Assembly: GCF_008629685.1 (NCBI RefSeq)
Contig: NZ_VWSF01000001.1
Location: forward strand, 62,001-126,000
From: Adhaeribacter rhizoryzae
GTDB taxonomy: Bacteria > Bacteroidota > Bacteroidia > Cytophagales > Hymenobacteraceae
Direction: 5' to 3'
DNA length: 64,000 nucleotides
The position numbers and the translations under genes were made by a program. This document shows positions 1 through 64,000 of the stretch, in pieces (the first letter of the stretch is position 1; each line of letters opens with the position of its first letter). Below the pieces are notes generated by a model. The model saw only the letters and a program-made list of their open reading frames with translations. It was not told the DNA's origin and did no database searches.

Positions 1-248
1 TACCCGCCGATTCGCGCGACCTGGAATTAATTTCTCCGGAAGAGTTAAGCGGTGTTATTTTAAAAGTAGTAGGAGAGGCTTTGGGCTTGGCGCTAGCGGA
101 AGCAGCCCCAGCTGTAACCCGGCTGCTGGGCTTTACACGCTGCACCGATTATATGCGGGAGCGCACTACCCTAATAATAGACGAAATGCTACAAGCCGGG
201 AAATTAGTAAAACAAGGCGAACAATTGCATTTACCCCGGCCCAAGTAA
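1..248 (+). CDS. 3' end of an unidentified protein (possibly DUF3320-like tail)
   Basis: An open frame enters from the left edge (third base onward) and stops with TAA at 246-248, giving about 81 residues of a C-terminus. It starts near LELISPEELSGVILKVV and ends EQLHLPRPK. The tail looks like a small winged-helix-type end: a helix, then LLGFTRCTDYMRERTTLII, then a basic strand-turn segment. This vaguely resembles the DUF3320 tail of large DUF4011-type helicases, but that is a weak impression and the bulk of the gene lies outside the window. Codon use matches the neighbours. Confidence 0.5.
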   Translation, partial: PADSRDLELISPEELSGVILKVVGEALGLALAEAAPAVTRLLGFTRCTDYMRERTTLIIDEMLQAGKLVKQGEQLHLPRPK

Positions 249-369
249 GTAGCGTAAATATTCATGAACAACGCCAGAACAACCCTCTAAATCCAACGTA
301 TGTGCTCTAGGTACTTAGAAACGACCCTTTTAACTTAAATATTCCGGATTTTTTATATTTAAAATCACT

Positions 370-2136
370 ATGGATAAAGACTTAACCAACGTCGTTTCTC
401 CAACGCATGCCCCTAAGCTGAAAGAATTACCTGCCACGGCTATTTGTGGTAACGATATTACTTCTTCCTGTTTATACGTTTCGGCGCTGGCTATTATTTA
501 TGCGGGCCAACTGGCCTGGGTAGCCTTGCTAATTGTGGGCCTGGTGTTGTTTTTGTTCCGGAAAATATACGCCGAAGTAGTAGGGGCCTTGCCTTTAAAC
601 GGCGGCGCTTATAATGCCCTTTTAAATACTACCAGCAAGCGCACGGCCTCGCTGGCAGCTTGCCTTACCTTGTTATCGTACATGGCTACAGCAGTTATTT
701 CGGCTACCGAAGCCATGCACTACGTGCATCATTTATGGGAAGGCTTGCCGGTAATAGCGGCAACCGTTGGGCTCCTGGCTTTTTTTATGGGCCTGACTAT
801 TCTGGGCATCGGCGAATCTTCTATTGTAGCAATTGTTATTTTCATTATTCACATGGTTACGCTCTGCTTGCTAATTATAGTCGGAGCTATTTTTCTTTTA
901 AACCATGGCTTCGATACGCTAACCTTAAATTATAGTCAGCCAGTGCAGGGTAGTGTTTTCCGGGCTTTATTTTTTGGTTTTGCGGCGGCTATGCTGGGTA
1001 TTTCGGGCTTCGAGAGTTCGGCCAACTTCGTAGAAGAACAAGCGCCCGGCGTATTTATTAAAACCTTGCGCAACATGTGGCTGGCCGTAACCATTTTTAA
1101 TCCGTTAACTGCTTTTTTGGCTTTAGCTATTATTCCAATGTCGGAAGTAGCGCCGCATCAGGCGGCTTTACTGGCTTATTTAGGCGAAATTGCCGGCGGC
1201 AACTGGCTGGCCTGGCTAATCTCGATTGATGCGGCGCTGGTACTCAGCGGGGCGGTTTTAACTTCGTATGTGGGCGTAACCGGGTTAGTTCACCGCATGA
1301 CTTTGGACCGTTGCTTGCCCCAGTTTCTTTTAAAAACCAACCAGCGTGGCACGGCTTACCTTATTATTATTGCCTTCTTTATTTTGTGCGTATCTATTTT
1401 GTTTATTACCGAGGGCGATTTGGGCGCTTTGGCCGGCGTTTATACCATTTCTTTTCTATCGGTAATGGCTTTGTTTGGCATTGGTAATTTGTTGCTGAAA
1501 TTTAGGCGTAACCGTTTGCCCCGGCCGGTAAGGGCCCCCATTATAACGGTGCTTTTAGCGGTAGTGGCAGTAGTGGCCGCGCTGGTGGGCAATGCCTTGT
1601 TAAATCCGGCTTACTTATGGGTATTCCTTAAATATTTTATTCCTACAATGGCTGTGGTATACATGATGTTGTACCGCATTAGTTTGCTGCGCCTGCTAAC
1701 GTATTTGCTGCAACGCGCCGAGAAAAAACTGGGGTGGATGCTCCCCATTACTTCTTATAACCTGAAAAGACTTATTACTGACATTAATTCGCAGCAGTTT
1801 GTGTTTTTTACCAAGGGCGATAATATTGCCAATATTAATAAAGTAATGCGCTACATTGAAGACAATGAAAATACCCGGCGCATTAAAATTGTGAATATTT
1901 TAACCGAAAATGAATCGCCGCCCAAAAAGCTCATGCACGAGGTAGATGTACTGGACCGGGCTTACCCCGATCTGGACGTAGATTTTATTATTATGAAAGG
2001 GCATTTTGGGCCGGAGCTTATTCAGGAACTCTCCCGCAAGTGGAATATACCCAAAAACTTCATGTTTATTGGCTCGCCCGGCGACCGCTTTTTATACGGT
2101 GTGCAGGAGCTGGGCGGTGTGCGTTTGGTTATTTAA
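370..2136 (+). CDS. APC-superfamily amino acid permease with C-terminal cytoplasmic domain
   Basis: This 588-residue protein is probably a secondary transporter for amino acids or related cations in the inner membrane. The first 450 or so residues contain about 12 hydrophobic segments, with the APC-type first helix region (ELPATAICGNDITSS) and the small-residue-rich stretch VGALPLNGGAYNALL in the next segment. Residues about 470-588 are soluble, with alternating strands and helices (KIVNILTENE, LDVDFIIMKGHFGPELIQEL, NFMFIGSPGDRF) that look like a regulatory alpha/beta domain of universal-stress type. The ATG at 370 sits after an AT-rich leader and is the natural start. It stands alone: the next gene downstream is on the other strand. 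The substrate cannot be told from sequence. Confidence 0.85.
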   Translation: MDKDLTNVVSPTHAPKLKELPATAICGNDITSSCLYVSALAIIYAGQLAWVALLIVGLVLFLFRKIYAEVVGALPLNGGAYNALLNTTSKRTASLAACLTLLSYMATAVISATEAMHYVHHLWEGLPVIAATVGLLAFFMGLTILGIGESSIVAIVIFIIHMVTLCLLIIVGAIFLLNHGFDTLTLNYSQPVQGSVFRALFFGFAAAMLGISGFESSANFVEEQAPGVFIKTLRNMWLAVTIFNPLTAFLALAIIPMSEVAPHQAALLAYLGEIAGGNWLAWLISIDAALVLSGAVLTSYVGVTGLVHRMTLDRCLPQFLLKTNQRGTAYLIIIAFFILCVSILFITEGDLGALAGVYTISFLSVMALFGIGNLLLKFRRNRLPRPVRAPIITVLLAVVAVVAALVGNALLNPAYLWVFLKYFIPTMAVVYMMLYRISLLRLLTYLLQRAEKKLGWMLPITSYNLKRLITDINSQQFVFFTKGDNIANINKVMRYIEDNENTRRIKIVNILTENESPPKKLMHEVDVLDRAYPDLDVDFIIMKGHFGPELIQELSRKWNIPKNFMFIGSPGDRFLYGVQELGGVRLVI

Positions 2137-2335
2137 GAGCAAAACAAGCCTGGTGCTGTACAGGGAATAAAAGTAAAATACTGGCTTTTAGCGTAGGCAA
2201 CTTACCCACCGCATTTTAAAAGCAGCAATTAAAAAATATTGATCCATTAACCAGAATATCAAGATAGCCTTAACAAAATATTCTTCTGTATCGGAAATTA
2301 AAAACTTATAATAAAGATGAATAAAGGCTGGTGGT

Positions 2336-2581
2336 TTAGCTAAGCTTAAGGGCTTCTATTTGCTCATCAGTTAGTAAAATATACCGGTTGTTGTAGGGGC
2401 TGGCGTAAAACTTTTCGGCAATAATATATTCGCCGGTATTTAGTTTATGAATATTGTAGCTAAATAAACTGTTCGATTTTTCGATTACTTTTTCCGTGTT
2501 TCGTAGGTCAAATCTTTTTCCGCAGGTGGTGCTAATAATTTGGTTATCATTAATTTCGGAATTCATAAAAATGCTTCTCAT
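2336..2581 (-). CDS. small hypothetical protein (81 aa)
   Basis: A short, charged protein of unknown function with no signal peptide or membrane segment. The sequence looks like real protein (SLFSYNIHKLNTGEYIIAEK, NNRYILLTDEQIEALKLS) and its codon use agrees with the genome. The start could be the ATG at 2579-2581 or a second ATG five codons in (MNSEIND). It lies alone in the gap between a permease gene and an outer-membrane protein gene, and no domain was recognised. Confidence 0.55.
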   Translation of the reverse strand: MRSIFMNSEINDNQIISTTCGKRFDLRNTEKVIEKSNSLFSYNIHKLNTGEYIIAEKFYASPYNNRYILLTDEQIEALKLS

Positions 2582-2797
2582 TACTTATTTTTTATGGGCT
2601 TATCTACGGAATATTTCTCAGAAGGATAAACAATTATTAAGTTAATTTCGGGTAGTTTGGGTATAACTGTTATCCTGCCCGAAGGTTTAAAAAATTAGCT
2701 TAAGCCACAATTTTTGTATTTGGCACGGTTTTTTGATAGTTGTTAGACAGCAATTCAACGCTGAAATTTTTCAGTTTAACTCTATAAAGAAACTACC

Positions 2798-3472
2798 ATG
2801 AAAAAGATTTTTTACCTCTTCGCCCTGATGCTATTGGCAGCGCCATTTTATAAGGCTTCAGCCCAAAATATTAAAGTTGGCATTAAAGGCGGCTTTAATG
2901 CGGCTAACTGGGAAGGCAACGCCATGAATAATTTCCAAAGCATTGTGCAATTATCGAACGGGTACGTTAATACCGAAATGCGGCCTGGTTTTCACGCCGG
3001 CGCTTTCCTGAGTGTACCGGTTACTTCGTTTTTAACCATTGAACCGGGGGCTTATTATTCTCAGAAAGGCATTCGCTTAACTGGTCAGCTTTCTTCCCAA
3101 ACCCTCGATTTTCTGGATGTGCGGGCTACCCTTACCAATAGAGCCGAATACGTGGATGTACCGTTGCTGGCCAAGTTTTTTGTTGCCGATGGATTTCATA
3201 TTTACGGCGGTCCGCAAATGTCCTTCCTGGTTTCAAATAAAATTAATGTGCGGGCCGGTGCTTTTGGTATAAATGTGTTAAACACCAATATTAATTTCGA
3301 TAATCAAATCCGGAAAACCGATGTGGGCTTGGTAGGTGGTGTTGGTTACCGTTTTGCCAACGGGCTGAACCTAAGTGGCGGCTACGATTACGGCCTGAAT
3401 ACCGTTGATAAAGGCGGCAACCTGAATACCTATAACCGGGTTATTAAAGTATCGATGGGTTTTGAGTTTTAA
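2798..3472 (+). CDS. outer-membrane beta-barrel protein (PorT/OMP_b-brl_2 type)
   Basis: This is a 224-residue exported protein. It starts with a Sec signal peptide (MKKIFYLFALMLLAAPFYKA, cleavage expected after ASAQ at about residue 23). The mature part is a series of amphipathic strands with the family's usual pieces: IKVGIKGGFNAANWEG at the first strand, GFHAGAFLSVPVTSFLTIEPGAYYSQKG, YVDVPLLAKF and a closing strand ending in aromatic F (VSMGFEF). Bacteroidota have many such small barrels, and most have no assigned role. A perfect 14-bp terminator hairpin follows it, so it is probably a single-gene transcript. Confidence 0.85.
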   Translation: MKKIFYLFALMLLAAPFYKASAQNIKVGIKGGFNAANWEGNAMNNFQSIVQLSNGYVNTEMRPGFHAGAFLSVPVTSFLTIEPGAYYSQKGIRLTGQLSSQTLDFLDVRATLTNRAEYVDVPLLAKFFVADGFHIYGGPQMSFLVSNKINVRAGAFGINVLNTNINFDNQIRKTDVGLVGGVGYRFANGLNLSGGYDYGLNTVDKGGNLNTYNRVIKVSMGFEF

Positions 3473-3515
3473 GTTGAATCAAAATTTGTTGGATAGTAAT
3501 TTTGATGATTTTATA

Positions 3516-3547
3516 AAAAGAAGGCCGCTTAATAGCGGCCTTCTTTT
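3516..3547. terminator. bidirectional intrinsic terminator
   Basis: A perfect 14-bp stem (AAAAGAAGGCCGCT / AGCGGCCTTCTTTT) with a TAAT loop. The T-run on each strand lets it end the barrel-protein gene on the plus strand and leuB on the minus strand. Confidence 0.9.
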
Positions 3548-3597
3548 GTGTTACATACCAAATATTTAACATCTGGTTTCTAGCATCAAATATCAAA

Positions 3598-4653
3598 TTA
3601 AATAAAATCACAGATTTTCTGACCCACTTCAGTAGTGCTCATAAATTTATCTGGGTTAATATCTTTGGTAACGTAGCCAAGGTTTAAGGCTTCCTCCACC
3701 GCGTGGCGGATGGTTTTGCCTTCGGCCATTAAGTTAAACGATGTTTCTAAAAGAGTAGCAGCCGAAAGTACAGCCGCCATGGGGTTGGCAATATTTTGGC
3801 CGGCGGCCTGCGGGTATGAGCCATGAATAGGTTCGTACAAAGCTACCTGGCTGCCCACCGAAGCCGATGGCAACATGCCCAAAGAGCCCGTAATTACGGA
3901 AGCCTCATCGGTTAAAATATCACCGAACATATTTTCGGTTAAAATCACGTCGAAACGGCGCGGGTTCTGGATGAGAGCCATGGCGGCATTATCGACAAAC
4001 ATCAGCTCCAGTTCAATTTCAGGGTGTTCGGCAGCGTATTTCTGTACTACTTCGCGCCACAGCCGCGAGGTTTCCATTACATTAGCTTTATCTACCAAGG
4101 TAACTTTTTTGCGGCGTTTAGCGGCGGCTTCAAAAGCCAGTTGGGTAATGCGGTATATTTCGTCGTGGGTATAGGTGCAGGTATCGTAAGCGCTTAAGCG
4201 ATCATCCGAACGACCTTTCTTGCCAAAGTAGCTGCCACCGGTTAACTCGCGGAACACCACAAAATCTACACCTTCTACTATTTCGCGCTTCAGCGGTGAG
4301 GCATCGGCCAGGGCTTTAAAAGTATTTACCGGCCGAATATTGGCGTATAAACCCAACGCTTTGCGCATGGCCAGTAAGCCTTGTTCGGGGCGTACGGGGG
4401 CAGTTGGGTCGTTGTCGTATTTGGGGTGCCCAATGGCGCCAAATAAGATGGCATCCGCCGATTGGCAAAGTTGCAAAGTTTCATCCGGAAAAGGGTTGCC
4501 GGTTTCATCGATGGCAATAGCGCCTACCAAACCTTCTTCAAACGTGAATTGGTGGTCGAAAACTTCGCCTATTTTTTTTAGCACCTGTACCGCTATGGCG
4601 GTTACTTCGGGCCCGATACCATCGCCGGGCAATACAGCAATTCGCTTATTCAT
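3598..4653 (-). CDS. leuB: 3-isopropylmalate dehydrogenase
   Basis: Catalyses NAD-dependent oxidation and decarboxylation of 3-isopropylmalate to 2-oxoisocaproate, the third step of leucine synthesis, in the cytoplasm. The 351-residue length is normal. Visible family motifs are the N-terminal IAVLPGDGIGPEVT, the loop ELTGGSYFGKKGR, the catalytic KANVM segment, the metal-binding acidic stretch FGDILTDEASVITGSLG, and the NAD-binding EPIHGSYPQAAGQNIANP. The gene is on the same strand as leuACD but about 7.3 kb away from leuD, with four plus-strand genes between them, so it must have its own promoter or be reached by a separate transcript. Confidence 0.97.
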   Translation of the reverse strand: MNKRIAVLPGDGIGPEVTAIAVQVLKKIGEVFDHQFTFEEGLVGAIAIDETGNPFPDETLQLCQSADAILFGAIGHPKYDNDPTAPVRPEQGLLAMRKALGLYANIRPVNTFKALADASPLKREIVEGVDFVVFRELTGGSYFGKKGRSDDRLSAYDTCTYTHDEIYRITQLAFEAAAKRRKKVTLVDKANVMETSRLWREVVQKYAAEHPEIELELMFVDNAAMALIQNPRRFDVILTENMFGDILTDEASVITGSLGMLPSASVGSQVALYEPIHGSYPQAAGQNIANPMAAVLSAATLLETSFNLMAEGKTIRHAVEEALNLGYVTKDINPDKFMSTTEVGQKICDFI

Positions 4654-5347
4654 AAGTTTATATCTCTTAACTATTGGTATTGGGCGGTAAAAGTAAGGAG
4701 TTTTAATAATTCAGACCGAATAAAATAGTAAATTGTTAAAGCTGTTGCCCTTAGAAATATTCTTGTTCCGGAAATAGCTTAAAGGTTACTTATATTAAAT
4801 ATTAAAAAGCAGTTTGCATAGCAGAAAAGAATAGCTAATCTCACCTATCTGGGTCATTTTGGAATAATCTCCTGATTAGGTATGTCAGAAGATTCTTTCA
4901 AAATGACCGAGTTGAGCAGGAAGCAAAAATTTCCTACATCTCTAGCAGATTGTTCAGGCTATTGGGTATTATGCAGCAGCATTATAGGCGTTTGAGTAAG
5001 TAGCAGGCTAATATTTAAAAGTTTCTATTTTGTTAAAAGTTAATCTATTTAAGAAAACTTTTATAAAAAAATTGTAAAAGTTTTAAAAAAATAGTTTTAC
5101 TTTAAGGTCTAAATAGAAAAGCCTATTATAGGTAGTTGCAACCCCGCAAATAATTACTTAAATATAGGTCTGTAAGGCACGAGTTCTGTTAAAATTATAA
5201 AGTGGGTACTGTTTCTAATGTATGTAAAACCGACCAGGAGCGTAGCAGTCTGTTGAGTAAAATAAATATTTACTGAGGCGTAACAGAACGCCACTTTAAT
5301 TATTCACCATAAATAAATTTAAGTAAACTATAGTATTATACCAGTCT
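4654..5347. other. 694-bp intergenic region
   Basis: AT-rich spacer between the divergent leuB and oxidoreductase genes. It should contain both promoters, but no clear TAnnTTTG element was found for either. The only structured part is the palindromic repeat at 4851-4909. No credible ORF was seen. Confidence 0.6.
4851..4909. repeat. small intergenic palindromic (MITE/REP-like) element
   Basis: Terminal inverted repeats GGTCATTTTG (4852-4861) and CAAAATGACC (4899-4908) enclose about 37 bp. The reverse strand reads GTCATTTTGAAAGAATCTTC followed by TGAC. A related element with similar ends lies at 45629-45753 in this window, which supports a dispersed repeat family. Confidence 0.6.
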
Positions 5348-6619
5348 ATGACTTCACCCAAAGCAAATTCAAGACGTAAATTTTTTAAAACCTCTATTGC
5401 GGCTTTAGCTGGCATTACCATTGTTCCCCGCCATGTGTTAGGCGGGCCCGGTTACCTGGCTCCAAGCGACCATTTAACTAAAGGAATTATTGGGGTAGGT
5501 TCGATGGGGCGGGGCCACATTGAATACGCCGGTACCAAGGTGGTAGCTATTTGTGATGTAGAAAAGAAACACTTAAAGCTGGCGCTGGATAAAATTGGCA
5601 GCAACGTTAAAACCTTTGCGGATTATCGTGAACTAATACAACTGCCCGAAGTGGATATTGTGCACATTGCTACGCCGCCGCACTGGCACGGTATTATGGC
5701 CGCCGATGCGGCCCGGGCCGGTAAAGATATTTGGTGCGAAAAACCCATGACCCGCACCATTGGTGAAGGCAAACGGGTGGTAGAAGCCGTACAGCAGCAC
5801 GGCCGTATTTTCCGGTTAAACACCTGGTTCCGCTTTTCCGATACTTTCTACGGCATGGGTACCACCGTTAAACCCATTAAAAAATTAGTAGAAAGCGGCT
5901 TATTGGGCTGGCCGTTAAAAGTAACCGTGGGTGCCACCACTGGCTACGACTGGAAATTTTACTGGGTAGGCAAAACCGACCTCGACCCGATGCCGGTACC
6001 CGACACCTTAGATTACGAAGCCTGGTTAGGACCAGCGCCTTACAAACCTTACAACGCGCACCGGGTACATGGCACGTTCCGGGGTTACTGGGATTATGAT
6101 GGTGGCGGACTTGGCGATATGGGGCAACATTACCTCGATCCGGTGCAATATTTCCTGGGCAAAGACAACACCAGCCCGGTTTCAGTAGAAATTGACGCGC
6201 CGCAGCAGCACCCCGACGCCGTAGGAACCTGGCGCCGTATTACCTACACTTACGAAGATGGTTGCCAGATTATTCTGGACGGCGAAGGTAAAGATAAGGA
6301 TGCCGCTTATATTGAAGGACCTAATGGTAAATTATACCCGGGTTTCCGCTCTACTATTCCGGATCTGGAGAAAAAATTAGCCGCTTTCCCGGACCCGCAG
6401 CCGCAGGTTACCGACTTTGTTGATGCCGTTAAAAACCGCAAGAAGTTTGCCCTGAACGAAGAAAACGGTCACCGTTCCTGTACTATTGTAAATATTGGTT
6501 TGGCTGCCTTAAAGCTGGGCCGCTCGCTTAAGTACGACCCGGTAAAGCAGGAATTTATTAACGACGAAGGCGCTAACCGGTTGATTAACCAGCCAATGCG
6601 GGCCCCTTTCCTGATTTAA
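5348..6619 (+). CDS. Gfo/Idh/MocA-family oxidoreductase, twin-arginine signal
   Basis: A 423-residue NAD(P)-dependent sugar oxidoreductase of the Gfo/Idh/MocA fold. The N-terminus has a twin-arginine motif (SRRKFF) and hydrophobic stretch, so it is probably exported folded with its cofactor. The Rossmann part shows GIIGVGSMGRGHIEY, then VAICDVEKKHL, HIATPPHWHG and the conserved catalytic Lys in CEKPMTRTIGEG. The substrate domain has GGGLGDMGQHYLDPVQY. The next gene, 51 bp downstream, encodes a HEAT-DUF1080 fusion. Oxidoreductases of this type beside DUF1080 hydrolases are associated with 3-keto-glycoside processing, so this one may oxidise a sugar at C3. A second such pair is at 60775-63009. 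Confidence 0.88.
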   Translation: MTSPKANSRRKFFKTSIAALAGITIVPRHVLGGPGYLAPSDHLTKGIIGVGSMGRGHIEYAGTKVVAICDVEKKHLKLALDKIGSNVKTFADYRELIQLPEVDIVHIATPPHWHGIMAADAARAGKDIWCEKPMTRTIGEGKRVVEAVQQHGRIFRLNTWFRFSDTFYGMGTTVKPIKKLVESGLLGWPLKVTVGATTGYDWKFYWVGKTDLDPMPVPDTLDYEAWLGPAPYKPYNAHRVHGTFRGYWDYDGGGLGDMGQHYLDPVQYFLGKDNTSPVSVEIDAPQQHPDAVGTWRRITYTYEDGCQIILDGEGKDKDAAYIEGPNGKLYPGFRSTIPDLEKKLAAFPDPQPQVTDFVDAVKNRKKFALNEENGHRSCTIVNIGLAALKLGRSLKYDPVKQEFINDEGANRLINQPMRAPFLI

Positions 6620-6670
6620 TAATTTGGTGCTGTAGAAATATTAAAGTTTGTACCCGATAAATTGCTTTAC

Positions 6671-9600
6671 ATGAAAAAAATATTTATTAATTGTTTGTGC
6701 CTGTTGCTGCTCACGGGACCCGTAGTGGCCCAGACAAAAACAGATAACCGTACCCTTACTACCCGCATTGCCGATGTGTTAGCCATGTTTCCGGCCAACG
6801 ATGCTGCCCAGCTTAAAAATAACATGAACGAGATCAGCGCAATGGGCGAACCCGGTATTCTGGGAATGGCCAAAATGCTGGTTACCCCCGAAAAAGGCGA
6901 TAATACCAAAATTGAATATGCCTTGGGTGGCTATTCTTATTATGTGTCGCAAGGGAACCAGGAAGCTTTACGCGCTACGGCCGCTAATGCTTATATAAAA
7001 GCGCTGGACGAGGTAACCGACCCGGTAAACAAAGCTTTTATTATTACCCAACTGCAAATGGTGGGCAAAGACGAGGCGGTACCCGCTTTAACTAAATTAT
7101 TAACTACCGAACAATTTTGCGGTCCGGCTGCCCGGGCTTTGGTAAAAATAAATTCGCCGGCAGCTCAAACTGCTTTGCTTACGGCATTAAGAAGTGCCCA
7201 GGGCAATTGCCAGTTATCGTTTGTAGAGGCGCTGGGCGATGCCCGCGCTAAAGGAGCTGCAGCCGATATAAGCAAACTGGCTACCAACAGCAATCCTAAC
7301 TTAAAAAAAGTAGCCCTTTTTGCGCTGGCTAATATTGGCGACCCTGCTTCGGAAGCGGTGCTGGCCAGCGAAGCCGAAAAAGCCGGTTTAATTTACCATA
7401 ATGCCAATGCTACGGCCGCTTACCTGCGCTGGATGGAAACCATGCTGGCAGCCGGTAATAAAGACCAGGTAGGAAAAGCCGCGCAAACTTTATTAAGCAA
7501 AGCCACCCAGGATACCCAGTTGCATACCCGTATTGCTGCCCTTAACTATGCGGCAAGGGTACAAGGCGACAACAGCATGCCTTTGCTCTTAACCGCCGTA
7601 ACCGATAAAAACCAGGCCTACCGGGTAGCTGCTTTAAAATACGCCGCTGCTTTAAAAGGCAGTGGCCAAACGCAACAGTGGTTAACTGCCCTGAAAAAAG
7701 CCGAACCCGCTGCTCAAGCCGACATTATTAACATGTTGGGTAATCAGCAAGATGCTGCCGCTTTACCAGCTATCACCAAAGCGTTAAAAAGTAAAAACCC
7801 GCAGGTAAAAATTGCCGCTATTACCGCCGCTGGTAAAATAGGTCAGCAGGAAGCTTTACCAGCCATTTTAAAAATAATGCGCAAAGGCGATTCGGCCGTG
7901 GTACAAGCTGCTCAATCGGCTATTTTAACCATGAAAGGCGAAAACGTAGTAACCCAGGTGGCAGCTGCCTTACCCAAAATGAAAACAGCGGGTAAAACGG
8001 CCTTGCTGGAAGTACTGGGTGCCCGCAAAGCTACCCCACACATAAACGTGGTGCTGGACCAAACCAAAAGCAAAGACCCGGTTGTAGAACTGGCTGCCCT
8101 GAACGCTTTGAAAAACATGGCTACCCAGGAGCATTTACCTGCTTTGTACCCGCTACTGGCCAGTGCCAATACTCCCGAAGAAGTAACTGCCGTGCAGGAA
8201 GGAATTTACAATGCATTAGCAGATGTAAAAGATAAAAATCAGCAAACCGATATTATTCTGGCGCAAATGGCCCAGGCCCCAGCCGATAAGAAAACCCTTT
8301 ACTATAATGTGCTGGGCCGCATAGGAGGTAAAAAAGCCCTGCAAACCGTAGCGGCCGATTTTAAAGGTGGCGACGAAGAAATTAAAAAAGCCGCTTTCGC
8401 CGCTTTAGGCCGATGGAATGATTTTTCGGCGGCAAACGAATTAATAAATATTGCCCAGGCCAATATTGGTTCCCCTTATTTCGACCAGGCCTTACGCGCT
8501 TACGTGCGCCAGGTAAGTTCCGCTAAGTTTCCGGGCGAGCAAAAACTGCTGTTGTTAACCAAATCGCTGGATATTGCCCAAACCAACGAACAGAAGAATT
8601 TAATACTGCGGGAAGTAGGCCGCAGCCATACATATTTGTCGTTGTTAACCGCTGCTAAATATTTAGATGATGCCAGCTTACAGCAGACCGCGGCTACTGC
8701 CGTTTCGAATATTGCGCTGGGTAACAAAGAAATATTTGGCAACGATGTACGCGAGTACCTGAATAAAGCCATGAACGTAATGCGTGGCCAGGAGGTAGAA
8801 TATACCAAAGCCAATATTCGCAAACACCTCGACGAAATGCCGAAAGATGCGGGCTTTGTATCGCTGTTTAACGGCAAAGATTTAACCGGCTGGAAAGGTT
8901 TGGTAGCCGACCCGATTAAGCGTTCGAAAATGGATGCCAAAACCTTGGCAACTGCCCAGGAAAAAGCCGATGAGCAGATGCGCCAGGACTGGGCCGTAAA
9001 AAATGGCGAAATCATGTTTGTAGGCAAAGGTTACGATAACCTGACGAGCATTAAAAAATACGGTGATTTCGAAATGCTGATAGACTGGAAAATTTACGAC
9101 GATGGTAAAGGCGAAGGTGATGCCGGCGTTTACTTGCGGGGTACGCCGCAGGTGCAAATGTGGGATACCTCCCGCGTAAAAGTAGGCGCCCAGGTAGGTT
9201 CCGGCGGTTTATACAACAACAAAGTACACCCGAGCAAACCGCTTAAAGTAGCTGATAACCAACTCGGCGAATGGAACAACTTCCGGATATTAATGCAAGG
9301 CGACCGGGTTACCGTTTACTTAAACGGCGAGCTGGTAACCGATAATGTAATCCTGGAAAATTACTGGGATCGCAACATGCCTATTTTCCCCGAAGAACAA
9401 ATAGAACTGCAGGCCCACGGTTCGCCGGTAGGTTACCGCAATATTTATATCCGCGAAATTCCCCGGCCAAAGCCTTTTGTACTAAGTGCCGCCGAGAAGA
9501 AAGAAGGTTATAAAGTATTATTTGATGGCACCAACATGCATGAGTGGATGGGCAACACCACCGATTACACCATTGCTGATGGCAACATGGTAGTAGACCC

Positions 9601-10114
9601 TAAGCCCGGCAGCCGCGGTAACTTGTATTCCAAAGACCAGTACAGCGATTTTGTTTTCCGGTTCGAGTTTAAATTAACTCCCGGCGCTAATAATGGTTTA
9701 GGCATCCGGGCGCCATTGGAAGGCGATGCGGCTTACACTGGTATAGAACTACAAATACTGGATAACGATGCCGATATTTACAAGAGCCTGGAAAAATACC
9801 AGTATCATGGTTCGGCTTATGGTGTTCTGGCTGCTAAACGTGGTTATTTAAAGCCAGTGGGCGAGTGGAATTACCAGGAAGTAATTGTAAAAGGCCCTAA
9901 AATTAAAGTTATTCTGAATGGTACTACCATCCTGGACGGCGACTTAACCGAAGCGCGTAAAAATGGCACGCTCGATAAAAAAGACCACCCGGGTATTCAC
10001 CGCAATACCGGTCATATCGGTTTTCTAGGTCACGGTTCTAAACTGGCTTTCCGCAACATGCGGATTAAAGATTTAAGCAAAGACAGTAATAACAATCTAA
10101 AAGCACAACGTTAA
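6671..10114 (+). CDS. secreted HEAT-repeat protein with two C-terminal DUF1080 domains
   Basis: A very large exported protein of 1147 residues. I chose the ATG at 6671 because it begins a clean Sec signal peptide (MKKIFINCLCLLLLTGPVVA) ending at a Q; an in-frame TTG nine bases upstream adds only three residues. Residues about 30-720 are an alpha-helical solenoid with HEAT-type units (for example VPALTKLLTTEQFCGPAARALV, LPAITKALKSKNPQVKIAAI). Two DUF1080 (3-keto-disaccharide hydrolase/LamG-like) domains follow. The first begins GFVSLFNGKDLTGWKG at about 725 and the second begins YKVLFDGTNMHEWMGN at about 945. DUF1080 proteins are usually single-domain and about 250 residues. The gene follows an oxidoreductase by 51 bp, probably as a two-gene operon acting on keto-sugars. 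Confidence 0.88.
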   Translation: MKKIFINCLCLLLLTGPVVAQTKTDNRTLTTRIADVLAMFPANDAAQLKNNMNEISAMGEPGILGMAKMLVTPEKGDNTKIEYALGGYSYYVSQGNQEALRATAANAYIKALDEVTDPVNKAFIITQLQMVGKDEAVPALTKLLTTEQFCGPAARALVKINSPAAQTALLTALRSAQGNCQLSFVEALGDARAKGAAADISKLATNSNPNLKKVALFALANIGDPASEAVLASEAEKAGLIYHNANATAAYLRWMETMLAAGNKDQVGKAAQTLLSKATQDTQLHTRIAALNYAARVQGDNSMPLLLTAVTDKNQAYRVAALKYAAALKGSGQTQQWLTALKKAEPAAQADIINMLGNQQDAAALPAITKALKSKNPQVKIAAITAAGKIGQQEALPAILKIMRKGDSAVVQAAQSAILTMKGENVVTQVAAALPKMKTAGKTALLEVLGARKATPHINVVLDQTKSKDPVVELAALNALKNMATQEHLPALYPLLASANTPEEVTAVQEGIYNALADVKDKNQQTDIILAQMAQAPADKKTLYYNVLGRIGGKKALQTVAADFKGGDEEIKKAAFAALGRWNDFSAANELINIAQANIGSPYFDQALRAYVRQVSSAKFPGEQKLLLLTKSLDIAQTNEQKNLILREVGRSHTYLSLLTAAKYLDDASLQQTAATAVSNIALGNKEIFGNDVREYLNKAMNVMRGQEVEYTKANIRKHLDEMPKDAGFVSLFNGKDLTGWKGLVADPIKRSKMDAKTLATAQEKADEQMRQDWAVKNGEIMFVGKGYDNLTSIKKYGDFEMLIDWKIYDDGKGEGDAGVYLRGTPQVQMWDTSRVKVGAQVGSGGLYNNKVHPSKPLKVADNQLGEWNNFRILMQGDRVTVYLNGELVTDNVILENYWDRNMPIFPEEQIELQAHGSPVGYRNIYIREIPRPKPFVLSAAEKKEGYKVLFDGTNMHEWMGNTTDYTIADGNMVVDPKPGSRGNLYSKDQYSDFVFRFEFKLTPGANNGLGIRAPLEGDAAYTGIELQILDNDADIYKSLEKYQYHGSAYGVLAAKRGYLKPVGEWNYQEVIVKGPKIKVILNGTTILDGDLTEARKNGTLDKKDHPGIHRNTGHIGFLGHGSKLAFRNMRIKDLSKDSNNNLKAQR

Positions 10115-10155
10115 TTCAACTTCGGGAATACGCTTCCTGAAACCAACTAAATATT

Positions 10156-10215
10156 GCCCTGTATTTTGAAGCTTATCAGCCTTAATCTGATAAGTTTCAA
10201 ACTACAGGGCTTTTT
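10156..10215 (+). terminator. intrinsic terminator after the DUF1080 fusion
   Basis: A long interrupted stem: GCCCTGTA and TACAGGGC outside, TTTGAA/TTTCAAA in the middle and CTTATCAG/CTGATAAG inside, with TTTTT after it. It ends the two-gene oxidoreductase-DUF1080 transcript. Confidence 0.85.
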
Positions 10216-10561
10216 GATTAAAGGCCTCTCTTGTATTACGTTACAGTCAGAGTTTAAGTAACACGTTTCTTGCCGCCATCGCCTAAAGTTGCCAGCGTAT
10301 ACTAAATTGTGTTTATATATAAAAAGTTATATTTATAAGTATAGCAAAGCAACTGCATTTATTAAGGAGATGGGCTTTGCCCGAAAAAGTTAAGGGCATG
10401 TATAATTTACTTTAGGAGGTGTAAATTATTGATAAATAACCTGGTAAGTACTTTTTTGTAAATAATTCCGTATTTATTCTTTATTAATTTTTCAGCCTTA
10501 TTCTTATTTATACCCGTAGAAGAAAGCTGTTTAGATTTTTTATCCTTAAAAAGTTAAATTT
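10216..10561. other. 346-bp intergenic region
   Basis: AT-rich spacer in front of the Thr/Gly repeat gene, presumably carrying its promoter. No ORF, repeat or clear promoter motif could be assigned. Confidence 0.5.
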
Positions 10562-11197
10562 ATGAAGAAAAGATGGATTTCAGCCGTAGCCGCAGCCTTA
10601 CTGTTTCCTGCGACATTAGTACTAGCTGATAATAGCGATAAAGGTAAAGTGATTAACCAACCCGCTCAAACCACTGGTGGCTCCACTGCCGGCGGTACTA
10701 CTGCGGGCGGAACAACTAGTGGTGGCACTACTGTTGGCACTACCACAACCGGTACTACATCGGGTACTACCGCCGGTAGAACCACTACTAGTACCACCAG
10801 TGGCATTACAGCTGGTACCAGAACTACGGCTGGCACTACCGCCGGAAGAACCACCACCGGTACCACGGCTGGAACAAGAGGCGGGCGAACTACTGTCGGG
10901 ACAACTGTTGGTACTACCACTGGAACTAGAACAGGTACCACCACCGGAACCACCTCGGGTAGAACCACTACCGGGAGTACCAGCGGTACCACAACTGGCC
11001 GTTCAACCTCTGGAACGACAGCGGGCACTACAGCCGGTACTACCAGTGGAACAACCGCTGGAGGTAGAATGGGAACTACTGCCGGACGGACCACCACAGG
11101 CACAACGGCTGGCGGTACTACAACAACCGGTACAACTAGCGGCGGAACTACTTCCGGGGGGACTACCGCAGGAGGTGGAACTACCGGTGGACGGTAA
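10562..11197 (+). CDS. secreted Thr/Gly low-complexity repeat protein
   Basis: A 211-residue protein with a signal peptide (MKKRWISAVAAALLFPATLV, then LA), a short acidic/basic linker, and about 170 residues made almost only of Thr and Gly with some Ser, Ala, Val and Arg. The pattern is variants of GTTAGTTSG and GRTTTGTT, with no Cys and no aromatic residues in the repeat. The function is unknown. The composition suggests an extended, flexible or beta-stacked cell-surface or matrix protein. The repeat also keeps another forward frame and the reverse strand open, but only this frame has an ATG, a signal peptide and a sensible start. It is bounded downstream by a terminator, so it is a single-gene unit. 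Confidence 0.75.
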   Translation: MKKRWISAVAAALLFPATLVLADNSDKGKVINQPAQTTGGSTAGGTTAGGTTSGGTTVGTTTTGTTSGTTAGRTTTSTTSGITAGTRTTAGTTAGRTTTGTTAGTRGGRTTVGTTVGTTTGTRTGTTTGTTSGRTTTGSTSGTTTGRSTSGTTAGTTAGTTSGTTAGGRMGTTAGRTTTGTTAGGTTTTGTTSGGTTSGGTTAGGGTTGGR

Positions 11198-11220
11198 GTA
11201 GAAAAGTTTGTTAATAGAAG

Positions 11221-11252
11221 AGGCAGTCAGGAATATTCTGGCTGCCTTTTTT
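11221..11252 (+). terminator. intrinsic terminator after the Thr/Gly repeat gene
   Basis: Stem AGGCAGTCAG / CTGGCTGCCT (one T-G pair) with a short GAATATT loop and a following run of T. Confidence 0.85.
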
Positions 11253-11324
11253 AGATTTATTGATATTCTAAATCCTGTAAAACAGACTATTCTCTTTCGA
11301 CAACAAATTAAAAATCCTTAAGTG

Positions 11325-11939
11325 GGGGCGAAAAGTAAATTAATGTCTGAATTGCCCTGGTTTAGCTCAGGAGCTAAATTTTCGCCAAATAAAAATCTAT
11401 GCCTTTTGTAAAAATCTGGATTCATTTGGTATGGTCTACTAAAAACCGGGAGCCTTTCTTAACCAAAGAAATCCGGCAAAAAGTTTTTATGCCTATTCGG
11501 GAGAACGCCAATGAAAAGGGTATTTATATTGATTTTATAAATGGCCATATCGACCACGTACACTGCCTGATATCTCTAGGGGTAAGTCAGAACATAGCTA
11601 CAATAATGCAGCTAATAAAAGGAGAATCTTCGTTCTGGATAAACAAAAACAACTTATGTGCGGGTAAATTTGAATGGCAGGAAGAATATTTTGCGGTATC
11701 GGTGAGTGAGTCTATGGTGGATAAGGTGCGAGATTACATCAAAAATCAAGAGAGGCATCATCAGTTTAAAACCTATGCAGAGGAGCAGGAAGACTTTAGG
11801 CGGATCTATGGTTTTGAAAAGTTGGGTTAAAGCTTTTAAAATAATCTGATTCCTCCATCTAAAGATGGAGGCAATTCAGGGGCGAGTAGATAAGCAGTAT
11901 TTCCTGGGAAAATGAATGGCCACTAGCTTCAGCTAGTGG
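11325..11939. mobile_element. IS200/RAYT-type element with subterminal hairpins (boundaries approximate)
   Basis: The transposase gene at 11399-11830 is framed by structures typical of single-strand transposition. A left hairpin TTTAGCTC-AG-GAGCTAAA lies at 11361-11378 and a right hairpin CCTCCATCT-AA-AGATGGAGG at 11852-11871. A perfect inverted pair CTGAATTGCC (11347-11356) / GGCAATTCAG (11870-11879) and a direct pair GGGGCGA (11325-11331 and 11879-11885) also flank it. A further hairpin CCACTAGCT-TC-AGCTAGTGG is at 11920-11939. The true ends cannot be fixed without other copies. Confidence 0.65.
11399..11830 (+). CDS. IS200/IS605-like Y1 (REP-associated) tyrosine transposase
   Basis: A 143-residue HUH single-strand transposase. 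The metal-binding HUH motif is His53-Val-His55 in GHIDHVHCLISL, and the catalytic tyrosine is probably Tyr113 in VRDYIKNQERHH. It opens with the usual WIHLVWSTKNREPFL segment of the Y1 family. The length is normal and the frame is intact, so it may be active. There is no tnpB beside it, which together with the flanking hairpins fits either an IS200-type element or a domesticated RAYT. It lies between the Thr/Gly repeat gene and the leuD terminator, inside the stretch that separates leuB from leuACD. Confidence 0.92.
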   Translation: MPFVKIWIHLVWSTKNREPFLTKEIRQKVFMPIRENANEKGIYIDFINGHIDHVHCLISLGVSQNIATIMQLIKGESSFWINKNNLCAGKFEWQEEYFAVSVSESMVDKVRDYIKNQERHHQFKTYAEEQEDFRRIYGFEKLG

Positions 11940-11944
11940 AAACA

Positions 11945-11974
11945 AAAAAGCCAGTTCAAACGAACTGGCTTTTC
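11945..11974 (-). terminator. intrinsic terminator of the leu operon
   Basis: Perfect 8-bp stem GCCAGTTC / GAACTGGC with a four-base loop. On the minus strand it is followed by TTTTTTG, just after the leuD stop codon. The T-run on the plus strand means it can also stop transcription from the transposase side. Confidence 0.9.
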
Positions 11975-11997
11975 TATTAAAATAATATTTTTAAAAC

Positions 11998-12624
11998 TTA
12001 AGCTTCAACTTCCTGGTCTTGGCTTACCAAGCTCAGATATTTACTCGTTTTCTCGTAAGCTTCAATTTTCTCCCGCAAATTCAACAAATAATCAATATCG
12101 TCGTAGCCGTTAATTAAGCAGGTTTTTTTGTACTGATTAATTTCAAACTTTTCCGAAATATTAGTACCAACGATAGTTACGGTTTGGGCTTCTAAATCTA
12201 CTTCTAATTGCGTGTTTTTATCGGCAAAAATATGCTCGAAAACGGTAGCTAAGAATGATTCAGATACCTGTACCGGCAACAAGCCATTGTTCAGGGCATT
12301 GCCTTTAAAAATATCGGCGAAGAAGCTGGAAATAACTACTTTAAAACCGTAATCCGCAATGGCCCAGGCAGCGTGCTCGCGGCTGGAACCGCAGCCAAAG
12401 TTTTTGCCAGCCACTAATATCTGCCCGCTAAAATTTGGGTTGTTCAATATAAAATCTGGTTTGGGATTATTCTGGTTATCGTAACGCCAGTCGCGGAACA
12501 GGTTATCGCCGAAGCCGTCGCGGGTGGTGGCTTTCAGGAAACGTGCCGGAATAATCTGGTCGGTATCAATATCTTCTATGGGTAACGGAACAGCCGTTGA
12601 GGTTATCTTTACAAATTTTTCCAT
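11998..12624 (-). CDS. leuD: 3-isopropylmalate dehydratase small subunit
   Basis: The small subunit of the aconitase-type isomerase that converts 2-isopropylmalate to 3-isopropylmalate. It is 208 residues, normal length, with the swivelling-domain motifs [12 protein letters not shown] near the N-terminus and [16 protein letters not shown] in the middle. It begins 6 bp after leuC, so the two subunits are made from one message. The last gene of the minus-strand leuA-leuC-leuD run, it is followed by a strong terminator. Confidence 0.97.
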
Positions 12625-12630
12625 GATGTA

Positions 12631-14046
12631 CTAAGCGTTTAACAATTCACGAACATCGGTTATTTTACCAGTAATGGCGGTAGCGGCGGCCGTAAGCGGA
12701 CTTACCAGCATGGTGCGGGCACCGGGGCCCTGACGGCCTTCAAAATTCCGGTTAGAGGTAGAAACGCAATATTCGCCTTTCGGTACTTTGTCTTCGTTCA
12801 TGCCTAGGCAAGCCGAGCAGCCTGGTTCGCGTAGTTCAAAACCGGCCTCTTTCAATATTACATCTAAGCCTTCGGCTTTGGCCTGGTTTTCTACCTGTTT
12901 CGAGCCCGGTACAATCATGGCGTTTACATTAGGGGCTTTGTGTTTGCCTTTTACAAAATCGGCTACTAACCGTAAATCTTCGATGCGGGAATTGGTACAG
13001 GAGCCAATAAATACGTAATTAACCGGCTTGTCAATTAAGGTGTCGCCGGCATTAAAGCCCATGTACGCCAAAGATTTTTCGAAAGAAGCTTTGCCGCTTT
13101 CTTCTTTTAAATCGGCTACGGTTGGAATATGTTCGGTTATTTTAATGCCCATGCCGGGGTTGGTGCCGTAGGTAATCATCGGCGTAATATCGGCAGCATC
13201 GTAGGTATATTCTACATCAAACGTAGCGCCTTCGTCGGTGAAGAGGGTACGCCAGTAAGCCACGGCTTCGTCAAATTTATCGCCTTTAGGGGCAAATTCT
13301 CTGCCCTTGATGTAGTCAAACGTAATATCGTCGGGGGCAATTAAACCACCACGGGCACCCATCTCGATGCTCATGTTGCAGATGGTCATACGGGCTTCCA
13401 TGCTCAGGCTGCGAATAGCCGAACCGGCATATTCCACAAAATAACCGGTAGCACCACCCATCGATATTTTAGAAATTATGTACAGGATAATATCTTTGGA
13501 AAGCACACCGTTGGCCAGCTCACCTTCAATATTAATACGCATGGTTTTGGGCTTGCTTTGCATCAGGCACTGCGTAGCCATAACCTGCTCTACTTCCGAT
13601 GTTCCAATACCAAAAGCAATGGTACCAAAAGCGCCGTGGGTAGAAGTGTGAGAGTCGCCGCACACGATGGTCATGCCGGGTAATGTAACGCCCAGTTCGG
13701 GTCCGATTACGTGTACAATACCCTGAAAGGGGTGGCCCAAACCGTAGAGTTCAATGCCGAATTTTTTACAGTTCTCGGTTAATTTATCTACCTGAAAACG
13801 CGATAGTGGCTCGGCAATGGGTAAATGCTGATCTTTGGTAGGTACGTTGTGGTCGGCGGTAGCCAATACGTTTTGCGGCCGGAACACCCCGATACCTCTT
13901 TTTTCCAGGCCGGCAAAAGCCTGCGGACTGGTAACTTCGTGAATTAAATGTTTATCGATGTATAATACATCGGGTCCTTCTTCGATGCTGGTTACGACGT
14001 GCGCATCCCAGATTTTCTGAAATAATGTTTTCTTATCGGATGTCAT
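12631..14046 (-). CDS. leuC: 3-isopropylmalate dehydratase large subunit
   Basis: The iron-sulfur subunit of isopropylmalate isomerase, 471 residues. The [4Fe-4S] ligands are visible: one Cys in [14 protein letters not shown] and two in GCSACLGMN. Substrate-binding signatures [12 protein letters not shown] and TADHNVPT are present, as is [15 protein letters not shown] near the C-terminus. It starts 2 bp after leuA ends and runs into leuD with a 6-bp gap, so translation of all three is probably coupled. Confidence 0.97.
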
Positions 14047-14048
14047 TA

Positions 14049-15233
14049 CTAAATATTAGCTTTAATACCTGCCTTCTCTTTCTTCGTCTCAATTTTTTGG
14101 TAAAGTACGCCCAGGTGATCGTCATTTACAACCTTTACCTCATCTGCTAACACCAGGTAATCTTTATAAATTTCATCCAACTCGTCTTTTGAAATAAAGT
14201 AGCCCAGGTTTTCCATGCGGTGCTTTAAAGCGGCGCGACCACTGCGGGCGGTTAACACAATTTTAGAGTTATCAACGCCTACATCGTGCGGATCGATTAC
14301 CTCGTACGTTTCGCGGTGTTTCAGGAAGCCATCCTGGTGAATACCCGAAGAGTGCGCAAAAGCATTATCGCCCACAATAGCTTTGTTCGGCTGCACGCGC
14401 ATCCGCATCAACCTTGAAACTAAGCGGCTGACGGGGTAAATGCGTTTGGAGTTAATGCCGGTATTTAAGTCAAGCTCTTTGTGGCTCTTCATAATCATCA
14501 CCACTTCTTCCAAAGAGGTATTACCGGCGCGTTCGCCAATACCGTTAATGGTACACTCAATTTGGCGCGCACCGTTCATCACGCCCGCTATAGAATTAGC
14601 CGTTGCTAAACCTAAATCGTTGTGGCAATGCACCGAAATAATGGCTTTATTAATATTTTTTACGTTTTCGCGGAGGTATTTAATTTTCTGACCGTAATCC
14701 CAGGGCAAAGTATAGCCGGTGGTATCCGGAATATTAACTACGGTAGCGCCAGCCGCAATAACGGCTTCCACCATCTGGGCCAGGAAAGGCAAATCAGCCC
14801 GGCCGGCATCTTCGGCGTAGAATTCAATATCTTCTACAAATTGCTTGGCGTATTGCACGGCCCACACGCCCCGCTCCAGTACATCTTCGCGGGTAGAATT
14901 AAATTTATGCTTAATGTGCATATCAGAAGCGCCAATGCCGGTATGAATCCGCTTGCGCTTGGCAAATTTCAACGACTCTACGGCCACATCTATATCTTCT
15001 TTCTTAGCGCGGGTTAAAGCACAAATAACCGGTTCTGAAACCGCTTTCGAAATTTCAACGATTGAAGCAAAGTCGCCGGGGCTGGAAATAGGGAAGCCAG
15101 CCTCAATTATATCAACGCCTAGTTCTTCCAGGGCTAGAGCCACCTCAATTTTTTCGCGGGTGTTAAGCTGACAACCGGGAACCTGTTCGCCGTCGCGCAG
15201 CGTGGTGTCGAAGATATAGACCTTGTCGTTCAT
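14049..15233 (-). CDS. leuA: 2-isopropylmalate synthase, short form without the regulatory domain
   Basis: Condenses acetyl-CoA with 2-oxoisovalerate, the first committed step to leucine. The TIM-barrel motifs are clear: [15 protein letters not shown] at the N-terminus, the metal-binding [13 protein letters not shown] near residue 205 and [15 protein letters not shown]. At 394 residues it lacks the C-terminal LeuA allosteric domain found in the 500-plus-residue enzymes, so leucine feedback at the protein level may be weak or absent. The related homocitrate and citramalate synthases share this fold, but the operon with leuC and leuD supports LeuA. It follows thrC by 116 bp on the same strand. 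Confidence 0.92.
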
Positions 15234-15349
15234 GAGAATTGATCTTTATAATTTTAAAAATAAAAGCTTAATGGTAATATATTTTTACAAGTTACTAAGT
15301 TCAGCAGAAATTCTGAACAGAAATTTAGGTTTTTTGCTAAAATTGCGGC

Positions 15350-16669
15350 TTAAGCCTGCGAAATCAGGTAATCTTTTAAGGCTTCATAGTCAGCGCTCAT
15401 CCGGATAGATTCTTTCTTTTTCTCCAGGTAGCCCTGTAAATTAAAGGGGATTTCTATTTTTTGATTGATAGTATCTTCTACTACATCAATAAATTTAGCC
15501 GGATGCGCCGTTTCCAGGAAAATACCAATCTGTTGTTCGTTGTTCGTTATTCGATCTTGCTCCTCGAAATATTTCTTTAAGGCGCCGTAACCAATGGCGC
15601 CGTGCGGGTCTAGTACGTAATCGTATTGCTGATAAACTTCCTGCATCAGTTGCCGGGTTTCGGCATCGGTAAAACTGTAACCAATTATTTCTTCCCGGAT
15701 TTTCTCCAGCGAGTTGTCGTACATATCCATCAGGCGGGCAAAGTTGCTGGGGTTCCCAACATCCATGGCGTTAGAAATGGTATGCTCCGATGGTCGTGGG
15801 ATAAAGAAACCGGTGTGTAAATATTCCGGCACAATATCGTTGGCGTTGGTGGCGGCAATAAATTTATGCACCGGTAAGCCCATGCGTTTAGCCAGCAAAC
15901 CACCTGTAATATTGCCGTAGTTGCCGCTAGGCGTGGCAAAAACCACTTCGCGGCCTTTGTCTTTTACCTGCGCATAGGCATAATGGTAGTAAAACGACTG
16001 CGGGATGAGCCGGGCAATATTTATGGAGTTAGCTGAAGTTAACTGCATTTTCTGGTTCAGGTCTTTGTCGAGGAAAGCCTTTTTAACCAAATATTGGCAA
16101 TCATCAAAAGTGCCTTCTATTTCTAAAGCGGTAATATTCTGGCCCAGGGTGGTAAGCTGTTTTTCCTGAATATTGCTCACTTTGCCGCTGGGGTAAAGAA
16201 TAACCACGTTAATACCAGGTACGCCCAAAAAGCCGTTGGCCACGGCACTGCCAGTATCGCCGGAGGTAGCTACCAATACGGTAATCTGTTTCTGGCTGTC
16301 CTGGGTAAAGTGCGCCAACAGGCGCGCCATAAACCGGGCGCCTACATCTTTAAAAGCCGAGGTTGGGCCATGGAATAATTCCAGGGAATAAATATTATCG
16401 TGCACCGGCACCACCGGAATATCAAAATTCAGGCTGTCTTCTACAATCGTGCGCAAGTCTTCCCGGCTCATTTCATCCTTCAGCAAGGCGGTAGATACCT
16501 CTAAAGCAATTTCAGGCAAAGTCAGCTTCTGAGTATTTTCGAAAAAAGAAGCGGGCAATTGCGGAATGTGCGTCGGCATGAACAAACCGTTATCATCGGC
16601 CAGGCCTTTTACCACGGCTTCTTTTAAGTTAACTACCGGGGTTTGTTTATTGGTGCTGTAGAAAGACAT
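15350..16669 (-). CDS. thrC: threonine synthase
   Basis: PLP-dependent conversion of O-phosphohomoserine to threonine. The 439-residue protein belongs to the E. coli-like class. The N-terminal FYSTNKQTPVVNLKEAV, the PLP-lysine site HGPTSAFKDVGARF, and the phosphate/cofactor loops VATSGDTGSAVANGF and TPSGNYGNITGG are all present. It lies downstream of thrB and a small methyltransferase gene and upstream of leuA on the same strand. A candidate -7 promoter element precedes it, so it need not depend entirely on the thrA promoter. Confidence 0.96.
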   Translation of the reverse strand: MSFYSTNKQTPVVNLKEAVVKGLADDNGLFMPTHIPQLPASFFENTQKLTLPEIALEVSTALLKDEMSREDLRTIVEDSLNFDIPVVPVHDNIYSLELFHGPTSAFKDVGARFMARLLAHFTQDSQKQITVLVATSGDTGSAVANGFLGVPGINVVILYPSGKVSNIQEKQLTTLGQNITALEIEGTFDDCQYLVKKAFLDKDLNQKMQLTSANSINIARLIPQSFYYHYAYAQVKDKGREVVFATPSGNYGNITGGLLAKRMGLPVHKFIAATNANDIVPEYLHTGFFIPRPSEHTISNAMDVGNPSNFARLMDMYDNSLEKIREEIIGYSFTDAETRQLMQEVYQQYDYVLDPHGAIGYGALKKYFEEQDRITNNEQQIGIFLETAHPAKFIDVVEDTINQKIEIPFNLQGYLEKKKESIRMSADYEALKDYLISQA

Positions 16670-16722
16670 TATTCAGTTGTAAGTTGTTAGTTATTAGCTG
16701 TTAGCCTTTAGGCATAACTGAC

Positions 16723-16730
16723 CAAATATA
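16723..16730 (-). promoter_or_regulatory. candidate Bacteroidota -7 promoter element for thrC
   Basis: On the minus strand the sequence reads TATATTTG, an exact match to the TAnnTTTG consensus, about 54 bp upstream of the thrC start. A matching -33 TTTG was not found at the expected spacing, so support is partial. Confidence 0.35.
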
Positions 16731-16815
16731 AACTAAGGTTAATAATAAATTTATTCGTTTTCAGCGGGCATTAAAATTCCGCTGTTTCATTTTTTTGTAT
16801 TAAGGGCGAACCGTT

Positions 16816-17394
16816 TTACTTTTTTACCGCAATAACTATTCCGGTTGCCCAAACTTGCTTGGTTAATATTAAATCTGCTCTTGTTTCTAAATAATTAATT
16901 AGGTTAACTGCTTTTTCCTGGTGCCCGTCGGGCCAGTTAGGCTGGGCTAGCATATCGTCTATAATATAAAGTCCGCCTTTGTTTAACATGGCTAAAACAT
17001 CGTCCAGCAGCAGATATTTTCCGTGCCAGGTGTCCGCAAAGATATAATCAAATTTAGCATTTTTATTCTCGCTTACCCACTCACCACCATCAGTATGAAT
17101 AAGGTTTAGCCGGTTATCATCCGCCAGAAATTCTTGCGCAATTTCCAGGAATTTTTTATCATTATCGATAGATAACAAGGAAGACGCATCATCCATCCCG
17201 TCGAGAATCCAGGCGGTGGAAAGCCCGGTTCCGGTGCCCAATTCCAAAAACTTACCTTTGGGTTTAGTAGCGGCCAGCGTACGCAGCAAAGAACAGGTTA
17301 ACACATCGGAAGCCATGGTAAACCCCGAGGCTTGGGTCGCTTCGTCTATGGCTTTATACGCCTTCGGTAATGGTTGATTTATTTCTTCCGTCAA
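16816..17394 (-). CDS. class I SAM-dependent O-methyltransferase-like protein
   Basis: A 192-residue cytosolic methyltransferase of the small O-methyltransferase type. Motif I is FLELGTGTGLSTAWIL (residues about 49-64), followed by the acidic end of strand 2 (LLSIDNDKKFLEIA) and the active-site-like strand YIFADTWHGKYLLLDDVLAML with GGLYIIDDML. The substrate is unknown. It sits between thrB (42 bp upstream) and thrC on the same strand, an unusual guest in a threonine operon, so it is probably co-transcribed with thrB. Confidence 0.82.
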   Translation of the reverse strand: MTEEINQPLPKAYKAIDEATQASGFTMASDVLTCSLLRTLAATKPKGKFLELGTGTGLSTAWILDGMDDASSLLSIDNDKKFLEIAQEFLADDNRLNLIHTDGGEWVSENKNAKFDYIFADTWHGKYLLLDDVLAMLNKGGLYIIDDMLAQPNWPDGHQEKAVNLINYLETRADLILTKQVWATGIVIAVKK

Positions 17395-17435
17395 TGGATT
17401 TGCTCTTTAAACAGCTTAGGGTAATTAGCTTATTG

Positions 17436-18362
17436 CTAAAGCACTTTTGGCCCTTGCTTGTTAATTTTACTTACGTAGCTGTGGTTCTCAATTTCAAACT
17501 GGCTGAAAGTTTTGGTCATTGCCTGCGCTACTCGTTGTGCCGTTTCCAGGGAACTACTCAGCGCAAACATAGACGGGCCGGAACCCGAAATACTGGCACC
17601 TAAGGCCCCGTTGGCCAGCGCCGCTTCTTTTACTTCATCGAAACCTGGTATCAGCATTGAGCGGATCGGCTCAATAATTACATCTTTTAGGGACCGGCCA
17701 ATCAGCGGGTAATCACCTTTCATGAGGCCGGCAATTAAGCCGGCAATATTGCCCCACTGGGTTACCGCATCTTTCAGGGTAATACCTTTTCGCAATATTT
17801 TGCGGGCATCCTCGGTTTTTACTTCTATCTGCGGATGAATAATAGTGCAGTACAGTTCTTCCGGATAAGGAATCTGAATTAAATCGAGCGGGTCGTAGCT
17901 GCGTACCAGCACAAAACCACCCATAATAGCGGGGGCTACGTTGTCGGCGTGCGCCACACCGGCGGCCGCTTTTTCGCCCTGCATGGCAAACTGCACCAAA
18001 TCGGTTTGGGCCAGCGGCCGGCCTAATAATTCGTTTACGGCAAAAACGCTGGCGGCCGCACTGGCGGAGCTGGAGCCAATACCGCTGCCGGGTTTTATTT
18101 TAGAATGAAACGTTATTTCAAAACCATCTTCTGAACCCAAATGCTCTAAATAAGCTTTAAGCGAAACTACGGCCGTGTTTTTATTTACATCGCTCGGGAA
18201 AACAGTATCTGCGGTTTTATTAATTACGGTAAATCCCGGCTCGTTCCGGCGGCGCACTTCTATTTCGTCGCCCGGACTTTCCAGGGCAAAACCCAATACA
18301 TCAAAACCACAGGCCACATTGGCCACCGTTGCCGGTGAAAATACTCTGATACGCTCTTTCAT
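17436..18362 (-). CDS. thrB: homoserine kinase
   Basis: ATP-dependent phosphorylation of homoserine, feeding threonine synthase. The 308-residue GHMP kinase shows the N-terminal RVFSPATVANVACGFDVLG, the ATP-binding PGSGIGSSSASAAASVFAVN (about residues 92-111) and the C-terminal GALGASISGSGPSMFAL motif. Length is normal. It lies downstream of thrA but separated from it by a 370-bp spacer with REP-like palindromes, so it is not tightly coupled to thrA. Confidence 0.96.
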   Translation of the reverse strand: MKERIRVFSPATVANVACGFDVLGFALESPGDEIEVRRRNEPGFTVINKTADTVFPSDVNKNTAVVSLKAYLEHLGSEDGFEITFHSKIKPGSGIGSSSASAAASVFAVNELLGRPLAQTDLVQFAMQGEKAAAGVAHADNVAPAIMGGFVLVRSYDPLDLIQIPYPEELYCTIIHPQIEVKTEDARKILRKGITLKDAVTQWGNIAGLIAGLMKGDYPLIGRSLKDVIIEPIRSMLIPGFDEVKEAALANGALGASISGSGPSMFALSSSLETAQRVAQAMTKTFSQFEIENHSYVSKINKQGPKVL

Positions 18363-18504
18363 TTATGTAAGCCAAAGGCTCCTGGCCCTGGTTAAATTAT
18401 TATGCTAGGTAGAAAAAACTACCTTCTTATCCCTTTTAAGAAGGGAAACCTGATACTCTTTTTGGCGGCAGAATTATTTCAGCCTAAACTTTTAATAATA
18501 CTTG

Positions 18505-18622
18505 CTGGCGCGAGCGTCCCGCTCGTGTCTATTTTCCTCTGGCCTCCGGCCAACAGTATTTCTATTTTTTTACAGGCCAGAGGCCTTATAAATTATAGAC
18601 ACGAGGCGGAGCCTCGCGCCAG
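18505..18622. repeat. composite nested REP-like inverted repeat
   Basis: Outer arms are CTGGCGCGAG...CGTGTCTAT and ATAGACACG...CTCGCGCCAG. Each arm carries its own small hairpin: CGAGCG-TCC-CGCTCG on the left and CGAGGC-GGA-GCCTCG on the right. Inside are CCTCTGGCCT (18537-18546) and AGGCCAGAGG (18583 onward), again inverted, with a TGGCC-TCC-GGCCA hairpin. The nested architecture is that of paired REP units. Confidence 0.8.
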
Positions 18623-18691
18623 TAATAGTATAAATTGCAATGTCTAATACCCTTACCAAACGACTTGTAGCTTACTTGCCATTAGCCCGGT

Positions 18692-18715
18692 GCCCCGCCT
18701 TAGCTAAGGAGGGGC
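18692..18715. repeat. 24-bp palindrome downstream of thrA
   Basis: GCCCC, one mismatch, the perfect palindrome CCTTAGCTAAGG, one mismatch, then GGGGC. It lies 18 bp past the thrA stop codon on the minus strand. No T-run follows it there, so a REP-like repeat or RNA-stabilising hairpin is more likely than a terminator. Confidence 0.6.
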
Positions 18716-18732
18716 AGGGGGTGGTTGGATAA

Positions 18733-21177
18733 TTAATTCGCAATTCGGATAATATCGGCAAACACACCGGCCGCTGTTACTTCGGCGCCGGCGCCGGAAC
18801 CTTTCACAATCAGCGGCTGCACTTTATAACGCTCGGTTGTGAACAGAATAATATTGTCGGAACCCGATACCGAATAAAACGGATGCCCTTTTTCTATTTC
18901 CCGTAATTCCACGCGGGCTTTGCCTTCTTCCCAGGCCGCAATTAAGCGGTAGCCTTTGCCTTGATTTTCCAGTTCGGCGCGTTGGGCTTCAAAGGTATTT
19001 TCGTAATCGCGCAAGTTTTGCCAGAATTCGTCCATCGGTCCATCTTGTAAGCAGTTGGCCGGTAAAAACGGCTTAATGGCTACATCTTCCAGTTCCAGGT
19101 TTTCGCCGGTTTCGCGGGCCAAGATCAATATTTTACGGGCCACGTCTTTGCCGCTTAAATCAATGCGCGGGTCCGGCTCGGCGTAACCCAGATCCATGGC
19201 TTCTTGTACCACGGTGCTTAGTTTTTTATCGGCACTTACGGTATTAAACAGGTAGTTCATGGTACCCGAGAAAATACCTTCAATCTTCAGCACGGTATCG
19301 CCGCTACGAATTAAATCGTTTAGGGTGCTAATAATTGGTAAGCCGGCACCCACGTTGGTCTCGAACAGGAATTTTACCCCCCGTTTGGCCGCCAGTGTTT
19401 TTAATTCTTTATAAGTATGGTAATTACCCGAAGCCGCTATTTTATTAGGCGTTACTACCGAAATGCTTTTATCGAGCAAGGTATTATAAACCGAGGCTAC
19501 TTCGGCGCTAGCCGTGCAGTCCACAAAAATGGCGTTCGGCAGGTTTAGCTCTAATATTTTATCTACAAACGTGTCAATAGTAGAAGGCTGCGTCGAATTT
19601 CCGAGTGCTTCTTTGCAGGAGTCGAGCGGAATACCAGCTTCGTTGAAAATAGCGGTTTTGGAATTAGATAATCCGATTAACTTTAAAGCAATATTATGTC
19701 CTTTGTATAAATTAGCCGCCTGCCCGCTGATTTGGTCCATTAAGGTTGCGCCTACGGTGCCAGTACCCACTACAAACAAATGCAGGGTTTTGGTTTCCGA
19801 TAAGAAGAACGACTCGTGCAACGTATTCAGCGCTTTTTCTTCGTCTTTTTTCTGGATAACGCACGAAATATTAAGCTCCGAGGTGCCCTGGGCAATGGCG
19901 CTGATGTTAATACCGTTGCGGCCCAAAGCACTAAATAATTTACCTGCAATACCGGGGGTGTTTCTCATGTTAGAACCCACCAGTGCCACAATCGCTAGGT
20001 TATTTTCTATCTGCACCTTATCTACAATACCCGCTTGCATTTCCAGCCGGAACTCTTCTTCCACGGTTTGTTGTGCCCGCGTAGCATCTTTCTGGTTAAT
20101 GCCCACACTAATTGAGTGTTCCGAAGAAGCTTGCGTAATTAATATAACGTTAACGCCTTTCCGGCCCAGCGCCCCGAAGAAACGCATGGCAATACCCGAG
20201 GCACCCACCATGCCACTACCCGAAATAGTTAGCAAGGAAATTTGCTCGATTGAAGAAATACCTTTTACCGGGGCTTCGCTGGGACGCGGACTGTGGGTAA
20301 TAAGCGTACCGAAAGCCTCTGGCGCAAACGTGTTTTTCAACCTGATCGGAATGCGGCGGCTCAGCGCCGGTTGTATGGTAGGCGGATAAATAATTTTGGC
20401 GCCAAAATACGAAAGCTCCAGGGCTTCTTCGTAAGACATTTCCTCAATCGGAATAGCATTTTTTACCCGGCGCGGATCGGCAGTCATCATGCCGCTCACG
20501 TCGGTCCAGATTTCCAGGCCCGAAGCTTCAATGGCCGCCGCAATAATAGCTGCTGTATAGTCGGAGCCGCCCCGGCCCAAGGTGGTAGTAGCGCCGTGTT
20601 TGGTGGTACCCACAAAGCCCGGTATTACCAGCAGGTTTTCGTTACCGGCAAAATAATTTTGAATATTCTGGTTAGTCAGTTCAAAGTTTACGCGGGCGTT
20701 GCCAAAATTATTATCGGTAATAATAAAGTTGCGATAATCAACCGCCGCCGCCGGTAAACCATTTTCTTTAAAAGCCTCGGCAATAATATACGACGATAAG
20801 CGCTCGCCAAAACTCAAGATAAAATCCAGGGTTTTTTGGCTGAGTTCTTTTACCAGGAAAACACCTTGCATAATGTCTTCCAGTTCGTTCAAGATAAATT
20901 TAACGTTGGCTACAATAGAGCTCTGGCGCTTGGCATGAATCAAATCTTTAATAGCAGCCAGGTGCCGGTCTTCAATTTTAATTAACTCTTGTTTAAAGCT
21001 GTCGTCGCCGCGCTCAGCCAGCCGGCTGGTGTGCAGCAAATGGTCGGTAAGGCCGCCAAATGCCGAAACAACTACTGCCAGTTGTTTAATAGAAGCATGC
21101 GACCGGACAATATCGAGCACCTTTAATATATTTTCAGGACTACTGACCGAAGAACCGCCAAACTTAAGAACTACCAT
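18733..21177 (-). CDS. thrA: bifunctional aspartokinase / homoserine dehydrogenase I
   Basis: Catalyses the first and third steps from aspartate to homoserine. The 814-residue fusion has an N-terminal aspartokinase (VLKFGGSSVSSPENI, LGRGGSDYTAAII, around residues 1-285) and two central ACT domains (LLTISGSGMVGASGIA and LAIVALVGSNMRNTPGIAG, about 310-455), where threonine would act as feedback inhibitor. The homoserine dehydrogenase part follows from about 460 (LFVVGTGTVGATLMDQ, VTPNKIA, GIFSGTMNYLFN). The length matches ThrA/MetL types. It is divergent from ilvD across a 517-bp region holding the ilv leader. No Thr/Ile-rich leader peptide was found in front of thrA. Confidence 0.96.
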   Translation of the reverse strand: MVVLKFGGSSVSSPENILKVLDIVRSHASIKQLAVVVSAFGGLTDHLLHTSRLAERGDDSFKQELIKIEDRHLAAIKDLIHAKRQSSIVANVKFILNELEDIMQGVFLVKELSQKTLDFILSFGERLSSYIIAEAFKENGLPAAAVDYRNFIITDNNFGNARVNFELTNQNIQNYFAGNENLLVIPGFVGTTKHGATTTLGRGGSDYTAAIIAAAIEASGLEIWTDVSGMMTADPRRVKNAIPIEEMSYEEALELSYFGAKIIYPPTIQPALSRRIPIRLKNTFAPEAFGTLITHSPRPSEAPVKGISSIEQISLLTISGSGMVGASGIAMRFFGALGRKGVNVILITQASSEHSISVGINQKDATRAQQTVEEEFRLEMQAGIVDKVQIENNLAIVALVGSNMRNTPGIAGKLFSALGRNGINISAIAQGTSELNISCVIQKKDEEKALNTLHESFFLSETKTLHLFVVGTGTVGATLMDQISGQAANLYKGHNIALKLIGLSNSKTAIFNEAGIPLDSCKEALGNSTQPSTIDTFVDKILELNLPNAIFVDCTASAEVASVYNTLLDKSISVVTPNKIAASGNYHTYKELKTLAAKRGVKFLFETNVGAGLPIISTLNDLIRSGDTVLKIEGIFSGTMNYLFNTVSADKKLSTVVQEAMDLGYAEPDPRIDLSGKDVARKILILARETGENLELEDVAIKPFLPANCLQDGPMDEFWQNLRDYENTFEAQRAELENQGKGYRLIAAWEEGKARVELREIEKGHPFYSVSGSDNIILFTTERYKVQPLIVKGSGAGAEVTAAGVFADIIRIAN

Positions 21178-21502
21178 GCGTTGTGTAAATATGTACGTTA
21201 CAAAATTGGGTAATCGAAATTAACTTTTTAAATATTAGTTTAATAAGTTAAAATTTTCTGCTGTTGCCAAGGCTTATACAAGCCGGCAGCAAAAACCAGA
21301 TTGATAAATTTTAAATATTGCCTCAGAAAGATTAACTTGTATTAAATATTTTAAAATTATTTAATCTAATCCCTTTCTGATTGGGTTTTGTGGGTGCCAA
21401 TATGAAAAAATAGTACGGAAATTAAAATTTATATTTTGTTTTGTTCTGAATTATTAATTACTTAGCGGCCCAAAATAAACATTTACCGGACTAAGAAAAA
21501 TA
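21178..21502. other. divergent thrA/ilv promoter region
   Basis: AT-rich region that must hold the thrA promoter (leftward) and the ilv promoter (rightward). A bulged hairpin at about 21268-21298 (GCTG..GCC..GGCTT-ATAC-AAGCC-GGC-AGC) would lie in the thrA leader RNA and could be regulatory. On the minus strand I found no short ORF with Thr/Ile codons. The promoter elements themselves could not be assigned. Confidence 0.45.
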
Positions 21503-21577
21503 ATGAACTTTCGTCACGTCATCCTAAGCCAGATTATTTTTAGCGTCATTATCGACGCTAAGCGGTTAATGGTGTGA
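21503..21577 (+). CDS. ilv leader peptide (24 aa, Ile/Val/Leu-rich)
   Basis: A short ORF from ATG at 21503 to TGA at 21575-21577, preceded by an A-rich ribosome-binding region (AAGAAAAATA). Ten of its 24 residues are branched-chain amino acids, concentrated in HVILSQIIFSVII with Leu and Val again just before the stop. It is followed 21 bp later by a strong terminator and then by ilvD. This is the arrangement of a ribosome-stalling attenuator. When charged Ile/Val/Leu tRNAs are scarce the ribosome would stall in the peptide and change the downstream RNA fold. The call rests on composition, position and structure, not on homology. Confidence 0.8.
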   Translation: MNFRHVILSQIIFSVIIDAKRLMV

Positions 21578-21632
21578 CTTTGTTTTTAAATATAAGATAA
21601 GCGCCATTCCCGAAAGAGTGGCGCTTTTTTTT
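21540..21632 (+). promoter_or_regulatory. ilv operon transcription attenuator
   Basis: Hairpin TTAGCGTC / GACGCTAA (21540-21561) overlaps the stalling codons of the leader peptide. The terminator is AAGCGCCATTC / GAGTGGCGCTT followed by eight T (21599-21632). A competing pairing is visible: AATGGTG (21568-21574) can pair with CGCCATT (21602-21608), which would consume the 5' arm of the terminator. The three elements fit the pause, antiterminator and terminator stems of a leader-peptide attenuator, ending 62 bp before ilvD. Confidence 0.75.
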
Positions 21633-21694
21633 AAATGTGCCGGTACGGAAATAGCATTAGTGTTAAATAAATTTTTAATACCCTAATTAAACCC

Positions 21695-23398
21695 ATGAGT
21701 ACAAAACTAAACCGATACAGCTACCTGGTTACCCAGGAAGAAACCAATCCGGCCGCTCAGGCCATGCTGCACGCCATTGGCTTAAACGATGCCGATTTGC
21801 AAAAAGCCCAGGTGGGTATTGTGAGTACCGGTTTCGACGGTAACCCTTGTAACATGCACCTGAACGACTTAGCCAAACTGGTTAAAAAGGGCGTTAACAG
21901 CACCGACGATGTATTGGGTTTAATATTTCATACGATTGGGGTAAGCGATGGCATTTCGATGGGAACGCCGGGTATGCGTTACTCGCTGCCGTCGCGCGAT
22001 ATTATTGCGGATTCTATTGAAACTGTAGTAAATGCCCAGAGCTACGATGGCGTAATTGCCGTAGTAGGCTGCGATAAAAATATGCCGGGTGCGCTGATTA
22101 GTTTTGCCCGTTTAAACCGCCCGGCCATTATGGTTTATGGCGGTACCATTGCGCCGGGTAATTACTGCGATGCGGCGGGTAAGTTCACCGATAAGAAATT
22201 AGATATTGTTTCGGCGTTTGAAGCGCTGGGCGAAAAATATGCCGGTACTATTTCGCCGGAGGATTTTAAAGGGGTTATTGAACACGCTTGTCCGGGTGCC
22301 GGGGCTTGCGGTGGTATGTACACGGCTAATACCATGGCTTCGGCCGCCGAAGCATTGGGTATTGCTTTGCCTTATACCTCATCTAACCCAGCCATTAGCC
22401 CTGATAAAAGCGAAGAATGCGTACAGGCGGGTTTGGCTATTCGGCAGTTGTTAGAAAAAGATATTAAGCCATTAGATATTTTAACCAAAAAGGCTTTTGA
22501 AAACGCCATGGTGGTAGTTACCATTTTAGGTGGCTCTACTAATGCGGTGTTGCACTTGCTGGCCATTGCCCGCACCGCCGGCGTAGATATTACCATCGAC
22601 GATTTCCAGCGCATCAGCGACAAAACGCCTTTACTGGCCGATATGAAGCCGAGTGGCAAATACCACATGGAGCAGGTACACAAAATTGGTGGTATTCCAG
22701 CGGTTATGAAAATGTTATGGAAAGCGGGTTTATTGCACGGCGATTGCTTAACTGTAACTGGTAAAACCATAGCCGAAAACCTGGAAAACGTGCCCGATAT
22801 GGCCGAAGGTCAGGATGTAATTATGCCGCTGGATAAACCGATAAAAGAAACCGGCCACATTCGTATTTTGTACGGCAATTTAGCGGAGCAAGGCGGGGTG
22901 GCTAAAATAACCGGTAAAGAAGGCGAAATATTTACCGGTACCGCCGTGGTATTCGACGGGGAGTTTGAGGCCAACGACGGTATTCTAGCTGGTAAAGTAA
23001 AAGAAGGCGATGTGTTGGTTATCCGGTACGAAGGCCCTAAAGGCGGACCCGGTATGCCCGAAATGCTAAAGCCTACTTCTTTAATTATGGGAGCCGGTTT
23101 AGGTAAATCGGTGGCTTTAATTACCGATGGCCGGTTCTCGGGTGGTACGCACGGTTTTGTGGTAGGCCATATTACCCCGGAAGCCCACGTGGGCGGCATG
23201 CTTGGTTTGCTGCAGGATGGCGATAAAATTACCATAGATGCGGTTAACAACCGGTTAGAAGTAGATTTAAGCGAAGAAGAAATTGCTCGTCGCCGGGCTG
23301 CCTGGCAGGAACGGCCGTTGCGCAAAACTTCCGGTATATTATATAAATACGCCAAAACGGTGTCGTCGGCATCGGAAGGTTGTGTTACCGATAGATAA
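21695..23398 (+). CDS. ilvD: dihydroxy-acid dehydratase
   Basis: Dehydrates 2,3-dihydroxy acids to 2-oxo acids in isoleucine and valine synthesis. The 567-residue protein carries the iron-sulfur cysteines of the IlvD/Edd family: [23 protein letters not shown] and [16 protein letters not shown]. The C-terminal [22 protein letters not shown] is also typical. It is the first structural gene after the attenuator and heads the plus-strand ilv run. The 102-bp gap to ilvB contains a candidate internal promoter. Confidence 0.97.
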
Positions 23399-23455
23399 TT
23401 TACTTCGCTGATAATCAGAAATAAGTAAAAAAATAATTCTTCGGGATGGAATAAT

Positions 23456-23463
23456 TATCTTTG
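23456..23463 (+). promoter_or_regulatory. candidate -7 promoter element before ilvB
   Basis: TATCTTTG matches the TAnnTTTG consensus exactly and lies 37 bp upstream of the ilvB start. No good -33 TTTG was found, so it may be a weak internal promoter. Confidence 0.35.
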
Positions 23464-23500
23464 TAAGATGGTTGATTAAATAAACTTAAGGTTAAAAGTC

Positions 23501-25240
23501 ATGAGTGTAGCAGTAGAAATTAAGGAAAAGGAACCGAAAACCGAGCCAAAAAAGATGCTCGTTACCGGCGCGCAAGGTGTGTTACTGTCGTTGCTGGAAG
23601 AAGGGGTCGATACTATTTTTGGATACCCGGGTGGCGCTATCATGCCCATCTACGATGCACTCTATGATTTCTCCGATAGCCTAAAGCATTATTTGGTCCG
23701 GCACGAACAAGGCGGCGCACACGCAGCGCAGGGTTATGCCCGCATTACCGGTAAGCCGGGCGTGTGTTTTGCCACTTCGGGCCCGGGTGCTACCAATTTA
23801 ATTACCGGTATTGCCGATGCGCAGATAGATTCTACCCCGATGGTTTGTATTACCGGGCAGGTATTCTCACATTTATTAGGTACGGATGCTTTCCAGGAAA
23901 CCGATGTACTGGGCGTAACCATGCCGGTTACCAAATGGAGTTACCAGGTAACCCGCGCCGAAGAAATTCCGGAAGCCATTGCCAAAGCTTTTTACATTGC
24001 CACCTCCGGCCGGCCTGGTCCGGTACTGATAGATATTACCAAAGATGCGCAGAATGCCACCTTTGAGTTTAATTACAAAAAGTGGAAAAAAATTGCCAGC
24101 TACTTCCCGGTACCTAAATTAAAACAATCGGAAGTAGTTGCGGCGGCCGAATTAATTAACCAGGCTAAAAAGCCATTTGTTATCTGGGGCCAGGGCGTTT
24201 TGTTGAGCCATGCCGAAGAGGAATTTAAAGCCTTTATTGAGAAAGCGGGCTTACCAGCGGCTTGGACCATTTTGGGTTTATCAGGATTGGAGACCGAACA
24301 CCCGCTGAACGTGGGTATGCTGGGCATGCACGGCAATTACGGCCCTAACCTGAAAACCAACGAGTGCGATGTGCTGATTGCGATTGGTATGCGTTTCGAC
24401 GACCGCGTAACCGGCGATTTAAAACGTTATGCCAAGCAGGCTAAAATTATTCATATCGAAATAGATCAGGCCGAAATAAATAAAAATGTACACGCCCATG
24501 TTGCCGTAAATGCCGATGCCAAAGAAGCTTTGCAGGCCTTGTTGCCATTAGTAGAGCAACGGGAGCATAAAGAATGGGTACAAAGCTTTTTCGACTGTTA
24601 TAAAATAGAGTTCGATAAAGTCATTCGGGAACAATTGTTTCCCAACACGCCCGGTTTGCAAATGGGCGAAGCCGTTCGAATTATTTCGGAATTAACCGAA
24701 GGCAAAGCGGTGTTAGTAACCGACGTAGGGCAGCACCAGATGGTGGGTATGCGCTACTATAACTTTAAAGAAACCCGCAGCAATATTACTTCGGGTGGCT
24801 TGGGAACGATGGGCTTTTGTTTACCGGCGGCCATGGGGGCTAAAGTAGGCGCGCCCGATCGCCAGGTAATTGCAGTAATCGGCGACGGTGGTTTCCAGAT
24901 GACCATCCAGGAATTGGGTTGTATTTTCCAGTACCAAATAGGCGTTAAGATTGTAATTCTGAACAACAATTTCCTGGGCATGGTACGGCAGTGGCAGCAA
25001 CTTTTCCACCATAAACGCTACTCGTTTACCGAAATGGTGAACCCCGATTTTGTAGGAATTGCCAAAGCTTACGGCATTGCCGGCAGCAAAGTAACCGAAC
25101 GTGAATATTTGCAAGGACATATAAAAGAAATGCTGGCGCACGATGGCCCTTATTTGTTAGAGGTTGTAGTGGAAAAAGAAGAGAACGTGTTCCCAATGGT
25201 ACCGGCCGGCGATTCAGTAGCTAATATCCGGTTAGATTAG
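23501..25240 (+). CDS. ilvB: acetolactate synthase large subunit
   Basis: TPP- and FAD-dependent synthesis of acetolactate or acetohydroxybutyrate from pyruvate, the first common step of Ile/Val synthesis. The 579-residue protein shows the N-terminal TPP-domain loop FGYPGGAIMPIYDAL with the activating Glu in RHEQGGAHAAQGYAR, and GKPGVCFATSGPGATN. The C-terminal Mg-TPP motif runs from GDGGFQMTIQELG to NNNFLGMVRQWQQ. An N-terminal Lys/Glu-rich extension of about 18 residues precedes the catalytic fold. The small subunit gene follows after 149 bp. Confidence 0.97.
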   Translation: MSVAVEIKEKEPKTEPKKMLVTGAQGVLLSLLEEGVDTIFGYPGGAIMPIYDALYDFSDSLKHYLVRHEQGGAHAAQGYARITGKPGVCFATSGPGATNLITGIADAQIDSTPMVCITGQVFSHLLGTDAFQETDVLGVTMPVTKWSYQVTRAEEIPEAIAKAFYIATSGRPGPVLIDITKDAQNATFEFNYKKWKKIASYFPVPKLKQSEVVAAAELINQAKKPFVIWGQGVLLSHAEEEFKAFIEKAGLPAAWTILGLSGLETEHPLNVGMLGMHGNYGPNLKTNECDVLIAIGMRFDDRVTGDLKRYAKQAKIIHIEIDQAEINKNVHAHVAVNADAKEALQALLPLVEQREHKEWVQSFFDCYKIEFDKVIREQLFPNTPGLQMGEAVRIISELTEGKAVLVTDVGQHQMVGMRYYNFKETRSNITSGGLGTMGFCLPAAMGAKVGAPDRQVIAVIGDGGFQMTIQELGCIFQYQIGVKIVILNNNFLGMVRQWQQLFHHKRYSFTEMVNPDFVGIAKAYGIAGSKVTEREYLQGHIKEMLAHDGPYLLEVVVEKEENVFPMVPAGDSVANIRLD

Positions 25241-25309
25241 TAGGTATCTTTAATATTTTAAATAATAAATAAGCACAAACAGCCGGTTTGTTTAAAGCTA
25301 AAAATTAAG

Positions 25310-25337
25310 GGTTACAGGTAACTAACAACCTGTAACC
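25310..25337 (+). other. hairpin in the ilvB-ilvN gap
   Basis: Perfect 10-bp stem GGTTACAGGT / ACCTGTAACC with an 8-base loop, followed by only a weak T stretch. It may tune transcript stability or partially terminate between the two subunit genes. Confidence 0.5.
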
Positions 25338-25389
25338 TTTAACGCTAACCTTTAACCCAATACCGGCAACAGTAAGAAATATAGCAGCA

Positions 25390-25950
25390 ATGGATACAGC
25401 GCCCAATTATTCCGATTCAGAAGAAAGAACTTATACCATATTTGCCTTTACGGAAAACAAAGTAGGTCTGCTGAACCGGATAGTCATTATTTTTACCCGG
25501 CGTCATATAAATATCGAAAGCTTAACGGCCTCTGAGTCGGAAGTGCCGGGCGTTTACCGGTATACCATTATTATCCGGGCGCGTTACGAGCAGGTAGAAA
25601 AGCTGGTGAAGCAGATCTCCAAACAGGTAGATGTCCTGCGCGCCTCTTTTTACCCGGAAGACGAAACCGTATTTCAGGAAATGGCGCTTTATAAAATCCC
25701 GATGACTTCGCTTATTAGCGGCCACGAGGTAGAAAAAATAGTGCGCGATAGCTACGCCCGTATTTTAACGGTAGACCCGCAATATATTATTATTGAGAAA
25801 ACCGGTCACCTGGAAGAAACCAAAGCTTTATTTGAGCAACTGAAGCCGTTTGGTATTTTGCAGTTCTCGCGCTCGGGCCGGGTAGCAATTACCAAGCACA
25901 TGAAAGATCTCAGCACATATTTAAGAGAACAGGCTGAGGCGCATTTATAA
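25390..25950 (+). CDS. ilvN: acetolactate synthase small (regulatory) subunit
   Basis: The regulatory partner of IlvB, conferring valine feedback. It is 186 residues with an N-terminal ACT domain (YTIFAFTENKVGLLNRIVIIFTRRHINIESLTASES, about residues 15-50) and a second ALS_ss C-terminal domain with REVALYKI-like EMALYKIPM and FGILQFSRSGRVAITK. The gene could also be called ilvH. Start at 25390 is supported by the ATG and the A/G-rich leader. It is followed by ilvC after 131 bp. Confidence 0.95.
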   Translation: MDTAPNYSDSEERTYTIFAFTENKVGLLNRIVIIFTRRHINIESLTASESEVPGVYRYTIIIRARYEQVEKLVKQISKQVDVLRASFYPEDETVFQEMALYKIPMTSLISGHEVEKIVRDSYARILTVDPQYIIIEKTGHLEETKALFEQLKPFGILQFSRSGRVAITKHMKDLSTYLREQAEAHL

Positions 25951-26081
25951 TTAACAGATTACGGCAATGCTGGTACCGTTATAATATGAAGCAAAGTTAG
26001 AGCTGAATATTACTGGAAAGTAAACGGTAGCCAGGAAAACAAAAACTAAGGAAAAATCACTAATTAATAAAAAGTAAAACA

Positions 26082-27128
26082 ATGGCAAAAATTAACTTCG
26101 GCGGAACAGAAGAAAACGTAGTAACCCGTGAAGAATTCCCACTTGACAAAGCCCGGGAAGTACTGAAAAACGAGACAATCGCAGTATTAGGTTACGGCGT
26201 ACAAGGTCCTGGCCAGGCACTAAACCTACGCGACAATGGCTTTAACGTAATTGTTGGTCAGCGTAAAGATTCTAAAACCTGGGAAAAAGCCCTGAAGGAT
26301 GGCTGGGTAGAAGGTGAAACGTTGTTTGAGCTGGAAGAAGCTTGCGAGCGTGGTACTATTCTGCAATTCTTACTTTCTGATGCCGGCCAAATTGCAGCCT
26401 GGCCTATGGTACAAAAAGCCCTGAAACCAGGTAAAACCCTTTACTTCTCGCACGGTTTCGGTGTTACTTTCAGCGACCGGACCGGTATTGTACCGTCTAA
26501 AGATGTTGATGTAATTCTGGTAGCACCTAAAGGTTCTGGTACCAGCTTACGCCGCATGTTCCTGGAAGGAAAAGGTCTGAACTCCAGCTTTGCCATTTAC
26601 CAGGATGCTTCTGGTAACGCCCGCGAAAAAGCGGTTGCTTTGGGTATTGGTGTTGGTTCTGGTTATTTATTCGAAACTGATTTCAAAAAAGAAGTATATT
26701 CTGACTTAACCGGTGAGCGTGGTACTTTAATGGGTGCTTTAGCTGGTATCCTGGAAGCGCAATACAACTTGCTGCGCAAAAAAGGTCACTCGCCATCTGA
26801 GTCTTTCAACGAAACCGTAGAAGAATTAACCGAAAGTTTAATTTTATTGGTAGCGGAAAATGGTATGGACTGGATGTATGCTAACTGCTCTACTACTGCC
26901 CAACGTGGTGCGTTAGACTGGAAAAACAAATTCCGCGATGCCGTAGCTCCGGTGTTTGAAGAATTATACGAAAGCGTAGCTACCGGCGAAGAAGCCCAGC
27001 GCTCTATCGATACCAACAGCCAGCCAGATTACCGCGAGAAACTGGATGCGGAATTAAAAGAACTGCGCGATTCAGAAATGTGGCAGGCAGGTGCGCAAGT
27101 GCGCAAACTGCGTCCGCAGAATAACTAA
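26082..27128 (+). CDS. ilvC: ketol-acid reductoisomerase
   Basis: NADPH-dependent isomeroreduction of acetolactate-type acids in Ile/Val synthesis. The 348-residue protein begins with a Rossmann loop GYGVQGPGQALNLRDNG, has VAPKGSGTSLRRMFLEGKG, and then the KARI catalytic acids in YSDLTGERGTLMGALAGILEAQ and the C-terminal NETVEELTES helix. The QGPGQ loop resembles other Bacteroidota KARIs and differs from the common QGHAH-type loop. Its codon use is a little more uniform than its neighbours', as expected for an abundant enzyme. Confidence 0.97.
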   Translation: MAKINFGGTEENVVTREEFPLDKAREVLKNETIAVLGYGVQGPGQALNLRDNGFNVIVGQRKDSKTWEKALKDGWVEGETLFELEEACERGTILQFLLSDAGQIAAWPMVQKALKPGKTLYFSHGFGVTFSDRTGIVPSKDVDVILVAPKGSGTSLRRMFLEGKGLNSSFAIYQDASGNAREKAVALGIGVGSGYLFETDFKKEVYSDLTGERGTLMGALAGILEAQYNLLRKKGHSPSESFNETVEELTESLILLVAENGMDWMYANCSTTAQRGALDWKNKFRDAVAPVFEELYESVATGEEAQRSIDTNSQPDYREKLDAELKELRDSEMWQAGAQVRKLRPQNN

Positions 27129-27152
27129 TACATATAAAGTTTAAAGCTATGA

Positions 27153-27202
27153 GGCCACAGTAACAGAAGAAGGAAACCCGTATTCTGTAACTGTGGCCTT
27201 TT
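27153..27202 (+). terminator. intrinsic terminator between ilvC and ilvA
   Basis: Sixteen-pair stem GGCCACAGTAACAGAA / TTCTGTAACTGTGGCC with one mismatch, a 14-base loop and TTTT. It would end most transcripts after ilvC, so ilvA probably depends on read-through or on a weak promoter in the same gap. Confidence 0.85.
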
Positions 27203-27225
27203 GGTTTATTTAAAATAGTAAAGAA

Positions 27226-28500
27226 ATGTCAGAAGTAGTGCAGGCAGTTGTAAAAGATAAAGTAAGTGTAGCGGGCATACAAGCTGCTGAAGAAAGATTA
27301 AAGGAAGTAGTGGTGCGTACGCCGCTTATCCGGAGTATGAATTTATCGGAGCGGTACGAAGCAAATATTTACCTGAAGCGGGAAGATTTGCAGGTAGTGC
27401 GTTCTTATAAACTACGCGGGGCTTACAATATTATGAAAAGCCTTACTGCAGACCAATTACAAAATGGTGTAGTTTGTGCCAGTGCTGGTAACCACGCCCA
27501 GGGAGTAGCTTATTCGTGCCACCACATGGGTATTAAGGGACATATTTTTATGCCGATTACCACGCCTAATCAAAAAATTAAACAAGTACAGTTATTTGGC
27601 CGCGAACACGCCGAGGTAGTGCTGGTAGGCGATACCTTTGATGACTGTTATTACGAAGCACTAAAGTTCTCCGAGCAGCATCAAATGGCGTTTATTCATC
27701 CCTTTGATAACCCTAAGGGGATTGAAGGGCAAGGCACCGTGGGTGTAGAGATTCTGGACGACATGAAAGGGCCGGTAGATTTACTAATTGTACCGGTTGG
27801 CGGTGGCGGTCTGGCCGCTGGCGTGTCTACTTATTTTAAAGCGATGAGCCCCCAGACCAAAGTAGTGGGGGTGGAGCCGGCTGGTGCGCCTTCCATGAAA
27901 AAATCGCTGGACGCCGGTCAGAAAGTAACCCTCGACCAGATTGATAAGTTTGTGGATGGGGCGGCGGTAAAATCGGTAGGGGACTTAACTTTCCAGATTT
28001 GCCGCGAAAACCTGGACGATATGCTAACCATACCCGAGGGTAAAATCTGTACCACCATTTTGCAGCTTTACAACGAAGAAGCCATTGTGGCCGAACCGGC
28101 TGGTGCTTTATCTATCGCGGCTTTAGACTTCTTTAAAGACGAAATTAAAGGCAAAAACGTGGTTTGTGTGGTAAGCGGTGGCAACAACGATATTACCCGT
28201 ACCGAAGAAATAAAAGAGCGCTCGTTGCTGTACGAAGGCCTGAAGCATTACTTTATCGTAAACTTCCCGCAACGCGCCGGCGCCCTGAAAGAGTTTGTAA
28301 ACGATATTCTGGGCCCCACCGACGATATTACCCACTTTGAGTATACCAAGAAAAACAGCCGTGAAAAAGGCCCGGCCTTAGTTGGCATTGAGCTAAAAAA
28401 CCGCGACGATTTTGAGGCGCTGGTAAAGCGCATGGCCGATCGTAACTTTAACTGCGAATACATTAACGACCGTCCAGAATTTTACCATTTTATTATTTGA
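27226..28500 (+). CDS. ilvA: threonine dehydratase (biosynthetic, short form)
   Basis: PLP-dependent deamination of threonine to 2-oxobutyrate, the entry to isoleucine. The 424-residue protein has the PLP lysine in VVRSYKLRGAYN, the phosphate loop VPVGGGGLAAGVS and SAGNHAQGVAYS. The C-terminal part (about 340-424, HYFIVNFPQRAGALKEFVND) is a single ACT-like domain, as in the roughly 420-residue forms, rather than the double domain of the 510-residue enzyme. It closes the plus-strand ilv group and links the thr genes on one side of the region with ilv on the other. Confidence 0.96.
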   Translation: MSEVVQAVVKDKVSVAGIQAAEERLKEVVVRTPLIRSMNLSERYEANIYLKREDLQVVRSYKLRGAYNIMKSLTADQLQNGVVCASAGNHAQGVAYSCHHMGIKGHIFMPITTPNQKIKQVQLFGREHAEVVLVGDTFDDCYYEALKFSEQHQMAFIHPFDNPKGIEGQGTVGVEILDDMKGPVDLLIVPVGGGGLAAGVSTYFKAMSPQTKVVGVEPAGAPSMKKSLDAGQKVTLDQIDKFVDGAAVKSVGDLTFQICRENLDDMLTIPEGKICTTILQLYNEEAIVAEPAGALSIAALDFFKDEIKGKNVVCVVSGGNNDITRTEEIKERSLLYEGLKHYFIVNFPQRAGALKEFVNDILGPTDDITHFEYTKKNSREKGPALVGIELKNRDDFEALVKRMADRNFNCEYINDRPEFYHFII

Positions 28501-28597
28501 TTGCTTTTTAAAGTTTACAGGCAGCGTTTATCTCTTTCTATTAATATTGTCTGTTTTTCTGGTATCTGGATAAAGCAGGAAGCCCAAATGCTTAAGT

Positions 28598-28630
28598 AGC
28601 CCAGTGTTAATATTTAACGCTGGGCTTTTT
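28598..28630 (+). terminator. intrinsic terminator after ilvA
   Basis: Thirteen-pair stem AGCCCAGTGTTAA / TTAACGCTGGGCT (one T-G pair) with a three-base loop and TTTTT. Confidence 0.92.
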
Positions 28631-29224
28631 GTTTATTAATCTACACCCTTACGTAATGGGTACAGCCCAGCAGCAGGGCTTTTGCGTTAGAATATTTTAA
28701 GGGCATGACCAGCCAATAATATTCAATCTCTTCGTGTGCTTGCTGGTTATTGGCTTGCTTTTCATTGTACTATAATCTTATCTATAACAAGCCTGTTTTC
28801 AAAGTTTTGAGAAACTTTCCCATCAATTAAAGCGGAACTAAGTTGGCTTTTAAAATATTAAATTACTTATATTATTGATTTAATAATTATAGGATGTGTT
28901 TCCAAATGATGGAATAAAATTATATAAATTGAATTATTAAATATTTTAGTAAAATATAATTAAAAATAGTAAGATATTTCCTAATAATTAGTAAAATAGC
29001 TAAATAGCTATTTAAAAACAATTTTACTAAATATTTGATTTGTGTAAATTATATTATTTGAATGTATGTTTAATAATTATGGATGTGCTGTAATTAGAAA
29101 AGGTAAATTGTACTTAATGTATTTTAATAAAGTACTTTTTGTAAATTTTTAATAAAATTGTATATAGTTAAATTTTAATATATATCTTTGAATCAGTAAA
29201 ACAACTAATAAAGATTAAAGGGAT
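28631..29224. other. 594-bp AT-rich intergenic region
   Basis: Very AT-rich, especially 28840-29200. It holds the upstream region of the response regulator gene. No ORF, tRNA or repeat was recognised apart from the promoter element listed separately. Confidence 0.5.
29183..29190 (+). promoter_or_regulatory. candidate -7 promoter element before the response regulator
   Basis: TATCTTTG matches TAnnTTTG exactly, 34 bp before the start codon. A TTG lies 22 bp upstream, slightly further than the usual -33 spacing. Confidence 0.4.
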
Positions 29225-29590
29225 ATGTTTAAAATTCTGTTGGCTGAGGACGATAAATTTAACCAGAGTTTGGTAGCAAAAGTTACAGATGATTTTGGGT
29301 TTGACTTAGATATTGCCGAAGACGGACAAGCTGCTATAAATAAATTAATTCAGAACGAGTACGATTTAGTGCTGATGGATATTGAAATGCCGATTATGAA
29401 TGGGTATGAAACTACAAGCTATATTCGTTCTAAAATGGGAGCCAAAAGTAATATTCCTATTATAGTCGTTTCGTGCAAATCCGATTTGGGCGAAGCGGCT
29501 AAATGTATGTTGCTGGGGGCAAACTCGTATATGTCTAAACCATTCAATTCTAATGACCTCTTATCCGAAATAAATACTTTGTTTTTATAA
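29225..29590 (+). CDS. single-domain CheY-like response regulator
   Basis: A 121-residue stand-alone receiver domain. The phosphoacceptor is Asp52 in LVLMDIEMP, the acidic pocket is Asp9-Asp10 in LLAEDDKFN, and the conserved Lys is Lys105 in MSKPF. The usual Thr/Ser switch position is Ser83 (VVSCKSD). There is no output domain and no histidine kinase gene nearby, so it probably works by phosphotransfer or protein contact with partners encoded elsewhere. It is isolated, after a long AT-rich stretch. Confidence 0.92.
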   Translation: MFKILLAEDDKFNQSLVAKVTDDFGFDLDIAEDGQAAINKLIQNEYDLVLMDIEMPIMNGYETTSYIRSKMGAKSNIPIIVVSCKSDLGEAAKCMLLGANSYMSKPFNSNDLLSEINTLFL

Positions 29591-29695
29591 TAAGCGATAG
29601 TAGTAAAACACACGTATTTGGCTACAGTCTGGCTGACTTTTAAATACAAGTTGGAGTAAGCTAAACGCTACTAATTTTTCAGCAGGGCGTTTAAA

Positions 29696-32257
29696 TCAAA
29701 CTTCAGTACGCAAAATTTCCAGCGGCGATTTTATTAATACGCTGCGGCTGTTTAACAAACCAATGGCTACCGTTAGCAAAGAAACAATAGCAAATACGGC
29801 CAGCGGAGGTCCTAACTGCGGATTAAAAGGCGCCTCGAAGCTGAATTTAGCCAATGCCCAGGTAGCTACAACCGATAACAGAATACCGGTGGCGGCGGCT
29901 AAGGCTCCCAGGAAGAAATATTCCAGGGCGGTTATGGTTAAGATTTGCCGCCGGTTGGCACCTAAGGTACGCAGGAGTACACTTTCCTGAATGCGCTGGT
30001 ACTTGCTGATTAATACCGAAGCAATGAGTACCACCAAACCGGTGCTGATGCAGAAAGCAGCCATAAACTTGATAACAAAGGAAATTTTACCTAATATTTC
30101 GTCGAGCGTAGCCAATATTAAAGCCAAATCAATAACCGAAACATTGGGGAAGGTACGTACCAACGCTTGTTGAAACTGAGCTGACACCTGGTTAGATGGT
30201 ACGCGGGTAACCAGTACGTGAAACTGCGGCGCTTCTTCTAAAACTCCTTTCGGGAAAACCACCAGAAAATTGGTTTGTACCCGGTTCCAGTCTACTTTCC
30301 GGAAACTGCCGATTACCGTAGGTATTAAGGCTCCCTGCACGTTAAATAATAACCGGTCACCAATTTTAGCATTTAAATTGTCAGCGTAATTTTCGGCTAC
30401 CGAAATATAGATGGTGTCGTTGGGTGAGTTTACGGTGCCGCGCCATTTACCTTCGATAATTTTTTCAGAATCTACCAGCGTATCGCGGTAAGTAACCCGG
30501 TACTCGCGGTTAAAAACCCACGGTCTAATTTCAGCGGTACTGTCTGCTTTTATTTCTACACCCGTACGGCCATTTATTTCTTCCAGGCGCATGGTTACAA
30601 TGGGTACCTGCTGCAGCAGCGGTAAGTTGTTTTGCTGGGCTAGTTTGGCTACCTGGTCGCGCTGGTTCGTCTGAATATCAAATAAAACCATGTTGGGCTG
30701 GTTGCCGCTCGCCGATAAACTTACCCGGTCAATTAAAATGCCCTGCACAAAATAAAGCGTGGAGATAAAAGCCGTACCTAAGCCAATAGAAACCAGTAAT
30801 ATTAAAGTTTGGTTATTGGGCCGGTATAAATTAGCAAAACCCTGCCGCCACAGATAGCCCCAGGAATTGGGAATAGACCGGCGCATCAGCCACATTAAAC
30901 CGTAGGCTACGGCGGTAAGTACCGCAAAACCCAATAATACGCCGCCGGTAAAATATACTGCCTGGCGCCAGTTTTCCATTTGCAGCAAGCTAAAGCTTAA
31001 GACAAACAAAATAATGAGGCCGTACACCAGCCATTGCAAAGGATCGCGGCGGAAATTTACTTCTTCTAAAGAAAGGCGCAACGTATTCAGCGGCGAAATA
31101 TTCCGGACCGAAACCAAAGGCAGCAAGGCGAAAAGCAAAGATATAATTACCCCCAGCGCCACGCCTTGCCCAATGGCCGCCCAGGAAGTAGCCATGGTAA
31201 TTTCGATGGGTAGAAAATCGCCGAGTACGGCCGGTAAAGCTCGTTGCACCAGGGTGCCCAGAGCAGCCCCAATGAGCGAACCCAGCAAACCAATGCCCAC
31301 AATCTGGATTAAGTAAATCAGGAAAGCTTGTTTGGCCTTAATACCCAGGCACCGTAATACAGCAATGCTGGCCACCTTTTCGCGCATATAAATATGAATG
31401 GCGCTGGCTACGCCAATGCAGCCCAGCAGCAAAGCAATAAAAGCTACTAAGGTTAAAAAGCGGGTTAAATCGGCGAAGGAACGGCCGGTATTTTCTTTGG
31501 TAGAGGCAATGGTATCTTGGTTGAGGCCTTCCTTATCTAAACGCGGTTCTATGGCTTCGGATAGTTTTTCGACATCAACGCCTTCGTCAAACTTATAATA
31601 ATACCGGTAGTTTACGCGGCTGCCTTTTTGTACCAGGCCGGTTTGTTCTAAATATTGCAACGGAATATAAACCGCTGGGGCTACGGTGCTAGTGAGGCCG
31701 GTCTGGCCCGGCGCTTTGTTTAAGATGCCGGCAATAGTAAAAGATAAATTTCCAATCCGGATAGAGTCGCCCACATGGGCATTAAACTGCAACATCAAGG
31801 TTTTATCTACCAGGGCTTGGCGGCTGTTCCGGAAATTTTGGTTAGCGCTGATCGGAGTAGTTTCGAGAGCACCGTAATAAGGATAAGCACCTGCTAAAGC
31901 TTTTACCTGAACCAACCGGGTGCCTTGGTTTTTAATGAAATAAATCATCGAAGCAAAACTCCGTTCCTGCGAGCGGGTAGTGCCCAGCGAATCAATCAAT
32001 TTTTGTAAGGCCGGCGCCGGAACCTGGTTGCTGGAAATAACCAAATCGGCGCCCAGCAATGTTTTAGCCTGATTGTCTATATCGTCGCGCAGGTTGTAGC
32101 CAAACGAATAAATGGCCACCAAAGCCGCAATACCCAGAATAATAGACGATACAAATAAAAACAAGCGCGAACGGTTCCGTCGGCTATCGCGCCAAGCCAT
32201 TTTCAGAAGCCACGGCAGGTTTAAAGGTGTTTTAAAAATGGTGCGATCAATATCCAT
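29696..32257 (-). CDS. ABC transporter permease, YbbP/FtsX-type
   Basis: An 853-residue inner-membrane permease with two FtsX/MacB-core repeats. An N-terminal segment RDSRRNRSRLFLFVSSIILGIAAL leads into a large periplasmic domain. Helix clusters occur around residues 265-385 and 400-500, and a second periplasmic domain precedes the C-terminal helices (IKFMAAFCISTGLVVLIASV, LGANRRQILTITALEYFFLG). This matches YbbP of the YbbA-YbbP exporter. The ATPase gene precedes it on the same strand with a 133-bp gap. The cargo is unknown. Confidence 0.9.
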   Translation of the reverse strand: MDIDRTIFKTPLNLPWLLKMAWRDSRRNRSRLFLFVSSIILGIAALVAIYSFGYNLRDDIDNQAKTLLGADLVISSNQVPAPALQKLIDSLGTTRSQERSFASMIYFIKNQGTRLVQVKALAGAYPYYGALETTPISANQNFRNSRQALVDKTLMLQFNAHVGDSIRIGNLSFTIAGILNKAPGQTGLTSTVAPAVYIPLQYLEQTGLVQKGSRVNYRYYYKFDEGVDVEKLSEAIEPRLDKEGLNQDTIASTKENTGRSFADLTRFLTLVAFIALLLGCIGVASAIHIYMREKVASIAVLRCLGIKAKQAFLIYLIQIVGIGLLGSLIGAALGTLVQRALPAVLGDFLPIEITMATSWAAIGQGVALGVIISLLFALLPLVSVRNISPLNTLRLSLEEVNFRRDPLQWLVYGLIILFVLSFSLLQMENWRQAVYFTGGVLLGFAVLTAVAYGLMWLMRRSIPNSWGYLWRQGFANLYRPNNQTLILLVSIGLGTAFISTLYFVQGILIDRVSLSASGNQPNMVLFDIQTNQRDQVAKLAQQNNLPLLQQVPIVTMRLEEINGRTGVEIKADSTAEIRPWVFNREYRVTYRDTLVDSEKIIEGKWRGTVNSPNDTIYISVAENYADNLNAKIGDRLLFNVQGALIPTVIGSFRKVDWNRVQTNFLVVFPKGVLEEAPQFHVLVTRVPSNQVSAQFQQALVRTFPNVSVIDLALILATLDEILGKISFVIKFMAAFCISTGLVVLIASVLISKYQRIQESVLLRTLGANRRQILTITALEYFFLGALAAATGILLSVVATWALAKFSFEAPFNPQLGPPLAVFAIVSLLTVAIGLLNSRSVLIKSPLEILRTEV

Positions 32258-32430
32258 GGTTTCGTTATGCGTTACTCGTAGTTCGTTGTTCGAGTATCTC
32301 TGGTAATTATTTGCTAATTGTTAATTTCTAATTGATAGATGTTCCTGGAGCTGATTAACTCTTTCCTGTTAACTGATTACTGTTTCCTGATCACTGATAA
32401 CTGTTCCCTGCCAACTGATCACTGTTAACT
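32258..32430. repeat. imperfect ~21-bp tandem repeat overlapping the ATPase gene end
   Basis: Three imperfect units of about 21 bp lie roughly at 32363-32425 (TTCCTGTTAACTGATTACTG, TTTCCTGATCACTGATAACTG-like, TTCCCTGCCAACTGATCACTG-like). They cover the last codons of the ATPase gene and its 3' flank. The upstream part of this interval shows TTCG-rich and AATT-rich short repeats. Confidence 0.55.
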
Positions 32431-33104
32431 AATTCGTCGGAAGCAATGTGGCCGCCTTTGATGCGAATAATGCGTTGAGTTTTGGCTGCTAAATCCAGGT
32501 TGTGCGTAACCAAAACCAAAGTAGTGCCGGCATCCTGGTTCAAGTCGAATAATAATTTCTCTACTTTGTCGCTGGTTTCGGCATCCAGGTTACCGGTGGG
32601 TTCATCGGCAAATAATATTTTGGGCCGGTTAGAGAAAGCCCGCGCCAGCGATACGCGTTGCTGCTCGCCTCCCGAAAGTTGGGCTGGGTAATGGTGGTGC
32701 CGGTGCGCCAGACCAACTTTATCGAGTAAATCCAATGCTTGGTTTTTAATATTTTTCTCGCCGCGCAGTTCCAGCGGTACCATTACATTTTCGAGGGCGG
32801 TAAGCGTAGGTAATAATTGAAAGTTCTGAAAAATAAAACCCACGTAACGGTTGCGCACCTGGGCCCGCTGGTCTTCGCTGAGGTCATCGAGCCGGATGTT
32901 ATTTAGCTCTACCGAGCCGGAGGAAGCCCGATCCAAGCCGGCACAAAGGCCCAATAAGGTAGTTTTGCCGCTACCCGAAGGCCCAACAATGGATACAGCC
33001 GCTCCTGCGGCAATCGAAAAATTTATATCGGTTAATACGGCCAGTTCTTTGCCGCCGCTCCGGTAGGTTTTGCCCAGGTTCCGGATATCTAATATTGTCG
33101 CCAC
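32391..33104 (-). CDS. ABC transporter ATP-binding protein, YbbA/LolD-type
   Basis: A 237-residue ABC ATPase of the MacB/LolD/YbbA group. Walker A is GPSGSGKTTLLGL, the Q-loop is FQNFQLLP, the signature is LSGGEQQRVSLARA and Walker B is ILFADEPTGNLDAE, with the switch His in LVTHNLD. It is the partner of the YbbP-like permease encoded next on the same strand. Its final residues (about VNSDQLAGNSYQ) are encoded within a tandem repeat and may be recent additions. The esterase gene on the other side is divergent. Confidence 0.94.
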   Translation of the reverse strand: MATILDIRNLGKTYRSGGKELAVLTDINFSIAAGAAVSIVGPSGSGKTTLLGLCAGLDRASSGSVELNNIRLDDLSEDQRAQVRNRYVGFIFQNFQLLPTLTALENVMVPLELRGEKNIKNQALDLLDKVGLAHRHHHYPAQLSGGEQQRVSLARAFSNRPKILFADEPTGNLDAETSDKVEKLLFDLNQDAGTTLVLVTHNLDLAAKTQRIIRIKGGHIASDELVNSDQLAGNSYQ

Positions 33105-33272
33105 TTTGCTTTTGGGTTATGAAGGCGCTTTTGAATATATTGCCTCCCAGATGTTTTTTTATTACTATAATAAACTCTTAAGTACGAAAATTATTTTAAT
33201 ATCTAAACCCTTAACCCTGCTACCTTGTTTAAATAAACGCTGGTTTTATAATAATCAGTTAAAATAAATTTT

Positions 33273-33956
33273 ATGCTTAAAAATATTATATACGCGTGGC
33301 TGTTTTCCGTACTGGTGCTGGCTGGCTGTAATTCCGATAGTAAAAATCAAGCACAGGAAACTACAACAGCCGCAGATAAAGCAGTGGAAGAAAATAAAAA
33401 AGTAGAAATGAAGACCATTTTGTTCTTCGGCAACAGCCTGACCGCCGGTTATGGCTTAGATCCGTCCGAAGCCTTTCCGGCATTAATTCAGCAGAAAATA
33501 GATTCGTTGGATTTGCCTTACAAAATTATAAATGCGGGGTTGAGCGGCGAAACCACCGCCGGCGGCAAAAACCGGATAGATTGGTTATTGCGCCAAAAAA
33601 TAGATGTATTTGTCTTGGAACTAGGGGCCAACGACGGCTTGCGTGGCATACCTGTTACCGAAACTGCCCGTAATTTGCAGATTATTGTGGATAAGGTAAA
33701 AGCCAAATACCCCGATGTAAAACTGGTGTTAGCCGGCATGGAAATTCCGCCGAATATGGGCGGAAAGTATGCGGCGGAGTTTCGGGTAATATTCCGGCAA
33801 ATAGCCGAAAAAAATAACATGGCTTTTGTGCCTTTCTTGCTGCAAGGCGTGGGTGGCGTGCGCGAACTAAACCAGGGCGACGGTATTCACCCCACCGAAA
33901 AAGGCCACCGGATACTCGCTGAAAACGTATGGGAGATACTGCAAACAGTATTGTAA
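33273..33956 (+). CDS. GDSL-type lysophospholipase/esterase lipoprotein, TesA-like
   Basis: A 227-residue lipoprotein: signal peptide with lipobox LVLAGC (Cys19), then a short polar linker. The SGNH hydrolase blocks are complete: block I FFGNSLTAGYG with catalytic Ser55, block II around NAGLSGETTAGG, block III LGANDGLRG and block V DGIHPTEKGH with the Asp-His pair. Likely substrates are acyl esters or lysophospholipids at the envelope. Divergent placement next to a YbbA/YbbP pair is the same neighbourhood as tesA-ybbA-ybbP in E. coli. Confidence 0.92.
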   Translation: MLKNIIYAWLFSVLVLAGCNSDSKNQAQETTTAADKAVEENKKVEMKTILFFGNSLTAGYGLDPSEAFPALIQQKIDSLDLPYKIINAGLSGETTAGGKNRIDWLLRQKIDVFVLELGANDGLRGIPVTETARNLQIIVDKVKAKYPDVKLVLAGMEIPPNMGGKYAAEFRVIFRQIAEKNNMAFVPFLLQGVGGVRELNQGDGIHPTEKGHRILAENVWEILQTVL

Positions 33957-34141
33957 TTGCTTAAACTTAAAGGCTGGTAAAAAAATGGCTTAGGGCATTA
34001 ATTCGGCGATTCTGTTTTAATTAATTATATTCATTAACCAAAATAGCGCTGCACGAAAACAAGACGGGCAATGGTTTGTTTACTTATATACTACTAATAT
34101 GAAGTAGAATATATAATTTTGATAAAATAAGTAATTGGTAA

Positions 34142-35338
34142 ATGGCTGAAGTAGTAGCTCCGTTGAATGGGTACGCGGTAAAATATATTTCTGATGATGA
34201 TGCTTTTCAAGAGGCCATAGCGAAATTAGAAAAAGCCCCGACCCTGGCTTTGGATTTGGAATTTGACGATAACCGCTATACCTACGGCCTTACGCTCTGC
34301 CTCATTCAGGTTGCCGATTTAGATACCTGCTACTTAATTGATCCGTTTGGGATTACCAGCTTAAAACCACTTTGGAATATTATTCAAGAGCCGGCGGTAA
34401 TGAAAATATTTCACAGTGCCAGCAACGATATTTTACTGCTTAAAAAATTAGGTTGCCAGCCCCGCAATATTCTGGATACCGAAATTGCTTCGAAAGTTCT
34501 GAATTACGGGCGCACTTCTTTTGCCAACATGATGGCCGCGTTGTTTAATATTGAAATAGATAAATCGTACCAGGTAAGTAACTGGAATATTAGGCCGCTT
34601 TTTGAAGAGCAACTAAATTATGCCGCTGCCGATGTGGTGTATTTGCACGCCCTGAAAGACCGTTTGCTCTCGCAGGTGGAGTTGCTGAACCGCCTGGACT
34701 GGGTACAGGAAGAATGCCGCCTGCTGGAAGGAATAGAACAGAAAGGCCAGACCGACCGCTATCTGAAATTACGCGGCGCCGACCGCCTTACTTATTTTGA
34801 ATTATATATCTTAAAGCAGCTTTATGATTTCCGGGAGAGCTTAGCCATTAAATTAAACAAACCGTCCGGCTCGGTTATTCCGAACGAAGTGCTGGTGAAC
34901 CTGGTGCTGGAGCCACTCACCGATTACCGCGATTGGCAAAACACCAAAGGCTTGATGGGTCGCATTAAAGACCATGCCCACTACAAACTGTTTCAGAAAG
35001 CTTACCAGGAGGCCGAAGCGCAAGCCCGTGCGTTAAATATTTCAATGGAAAGGCCACCGCGTCCCCGTCGTCCGGATTACCTGGTTACCCGCGAAGAAGC
35101 CGACCGGCGTAAAAGCCGCCTTCAGCCCGTTCGACTCAAAATTATAGAAGAATATGGCGAGTTTACCGCCAGTCTTCTTTTTCCGCAAGGTTTAGTAAAC
35201 GATTACGCCGAAGGCAAGCCTTTGGAAATTAAGAAAAATTACGCCCGCCAGGTAGTAGAGCCGCTTATCCAGCATTTCATGAGCGAAGAAATATTGCCAG
35301 ACGATAAAACACCAATTCTATCCGAACAACCGGAGTAA
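34142..35338 (+). CDS. rnd: ribonuclease D
   Basis: A 398-residue DEDD-family 3'-5' exoribonuclease, acting on tRNA and other structured RNA 3' ends. The catalytic acids are Asp38 and Glu40 in LALDLEFDD (ExoI), the Asp of FHSASNDILLL (ExoII), and Tyr/Asp in NYAAADVVYLHAL (ExoIII). An HRDC-type helical domain follows (around residues 220-290, YFELYILKQLYDFRESLA, GSVIPNEVLVNL). The DLE form instead of the common DTE at ExoI is a small variation. It is a single-gene unit as far as can be seen. Confidence 0.93.
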   Translation: MAEVVAPLNGYAVKYISDDDAFQEAIAKLEKAPTLALDLEFDDNRYTYGLTLCLIQVADLDTCYLIDPFGITSLKPLWNIIQEPAVMKIFHSASNDILLLKKLGCQPRNILDTEIASKVLNYGRTSFANMMAALFNIEIDKSYQVSNWNIRPLFEEQLNYAAADVVYLHALKDRLLSQVELLNRLDWVQEECRLLEGIEQKGQTDRYLKLRGADRLTYFELYILKQLYDFRESLAIKLNKPSGSVIPNEVLVNLVLEPLTDYRDWQNTKGLMGRIKDHAHYKLFQKAYQEAEAQARALNISMERPPRPRRPDYLVTREEADRRKSRLQPVRLKIIEEYGEFTASLLFPQGLVNDYAEGKPLEIKKNYARQVVEPLIQHFMSEEILPDDKTPILSEQPE

Positions 35339-35879
35339 ATATATTATTTCCCACAATCCTGCTTCTAAAGCAGCACGGCTTTGCCAGTGCCTGGTATTTT
35401 TTTGACTTATCTCAAGTATTCTGTTATTCCTTTTCTGTAATTTTTGCACAAACTAAATATAAAATAAATAATTTGGGTAAAGCCTTAATAAAGCTTTATT
35501 TAAAATTAAAGAGTAGAGTTATTTTGAACTTTATCAGGTTTGTAAAATTAATTTAGCGCTGTATTTACAATGTTAATTTATTTAATAAGTAGAATAAATT
35601 ATAAATATTAAGTTTATTTAATATATACTTAATAGGCGACTATGGTAATAAAAATATAATTATTGTATTCTTTTTAAGTTAGGGTTATTGGATTTTTAAG
35701 GTAAATTAGATTTAACTATAAAAAAATATAGGCTTACGTTGAAGTTGTATAATTTGTTGCAGGCAGCTTGGTAAATATAATTTTTATTTCGGATATTTGG
35801 TGCTGATGAGAATTGTACTTAATTAAAGTATTGCTTGTTGTGGTAGCAAATGTTATAAATTTACTTTAAAGTGTATTGG
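35339..35879. other. 541-bp AT-rich intergenic region
   Basis: Only a weak 6-bp hairpin (CTGCTT-CTA-AAGCAG, 35359-35373) was seen after the ribonuclease D gene, then a strongly AT-rich stretch. It must carry the promoter of the large repeat gene, but no convincing element could be assigned. Confidence 0.5.
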
Positions 35880-38800
35880 ATGAAAAAAATTATACTCTGT
35901 CTGATACTTCTTACTTTTATAAAGATTTCTGGTAATAGCCAAGTAAAACCAGTGCTGGGAGCAGCGGCTCGTTTTACCGTATTAGCTGGTACCGGGGTAA
36001 CCAACGCCGGTAATACCGAAGTTGATGGTAACCTGGGGGTGGCTCCCGGCAATAGTTTAACGGGCTTTCCGCCGGGTACCATCCGGGGAGGTACTCATTT
36101 AGCCAATACTACTGCTACAACGGCCCAAACAAACTTAACTAACGCTTATAACAGCGCCGCAGCGCAGGTTGCTACGCAAAATTTAACCGGGCAAAACCTG
36201 GGTGGTAAAACCTTGAAGCCGGGCGTTTACAAGTTTAACGGTAATGCTGCTTTAACCGGGGCGCTCACGTTAGAAACCAACGGCGATCCCGAAGAAATAT
36301 TTATTTTTCAGGTTGATGGCAACTTACTGGTTGATAATAGTGCCACTGTTGATTTTCTGGAATTAGCGAAGCCCCGCATCGGCAATATTTTCTGGCAAGT
36401 AAACGGCAGTGTTACCATTGGTGCCGGCAGCTTTTTCCGGGGTACCATTATGGCCAATCAAACCATAAACATGGGAACCGGCGCGACCATTCAGGGGCGT
36501 TTATTGTCGCGTTCTAGTAATGTTAACTTAATCAATAATATTATTACTATTCCTACCGATTTAGCAGTTACCAAAACCAAAAGTCCGGGCATTAAAGCTC
36601 CCGAGTTATACTCGGTCGGCGAAAATATTACCTTTACCATTACGGCCCGTAACCTGGGGCCTTTAGATCGGACCAATGTGCGGGTAAATGATGTGCTGCC
36701 TTCCGGTTTAACGTATTTGAGTTCTACCACTACCAGCGGCACCGCTTACGACCCGCTTACTTCGCTTTGGGTAATTAATAATTTGCCGGTAGGCGCCACC
36801 GAAACACTTACCATTGTTACCCGCATTAATACCAGCCCTTCGGATTTTATTGTAAACAGCGCTACTATTGCGGGCGACGGCTTTGATGAAATAATTGAAA
36901 ATAACCGGGCTACCGTAAACGTGTGCGTAGCGCCTTCTGACCCCGGCAATATCGCCGGACCGGTATCAGTATGTGTGAACAGCAGCGGCAATACCTACAG
37001 CATTACGCCTATTGATGGTGCTCGCTCGTACAATTGGACCGTACCCACTGGCTGGACCATTACCAACGGTCAGAATTCGGCTACTATTACGGTAACAGCC
37101 GGCAACAGTGGTGGTTTTATTACGGTTACTGCCGAAAATGTTTGTGCCGTAAGTGCCGTTAGCCGGAAAGAAATACAAGCTTCCAGATTATTGCCGCCGA
37201 TGCCCGGGCCTATAACGGCTAACCCGGCCACAACCAATGTTTGCGCCAATCAAACTGGTTTTACTTACACCATTGCGCCGGTAACGGATGCAGCTTCTTA
37301 CACCTGGAGCGTACCCGCCGGCTGGACCATAACGGCCGGACAAGGAACCACCACCATTACGGTTACTTCCGGTGCAACCGGCGGTAATATTGCGGTAGCA
37401 GCCGTTAATGGTTGCGGCAGTAGCCAGCCTCGTACTTTACCCGTAACTACCTCTACTATGCCGCCGGCACAACCTGCTGCTATTACCGGAAATTCCGGGC
37501 CTTGTATTGGCGTAAGTACAAGTTATTCGGTTGCACCAATTAGTGGCGTAAACTCGTATAGCTGGACCGTGCCTACCGGCTGGACCATTACCAACGGACA
37601 AGGTACCAACACCATTATCGTAATTTCAGGCAGTAACGCTGGTAATATTACAGTTACCGCTGCTAACGGCTGTGGTATCAGTACGGCAACTAATCTGCCG
37701 GTAAACCCTATTACGAATACTGCGCCGGCTAATATTTCGGGGCCAAACAATCCGTGCAACGCCAGTTCCGGTAATAGTTACAGTGTAGAAGCCGTAGCGG
37801 GCGCTGCCAGCTATACCTGGACCGTGCCGAACGGCTGGACTATTACCGAAGGACAGGGAACGACTAATATTAAGGTTACAGCGGGTAGTAATGCCGGTAA
37901 TGTTACCGTAACTGCTTTTAATGATTGCGGCCCTAGTGCCACTAAAAGCTTGGCAGTAACGCCAACCAACAAACCGGAAGCACCCGGCGAAATAACCGGA
38001 ACTACCAGCCAGCCTTGTGCCAGCCAGAGCAGCTTAACTTATTCTATTGCGGCAGTAGCCGGTGCCACCAGTTATACCTGGTCAGTGCCTAGCGGGTGGT
38101 CGATTACCGGCGGACAAGGAACAACTTCTATTACCGTTACCGCTGGCACTACGGCAGGAAATATTTCGGTAGCTGCCGTAAATAGTTGTGGCAGCACGCA
38201 ACCCCGCACGTATGCAGTGTTTCCATCTACCACGTCACCAGCGCAGCCCGCTAGCATTACCGGAAATTCTGCGCCTTGTATTGGCGTAAGTGCTACTTAT
38301 TCGGTTTCGGCTACAAGCGGCGTAAATTCTTACACCTGGACGGTACCTGCCGGCTGGACGATTACTGGTGGTCAGGGTACCGCTAATATTACGGTTACAA
38401 CCGGAAATAACGCTGGTAATATTACCGTTACCGCTGCTAATGGCTGCGGAACCAGTACGGCCGCAAACCTGGCAGTAAGTCCCATCACCAATACCGCACC
38501 AGGCAATATTTCGGGTGTAACAGCACCGTGCGCTACTAGTACCGGCAATACTTACCACGTAGAAGCCGTAGCGGGTGCTACCAGTTATACCTGGACGGTG
38601 CCTAATGGCTGGACAATTACCAATGGACAAGGAACTACCAATATTATGGTTACCGCCGGCAATAATCCGGGCAGTGTTACCGTAACCGCTTTTAACGATT
38701 GCGGCCCTAGTGCCACTAAAAGTTTAACAGTAAGCCCAACTAACAAACCGGAAGCGCCGGGAGACATAACTGGAACTACCAGCCAGCCTTGTGTTAGCCA

Positions 38801-41800
38801 GAACAGTTTAACTTATTCTATTGCGGCAGTAGCCGGTGCCACCAGTTACAACTGGTCAGTGCCCAGCGGTTGGTCGATTACCGGCGGACAAGGGACAACT
38901 TCTATTACCGTTACTGCCGGAGCCAATGCCGGTGATATTTCGGTAGCTGCCGTAAATAGTTGTGGTGTTGGGATTGCTGCAAATTTAGCGGTAACACCTA
39001 GTACTACCGTGCCCACTGAGCCGATTAGCATTATTGGTAAAGAAAACCCTTGCGTAAGTGAAACCAATGTAACCTACTCGGTAAATCCGGTAACAGGTGC
39101 TACCGGTTATACCTGGACGGTACCGACCGGCTGGTCAATTATTGGGGGCCAGGGTACTGCGAGCATTACCGTAACTACCGGTAGCATCCCCGGTGAAATT
39201 GCTGTAACAGCAATAAATAATTGCGGCTCCAGTACGGCCAAGGCATTGTCGGTGGTGGCCTCAACGGCTCCTTCACCCGCGCCGGGAACTATTACCAGTA
39301 GCCAGTTACAACCTTGCTCCGGCGAAACCAATATTACTTACTCCGTTGCGGCGGTAAACCGGGCTACCAGTTATGCCTGGACGGTACCGGCTGGTTGGGT
39401 TATTAACAGTGGACAAGGCACAACAGCCATATCGGTAACAGCCGGTGAAACGCCCGGTAAAGTTACGGTAAAGGCTGTAAACGGCTGCGGCACTAGCGCG
39501 CCCAGTGAATTAAATGTAACCCCGCTGTTAAGTGTGCCATTAGAGCCCATTACTATAACTGGTACTTTTATTCCTTGTGCCGGACAAAATAACCTTACTT
39601 ATTCCATTGCTGCCGTAGCTAATGCTAATGGTTATACCTGGACGGTACCGGCCGGATGGAGCATTACTGCTGGTCAGGGAACAACGAGCATCACCGCAAT
39701 GGCCGGCACCCAACCCGGCGAAATAGCGGTTACTGCCCGGAATAATTGCGGCAGCAGTTCTGCTAAAATACAAGCGGTAAATGTAAGTACCGTAGCACCC
39801 GTTACTCCTGGTGCCATTACGGGTAATACTAATTTATGTGCCGGCCAGAATGGAATTACTTATTCGGTGTTGCCGGTGGCCGGTGCTAACAGTTATATCT
39901 GGACGGTACCAAACGGCTGGAATATTACGGCTGGCCAGGGTACAAACGCTATTGTGGTTTCGGCCGGAAGCACCGCTGGTGTTATTTCGGTAAAGACTAC
40001 AAACAACTGCGGCACCAGCACGGCCCGCGAAGTTAGTGTATCGCCTACCACCAAGGCGCCAAGCAATCCGGGTGTTATTTCAGCAAGCAATACTACTATC
40101 TGTGCTGGCCAAACCAATATTATTTATTCGGTAACGCCGGTGGCCGGGGCTACTACTTACAACTGGTCGGTACCGAGTGGTTGGAATATTACCAGTGGCC
40201 AGGGAACCAATAGCATTACGGTAACGGCCGGCGCTACAGGCGGTACTATTTCGCTTACCGCTTATAATAATTGTGGAGCTAGTCCTGCGGCTATTTTAGC
40301 GGTTACGCCCGGTACACTGCCGGCTCCGCCAGTGGCTATTACCGGCGGTATTGCCCCTTGTTCCGGCAGTACGGGTAATACTTTCCGGATTGCCGCTGTG
40401 CCGGGTGCCACTTCTTATGTCTGGACGGTACCAACGGGTTGGGCAATTACCGCCGGTGCGGGAACCACAAACATTACAGTTAGGGCTGGTGAAGGCAAAG
40501 GGGTAATAACCGTAGCAGCAATTAATAATTGTGGTACCAGTGCTACCGTTAGTATTAATGTGGGGGCGGCTACGGCAGTGCCGGGTTTACCAGGTACTAT
40601 TACGGGCAGCGGCAGCGTGTGCGCGGACGTAGCAGACCTTACTTATACCATTAACCCCGTAGAGAATGCTTCTAATTATATCTGGTCGGTGCCGGCAGGT
40701 TGGGTAATTACCGGTGGGCAAGGTACTACTATGCTTACGGTTACGGCCAGCAACAGCCCCGGTACTATCTCGGTTATTGCCGAAAATGGTTGTGGGTTTA
40801 GCACCGCCAGTATATTGCCGGTAGCCGTTACGGGCTCGGCGCCGCCGGTACCTTTGGCTATTAAAGGAACCACGAAAGTTTGTGCTAATCAAAACGAAAT
40901 AGAATATTCTATTGGTGGCGTAAACGGCGCTACTACTTATACCTGGACCGTACCTGCCGACTGGGAAATTATTTCGGGTCAGGGAACAACTGCTATTAAA
41001 GTGAAAACCGGTACTACCTCGGGTAGCGTAAGAGTGGCTGCAGGCAACGGTTGCGGGGCCAGTACGGCCCAAGCTTTGGCGGTAAATATTACCAACGCGC
41101 CGGAACAGCCTTTAACCATATCGGGCATTCTTAACCAATGTGCCGGTAATACCGGTAGCAAGTATAAAATAGATGCCATTCCGGATGCCACTTCTTATAC
41201 CTGGACTGTACCCACCGACTGGAAAATTACGGCCGGGCAAGGAACCACTACTATTACGGTAACGGCTGGTAAAGAATCCGGCAATATTTCGGTAACGGCG
41301 GTTAATGGTTGCGGCAGCAGCAAGGCCAGCACCGTAGTAGTTACTTCGGCCACAACGCCTACCCCGGCTCCCGGCCAAATCCGGACCAGTCAGGTATTGG
41401 CGTGTATTGGTCAGGAAAATATTACCTATACCATAGAGCCCATCGCAAACGCTAATTCTTACAACTGGGCCGTGCCCGCCGACTGGACCATTACCGCCGG
41501 TCAGGGAACCACCAGTATTACGGTTATTGCCGGGTCAAAAGCCGGCAGCGTTTCGGTAAAAGCGGTTAACGGTTGCGGCGAAAGCGATGCCAGCAGTATC
41601 AGCGTAAATCCGGGCCAAACCCCGGCGGTAGAAGTAGGCGTAGTAACCGGCGAGCCAATGGTTTGTACTGGTACTAAAAACTTAATTTATACCATTGAGC
41701 CGGTGCCGGGCGCTATTACTTACACCTGGGAGGTGCCGGCTGGTTGGGCAATTACAAATGGCCAAAATACCAATACCATAACTGTTACGGCGGGTAGCAC

Positions 41801-42404
41801 AAGCGGCTTAATTTCGGTAACGGCTGCCAGCACCTGTGCTACCAGTTACCCCAGCAAGCTCGAAGTAAAAGTTAATCCGGCACCGCAGGCCCTCGGCGCA
41901 ATTAAAGAAACCAGCACTTCTTGTACTGGCCTATCGTACTCGGTGGCGGCGGTAAACGGCGCAACCGGTTATACCTGGGAAGTACCAACTGGCTGGACCA
42001 TTGCCAGCGGACAAGGAACAAATAATATTACCGTAACAGCTCCGGAAAACAGCAGTAAAGGCATTATTAAAGTTTCTTCGGTAACAGCCAGTTGCACCAG
42101 CGAACCCGTTTCTTTTGAAGCTGACCCCAGCCGGGCCAAGTCTAACCTAACCATTGCCAACGTGTTTTCGCCGAACAACGACGGCACCAACGACAAGTGG
42201 GAGATCCCAAATATTCTGAATTTCCCGGATAATGATTTGGTAATTATTAACCGCTGGGGCAACGAAGTTTATCGGAGCAAAAGCTACCAGAATAACTGGG
42301 ACGGCGGCAGCCTGAGCGCCGGTACTTACTTTTATGTGTTAAACGTGAAAGAATGCGACGGCAACTACAAAACTTACAAAGGCTATGTAATGATGATGCG
42401 CTAA
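35880..42404 (+). CDS. giant secreted adhesin-like protein: DUF3494, DUF11, 20 Ig-like repeats, CHU C-terminal domain
   Basis: A 2174-residue exported protein. The ATG at 35880 opens a signal peptide (MKKIILCLILLTFIKISGNS), so it is preferred to the GTG nine bases upstream. Residues about 25-225 form an ice-binding-like DUF3494 domain. About 230-350 is a DUF11 module (GENITFTITARNLGPLDRT). From about 355 to 2090 there are 20 Ig-like repeats of about 86 residues with the core SYTWTVPxGWxITxGQGTxx, a TVTAG turn and a conserved Cys pair (PC...NxCG). The last 85 or so residues (NVFSPNNDGTNDKWEIPN ... INRWGNEVY) are the CHU/gliding-motility C-terminal domain used as a type B sorting signal of type IX secretion. 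A PorP/SprF gene follows after 37 bp, fitting a secreted-substrate/anchor pair. Confidence 0.93.
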   Translation: MKKIILCLILLTFIKISGNSQVKPVLGAAARFTVLAGTGVTNAGNTEVDGNLGVAPGNSLTGFPPGTIRGGTHLANTTATTAQTNLTNAYNSAAAQVATQNLTGQNLGGKTLKPGVYKFNGNAALTGALTLETNGDPEEIFIFQVDGNLLVDNSATVDFLELAKPRIGNIFWQVNGSVTIGAGSFFRGTIMANQTINMGTGATIQGRLLSRSSNVNLINNIITIPTDLAVTKTKSPGIKAPELYSVGENITFTITARNLGPLDRTNVRVNDVLPSGLTYLSSTTTSGTAYDPLTSLWVINNLPVGATETLTIVTRINTSPSDFIVNSATIAGDGFDEIIENNRATVNVCVAPSDPGNIAGPVSVCVNSSGNTYSITPIDGARSYNWTVPTGWTITNGQNSATITVTAGNSGGFITVTAENVCAVSAVSRKEIQASRLLPPMPGPITANPATTNVCANQTGFTYTIAPVTDAASYTWSVPAGWTITAGQGTTTITVTSGATGGNIAVAAVNGCGSSQPRTLPVTTSTMPPAQPAAITGNSGPCIGVSTSYSVAPISGVNSYSWTVPTGWTITNGQGTNTIIVISGSNAGNITVTAANGCGISTATNLPVNPITNTAPANISGPNNPCNASSGNSYSVEAVAGAASYTWTVPNGWTITEGQGTTNIKVTAGSNAGNVTVTAFNDCGPSATKSLAVTPTNKPEAPGEITGTTSQPCASQSSLTYSIAAVAGATSYTWSVPSGWSITGGQGTTSITVTAGTTAGNISVAAVNSCGSTQPRTYAVFPSTTSPAQPASITGNSAPCIGVSATYSVSATSGVNSYTWTVPAGWTITGGQGTANITVTTGNNAGNITVTAANGCGTSTAANLAVSPITNTAPGNISGVTAPCATSTGNTYHVEAVAGATSYTWTVPNGWTITNGQGTTNIMVTAGNNPGSVTVTAFNDCGPSATKSLTVSPTNKPEAPGDITGTTSQPCVSQNSLTYSIAAVAGATSYNWSVPSGWSITGGQGTTSITVTAGANAGDISVAAVNSCGVGIAANLAVTPSTTVPTEPISIIGKENPCVSETNVTYSVNPVTGATGYTWTVPTGWSIIGGQGTASITVTTGSIPGEIAVTAINNCGSSTAKALSVVASTAPSPAPGTITSSQLQPCSGETNITYSVAAVNRATSYAWTVPAGWVINSGQGTTAISVTAGETPGKVTVKAVNGCGTSAPSELNVTPLLSVPLEPITITGTFIPCAGQNNLTYSIAAVANANGYTWTVPAGWSITAGQGTTSITAMAGTQPGEIAVTARNNCGSSSAKIQAVNVSTVAPVTPGAITGNTNLCAGQNGITYSVLPVAGANSYIWTVPNGWNITAGQGTNAIVVSAGSTAGVISVKTTNNCGTSTAREVSVSPTTKAPSNPGVISASNTTICAGQTNIIYSVTPVAGATTYNWSVPSGWNITSGQGTNSITVTAGATGGTISLTAYNNCGASPAAILAVTPGTLPAPPVAITGGIAPCSGSTGNTFRIAAVPGATSYVWTVPTGWAITAGAGTTNITVRAGEGKGVITVAAINNCGTSATVSINVGAATAVPGLPGTITGSGSVCADVADLTYTINPVENASNYIWSVPAGWVITGGQGTTMLTVTASNSPGTISVIAENGCGFSTASILPVAVTGSAPPVPLAIKGTTKVCANQNEIEYSIGGVNGATTYTWTVPADWEIISGQGTTAIKVKTGTTSGSVRVAAGNGCGASTAQALAVNITNAPEQPLTISGILNQCAGNTGSKYKIDAIPDATSYTWTVPTDWKITAGQGTTTITVTAGKESGNISVTAVNGCGSSKASTVVVTSATTPTPAPGQIRTSQVLACIGQENITYTIEPIANANSYNWAVPADWTITAGQGTTSITVIAGSKAGSVSVKAVNGCGESDASSISVNPGQTPAVEVGVVTGEPMVCTGTKNLIYTIEPVPGAITYTWEVPAGWAITNGQNTNTITVTAGSTSGLISVTAASTCATSYPSKLEVKVNPAPQALGAIKETSTSCTGLSYSVAAVNGATGYTWEVPTGWTIASGQGTNNITVTAPENSSKGIIKVSSVTASCTSEPVSFEADPSRAKSNLTIANVFSPNNDGTNDKWEIPNILNFPDNDLVIINRWGNEVYRSKSYQNNWDGGSLSAGTYFYVLNVKECDGNYKTYKGYVMMMR
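36948..42141 (+). repeat. 20 tandem coding repeats of about 258 bp, with a 774-bp higher-order duplication
   Basis: The Ig-like units recur every 250-265 bp. Repeats 3-5 and 6-8 are near copies: the same words (CTTGTATTGGCGTAAGT at 37501 and 38275; ACTACCAGCCAGCCTTGTG at 38001 and 38775) recur exactly 774 bp apart, which equals three 86-residue repeats. Other repeats match mainly at the protein level. Confidence 0.85.
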
Positions 42405-42441
42405 AAAGTTTGGTCTTAAGAAAGATAAAAAGCAGCAGGAT

Positions 42442-43389
42442 ATGAAAAAACTTTTACTCTTCTGGTTATTACTCTTGGGTTACGGGGCCTCGGCCCAGCA
42501 AAACCCGCAGTACAGCCAGTATATTTTTAACGGGCTGGTTATAAATCCGGCTTATGCCGGCAGCAAAGGCATTGTAAATATTAACGGTATTTACCGTACC
42601 CAGTGGGTTGGCTTGGAAGGGGCGCCCACTACCCAAACCCTGAGTTTGGATGCCGCCGTAGCCAGAGAAAAAATAGGCTTGGGTTTACACGTAATGAACG
42701 ACCAGATTGGCGCGCAGGGGCAGAAAAGCTTTTACTTCAGCACAGCGTTCCGGGTACGGCTCGGCGAAAGTGCCCGCTTGGCTTTAGGTTTAGCGGGCGG
42801 CGCTTCGGAATATTATATTGATGGTACCCAATTGCACCCCACCGATCCGGGTTTTGACAGCGCTATCCCGACCAGTTACGAAAGATCGATGTTGCCCGAC
42901 GCGAAAGCCGGTGTATTTTTTAACACCGAACGCTTTTACCTGGGTTTATCGGCTTCTAACTTGGTTGGTTTTAAAAACGACTTTGTAGCTACGCCCACGC
43001 GCCATTATTTTATTACCACCGGCTATGTTTTTGACTTAAGCGATATGATTAAGTTTAAGCCTAGTGTTTTGCTCAAAGACGATTTAAAAAGTACCGCCAA
43101 CCTGGATTTGAATAGCTTTTTCCTGATCGGCGACCGGATTTGGCTGGGTGGCGGTTACCGCATGGGGGTTAAATATTTAAGCAAGCCAAACCCCGAAAAT
43201 CAGGATTTGAGCATGCGTAACGCCTGGATGGGCATGACCGAAATTTATTTCACCCCGAAAATAAAAATTGGGTACTCACACGATATTACCCTTACCAGCT
43301 TAAAAAGTTACGCCACCCACGAAGTATCAATTGGCTTTTATTTTTTCAAGAAAGAAGAGGCCCGTACCCTAACTGTTCGGTATTTCTAA
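42442..43389 (+). CDS. PorP/SprF-family type IX secretion membrane protein
   Basis: A 315-residue outer-membrane protein. It begins with a signal peptide (MKKLLLFWLLLLGYGASAQ) and the family hallmark QNPQYSQYIFNGLVINPAYAG directly after it. The rest is amphipathic strands, ending in FYFFKKEEARTLTVRYF. PorP/SprF proteins help secrete or anchor proteins that carry type B (CHU) sorting domains, and genes of this family often lie just downstream of such substrates, as here. The next gene, 30 bp on, is PorE-like, so the three are probably one operon. Confidence 0.94.
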   Translation: MKKLLLFWLLLLGYGASAQQNPQYSQYIFNGLVINPAYAGSKGIVNINGIYRTQWVGLEGAPTTQTLSLDAAVAREKIGLGLHVMNDQIGAQGQKSFYFSTAFRVRLGESARLALGLAGGASEYYIDGTQLHPTDPGFDSAIPTSYERSMLPDAKAGVFFNTERFYLGLSASNLVGFKNDFVATPTRHYFITTGYVFDLSDMIKFKPSVLLKDDLKSTANLDLNSFFLIGDRIWLGGGYRMGVKYLSKPNPENQDLSMRNAWMGMTEIYFTPKIKIGYSHDITLTSLKSYATHEVSIGFYFFKKEEARTLTVRYF

Positions 43390-43419
43390 GGCCAATATTT
43401 TAATAGTATTTAGTTCTAT

Positions 43420-45402
43420 ATGATACGCCGTTATACTTTTGCTGTAATTTTATGCTCGTTGCTGATGGGGGTATTTACGCCCGTATTGGCGCAGAAAAAG
43501 GAGCTAAAAGCAGCCAATGCCCTGTACCAGCAATTCCATTATGCCAAGGCGGTAGAAGCCTACAAAAAAATATTGGAGCATCATCAGCCTACGCTGGAAG
43601 TAAGCCAGAAAATTGCTGAATGCTACCGGCTTATGAATAATTCCAAAGAAACTGAATTCTGGTATGCCCAGGTAATTGGTTTTACCGGCCATACTCCTAA
43701 GGATATTTGGAATTATGCCGAAGCGGCCCGCAAAAACGGCAATTATGCCAAAGCTCAGCAATCTTACAGTGCCTATGGCCAGGCCGTGCCGGCCGAAGCT
43801 GCTATGGCCGAAAACCTGGCGGCTGCTTGTACCCGGGCGCAGGAATGGCTGGCCAAGCCGCTATCCTACAAATTAAAAAAAGTAACCGCGCTTAATTCCG
43901 AAAACACCGATTTTAGCCCTACCTATTACCAGGATGGATTGGTATTTACTTCTAACCGGCCAAATTCCGAAAAGAACGCCGAATTATCGGGCTGGACCGG
44001 CAAACCGGATTTTAAACTTTTTTACGCCAAAGGCAGCGACAGCACCTGGCAAGCACCCGAATTATTGCCCGAACCCATCAACAATAAATTCCAGAATGGT
44101 TCGGCCGTTTTCTCGCCCGATCAGGCAACAATATTTTTTACCCGCATCAACAAAGTAAAAAAGAAAACCAAAAAGGCGAACACAGACCCCTTTAGCTGGG
44201 TTAAATTCCAGGGTGGCAGCGAATATATTAACCGCTTGGAAATATTTATTTCGGAGAAAAAAGAAGATAAATGGACCGAACCCAAAGCTTTCCCTTATAA
44301 CAAAGTAGCCGAATATTCGGTGGGCCACCCGGCTTTGTCGCCGGACGGTAATTACATGTATTTTGCTTCGGATATGCCCGGCGGGCAAGGCGAAACCGAT
44401 ATTTATGTGTCGCAGAAACAAGCCGATGGCACCTGGGGCAAACCCGAAAATTTAGGAACCGATATTAATACCGCCGGCAAAGAAATGTTTCCCACTTTTG
44501 GTCCGGACAGTATTTTCTACTTTTCGTCGGAAGGCCACAACGGCATGGGCGGTTTAGATATTTACGCCGCCGAAGGCTCGGGCAGCACCTGGGGTAAAGT
44601 CCGGAATTTAAGAGCGCCGCTGAACTCGCCGCAAGACGATTTTGGTATTTTGGTTGATAAAACCAACGAAGCCGGTTACCTGAGTTCTAACCGCGAAACC
44701 CCCGACGGATCTGATGATTTATACGCTTTTAAACTGGTGCGGGTAGCTTGTAACCTGGCCGGTAAAGCCATCGAAAAAATTCAGGTAAAACCCGGTGTAT
44801 TTCGCGAAGCGCCAGTAGAAAACGTATTGCTGCAATTATTTAAAGAAGGGGATACTACCGCTTTAAAATCTTTCTCCGACGCCAACGGTATATTTTCTTT
44901 CCCGATTCTGGACGGTGTACAATACATAGTTAAGGGCAGCAAGCCCGGTTATTTAACCCGTTCGGTTACGGTAGCGCCCAATTGCCAGTCTACGTTAGAT
45001 ATGATTAAAATGGGCATGGTGCTTAACCGCAATACCCTGAACAAACCCATTATTATCGAGAATATTTACTACGATTTAGATAAATACGATATCCGGCCCG
45101 ATGCCGCAATAGAATTAGATAAACTGGTGCGTACCCTGCAAGATAACCCTAAAATTAAAATTGAGTTAAGCTCGCACACCGATAGCCGCCAAACCCACTC
45201 GTATAATAATTTGTTGTCGCAAATGCGGGCCGATGCCGCCGTAAATTATATTATTTCGAAAGGAATAGCTTCTGACCGGATTATTGCCAAAGGCTACGGC
45301 GAAACCAAGTTGCTGAACAAATGCGCCGATAACGTAAACTGTTCCGAAGCCGACCACCAACTGAACCGCCGGACCGAGTTTAAAATATTAAAAGCAAACT
45401 AA
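43420..45402 (+). CDS. PorE-like OmpA-family protein (TPR, beta-propeller, CRD, OmpA_C)
   Basis: A 660-residue envelope protein with a signal peptide (MIRRYTFAVILCSLLMGVFT). Domains in order are TPR-like helices at about 30-140 (ANALYQQFHYAKAVEAYKKIL), PD40/WD40-like propeller blades at about 150-440 (DFSPTYYQDGLVFTSNR, HPALSPDGNYMYFASD, PTFGPDSIFYFSSEG), a carboxypeptidase-regulatory-like domain at about 445-530 and an OmpA peptidoglycan-binding domain at about 545-660 (YYDLDKYDIRPDAAIELDKL, SHTDSRQTHSYN). The same architecture is known for PorE of the type IX system. It would anchor the neighbouring secretion components to peptidoglycan. Confidence 0.9.
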   Translation: MIRRYTFAVILCSLLMGVFTPVLAQKKELKAANALYQQFHYAKAVEAYKKILEHHQPTLEVSQKIAECYRLMNNSKETEFWYAQVIGFTGHTPKDIWNYAEAARKNGNYAKAQQSYSAYGQAVPAEAAMAENLAAACTRAQEWLAKPLSYKLKKVTALNSENTDFSPTYYQDGLVFTSNRPNSEKNAELSGWTGKPDFKLFYAKGSDSTWQAPELLPEPINNKFQNGSAVFSPDQATIFFTRINKVKKKTKKANTDPFSWVKFQGGSEYINRLEIFISEKKEDKWTEPKAFPYNKVAEYSVGHPALSPDGNYMYFASDMPGGQGETDIYVSQKQADGTWGKPENLGTDINTAGKEMFPTFGPDSIFYFSSEGHNGMGGLDIYAAEGSGSTWGKVRNLRAPLNSPQDDFGILVDKTNEAGYLSSNRETPDGSDDLYAFKLVRVACNLAGKAIEKIQVKPGVFREAPVENVLLQLFKEGDTTALKSFSDANGIFSFPILDGVQYIVKGSKPGYLTRSVTVAPNCQSTLDMIKMGMVLNRNTLNKPIIIENIYYDLDKYDIRPDAAIELDKLVRTLQDNPKIKIELSSHTDSRQTHSYNNLLSQMRADAAVNYIISKGIASDRIIAKGYGETKLLNKCADNVNCSEADHQLNRRTEFKILKAN

Positions 45403-45513
45403 AGGCTACCTTATTTTCCAGTACTAAACTGAGTATTTAATAAAATGCTTCTAAATATTAAAAATCCGTTGCCTCGCAGTCCTGACGCCTGAACAAACTT
45501 TTCTGGTCAGATT

Positions 45514-45562
45514 AAAAAAATAGCTTTTCCGGTTGCCTTTTTACCGGGAAAGCTATTTTTTT
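45514..45562 (+). terminator. intrinsic terminator after the PorE-like gene
   Basis: Stem AAATAGCTTTTCCGGT / ACCGGGAAAGCTATTT with one internal T-G pair and a 9-base loop, followed by T-run. The A-run on the other side makes it bidirectional. Confidence 0.9.
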
Positions 45563-45628
45563 AATTTAGTAAAATATAAACCTTAATTACACTTAATAAT
45601 ATTAATTTTCTTCCATAAATACGCGCTT

Positions 45629-45753
45629 GGTCATTTTGGAAAAATCTTTTGTTTAGATGTTCTTACAGGCAACTACAGATAAAGGGTATTTTGCCTACTT
45701 GATCTTCTAACTAAAAGATCCTTCTGAAATTCTCCGAATTCTTCAGGATGACA
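45629..45753. repeat. dispersed palindromic (MITE/REP-like) element
   Basis: The left end reads GGTCATTTTGG followed by AAAAATCTT. The right end, read on the other strand, is GTCATCCTGAAGAATTC with AGAAGGATCTT further in. The ends match those of the repeat at 4851-4909, with about 125 bp in total and a diverged core. Confidence 0.5.
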
Positions 45754-45817
45754 ACAATAAAGTTTTATTTCATGGAGGGCAATATTTACTACTTAGTATT
45801 ACACACAAGCTAATTAA

Positions 45818-46276
45818 ATGCTAACGCTACACAGAACAGATTCTACCAACCCGGATTTTATACAACTGGTTAATTTGCTGGATGCCGATCTAAGAATCCG
45901 GGACGGGGAAGACCATACCTTTTTTGCGCAGTTTAATAAAATAGCTGCTATCCGGCACGTAGTTGTCGCTTATTTTGATGGAGTGCCCGTTGGTTGCGGG
46001 GCTGTAAAAGCTTATACAGAAGAAGTAGGAGAAATTAAAAGAATGTACGTGCGGCCCGAATACCGCAAACAAGGCATTGCCGGCAATATTTTAAAGGAAC
46101 TGGAAAACTGGGCGGCGGAGTTAAACTTTAAAGAAGTAATATTAGAAACCGGCCAAGCCCAGCCCGAAGCCATTGGGTTGTATAGCAAGAGCGGCTACCA
46201 AATAATTCCGAATTACGGCCAATATGCACACGTTGCCAGTAGTGTATGTTTCCGGAAAGCTATGAACCTGGGTTAA
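45818..46276 (+). CDS. GNAT-family N-acetyltransferase
   Basis: A 152-residue acetyl-CoA-dependent acetyltransferase. The acetyl-CoA loop is RPEYRKQGIAGNILKELENWA (about residues 76-96), preceded by the strand GEIKRMYV and followed by VILETGQAQPEAIGLYSKSGY, as in the PhnO/RimI-like group. The substrate is unknown. Neighbours do not help: it stands alone between a terminator and an unknown gene. Confidence 0.9.
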   Translation: MLTLHRTDSTNPDFIQLVNLLDADLRIRDGEDHTFFAQFNKIAAIRHVVVAYFDGVPVGCGAVKAYTEEVGEIKRMYVRPEYRKQGIAGNILKELENWAAELNFKEVILETGQAQPEAIGLYSKSGYQIIPNYGQYAHVASSVCFRKAMNLG

Positions 46277-46393
46277 AAGTAGTACTTGTGATTTATTATT
46301 TTTACGAATAAGGGTTTATCTTTAAAAGCATTCGCCCGTAATTAATTGGCAAATACCAGGTACACCAGCCCAACCGGTAAAAATTATTAACGT

Positions 46394-47008
46394 TTGGAAA
46401 CATTTGTTTCAGCAGAACTCCACGAAAAAGTAAGGTTAAATTCTTTCGGCGAAAGAAACCATACCCTAATTTTAAATGCCAACTACTTTATCTTAAATAA
46501 TACCCAAATTAAGCTAGCCGATATTACCCAAATTAAATTTGGCGTAAATAGCGTACAGTTTGGTATGTTTCCGCTGGGGAACCGGTACCACTTAAGCCTC
46601 AAAACAGCCGGGCAGGAATTTAACCTGGTTTTGCACAGTTATTGGGGTATCCGAAATAATTATTTAGTTAATTTATACGAAAAGCTGGTTAATGGCATTT
46701 GGCTCCGGATAGGGGAGCGACTTACCGATGATGCCATTAATTGTTTAAAAGCGAATAATTCGTTTGTGGTTGGTCCGTGTACTGTAAGCAGGAGTGGCAT
46801 AAAGTTGCAACAAAAAAGTGCCTTTTCGGTTAATGCTGAGCTTATTACGTGGAACGATTTATTTTACGAAGTAAAATACGACCGCCTGGTGATTAATAGT
46901 AAAAAAGATAGCAGGTTGTGGCTAAACCTGTATTTTTTAGAATATTGGAACACAGAAGTACTGCGGGAAGTGTTAGAGTGGCTTTTTACCGAAAATGGAT
47001 TAACCTAA
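46394..47008 (+). CDS. hypothetical protein with two PH-like segments
   Basis: A 204-residue cytosolic protein with no recognised family. The start is a TTG at 46394. I accept it because the reading frame looks coding from there (SAELHEKVRLNSFGERNHTL), while the next ATG would cut off 27 residues. Two similar beta-rich halves each carry an 'I-x-L/W-x-D-I/L' strand (IKLADITQIKFGV; LITWNDLFYEVKYDRLVI), suggesting a pair of small PH-type domains, each followed by a helix (YLVNLYEKLVNGIWLRIG; VLREVLEWLFTENG). This is inference from pattern only. Confidence 0.6.
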   Translation: METFVSAELHEKVRLNSFGERNHTLILNANYFILNNTQIKLADITQIKFGVNSVQFGMFPLGNRYHLSLKTAGQEFNLVLHSYWGIRNNYLVNLYEKLVNGIWLRIGERLTDDAINCLKANNSFVVGPCTVSRSGIKLQQKSAFSVNAELITWNDLFYEVKYDRLVINSKKDSRLWLNLYFLEYWNTEVLREVLEWLFTENGLT

Positions 47009-47263
47009 TTAGAAGCGTAGGGCCTAACTAAGGAATAATTTCATTTTTTCCGGGTTAAAAATACCTCAAAATTGAGCCTATAAACTTTAGTATTAATTAT
47101 ATAAAAATAAATATACTAAATAGCTTTATAGTTTATATATAATATATTAATTTTACAATATATAAATGTGGTACTTATAAAACGGTAACGGCATTAATAT
47201 TTAATTAAGATAAATTTATATATTAGTTACTTCGTATTTTTTGCTAGCCAGTAGTTTTTGCTT

Positions 47264-49015
47264 ATGAAAAGAATTATTACCCCGCTTAAGCCTTATCTTC
47301 TTTCTTTAACGCTGCTTTCGGTCTTAGTGGTATCTTCTGGCTTTGCCGACCGGTATTTCGAAATTGCCAGGCACCTCGATACTTTTGCCTCGCTTTACCG
47401 CCAGCTAAATAATCATTATGTAGATGAAGTAAACCCCGCCATCTTAATGCAGGAAGGTATTGGCGCCATGCTAAGTTCCCTGGACCCTTATACCGAATAT
47501 ATTCCGGAATCGGAGCTGGAAGATTTTAAGATGAACTATGTTAGCAAGCAATACGCCGGTATTGGGGCTTCGGTTTTTAACAACAAGGCAGGTAAAGTAA
47601 TTATTTCGGAACCCTACGAAGGTTTTTCGGCGCAAAAAGCAGATCTGCGGGCTGGCGACGAAATATTATCTATTAACGGCGTATCTGTAATTGGTAAAAC
47701 CAGCAACGGCACCACCGATTTGCTCAAAGGCCAGAAAGGAACCAGCTTAACGGTTGTAGTGAAGCGCGATGGCGAGAGTAAACCCTTGGAGAAAACCCTG
47801 GTACGGGAAATTATTACCTTTAAAAATGTGCCTTATTATGGCCTGATAAACGATAGTACCGGTTATATTAAGCTAGATAAGTTTTTAGAAAATGCTGCCC
47901 AGGAAGTACGCGATGCAATGGTAACGCTTAAATCTAAACACCGCATAAAAGGGCTGGTGCTTGATTTACGCGGTAATGGCGGCGGCATTGTGCAGGAATC
48001 GGTAAATATTGTAAACTTGTTTGTAGAAAAAGGTTTACCTATTGTAACCCAAAAAGGTCGCGTAACCGACCGCGATGTAACGTATAAAGCAGTTTTTCAC
48101 CCGGTAGATGCTAAAATTCCGTTGGTTGTGTTGGTCGATAAAGGTTCGGCCTCGGCTTCCGAAATTGTTTCGGGTGCTATTCAGGATTTAGACAGGGGTA
48201 CCATTATTGGGCAGCGCACATTTGGCAAAGGACTGGTGCAGCAAACCATTAGTTTGCCGTATAATTCTTTGTTAAAAGTTACGGTAGCTAAATATTACAC
48301 CCCCAGCGGACGCTGCATTCAGGCCATGGATTATTCGCACCGCAACACCGATGGCAGCGTAACCCAAATTTCCGACTCGCTGAAACACGAATTTAAAACC
48401 CGGCATGGTCGCCTGGTGTATGATGGCAGCGGCATTTTTCCTGATGTAACTACCCCCGAAATCCGGTACAGTAATATTACCAATACTTTAATTAGTAAAA
48501 TGCTGCACTTCGATTTTGCCACGCAATACCGCAACACGCACCCGGTACTGGCCGCTGCCCGCGAATACAAGATGACCGATGCCGAATACGAGCAATTTTT
48601 AAAATTTTTAGCCGACCAGGATTACAGCTATACCACCAGAAGCGAAAAATATTTGCAGGAACTTAAAGCCCAGGCCCTGAAAGAGAAGAACTTTGAAAAT
48701 ATTAAAAAAGAGTTCGATGCCCTGGAAAGCCGCCTGCAAGGCAACAAAAAAGACGATTTAAGCCGCTATAAAGAAGAAATAAAAGAAGTGTTGGAAGCCG
48801 AGATTGTATCGCGTTATTATTTCCAAAGTGGTAAAGTAGAAAATTCTTTCAGAAACGATGCTGATATGAAAGAAGCTCTACGCGTATTAAATAATAAAAA
48901 GCTGTACGTTAATATTTTAAAAGGCGACGGCACTTACAAAATTATTGGTAAACCCAAATCGCTTGCTTTTGTGAAATCAACGCTTGCCGCCGAAACAGAG
49001 AATATCGATAATTAA
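47264..49015 (+). CDS. S41-family C-terminal processing peptidase (CtpA/Prc-like)
   Basis: A 583-residue periplasmic protease. I chose the ATG at 47264 (MKRIITPLKPYLLSLTLLSV), a signal anchor, over a TTG two codons upstream. A PDZ domain lies around residues 85-165 (AGIGASVFNNKAGKVIISEP, DLRAGDEILSINGVSV). The S41 catalytic core follows: KGLVLDLRGNGGG, catalytic Ser in DKGSASASEIVSGA and Lys in TFGKGLVQQ. A C-terminal helical region of about 200 residues is longer than in the minimal CtpA and is common in Bacteroidota. It probably trims or degrades envelope proteins. Confidence 0.94.
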   Translation: MKRIITPLKPYLLSLTLLSVLVVSSGFADRYFEIARHLDTFASLYRQLNNHYVDEVNPAILMQEGIGAMLSSLDPYTEYIPESELEDFKMNYVSKQYAGIGASVFNNKAGKVIISEPYEGFSAQKADLRAGDEILSINGVSVIGKTSNGTTDLLKGQKGTSLTVVVKRDGESKPLEKTLVREIITFKNVPYYGLINDSTGYIKLDKFLENAAQEVRDAMVTLKSKHRIKGLVLDLRGNGGGIVQESVNIVNLFVEKGLPIVTQKGRVTDRDVTYKAVFHPVDAKIPLVVLVDKGSASASEIVSGAIQDLDRGTIIGQRTFGKGLVQQTISLPYNSLLKVTVAKYYTPSGRCIQAMDYSHRNTDGSVTQISDSLKHEFKTRHGRLVYDGSGIFPDVTTPEIRYSNITNTLISKMLHFDFATQYRNTHPVLAAAREYKMTDAEYEQFLKFLADQDYSYTTRSEKYLQELKAQALKEKNFENIKKEFDALESRLQGNKKDDLSRYKEEIKEVLEAEIVSRYYFQSGKVENSFRNDADMKEALRVLNNKKLYVNILKGDGTYKIIGKPKSLAFVKSTLAAETENIDN

Positions 49016-49033
49016 ACCTTGCTAAATAAATAC

Positions 49034-49081
49034 AAAAGCGTTCTGGCTTATTTTTAAAATAAATAAGCCAGAACGCTTTTT
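49034..49081. terminator. bidirectional intrinsic terminator
   Basis: Near-perfect 20-bp stem AAAAGCGTTCTGGCTTATTT / AAATAAGCCAGAACGCTTTT between the convergent protease gene and the unknown minus-strand gene. Confidence 0.92.
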
Positions 49082-49103
49082 GTACATAATAAATACATAG
49101 CGG

Positions 49104-50594
49104 CTACTCTTCTAATTCCTGCAGAATATTCAGCAGTATCTGCCAAAGTTGCTCGTACGGAATTATTTCAATTTCGGCAAAGGCATCGCCGGGTTCGGGG
49201 GTATCTTGCAAGCGTTCGTAATAGGTTTTTCCTTTCTTCAGGGCTTCCTGGTAATCGAGGTTGGCATTTACTACTACTACCAGCAACTTAAAGAAGTAAA
49301 GGCTTCTTTTACTAAAGTTTTCGCGCAAATGGCGGCCGGCATATTTCTTTAAACTTTCTATGAGGTAACCCAATACATCGGTGTCTTTGGCCCGCACGTG
49401 ATACAAAAACTGGAGTACCATTATAGCCACGTTAAAGCCTTGCTTGTCTTTGCTGTACTCCGGAATAGAAGAAATAATTTGTTTGAAGGAAGAAGGCCGT
49501 AACAGGTTTTTCGTTGGATTTACAAAGTACAGGTAACTGCGGTAAAGGGTCCAGCGTTCCTGGGCATTTTCTCTGATTTTCTTAAAGAACGAATTCTCCG
49601 ATACGTCTTCGAATATTTTAACGGCTAAATCGTACTTACCGGCGTGCATGGCCAGCAGCATATAGTTCTCCATAAAGGCAAACCAGTTATTGGTAGAGCG
49701 GTTAAAAGCGTTCATATTCGCTTCGGCAAAGGCTAGCCCGCTTGGGTAATCTTTTACCCGTAAATAAGCGTACACTGTAATAAAAATATTGTACCGGATA
49801 TCGAAGCGTTTTTGGTTAATTTTACCTTTTTGTAACAGCTTTTCGGAAGTGGTGGTAATTTTTAATATTTCCTCGAAATTGCCGTAAAGCTCTTGCTTGG
49901 TAATGTCCAAAATATAAAAATATTCAAAAATATTGGCCGATTGTGTGGCTTCCCAAAGTTCTTTTAATCGTTCTAACGATTTTTGTAACTTAGGCAAGAA
50001 GCCGCGTTTGGCTAGTACAGATTTGTTTTGTTCTAGTTTAGCTGTATAATACAAATCTTCTGCTTCGTGCTCAAAGGCTGCCAACTTCCGGTAATGCTCC
50101 AGGGTTTTCTTGGTTTTGTAATAAAGATTAGATTTTACCGTAAGCGAATAATTAATCAGTAGCAGTTCCAGGCAAGATATTATAATAGAAGTAAACTCTG
50201 CTTCGGTGGCCAGCTTAAGGGCATGCTGCAGTAGCTTAGCCGATATCTTGTGTTCGCCTTCGTTCATCAGAGTTCTGCCCTGGTGCAACAGGCTTAAGCA
50301 TTCTTGCTCGTAACGGACCGATACTTTCAGGCGGCTATCCGAAAAATCGAGGAAAAACAGGTGATTTAGCAGTTTTTTGCGCAATCGTGACTTAAGCATT
50401 TTAAGCCGGGGGTCGTTGGGCTTGCATTTGTACAGGGCAGCCGCTGCATCCTCATCGGTTAATAACTGACCTTTTTTTATTCTTAAAAATAAATCGGTCT
50501 CTTTAGCCAGGTATTTGCTTTTTGTTTCGAGCAGAGGGTGTGTCTTCTGACCTCTGTTTGTTACAATTTGCACGAGTTTGCGCAAGTCTTCCAT
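49104..50594 (-). CDS. hypothetical alpha-helical protein (TPR-like)
   Basis: A 496-residue cytosolic protein without signal peptide or membrane segment. Almost the entire sequence reads as amphipathic helices, with pairs resembling TPR-type units (HKISAKLLQHALKLATEAEF, KYDLAVKIFEDVSENSFFKK). The N-terminal part is rich in Lys/Arg (LKMLKSRLRKKLLNHLFFL). No catalytic motif was seen. Similar long helical proteins of unknown function occur in Cytophagales, so a scaffold or regulatory role is possible, but nothing in the sequence shows it. It is transcribed alone. Confidence 0.8.
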   Translation of the reverse strand: MEDLRKLVQIVTNRGQKTHPLLETKSKYLAKETDLFLRIKKGQLLTDEDAAAALYKCKPNDPRLKMLKSRLRKKLLNHLFFLDFSDSRLKVSVRYEQECLSLLHQGRTLMNEGEHKISAKLLQHALKLATEAEFTSIIISCLELLLINYSLTVKSNLYYKTKKTLEHYRKLAAFEHEAEDLYYTAKLEQNKSVLAKRGFLPKLQKSLERLKELWEATQSANIFEYFYILDITKQELYGNFEEILKITTTSEKLLQKGKINQKRFDIRYNIFITVYAYLRVKDYPSGLAFAEANMNAFNRSTNNWFAFMENYMLLAMHAGKYDLAVKIFEDVSENSFFKKIRENAQERWTLYRSYLYFVNPTKNLLRPSSFKQIISSIPEYSKDKQGFNVAIMVLQFLYHVRAKDTDVLGYLIESLKKYAGRHLRENFSKRSLYFFKLLVVVVNANLDYQEALKKGKTYYERLQDTPEPGDAFAEIEIIPYEQLWQILLNILQELEE

Positions 50595-50951
50595 CTTGAA
50601 ATAAATAAATTTTTAATCTTAATAAATTTAAATTGCAATATACACAATAATGCTTTAGTAAAATAGGATAATACCCTTAATACCTAAAAGTGATAAATGC
50701 AACAGTAAAAATAGAATATTTTAATAAATTAATTTTTAATAAATTTGTTACAAATAAAGGTATTTTAAACCAAACATGAAAGTTTAAAAATTGGTTTATG
50801 CTTTAATTAAGCATTTTAAGTCTTTTTAATTAAAAATTAGGTTTAAAAAGTTGTTGTTACTTTTTTGGGCACATTGTCCTTTGTTTGCCATCCAGAAATA
50901 CTGATATTTGTTCCATCAAAACAGAAACCAAACACTTAAAATAATACAGCC
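50595..50951. other. 357-bp AT-rich intergenic region
   Basis: Divergent spacer between the helical protein gene and the 61-codon gene. A possible promoter for the latter is TTTG near 50883-50886 with GATATTTG about 17 bp on (imperfect match to TAnnTTTG). Nothing else was recognised. Confidence 0.4.
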
Positions 50952-51137
50952 ATGTTAGAATTACTTTTTTCCCTTTTGTTACAGCTTTCTTTATTACAAG
51001 GTGGCGTAAATAAACCTGTTGTTGAAGATAAAGCTGCTTCTGGTAAGAACGCAACTACTATCACTACAAACAAAGCAGCTAGCTCCGGCACTACCGATTT
51101 AGGTATTGGCAGCGGCGGCTGGGACGATAAGAACTAA
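50952..51137 (+). CDS. orphan small peptide (61 aa)
   Basis: Starts with a hydrophobic segment (MLELLFSLLLQLSLLQGG) lacking the positive charges of a classic signal peptide. A Lys/Thr/Ala/Ser-rich linker follows, then the tail GIGSGGWDDKN. It is preferred to an overlapping 65-codon minus-strand ORF because it has a promoter-like region in front, a plausible start context (ACAGCCATG) and the same direction as the downstream transporter. The gap to the transporter gene is 102 bp. No homolog is recognised. It could be a small exported peptide, a membrane micro-protein or a precursor. Confidence 0.55.
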   Translation: MLELLFSLLLQLSLLQGGVNKPVVEDKAASGKNATTITTNKAASSGTTDLGIGSGGWDDKN

Positions 51138-51239
51138 TTGTAAGAATAAATAAAATATAAATAAAGTAAAGATTAACCTTAAATTTATTTTGTGCCTATT
51201 ATCTTAGTGTGTTTGAAAAACACAAGAACTAAGTTTTAG

Positions 51240-52976
51240 ATGAGAAGGATAACTTTTACATTTTTAATCTTTACTTTATTTTTTTCTTCGTTTTTTTATG
51301 CTTGCCGACAGTCGCCGGCCCGGCAGGATCATGCCGTTAGGGTAAGAGCAACCCAAGACCCGGAAAACTTAAATCCGGTTAATTATAACAATGCGACCGC
51401 GCTCGAAATAATTAACCTGGTTTACCAGAGTTTATTAACTCCAGATCCAGAGACAAAAGAACTTAAACCGGTACTGGCTGCCCAACTGCCCCTTGTGCAG
51501 AAGCAAGACAGTATAACGGTTTTTAGTTTTAAGCTGCGGCCAGAAGCCCGATGGCCCAATAACCAGCCCATAACCGCCGCCGATGTTGCTTTTACTTTAA
51601 AACTGTACCGGTGCCCGTTAATAGATAATGATCGGCAAGCTGCCCGGTTTCATTTTATAAAAGATGTTGTAGCAGATACGGCTAATCCTCTGGCTTTTAA
51701 CCTAATTTGCGAAAAATACACACCCGAAATGGATTTAATGACGGGTGATTTTGCCATTTTGCCGGCGTACCTCGTAGATCCCAAAGGGCTGTTAGCCGAA
51801 TTTACATTACCCCAATTAACCCGGCAAGCCGAGGCTTTAAGCGAGCACCCTAAAATTAAGGAGTTTGCCGCTTGGTTTGATACCGATAAATTTAGCCGGG
51901 ATAAAGAATTTGTGCAGGGAAGCGGCGGTTATTTACTGGACGCCTGGAAAACCGGACAATATGTACGGTTAACTAAAAAGCAAAACTGGTGGGGCGAAAA
52001 TTTAATTGATACGCCACATATTACCGCTCACCCCGAAAAAATAACTTACCGCATTATTCCGGACAACGCCACTGCCTTGCAGGCGCTAATGAAGCAAGAT
52101 ATTGATGTGTATACGGGCATACCGGTTTACACTTACCAGCAGTTACGCACCGACCAGAACTTTAAAGAAAACTTTGATTTATATGCGCCGGAATCGTATG
52201 ACATTACCTATTTAGGAATAAATAGCCGATTAACTAAATTTAAGGAGGCCCGCACCCGGCAAGCTTTAGCGTACTTGCTAAACGTTGACGAAATTATTAA
52301 AGGCACTATGAATGGGTTTGCTACCCGAACCGTGGGGCCAATAACGCCAACCGACAAACGCTATTACAATGCCACCCTTACACCTTACACCTATAACCTG
52401 GAAAAAGCAGCTAAATTATTGCAGGAAGCAGGCTGGGTTAAAAAAGATAATAGCTGGCAAAAAATGATTGGTGGCCAGTGGCAGCCCTTAACCATTACCT
52501 TAAACTATAAAGCCGGCAACTCTGAATTTGAAAGAATTGCGCTGTATTTTCAGGAAGCCGCTGCCAAAATACAAATACCTGTTTCTATTCAGCCCATAGA
52601 AGGCGTATTGCTTAACAATAACTTAAAAGCCCATCAGTTCGAAGTATTTATCCGGTATTTAATGGGCAACCCGTTTGTTTATAATTTTAAGGAATTATTA
52701 CACACCGAGAATGCCGCGGAAGGCGGCGCCAATTTTACAAACTTTGGTACCGCCGAAAGCGATCGCCTGATAGACCAGATAAACTGCACCCCGGATTTAC
52801 AAGCAAAAGCCCAATATTTGAGCCAGCTCCAGGAAATACTGCACGAGCAAAGCAATTTAATATTTCTTTATGTTAGTAATGAGCGCATTGCAATAAATAA
52901 CCGTTTTGCCAACCTTAAAATATCGGGCCTGAAACCTGGTTACGATATTAGCGCCTTTACTTTAAAAGCCCAGTAG
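51240..52976 (+). CDS. peptide-type ABC transporter substrate-binding lipoprotein (SBP_bac_5)
   Basis: A 578-residue lipoprotein with the lipobox Cys at residue 22 (FFYACRQ). The family 5 binding-protein fold shows in ATQDPENLNPVNYNN, LVYQSLLTPDPETKELKPVLA, WPNNQPITAADVAFTLK and the later EARTRQALAYLLNVDEI. Ligands of this family are mainly oligopeptides, sometimes nickel or sugars. The two permease genes follow with a 4-bp gap, forming an Opp/Dpp-like operon. The start ATG at 51240 follows a short hairpin (TGTGTTT-GAA-AAACACA, 51208-51224). Confidence 0.92.
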   Translation: MRRITFTFLIFTLFFSSFFYACRQSPARQDHAVRVRATQDPENLNPVNYNNATALEIINLVYQSLLTPDPETKELKPVLAAQLPLVQKQDSITVFSFKLRPEARWPNNQPITAADVAFTLKLYRCPLIDNDRQAARFHFIKDVVADTANPLAFNLICEKYTPEMDLMTGDFAILPAYLVDPKGLLAEFTLPQLTRQAEALSEHPKIKEFAAWFDTDKFSRDKEFVQGSGGYLLDAWKTGQYVRLTKKQNWWGENLIDTPHITAHPEKITYRIIPDNATALQALMKQDIDVYTGIPVYTYQQLRTDQNFKENFDLYAPESYDITYLGINSRLTKFKEARTRQALAYLLNVDEIIKGTMNGFATRTVGPITPTDKRYYNATLTPYTYNLEKAAKLLQEAGWVKKDNSWQKMIGGQWQPLTITLNYKAGNSEFERIALYFQEAAAKIQIPVSIQPIEGVLLNNNLKAHQFEVFIRYLMGNPFVYNFKELLHTENAAEGGANFTNFGTAESDRLIDQINCTPDLQAKAQYLSQLQEILHEQSNLIFLYVSNERIAINNRFANLKISGLKPGYDISAFTLKAQ

Positions 52977-52980
52977 CAAC

Positions 52981-54363
52981 ATGCTGGGGTACTTCTTAAA
53001 AAGGCTACTGCTAATTGTACCTACTGTTTGGCTGATTGGGTCGTTGGTTTTTTTATTGAGCCGGATTATTCCGGGGCAGTACGCCGATTTAATGGCGGAA
53101 GCAGAGCAATCGGCGGTAGGTGGGGTTAGCTTAAAGCGCAATCGTAGCAGCTACTTAAAAGAACTGGCAGAAAGCGGCCAGGATAAACCGTTTTTCTATT
53201 TTTCGGTACGTAATCGGGCGCAACCCGACACGCTTAACCGGGTTTTTCCGGAAAAGCACCAAATTTTGCTGCAACAACTCCTGAATTATAATGGTAACTG
53301 GCCTGCTGTAGCGGGTTATTACCAAAGCCTGCAACAATTACAAACCCGCACACGCGAGAAAACAGATAGCACTACTGGTGTTTTGGCCGGGCAGGTTCAG
53401 GTATTATTGCAAACACCAGACCCCGTTGTAATAAGCCATATATTACAAGAATTACAGCCTTTTAAAATTAGTTACGGTGGTGCCATAACCGAGCTGCAAA
53501 AGCGCTTTGACCAGATGCAGCAACAGGCGCTACTTTTAAATTTATATTTACCCCGTTTTAAGTGGCACGGCTCTCAAAACCAATACCACACCTGGCTGCT
53601 TCGGGTAATTACCGGCGACCTGGGGTTTTCTTATAGAAGTAAAGAGCCGGTGCGCACCGTTATTGGCGAGGCATTGGGAAACACCTTGCTGTTGTTAATC
53701 GGCAGTCTGTTTTTAACTTTTGCGGTGAGTATACAATTGGCATTGGCTTTAAGCCGGTGGCGTTTTGGGCAGCAGCCAGTACTAAATGCTTTGTATGTGC
53801 TCGACAGTACGCCTTTGTTTATTATTGCGCAGTTGCTGTTTACTTATCTGGCCGGGCCGCAGTTTTTAGATTTGTTTCCGACTTTTGGTTTGGGAGAAGA
53901 AGACGAAGCAACTACCGGGTTCTTTGCTTTAACATTAACCCGTTTGCACCACCTTTTATTGCCGGCCTTGTGCTTGCTCATAACTAGTCTGCCGTATATT
54001 ACCACCCAGTTATATCAGGTGTTGCAGCAAGTATTAAACCACCAGTACGTAACCACAGCCCGCGCCAAAGGTTTACCCGAAAAGCAAGTGCTGCAACAAC
54101 ATGCTTTCCGGAATACCTTACTGCCTTTAATTACCCTATTTACGGGCAGTTTGCCGGCTATTATTGCAGGCGCCTTGGTAATAGAATATATCTTTGCCAT
54201 ACCCGGTACTGGTCAGTTGCTGGTGTCCTCGGTGTTAAGTCGAGATTACCCGGTTATTATTGGCTTGGTTTTACTGATTGCCCTTATTCAGGCTTTTGCC
54301 CACGTTTTAGCCGATTTACTTTATTTTATTGCTGATCCGCGAACGCGTTTAAAGCCGGCTTAA
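52981..54363 (+). CDS. peptide ABC transporter permease, OppB/DppB-type with large insertion
   Basis: A 460-residue inner-membrane permease. The first helix is FLKRLLLIVPTVWLIGSLVF, as in OppB. About 150 extra hydrophilic, Gln-rich residues (about 35-195) then sit between helix 1 and the rest, so the protein is about 150 residues longer than usual. The BPD_transp_1 core follows (TWLLRVITGDLGFSYRSKEPV, then helices), with the ATPase-coupling EAA-like loop TTARAKGLPEKQVLQQHAFRNTLLP. It overlaps the end of the binding-protein operon closely and is followed 1 bp later by the partner permease gene. Confidence 0.93.
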   Translation: MLGYFLKRLLLIVPTVWLIGSLVFLLSRIIPGQYADLMAEAEQSAVGGVSLKRNRSSYLKELAESGQDKPFFYFSVRNRAQPDTLNRVFPEKHQILLQQLLNYNGNWPAVAGYYQSLQQLQTRTREKTDSTTGVLAGQVQVLLQTPDPVVISHILQELQPFKISYGGAITELQKRFDQMQQQALLLNLYLPRFKWHGSQNQYHTWLLRVITGDLGFSYRSKEPVRTVIGEALGNTLLLLIGSLFLTFAVSIQLALALSRWRFGQQPVLNALYVLDSTPLFIIAQLLFTYLAGPQFLDLFPTFGLGEEDEATTGFFALTLTRLHHLLLPALCLLITSLPYITTQLYQVLQQVLNHQYVTTARAKGLPEKQVLQQHAFRNTLLPLITLFTGSLPAIIAGALVIEYIFAIPGTGQLLVSSVLSRDYPVIIGLVLLIALIQAFAHVLADLLYFIADPRTRLKPA

Positions 54364-54364
54364 C

Positions 54365-55450
54365 ATGAACAACCCGGTTGTAAAGCAAAGCACGAATAAG
54401 CAAAAGCCATGGTTAAACCGCCTGAGCCTGGCGTATCTTTTGCTAATATTATTGCTGGCTTTGTTTGCTAATTGGCTGCCTTTGGGTTTTGCGCCCGACT
54501 CCACAATGGGCCAACCCATATACCAGGAGCCTTTTCAATGGCAATTATATAAATCTGGCACACCCTTTCACTGGCTGGGCACCGATAACCAGGGGCGAGA
54601 TTTATTAACTGTTTTAATTTACGGTGCCCGCACGGCTTTTCTGATAAGCTTACCGGCTATGGCGCTTGCTACCTTAATAGGTGTAAGTTTAGGCATGATG
54701 GCCGGCTACTTTGGCGATACCGGTATCAGGTGGCCTTTAGGTAAATGGCTGGCGGGCATTATTGCGGTATTATTTTTCCTTTTTTGCGCTTTCAATACGG
54801 CATTCAGCTTTCCTGCTGAGGCTGGTATTATGGGCAACGTTTTTTTTAAAATTGCGCTGTTTGCTATTATCAGCTATCTGTTACAGAAAGTTTTGGGTTT
54901 TCTGTTGTTAAAGCTACCTTTTTTCAGACCTGAATTTCCAGTGCCCTTCGATTTCTTCTTGTTAAAAATAATTGAGCTTTTAGGAGCCGTGCCCCGGTTG
55001 TTATTGGTGTTGTGTTTGGCCGCTTTTTTCCCGCCCGCCGTAGATAAAGTAATATTATTAGGAATGCTTACTTTTTGGCCGAGTATTGCGCGTTTAACGC
55101 GGGCCGAAATGTTAAAACAAAAAAGTTTGCCTTACGTGGAAGCGGCTGTAGCCCTGGGTTTCTCGCCGGCCCGTGTGCTAACCAGGCACGCTCTGCCCAA
55201 TATATTAGTACCGATTCTGGTAGCTGTAACTTTTGGTATTTGTAACCTGATTGCCCTCGAATCAACGCTTTCTTTTTTGGGCTACGGGCTGCCGCCCGAA
55301 ACTCCCAGTTGGGGGCAAGCTATCAATGGCTTTCGGGCAAATACCGGCGCCTGGTGGTTATTATTATTTCCCGGGTTAAGTATTATTTTGGTAGTGCTGG
55401 CCCTGCAGAATGTAAATAATTATATAATCCGGTACTTGCAGCCAAAATAA
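54365..55450 (+). CDS. peptide ABC transporter permease, OppC/DppC-type
   Basis: A 361-residue inner-membrane permease and partner of the OppB-type protein. It has the N-terminal helix LSLAYLLLILLLALFANWLP, then FHWLGTDNQGRDLLTVLIYGARTAF (the OppC signature), and a coupling loop VEAAVALGFSPARVLTRHALPNILVP. The C-terminal ESTLSFLGYGLPPETPSWGQ is diagnostic. An extra segment at about 120-190 with two hydrophobic stretches lengthens it relative to OppC. No ATPase gene follows, so the ATP-binding subunits must be encoded elsewhere. Confidence 0.93.
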   Translation: MNNPVVKQSTNKQKPWLNRLSLAYLLLILLLALFANWLPLGFAPDSTMGQPIYQEPFQWQLYKSGTPFHWLGTDNQGRDLLTVLIYGARTAFLISLPAMALATLIGVSLGMMAGYFGDTGIRWPLGKWLAGIIAVLFFLFCAFNTAFSFPAEAGIMGNVFFKIALFAIISYLLQKVLGFLLLKLPFFRPEFPVPFDFFLLKIIELLGAVPRLLLVLCLAAFFPPAVDKVILLGMLTFWPSIARLTRAEMLKQKSLPYVEAAVALGFSPARVLTRHALPNILVPILVAVTFGICNLIALESTLSFLGYGLPPETPSWGQAINGFRANTGAWWLLLFPGLSIILVVLALQNVNNYIIRYLQPK

Positions 55451-55968
55451 GTCTATTACATATTTAATTGTAAAATAGGTATTTTATTGCGGATTTCGCA
55501 ATGCTTGTTTTTTGTTAGGGTGCCCGATTTATTTGCCTGTAAATTAAATTCTTATGGCAAATTTATAGCCCGATCACTTTCGCCTTATCTTTCGAAGTTT
55601 TATAGCTTTTTCCTAATATTTTTCGGTAACGTTATCGGTAACGATCTCGGAGCTTCTAAATAAATTATTAATTAAAATTGTTTGTATTTTAAGTTGTAAT
55701 TAACTAAGCTTATCTCTGTAGAAAATTTCTTTTTTATAAAGTATAAGTGAAAATATTGCTTTTTTTGAAAAATATTCAAACAAGATTTTAACAAAGAGCA
55801 GGATTGTTAAATCTATTTACATCACCAGGAGCACTGCTGAAGTAGGATGAAAGTAATAATTATAGGTAAAGCAAGAGCTTGGTTAAATAACTGGAGCTAA
55901 CAAGACGAATAAATCCGAAATATTATCCACCACAAATAATTATCCACCCTTAATTTTTATCAGACTGT
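55451..55968. other. 518-bp regulatory region upstream of the susC gene
   Basis: AT-rich spacer. It holds a LacI-type operator candidate at 55625-55646, listed separately. No ORF was seen and no clear promoter could be assigned. Confidence 0.5.
55625..55646. promoter_or_regulatory. candidate LacI-family operator
   Basis: GGTAACGTTATC, a near-perfect palindrome centred on AACGTT, is directly followed by a second half-type copy GGTAACGATC. AACGTT-centred palindromes are typical of LacI-family sugar regulators. It lies about 320 bp upstream of the susC start, so it would control the sugar locus that follows. Confidence 0.5.
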
Positions 55969-58900
55969 ATGAAAAACTTTACCCGATTTAGACCGCGCAA
56001 GGTTTGTATCTTGCTTTTGGTGTGTTGTTTTTCCGAAGGCGCTTTTGCCGGCCCTGCTGCCCGCAGCAGCTTGGCAACGGCCGCTTTTACCGCTTCTACG
56101 TTTAACCTCGGTAAGCCAGCTAATTGGTCTGTTACCGGCAAAGTAAGTTCAGCCAAAGGCGAGGCCTTGCCGGGCGTTACGGTTTTACTAAAAGGCACTA
56201 CCATTGGCGCTACCACTGGCGTAGATGGTACTTACGCCATTAGTGTACCCGAACAAGGCGGTACGCTGGTATTTTCTTTTATTGGTTTTGCCACCACCGA
56301 AAAAACCTTCTCCGGTCCGGGGGCAGTTAACGTTACCATGGCCGAAGATGCCAAAGCCCTGCAGGAAGTAGTGGTAGTAGGTTACGGTACCCAGAAAAAA
56401 GCAGATTTAACCGGAGCAGTAGCTACTGTGTCAGCGGAAAAATTTAAAAACAAGGCAGCAGTATCTTACGGCGAGGCTTTGGTGGGGCAAATGGCCGGGG
56501 TACAGGTGCAGCAAACCAGTGGTGCGCCGGGCGGCGAAGGCTTAAGCATCCGGGTAAGAGGTACGGGTTCTATTACCGCGGGTATGTCGCCGTTGTATGT
56601 GATAGATGGCTACCCCATGGAAAGCAGCGCCTTCTCCCTGATTAACCCTTCGGATATTGAAAGCATTCAGGTATTAAAAGATGCTTCTTCTACCGCTATT
56701 TACGGTTCGCGGGGCTCTAACGGGGTAGTAATTATTACGACTAAGAAAGGCCAAAAAGGTGCGCCTACCATTGCTTTTAATACCTATTTTGGTATGCAGC
56801 AAGTAGCCAAGAAAATGGACATGATGAACCGGGAGGAATATCTCCAGTTTTTCAAAGACGGCCACAACCAAGCCTGGCTCGACCGCGCGCCTATGGCCGG
56901 CGACCCTGCCCATACCATCAACGATCCCAACTCGATGCGGCAGAAATATTCTAACTCCAGCTTCTATGTTATTCCGGAAAGTTTTAACGATCCCAATAAC
57001 TTTGTAGACACCGACTGGCAGGATGTAATGTTGCGCAACGCCATGATGCAACGGCATGAATTGTCGATTATGGGCGGTAGCGAAAATACCCGTTATTCGG
57101 TTTCGGGCGGTTACACCGACCAGGATGGTATTGAAATTCACAGCGATTACAAACGCTATAACTTAAGAACCAGCGTAACTTCTAATATTAGCAAAAAGCT
57201 GGAAATTGGGTTAAATATTGCCGGGTATTTCTCCGAAAGCAATAACCTGGATAACGGTAAAGACAGTCCGCTTTCTTATGCCATTTACTTGCCACCCATT
57301 TACCCAGTGCGCAATGCCGATGGTACCTACGGTTCGCAGGTGCGTAACCCCGAAATCTGGGCCGGCGACGTAGCCAACCCGCTGGGGATTGCCGAAAATG
57401 TAACTAACTTCACGAACAAGAACGGTATTATTGCCTCTACTTACGCGCAGTACCAAATTATAGAAGGGCTGAACTATAAAATAAGCCTGAATGGTACGCT
57501 GGACAACCGCCGCCTGAAATATTACCGGCCTTCTTTTGTAGATACCGATGGCTCCCGCGCGCCCAAAACCGCTGATGCCCGCAACGAAACCTGGCTCGAC
57601 CGCGACTGGCTGATTGAGCAAACTTTAACTTACAACAGGAACTTCGGCGAAAAACACAGTTTTAATGCCTTGGTTGGTTACACCACCCAAAAAGTTTACG
57701 GCGAGTACGCCCGCGTAAATGCCCAGAATTTCCCGAACGATGTGGTACGCACCATAAACGCCGGACAAATTGTGGGCGGTAGCAATACCGAGTACCAGAA
57801 TTCCATGATTTCTTACCTGGGCCGGATTAACTATGCCTACGACAGCAAATATTTATTAACAGCTAATTTCCGTACCGATGGTTCTTCCAGGTTTGGTGCC
57901 AATAACAAGTGGGGTACGTTCCCTTCTGTGTCGGTAGGTTGGCGCGTTAACAGCGAAAGTTTCCTGAGCGATGTTAGCCAAATCAGTGACCTGAAACTGC
58001 GGGCCAGTTGGGGTTTGGTGGGTAATAACCGCATTGGTAATTACGATGCCATTGCCCGAACCGGCACCGGTTATTATGTACTAAATAATGCCTTGGTTAA
58101 CACGGTAAATCCTATTAACTACCCGAACCCCGATTTAGGCTGGGAAAAAACCCGGCAATGGAACCTGGGCTTTGATTTTGGCCTCCTGAACGACCGCATC
58201 CGCTTAGAAGCTGATTTCTACAACAGTACTTCCGTAGATTTATTACTGAATGTACCGGTGCCAACGCTTACCGGTTATGCTTCGCAGCTCCAGAATATTG
58301 GCCAAGTGGAAAATAAAGGAATGGAATATTTGCTGCGTACCCGCAACCTAACCGGTGACTTTAAGTGGTCTACGGATTTTAATATTTCCTTTAACCGCAA
58401 CAAAGTGTTGGCCCTGGGTCCAGATGCGCGGCCGATTTACGCCGGTGCTGCTAACGCTGCTAATACCTTTATTACCACCATTGGGCAACCGGTTGCTACC
58501 TTTTACGGCTACAAATACGATGGCGTATTTAAAAACCAGGCCGAGCTAGATGCCGCACCGCACTTACCCAACGATCGCCCAGGTGACCCCAGATACATAG
58601 ATGTAAACGGAGACGGTTCCATTACGGCTGCCGATAAAACTTTCCTGGGTAATAATCAGCCAAAATTTATCTATGGCTTTAACAACGATTTTTCTTTTAA
58701 GAACTTCGATTTTAATGTGCAGTTAACCGGTTCGCAAGGCGCTAAAATATTCAGCTTCTTTAACCGGATGGTGGGCATTTACCACGGCGACCGCAACGGC
58801 CGGGCTAAATTAAACGACCGGTGGCGTTCTGAAACCGAAGTGGGCAGCGGGGATATTTTACGTGCCAACCGCGACCCCAAAGGTTTACAAAAAGAGCCAT

Positions 58901-59163
58901 CCAGCTACTGGGTAGAAAATGGTTCTTACCTGCGCATCCGCAACCTTACGCTGGGTTATAACTTCGATAACGCTTTGCTGCAGCGCATCCGCATGAAAGG
59001 TTTACGCCTGTACGTAACTGGCCAGAACCTGTACACCTTCACCAAATATCCTGGCTACGATCCTGAGACCAGCAGCGAAGGCTCCGGCTTATCGCGCGGC
59101 GGCGATTACCTGGGATACCCGGCTGCCCGCTCCTTTATTGCAGGCTTAAATGTAAGTTTTTAA
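55969..59163 (+). CDS. SusC/RagA-family TonB-linked outer-membrane receptor
   Basis: A 1064-residue outer-membrane transporter for glycans or sugars. It has a signal peptide (CILLLVCCFSEGAFAG region, cleaved at about residue 28) and a carboxypeptidase-D-regulatory-like domain at about 54-130 (VTGKVSSAKGEALPGVTVLL). The SusC motif ALQEVVVVGYGTQKKADLTG follows, then the plug (about 140-260, IRVRGTGSITAGMSPLYVIDG, VLKDASSTAIYGSRGSNGVV), and the 22-stranded barrel ending in aromatic-rich AGLNVSF. SusD follows after 24 bp. The energy would come from TonB-ExbBD encoded elsewhere. Confidence 0.96.
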   Translation: MKNFTRFRPRKVCILLLVCCFSEGAFAGPAARSSLATAAFTASTFNLGKPANWSVTGKVSSAKGEALPGVTVLLKGTTIGATTGVDGTYAISVPEQGGTLVFSFIGFATTEKTFSGPGAVNVTMAEDAKALQEVVVVGYGTQKKADLTGAVATVSAEKFKNKAAVSYGEALVGQMAGVQVQQTSGAPGGEGLSIRVRGTGSITAGMSPLYVIDGYPMESSAFSLINPSDIESIQVLKDASSTAIYGSRGSNGVVIITTKKGQKGAPTIAFNTYFGMQQVAKKMDMMNREEYLQFFKDGHNQAWLDRAPMAGDPAHTINDPNSMRQKYSNSSFYVIPESFNDPNNFVDTDWQDVMLRNAMMQRHELSIMGGSENTRYSVSGGYTDQDGIEIHSDYKRYNLRTSVTSNISKKLEIGLNIAGYFSESNNLDNGKDSPLSYAIYLPPIYPVRNADGTYGSQVRNPEIWAGDVANPLGIAENVTNFTNKNGIIASTYAQYQIIEGLNYKISLNGTLDNRRLKYYRPSFVDTDGSRAPKTADARNETWLDRDWLIEQTLTYNRNFGEKHSFNALVGYTTQKVYGEYARVNAQNFPNDVVRTINAGQIVGGSNTEYQNSMISYLGRINYAYDSKYLLTANFRTDGSSRFGANNKWGTFPSVSVGWRVNSESFLSDVSQISDLKLRASWGLVGNNRIGNYDAIARTGTGYYVLNNALVNTVNPINYPNPDLGWEKTRQWNLGFDFGLLNDRIRLEADFYNSTSVDLLLNVPVPTLTGYASQLQNIGQVENKGMEYLLRTRNLTGDFKWSTDFNISFNRNKVLALGPDARPIYAGAANAANTFITTIGQPVATFYGYKYDGVFKNQAELDAAPHLPNDRPGDPRYIDVNGDGSITAADKTFLGNNQPKFIYGFNNDFSFKNFDFNVQLTGSQGAKIFSFFNRMVGIYHGDRNGRAKLNDRWRSETEVGSGDILRANRDPKGLQKEPSSYWVENGSYLRIRNLTLGYNFDNALLQRIRMKGLRLYVTGQNLYTFTKYPGYDPETSSEGSGLSRGGDYLGYPAARSFIAGLNVSF

Positions 59164-59187
59164 TTTTTTAGCATCAGGTTTAAGAAA

Positions 59188-60696
59188 ATGAAGAAAATAT
59201 ATTTATTAGGTTTAATAAGTCTTTTTACTTTTTCTTGTAAAGAAGATTTTATTGATCTGCAGCCCATTTCGGATATGAATGCGGGCATTTTTTACAAGAC
59301 CGAAAAAGACATGAACCAGGCGGTATTGTCGCCTTACGCTTCCTTACGTTCGTTGTACAACCAAAACTTTATTTATGTCAGTGAGATCCGATCCGATAAT
59401 ACTACCTTCTCGTGGGTGCCCGGCAACTCCAAAGACATGACTTCCATCGATAACTTCGGCGACCCGCTGTTGTCGGATAATACCTATGTAACTAACGTTT
59501 GGAACGATAGCTACAACACCATTCTGCGAAGCAATATTGTGCTGGATAAGATTGAGGCCGTTACGTTTACCGACAACAAGCTAAAAGAGCAATACAAAGC
59601 CGAAGCCAGGTTTATCCGGGCGCTGGTATATTTCTGGCTGGTGCGGGTGTACGGCGATGTACCCAAAGTAGACCATCAACTAAGCGTGCAGGAAGCTTAT
59701 ACCATTGGGCGGTCTTCTACCGAAGAAATCTACAATTTTATTGTTGAGGACTTGAAGTTTGCCGAAGCCAATTTGCCGGCCAGTTATGCCGCCGTAGACA
59801 AAGGCCGGGTTACCGTGGGCGGTGCCAAAGGTTTACTGGCCAAAGTTTACATGACCATGGCCGGTTATCCGCTTAAAAAAGGTGCGCCCTATTACGCCCT
59901 GGCCGAAGCAAAGGCTTTGGAAGTAATTAACATGCCGCAATATTCGCTGGTACCCGATTACAAAGCTTTGTTCGATGTTACAAAGAAAAACAGCTCCGAA
60001 TCGCTGTTCGAAATTCAATACAAAAAAGGTGGTACCAGTACCGGCAGCCCCTGGAATAATGATTTTGCCCCGCGTTTCTCTAATCGGGAAGTGGTGCAGG
60101 TTGGCGATAAGAGCGGCTTTAACGCCCCAACCCCCGATATGTCGAAAGCTTATGAACCCGGCGACCCGCGTAAATCTATTTCGATGAGCGATGGCTACGT
60201 GGCGGTACCGGGCGGCCAGACCGTAAACGAGAAATATGTTAAAAAATATTACGACGTTTCTTTCAGCGGTTCCGATAACGACAACAACTGGATAGAACTG
60301 CGACTGGCCGATATTTACTTATTATACGCCGAAGCTTTGGTGCGCCAAGGCAAACAACAAGACGTAGCGCTTATGTATCTGAATAAAATCCGGGAGCGGG
60401 CCCGCAACAGCATCGGCGGTAGCGCCAATATTCTGCCGGATTATGCGCCCTTTAGTTCTGATGCCGAGTTTTTATTGGCCATTGAAAAAGAGCGCCGCGT
60501 AGAACTGGCTTTCGAGAATCACCGCTGGTTTGATTTAGTCCGGACCGAACGCGCCAAAGCGGTCTTGTCGGCTGAACAAAAAGAACAAAACGGTTTCGAC
60601 CCGGCGGCCTGGAAAGATAATATGCTGTTTTTCCCGATTCCGTTACAGGTAATTCAGTCTAACCCCGAGAAAATAAATCAAAACCCCGGTTATTAA
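59188..60696 (+). CDS. SusD/RagB-family glycan-binding outer-membrane lipoprotein
   Basis: A 502-residue surface lipoprotein with lipobox Cys17 (FTFSCKEDF). Helical SusD features are visible: LQPISDMNAGIFYKTEKDMNQA near the N-terminus, EARFIRALVYFWLVRVYGDVP (about residues 130-150), and the C-terminal RVELAFENHRWFDLVR motif. It captures the ligand and closes the SusC channel. It is followed by a strong hairpin and then a DUF1080 gene on the same strand. Confidence 0.95.
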   Translation: MKKIYLLGLISLFTFSCKEDFIDLQPISDMNAGIFYKTEKDMNQAVLSPYASLRSLYNQNFIYVSEIRSDNTTFSWVPGNSKDMTSIDNFGDPLLSDNTYVTNVWNDSYNTILRSNIVLDKIEAVTFTDNKLKEQYKAEARFIRALVYFWLVRVYGDVPKVDHQLSVQEAYTIGRSSTEEIYNFIVEDLKFAEANLPASYAAVDKGRVTVGGAKGLLAKVYMTMAGYPLKKGAPYYALAEAKALEVINMPQYSLVPDYKALFDVTKKNSSESLFEIQYKKGGTSTGSPWNNDFAPRFSNREVVQVGDKSGFNAPTPDMSKAYEPGDPRKSISMSDGYVAVPGGQTVNEKYVKKYYDVSFSGSDNDNNWIELRLADIYLLYAEALVRQGKQQDVALMYLNKIRERARNSIGGSANILPDYAPFSSDAEFLLAIEKERRVELAFENHRWFDLVRTERAKAVLSAEQKEQNGFDPAAWKDNMLFFPIPLQVIQSNPEKINQNPGY

Positions 60697-60709
60697 CCAA
60701 CCCAGTGTA

Positions 60710-60742
60710 CCTTCCTGTAACACCTAAAAATTTACAGGAAGG
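60710..60742 (+). terminator. hairpin after the SusD gene, possible partial terminator
   Basis: Perfect 11-bp stem CCTTCCTGTAA / TTACAGGAAGG, followed within 12 bp by a T-rich stretch. It sits between susD and the DUF1080 gene, so it may set the ratio of transporter to enzyme transcripts. Confidence 0.7.
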
Positions 60743-60774
60743 CCACTACTTTATTTTTTTATAAAACAGAAAAT

Positions 60775-61587
60775 ATGAATCATAAAAATTTAGCTTTTAA
60801 ATTGGTAAATAGCCTTTATTCTTTTGGTGCCTTATTGCTGCTGTTAGGGCTATTGTTAAATAACCCAAATATTGCTTTCGGACAAAAGGCAACCACCGGA
60901 AAAGAGGCCACTGGTATTAATACTTTAACGGCAAAAGAAAAAAGTAATGGCTGGAAGTTACTCTTCGACGGTAAGTCTACGAATGCCTGGATCGGGACCA
61001 AAGGCAATGGCTTTCCGGAAAAAGGCTGGGTGGTAGAAAACGGTATTCTAACGGTATTAGGTGCTTCCGGCGATAGCCATGCCAGCGGCGGCGATATTAT
61101 CACGAAAGAACAATACGGCAATTTTGAATTAGCCCTGGAGTTTAAAATCCCGAAAGGCGCCAACAGTGGCATTAAATATTTTGTGGTAAATAATTTTCCG
61201 AACCAGAAAAACAACTACCTGGGCCTGGAATACCAGATAATTGATGATGCCAACCACGCCGATGCCAAATTAGGCGTGAACGGCAACCGTACTTTAGCGT
61301 CTTTGTACGATTTAATTCCGGCTAAAAATAAAAAAGCCAATCCGGTAGAACAATGGAACCAGGTTAAGATTGTGGTTAAAGGCAACCACGTGGAACACTG
61401 GTTAAACGGCAGCAAGGTTTTGGAGTTTGAGCGCGGCAGCGACGAGTTCCGGAAACTGGTAGCGGCCAGTAAATACAAAGACTTACAAGGCTTCGGCGAA
61501 ATGCCTAAAGGCCATATTTTATTGCAGGGCCACGGCGATACCGTACATTACCGCAACATCAAAATCCGGAACCTGGAAAATATTTAG
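60775..61587 (+). CDS. DUF1080 (3-keto-disaccharide hydrolase) protein
   Basis: A 270-residue exported protein. The signal peptide region is LVNSLYSFGALLLLLGLLLN. The DUF1080/LamG-like jelly roll begins with KLLFDGKSTNAWIGTKGNG (about residue 62) and shows GWVVENGILTVLG, FELALEFKIPKGANSGIKYF, GLEYQIIDDANHAD and the last strand GHILLQGHGDTVHYRNIKIR, with the family's metal/substrate His. It is 78 bp after susD, with an oxidoreductase gene next, so it likely acts on keto-glycosides imported or oxidised by this locus. The reaction is inferred from the family. Confidence 0.92.
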   Translation: MNHKNLAFKLVNSLYSFGALLLLLGLLLNNPNIAFGQKATTGKEATGINTLTAKEKSNGWKLLFDGKSTNAWIGTKGNGFPEKGWVVENGILTVLGASGDSHASGGDIITKEQYGNFELALEFKIPKGANSGIKYFVVNNFPNQKNNYLGLEYQIIDDANHADAKLGVNGNRTLASLYDLIPAKNKKANPVEQWNQVKIVVKGNHVEHWLNGSKVLEFERGSDEFRKLVAASKYKDLQGFGEMPKGHILLQGHGDTVHYRNIKIRNLENI

Positions 61588-61650
61588 AAGCAAAAACAAA
61601 ATATTCCACCATCAAAAAAATAAAGCGTTACCAACTTAATTAACAGTAGC

Positions 61651-63009
61651 ATGAATAACGAACAAAATAATTCTCGCCGGGATTTTATGAAGAAAGCCGG
61701 TTTAGGAACGGTTGGCTTAGCCCTGAGTAGCACCTTTGGCTTTAGTGCCAAGAGTTATAACCGCATTATTGGCGCCAATGAATTGGTGCGTATTGCCACC
61801 ATTGGGGTTAATAGCCGGGGCAATAGTATGGGGCGCACCATTGCGCAACAGAAAAATGCGGAAGTAGGTACCGTATGCGATGTGGACCAAAGAGCTATTC
61901 CCAAAGCCATTAAAAGTATTATGGATGCCAAGGCGAAGACTACTCCTAAATCTGAAAAAGATTGCCGCAAGGTTTTGGCCGATAAATCTATTGATGCTAT
62001 TTATATTGCCACGCCCGATCACTGGCATTCGCCTTTAACTATTATGGGTTGCCAGGCCGGCAAACACGTGTACGTGGAAAAACCGCTGAGCCATAACCCC
62101 CGGGAAGGTGAGTTGGCCATTGCCGCTGCCCGCAAGTATAATAAGGTGGTACAAATGGGCGCCCAACGCCGCTCCGCACCTATCTTAACGCAAGGAATTA
62201 AGAAGTTGCACGAAGGTATTATTGGCCGGGTGTATATGGCTAAAACCTGGTACACCAACAACCGCAAGGCCACTAATCTGAAGCCGGGTACGGTACCTTC
62301 CTGGCTCGATTATGAATTATGGCAAGGACCTGCGCCCCGCCAAGCTTATAAAGAAGGCTTGATTCATTACGATTGGCATTGGTTCTGGCATTATGGAACC
62401 GGCGAAGCCCTTAATAATGGTACCCATGAAGTAGATATAGCGCGTTGGGGATTAGGCGTAGATTATCCTATTCGGGTGAGCTCAGTGGGAGGTCGCTACC
62501 AGTTTAAAGACGATTGGGAAACCCCGGATACCCAGATTGTAACCATTGATTACCCCGGGCGGATATCGCTGATGTGGGAAAGCCGGAGTTCTAACGGCCG
62601 GAAGATAGAAGGTCAGGACCGGGGCATTATTTTTTATGGCGAAAAAGGCAGCCTGGATACCGGTCATGATGGTTACCGGGTTTACGACCAGGAAGGAAAA
62701 CTTTTACAGGATGTTAAAGCAAACGAAACGGCCAGTCTAGAAGGCCGTAATACCGCCAGCCCGAGCCTGGGCATGGACAGCCTGCACGTAGCCGATTTCC
62801 TGGATGCCATTAAAAACAACCGCCGGCCGAACTGCGATGTGGAACTGGGTCATAAGAGTACCGTGGCCATGCAGCTAGGGAACATTGCCTGGCGGGTAGG
62901 CCGCGACTTAAAAATCGATCCCAAGAATGGCCATATTATCGGCGATAAAGAAGCCGAGAAATTATGGAGCCGGGAGTACGAAAAAGGCTGGGAGCCTAAA
63001 ATTGCTTAA
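61651..63009 (+). CDS. Gfo/Idh/MocA-family oxidoreductase, twin-arginine signal
   Basis: A 452-residue NAD(P)-dependent sugar oxidoreductase exported by the Tat route: the N-terminal SRRDFMKKAGLGTVGLALSS has the twin-Arg motif. The Rossmann part has VRIATIGVNSRGNSMGRT, VCDVDQRAI, IATPDHWHSP and the catalytic Lys in VYVEKPLSHNPREG. The substrate domain shows GTGEALNNGTHEVDIARWGLG. It follows the DUF1080 gene by 63 bp. With that hydrolase it probably oxidises a sugar at C3 and processes the keto-sugar. The gene at 5348-6619 has a similar architecture but diverged sequence. Confidence 0.92.
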   Translation: MNNEQNNSRRDFMKKAGLGTVGLALSSTFGFSAKSYNRIIGANELVRIATIGVNSRGNSMGRTIAQQKNAEVGTVCDVDQRAIPKAIKSIMDAKAKTTPKSEKDCRKVLADKSIDAIYIATPDHWHSPLTIMGCQAGKHVYVEKPLSHNPREGELAIAAARKYNKVVQMGAQRRSAPILTQGIKKLHEGIIGRVYMAKTWYTNNRKATNLKPGTVPSWLDYELWQGPAPRQAYKEGLIHYDWHWFWHYGTGEALNNGTHEVDIARWGLGVDYPIRVSSVGGRYQFKDDWETPDTQIVTIDYPGRISLMWESRSSNGRKIEGQDRGIIFYGEKGSLDTGHDGYRVYDQEGKLLQDVKANETASLEGRNTASPSLGMDSLHVADFLDAIKNNRRPNCDVELGHKSTVAMQLGNIAWRVGRDLKIDPKNGHIIGDKEAEKLWSREYEKGWEPKIA

Positions 63010-63024
63010 TTTTTAATATTTTAT

Positions 63025-63075
63025 GGCTTGCCCCGTTTTAGTTTGCCAAACTGGTAAGCTAGCTTGGGGCAAGCC
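63025..63075 (+). terminator. inverted repeat after the oxidoreductase gene
   Basis: Perfect 10-bp outer stem GGCTTGCCCC / GGGGCAAGCC around a 31-base partly paired interior. No strong T-run follows, so it could be a stabilising hairpin, a weak terminator or a REP-like remnant. Confidence 0.5.
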
Positions 63076-63119
63076 AATATTTGTACCTGCATAATTCAAA
63101 AAACTTTAAATAATTGGTT

Positions 63120-63575
63120 ATGATAACCCGGAGAGATATTGGCATAGCTTTATTTACCATGAGCGCTACGTTAGCAACCGTGGCGGTTACGTATTCGCAG
63201 GGCAATATCATGTCTTCCTCTATCTTCGACTGGAACCAGATAGAAGCAAAAGAAACCCCGACAGGTTCTTCCCGACGATTTTTCCGGGCACCAACCGCTA
63301 CCCTGGATGAGTTAGAATGCCACGTAACCACGCTAAAACCCGGCGAATCATCTCATCCGCCGCACCAACATCCGGAAGAAGAAATATTGATTATAAAAGA
63401 AGGAATGGTGGAATCGTTGGTTAATGGGCAGATGAAGCGGGTAGGACCGGGCTCGGTTATTTTTCAGGCCTCTAACCAAATGCACAGTATTAAAAACGTA
63501 GGCAATGTGCCGGCTACCTATCATGTTTTTAGCTGGCATTCGCCGGGGATGTTAAAAAAGAAAGCTAAAAATTAA
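63120..63575 (+). CDS. cupin-domain protein
   Basis: A 151-residue protein. The ATG at 63120 is preferred; a TTG two codons earlier adds only two residues. A hydrophobic N-terminus (GIALFTMSATLATVAVTY) suggests export or membrane anchoring. The cupin barrel follows (about 55-140), with a metal-type motif HPPHQHPEEEILIIKEG and, later, the His of SNQMHSIKNVG. Cupins in sugar loci often act as isomerases, lyases or binding proteins. Its position between an oxidoreductase and a likely isomerase fits sugar handling, but the reaction cannot be told from sequence. Confidence 0.88.
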   Translation: MITRRDIGIALFTMSATLATVAVTYSQGNIMSSSIFDWNQIEAKETPTGSSRRFFRAPTATLDELECHVTTLKPGESSHPPHQHPEEEILIIKEGMVESLVNGQMKRVGPGSVIFQASNQMHSIKNVGNVPATYHVFSWHSPGMLKKKAKN

Positions 63576-63879
63576 AGTAGCGGTTATAATTATTAAAAAT
63601 TTACTTAGAAGCTGTTTAATATTTGGATCAAAAAGCAAAGTTGGTCGCCATTGCTGGTGTTATTAAGCTACTTGAGTTGGCCCTACTAATAGACACTAGT
63701 TAAAAGTTGGCGCGAGCAAATGTAAATAATGCTAAAATATTCCTTAGCTAACTGCTTGCTGGTGAAAACACACAGCAAGGGCAACTATTACTTGGTTTTA
63801 GTTTAAATACCAAATAGCTTTTTTAATATTACGAGTCTTCGTTCAAGTCAGAGTTGTTTGTATAATCTTCAAAATATTT
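63576..63879. other. 304-bp intergenic region
   Basis: Spacer before the partial gene at the right edge. It contains an isolated GTTGGCGCGAGC near 63709 that recalls one arm of the REP at 18505, but it has no partner. Nothing else was recognised. Confidence 0.4.
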
Positions 63880-64000
63880 ATGTCTAAAATTTATTTTCTA
63901 CTAAGTTTTGTTACCCTGCTGTTTTTAGGCCTGGAGAGTGCTTCTGCCCAAAAAGGTAAACCGCTGTTTCCGCAAACGCCTGGTTTGGTATCGTATACCC
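63880..64000 (+). CDS. 5' end of a secreted protein, probable sugar phosphate isomerase/epimerase
   Basis: Only the first 40 codons are in the window. They encode a signal peptide (MSKIYFLLSFVTLLFLGLES, cleavage near ASAQ) and the mature start KGKPLFPQTPGLVSYT. The run 'F-P-x-T-P-G-L-V-S-Y-T' resembles the start of xylose-isomerase-type TIM-barrel proteins that often accompany DUF1080 and Gfo/Idh genes in Bacteroidota. The function is a guess from these few residues and from context. Confidence 0.55.
   Translation, partial: MSKIYFLLSFVTLLFLGLESASAQKGKPLFPQTPGLVSYT

Follow-up and report, generated by a model that had tools for sequence, protein, structure and literature searches.

A probable ribosome-mediated attenuator in front of ilvD in Adhaeribacter rhizoryzae, with a patchy set of counterparts across Bacteroidota

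The leader of ilvD in Adhaeribacter rhizoryzae very probably controls branched-chain amino acid synthesis by ribosome-mediated transcription attenuation; this is the best explanation of its features, and translation of a short leader ORF probably decides whether transcription continues into the ilv genes. Within the stretch of DNA analysed here (64,000 nt, hereafter the window), ilvD is preceded by a leader ORF rich in Ile, Val and Leu, by competing RNA stems and by a terminator (Table 1); the ORF and the structures are conserved within the genus, and strands 2 and 3 of the RNA covary across distant lineages. Ribosome-mediated attenuation itself is a known mechanism, to which the ilvD leader of this genus adds a new case. 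The same interpretation had been offered in a first-pass annotation of this DNA, and it is supported by the ORF, the competing stems, the operon content and the covariation among 33 representative attenuators.

Table 1. Features of the ilvD leader and of the genes downstream (window coordinates)
Feature	Position	Strand	Remarks
Promoter-like conserved block TTACTTAGCG	21458..21467	+	about 35-45 bp upstream of the leader ATG
Leader peptide ORF	21503..21577	+	24 codons, encodes MNFRHVILSQIIFSVIIDAKRLMV
Strand 1 (GTCACGTCAT)	21513..21522	+	from the fold of ATG to stop+12; predicted partner of strand 2 without ribosome
In-ORF hairpin TTAGCGTC-ATTATC-GACGCTAA	21540..21561	+	inside the leader ORF; likely pause hairpin
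Strand 2 (AATGGTGT)	21568..21575	+	reaches into the leader stop codon
Strand 3, terminator 5' arm	21599..21609	+	GCGCCATT at 21601-21608 pairs with strand 2
Strand 4, terminator 3' arm	21616..21626	+	terminator stem 21599-21626
Terminator T tract	21625..21632	+	end lies 62 bp upstream of ilvD (21695)
ilvD, dihydroxy-acid dehydratase	21695..23398	+	TIGR00110, 741.6 bits (cut-off 618.15)
ilvB, acetolactate synthase large subunit	23501..25240	+	TIGR00118, 707.5 bits (cut-off 538.35)
ilvN-like, acetolactate synthase small subunit	25390..25950	+	NF008864, 107.3 bits (slightly below the cut-off of 119)
ilvC, ketol-acid reductoisomerase	26082..27128	+	TIGR00465, 309.5 bits (cut-off 226.15)
ilvA, threonine ammonia-lyase	27226..28500	+	NF006390, 668.6 bits (cut-off 421)

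Judging by gene spacing and direction, everything from the leader to ilvA would form one operon. A profile scan (ten proteins in all) places thrA, thrB, thrC, leuA and leuC divergently on the minus strand, with leuA inside this thr-leu cluster. The closest named relatives of IlvD come from Saprospiraceae, Flavobacteriaceae and similar groups. An inverted repeat, CAGAAAG/CTTTCTG at 21324-21334 and 21366-21379, was seen by eye in the thrA-ilvD divergent region and may be an operator or a product of chance. Elsewhere in the window, an ORF at 10562-11197 carries a long repetitive tail rich in Thr and Gly.

The leader ORF, described in the first-pass annotation as 24 codons with ten branched-chain residues upstream of ilvD, was found just as claimed. 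Ile, Val and Leu occupy 10 of its 24 codons (V6, I7, L8, I11, I12, V15, I16, I17, L22 and V24). Eight genomes of the genus, the window's own included (loci L001-L008), were compared, and all eight keep the 24-codon ORF, the peptide end IIDAKR[LW]MV and the terminator; the C-terminal half, II[FL]SVIIDAKR[LW]MV, is nearly invariant within the genus. The distance from the leader stop codon to the antiterminator arm GCGCCATT is 26 nt in every one of them, and that from the ORF start to ilvD varies between 192 and 273 nt. In the comparison with relatives that had been proposed as a check, 8/8 same-genus genomes retain the ORF together with its Ile/Val/Leu content and the competing stems. Further upstream, a TTAC(A)TTAGC block is aligned in all eight regions; TTACTTAGCG, which we take to resemble the -7 motif of Bacteroidota, is a possible -7 promoter element.

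The 211-nt leader region folds more stably than dinucleotide shuffles (z = -3.3), and its elements interlock with the coding sequence: a hairpin sits on the codons for FSVIIDAK, exposing the Ile16-Ile17 codon pair as its loop (ATTATC), and strand 2 covers the final residues together with the stop codon. The first-pass annotation had recognized a pause-like hairpin and put it after the ORF; the hairpin is there, but lies inside the ORF. Its antiterminator pairing, AATGGTG with CGCCATT, is likewise present, although one wobble pair longer than described, and the strong terminator that it had placed 62 bp before ilvD ends exactly there. In the eight-row same-genus alignment, 100% of the cells of the in-ORF hairpin are paired, with 7/8 pairs invariant, as are 95.5% of those of the terminator and 95.8% of those of the antiterminator. 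No pair is changed on both sides among these eight sequences, and the same-genus alignment therefore shows conservation, not compensation.

The competition between the stems was modelled by folding each same-genus leader under three ribosome assumptions, the footprint being taken as 12 nt. In the ribosome-free state, strand 2 is paired with the early part of the ORF in 8/8 leaders; the register of this strand 1:2 pairing differs between species, and L005 uses a different one that gives a short helix with fewer pairs. When a ribosome sits at codon 17 and the RNA stops after strand 3, the 2:3 pairing forms in all eight (-10.8 to -12.5 kcal/mol), and when it sits at the leader stop codon the terminator folds in all eight (-15.5 to -18.8 kcal/mol). 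The folds are as expected in 8/8, and in the window strand 2 runs into the stop codon, so that by geometry a ribosome there would cover it and one that stalls earlier, at the control codons, would leave it free. After synthesis of strand 4, the terminator is favoured at equilibrium in the same-genus folds, and in the window the antiterminator (-11.3 kcal/mol) is weaker than the terminator (-18.6 kcal/mol), so that the antiterminator must form first and win kinetically. In classical attenuators, too, the antiterminator has to form before the terminator. Taken singly, the window's strand 2:3 duplex reaches only z = -1.0 against shuffles, and its in-ORF hairpin is no stronger than synonymous-codon shuffles (mean 12.9 vs 13), a comparison that is uninformative for the window.

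In the proposed mechanism, these elements would respond to amino acid supply through leader translation, ribosome stalling and pausing of RNA polymerase, as follows. Transcription would start upstream of 21503, and the in-ORF hairpin would make RNA polymerase pause as a ribosome begins the leader. If charged Ile, Val and Leu tRNAs are plentiful, the ribosome would reach the stop codon and cover strand 2, leaving strands 3 and 4 to form the terminator. If one charged tRNA is scarce, the ribosome would stall at codons 6-8, 11-12 or 15-17 and mask strand 1, whereupon strand 2 would be free to capture strand 3 and transcription would proceed into the ilv genes. If the leader is not translated at all, strand 1 would hold strand 2 and the terminator would form.

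Counterparts of this arrangement were sought upstream of ilvD with a two-part detector, which asks for an ORF of 10-40 codons starting with ATG (the only start it sees) in which at least five (loose) or at least six (strict) of eight consecutive residues are Ile, Leu or Val, with a stem-loop and a T run no more than 120 nt downstream. The window's own leader peptide, whose best eight-residue stretch holds five branched-chain residues, passes the loose setting and fails the strict one. Upstream regions were taken from 201 loci (80 from genome_contigs and 121 from other genomes), with the ilvD starts of relatives assigned by script, and the detector was run on the 200 regions that reached 300 bp, L105 with only 28 bp upstream being left out. 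The loose setting matched 68/200 regions vs 2/2000 shuffles, and the strict setting 59/200 vs 0/2000; reverse complements gave 5/200 and 3/200 matches, respectively. In an earlier run on 700 bp at the strict setting, 38 of 110 regions (L105 among them) and none of 2180 shuffles were matched. Across the window itself, cut into 318 overlapping 800-nt tiles and read on both strands, the loose detector returned a single match, the ilvD attenuator, and the strict detector returned 0/318.

By set, loose-detector positives amount to 28/72 in the family, 34/79 in genome_contigs, 6/38 in the class sample and 1/14 in the order's other families, and negatives to 44/72, 45/79, 32/38 and 13/14, these four sets having a few loci in common. 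The sequences thus point to an attenuator that is widespread in Bacteroidota but patchy, the majority of the sampled relatives being detector-negative. Part of this absence arises because the detector misses real cases, namely L008 (where the T tract is interrupted), L146 and L175, and some loci have a gene directly adjoining ilvD on its upstream side. Conversely, two positives are doubtful, L134 (a membrane-like small ORF) and the first unit of L049 (a duplex of only -2.3 kcal/mol); both were retained in every count and permutation. L134 is one of several loci (with L088, L130, L131 and L142) in which an ORF of about 40 codons, beginning MIIFLI or alike, precedes a terminator-like stem upstream of ilvD; these ORFs look membrane-like, are Pro-rich towards the end, and probably encode a small protein and not a leader.

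The leader sequence itself is distributed far more narrowly. A covariance model found a single strong copy per genome, upstream of ilvD, in 8/8 same-genus genomes (148.8-152.8 bits), together with five further weak matches (E 0.008 to 0.1); the idea of further copies elsewhere in the genome was accordingly rejected. Among 194 genomes sampled from the order, strong matches were confined to G000 and one same-genus genome, next to five weak ones (E 0.004-0.009). As strong matches stay within the genus, the sequence looks genus-specific, and the architecture alone is shared.

Covariation was therefore sought in that architecture across lineages. The 68 detector-positive loci yielded 78 ORF-terminator units, which were reduced by shared 6-mers to 33 dissimilar representatives; these were picked separately for each of three analyses (two pairing tests and the in-ORF hairpin), and the sets may differ slightly. 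The RNA around a leader stop codon pairs with the 5' arm of its cognate terminator at a mean of -11.5 kcal/mol, vs -7.3 (sd 0.43) when the arms are permuted (n = 33), and none of 20,000 permutations equalled the cognate pairing. The cognate arm ranked first for 9/33 representatives and among the top three for 19/33, and a repeat with fixed windows gave the same picture (-10.9 vs -6.8, with 0/20,000 permutations as good). A control segment from the 5' end of the ORF, by comparison, gave no pairing signal (-2.88 vs -3.01, with 13,623/20,000 permutations as good). This permutation result is the main evidence, as it indicates at the level of sequence that arms unlike each other keep the same competing geometry. 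It also bears on the first-pass annotation's proposal to look for compensatory changes, which appear as co-variation across the dissimilar attenuators, though not as any double change within the genus. The strand 2:3 duplex scores z < -2 against shuffles in 35/78 units (44.9%), and in the 33 representatives the stem begins 16-45 nt (median 24) after the stop codon. Strand 1:2 pairing is weak across lineages, with 162/20,000 permutations as good.

The in-ORF hairpin recurs as well. A hairpin of at least five pairs, within the ORF or at its end, is present in 25/33 representatives, and the hairpin scores exceed those of synonymous-codon shuffles that keep the peptide (mean 7.8 vs 4.9, Wilcoxon p 1.5e-4, 33 representatives). 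In 10 of these 25, as read from the printed list, an Ile codon lies in the loop, as it does in the window. In some representatives the 3' arm extends beyond the stop codon, so that those are 1:2 hairpins and not separate pause hairpins.

The same comparisons bear on the alternatives. One is that the nascent leader peptide itself, as in the nascent-peptide arrest of TnaC, halts the ribosome in response to a metabolite and not to a scarce charged tRNA. The near-invariant C-terminal half of the peptide in the genus is what such arrest would lead one to expect, but RNA explains this conservation, given that the hairpin occupies the FSVIIDAK codons and strand 2 the final residues together with the stop codon. 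Moreover, peptide sequences differ across lineages whereas branched-chain content persists (25.6% I, 13.2% V and 8.3% L among 696 leader residues of 33 representatives, which the detector selects for such residues), and peptide arrest is very unlikely. An equally slim chance is given to a constitutive terminator that has no part in ilv control and ends a short upstream transcript, specifying a small RNA or a small protein. The strength of the terminator would suit that role, and a promoter of ilvD's own could fit into the 62-bp gap; in several relatives the terminator and ilvD lie more than 250 nt apart. However, a terminator of this kind would need neither a branched-chain-rich ORF nor a stop-codon segment whose sequence changes in step with that of its 5' arm among the 33 representatives. 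That a riboswitch sensing a metabolite, or an element of the T-box type, acts on this terminator is hardly credible and was rejected as a candidate, for although a terminator/antiterminator switch does not by itself identify its sensor, the leader ORF and its residues are conserved, and Rfam gave no match at gathering thresholds anywhere in the window, amino-acid leader families included, and none at E <= 1 on L001, the window's ilvD locus.

Some loci carry more than one ribosome-mediated attenuator of the proposed type. The detector found two units upstream of ilvD in 10/68 loci, and in nine of these each unit has a strand 2:3 duplex of its own, at -9.1 kcal/mol or below: L071 (Bizionia arctica), L057 (Tenacibaculum agarivorans), L033, L043, L045, L062, L066 and L067 (Aquimarina) and L119, from the window's family. 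In L049 the first of the two units is the doubtful one mentioned above, and in L175, also of the window's family and missed by the detector, two units were recognized by eye. Serial attenuators would be expected to multiply read-through, and such a tandem may represent a novel form of attenuation; judging by titles and the start of abstracts, no paper returned by a literature search on tandem leader-peptide attenuators was on the subject. Bizionia arctica also has, close to its ilvD leaders, a SAM-II riboswitch that scores above its gathering threshold (L071, 2111-2170, minus strand).

Leaders of this general kind were also sought at other biosynthetic operons. A Trp-Trp leader (e.g., MKNITLHTAGWWHLLEN) with a terminator lies upstream of trpE in 7/8 same-genus loci (L220-L226, not L219), the trpE leader of the window's own genome being at about 2900-3050 of L226 on the minus strand; Rfam Trp_leader matches at trpE stay below threshold (E 0.012 in L226 and 0.24 in L220). 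Branched-chain-type matches occur in the trpE-related loci L223, L229, L231 and L233. A similar leader before hisG in the genus was rejected, with no match in the flanks of eight loci, and nothing convincing was found before leuA, where the flanks of nine loci gave one weak match (L218). Before the divergent thrA, no Thr-rich leader was seen by eye on the minus strand, nor did the branched-chain detector find anything there.

In Proteobacteria, ribosome-mediated attenuators of the ilv, leu and thr operons (the ilvL/ivbL/leuL/thrL type) are textbook cases. The ilvD leader resembles them in its short ORF rich in regulatory residues, its mutually exclusive pairings (2:3 and 3:4, with a predicted 1:2) and its intrinsic terminator before the structural genes. 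It differs from them in that the window has no Rfam match and the likely pause hairpin is part of the ORF, an Ile-Ile codon pair forming its loop, and in that some Bacteroidota carry two serial units. Sub-threshold Rfam matches were obtained in the leader regions of L035 and L071 (Thr_leader, E 0.02-0.08; Phe_leader, E 0.33), and the Bacteroid-trp motif RF01692 gave no match at E <= 1 in the eight loci scanned, two trpE loci among them. This motif holds a Trp leader ORF and, like the window leader, belongs to Bacteroidetes, but it concerns tryptophan and not branched-chain amino acids. In the accessible part of a 2010 survey it is classed as cis-regulatory (PMC2864571). The uORF of Corynebacterium ilvBNC (ilvB-II motif), as far as its source could be consulted, is likewise a conserved uORF that lies upstream of ilv genes and regulates their expression (PMC10272879), in another phylum and before another first gene, the likeness being one of description.

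For Bacteroidota, a literature search that lay mostly outside subscription papers returned no paper on leader peptides or attenuation by title and abstract start. This agrees with the first-pass annotation, which had called the mechanism little described in this phylum; the available text of PMC2864571 already contains the cis-regulatory Bacteroid-trp motif. A 2010 survey of premature terminators, in the portion at hand, knows leader-peptide systems only from Proteobacteria and Actinobacteria and adds Firmicutes, and no Bacteroid- terms were found in that portion of its main text (PMC2965389). A comparative attenuation paper (Lopatovskaya 2010), which is represented here by its reference in PMC4833913, may have predicted such systems, and hence no priority is claimed.

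A broader reading is put forward tentatively, as a serious possibility that we would not yet bet on: in Bacteroidota, attenuation may be a main, separately evolved control of branched-chain synthesis, with an architecture of its own (control codons in the loop of the pause hairpin and an antiterminator arm over the leader stop codon), and in several lineages with two serial units, whose read-through would be the product of two independent ribosome readings and give a sharper response. Attenuation by the leading ribosome requires close coupling of transcription and translation, and Bacteroidota rarely use Shine-Dalgarno sites. A recurrent branched-chain attenuator in this phylum would argue that coupling works there, and the ilv attenuator offers a ready reporter with which to test it. 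Likewise, the tandem units allow one to ask whether two serial attenuators multiply, and the attenuators as a whole give small ORFs of a hidden class an annotation that can be tested.
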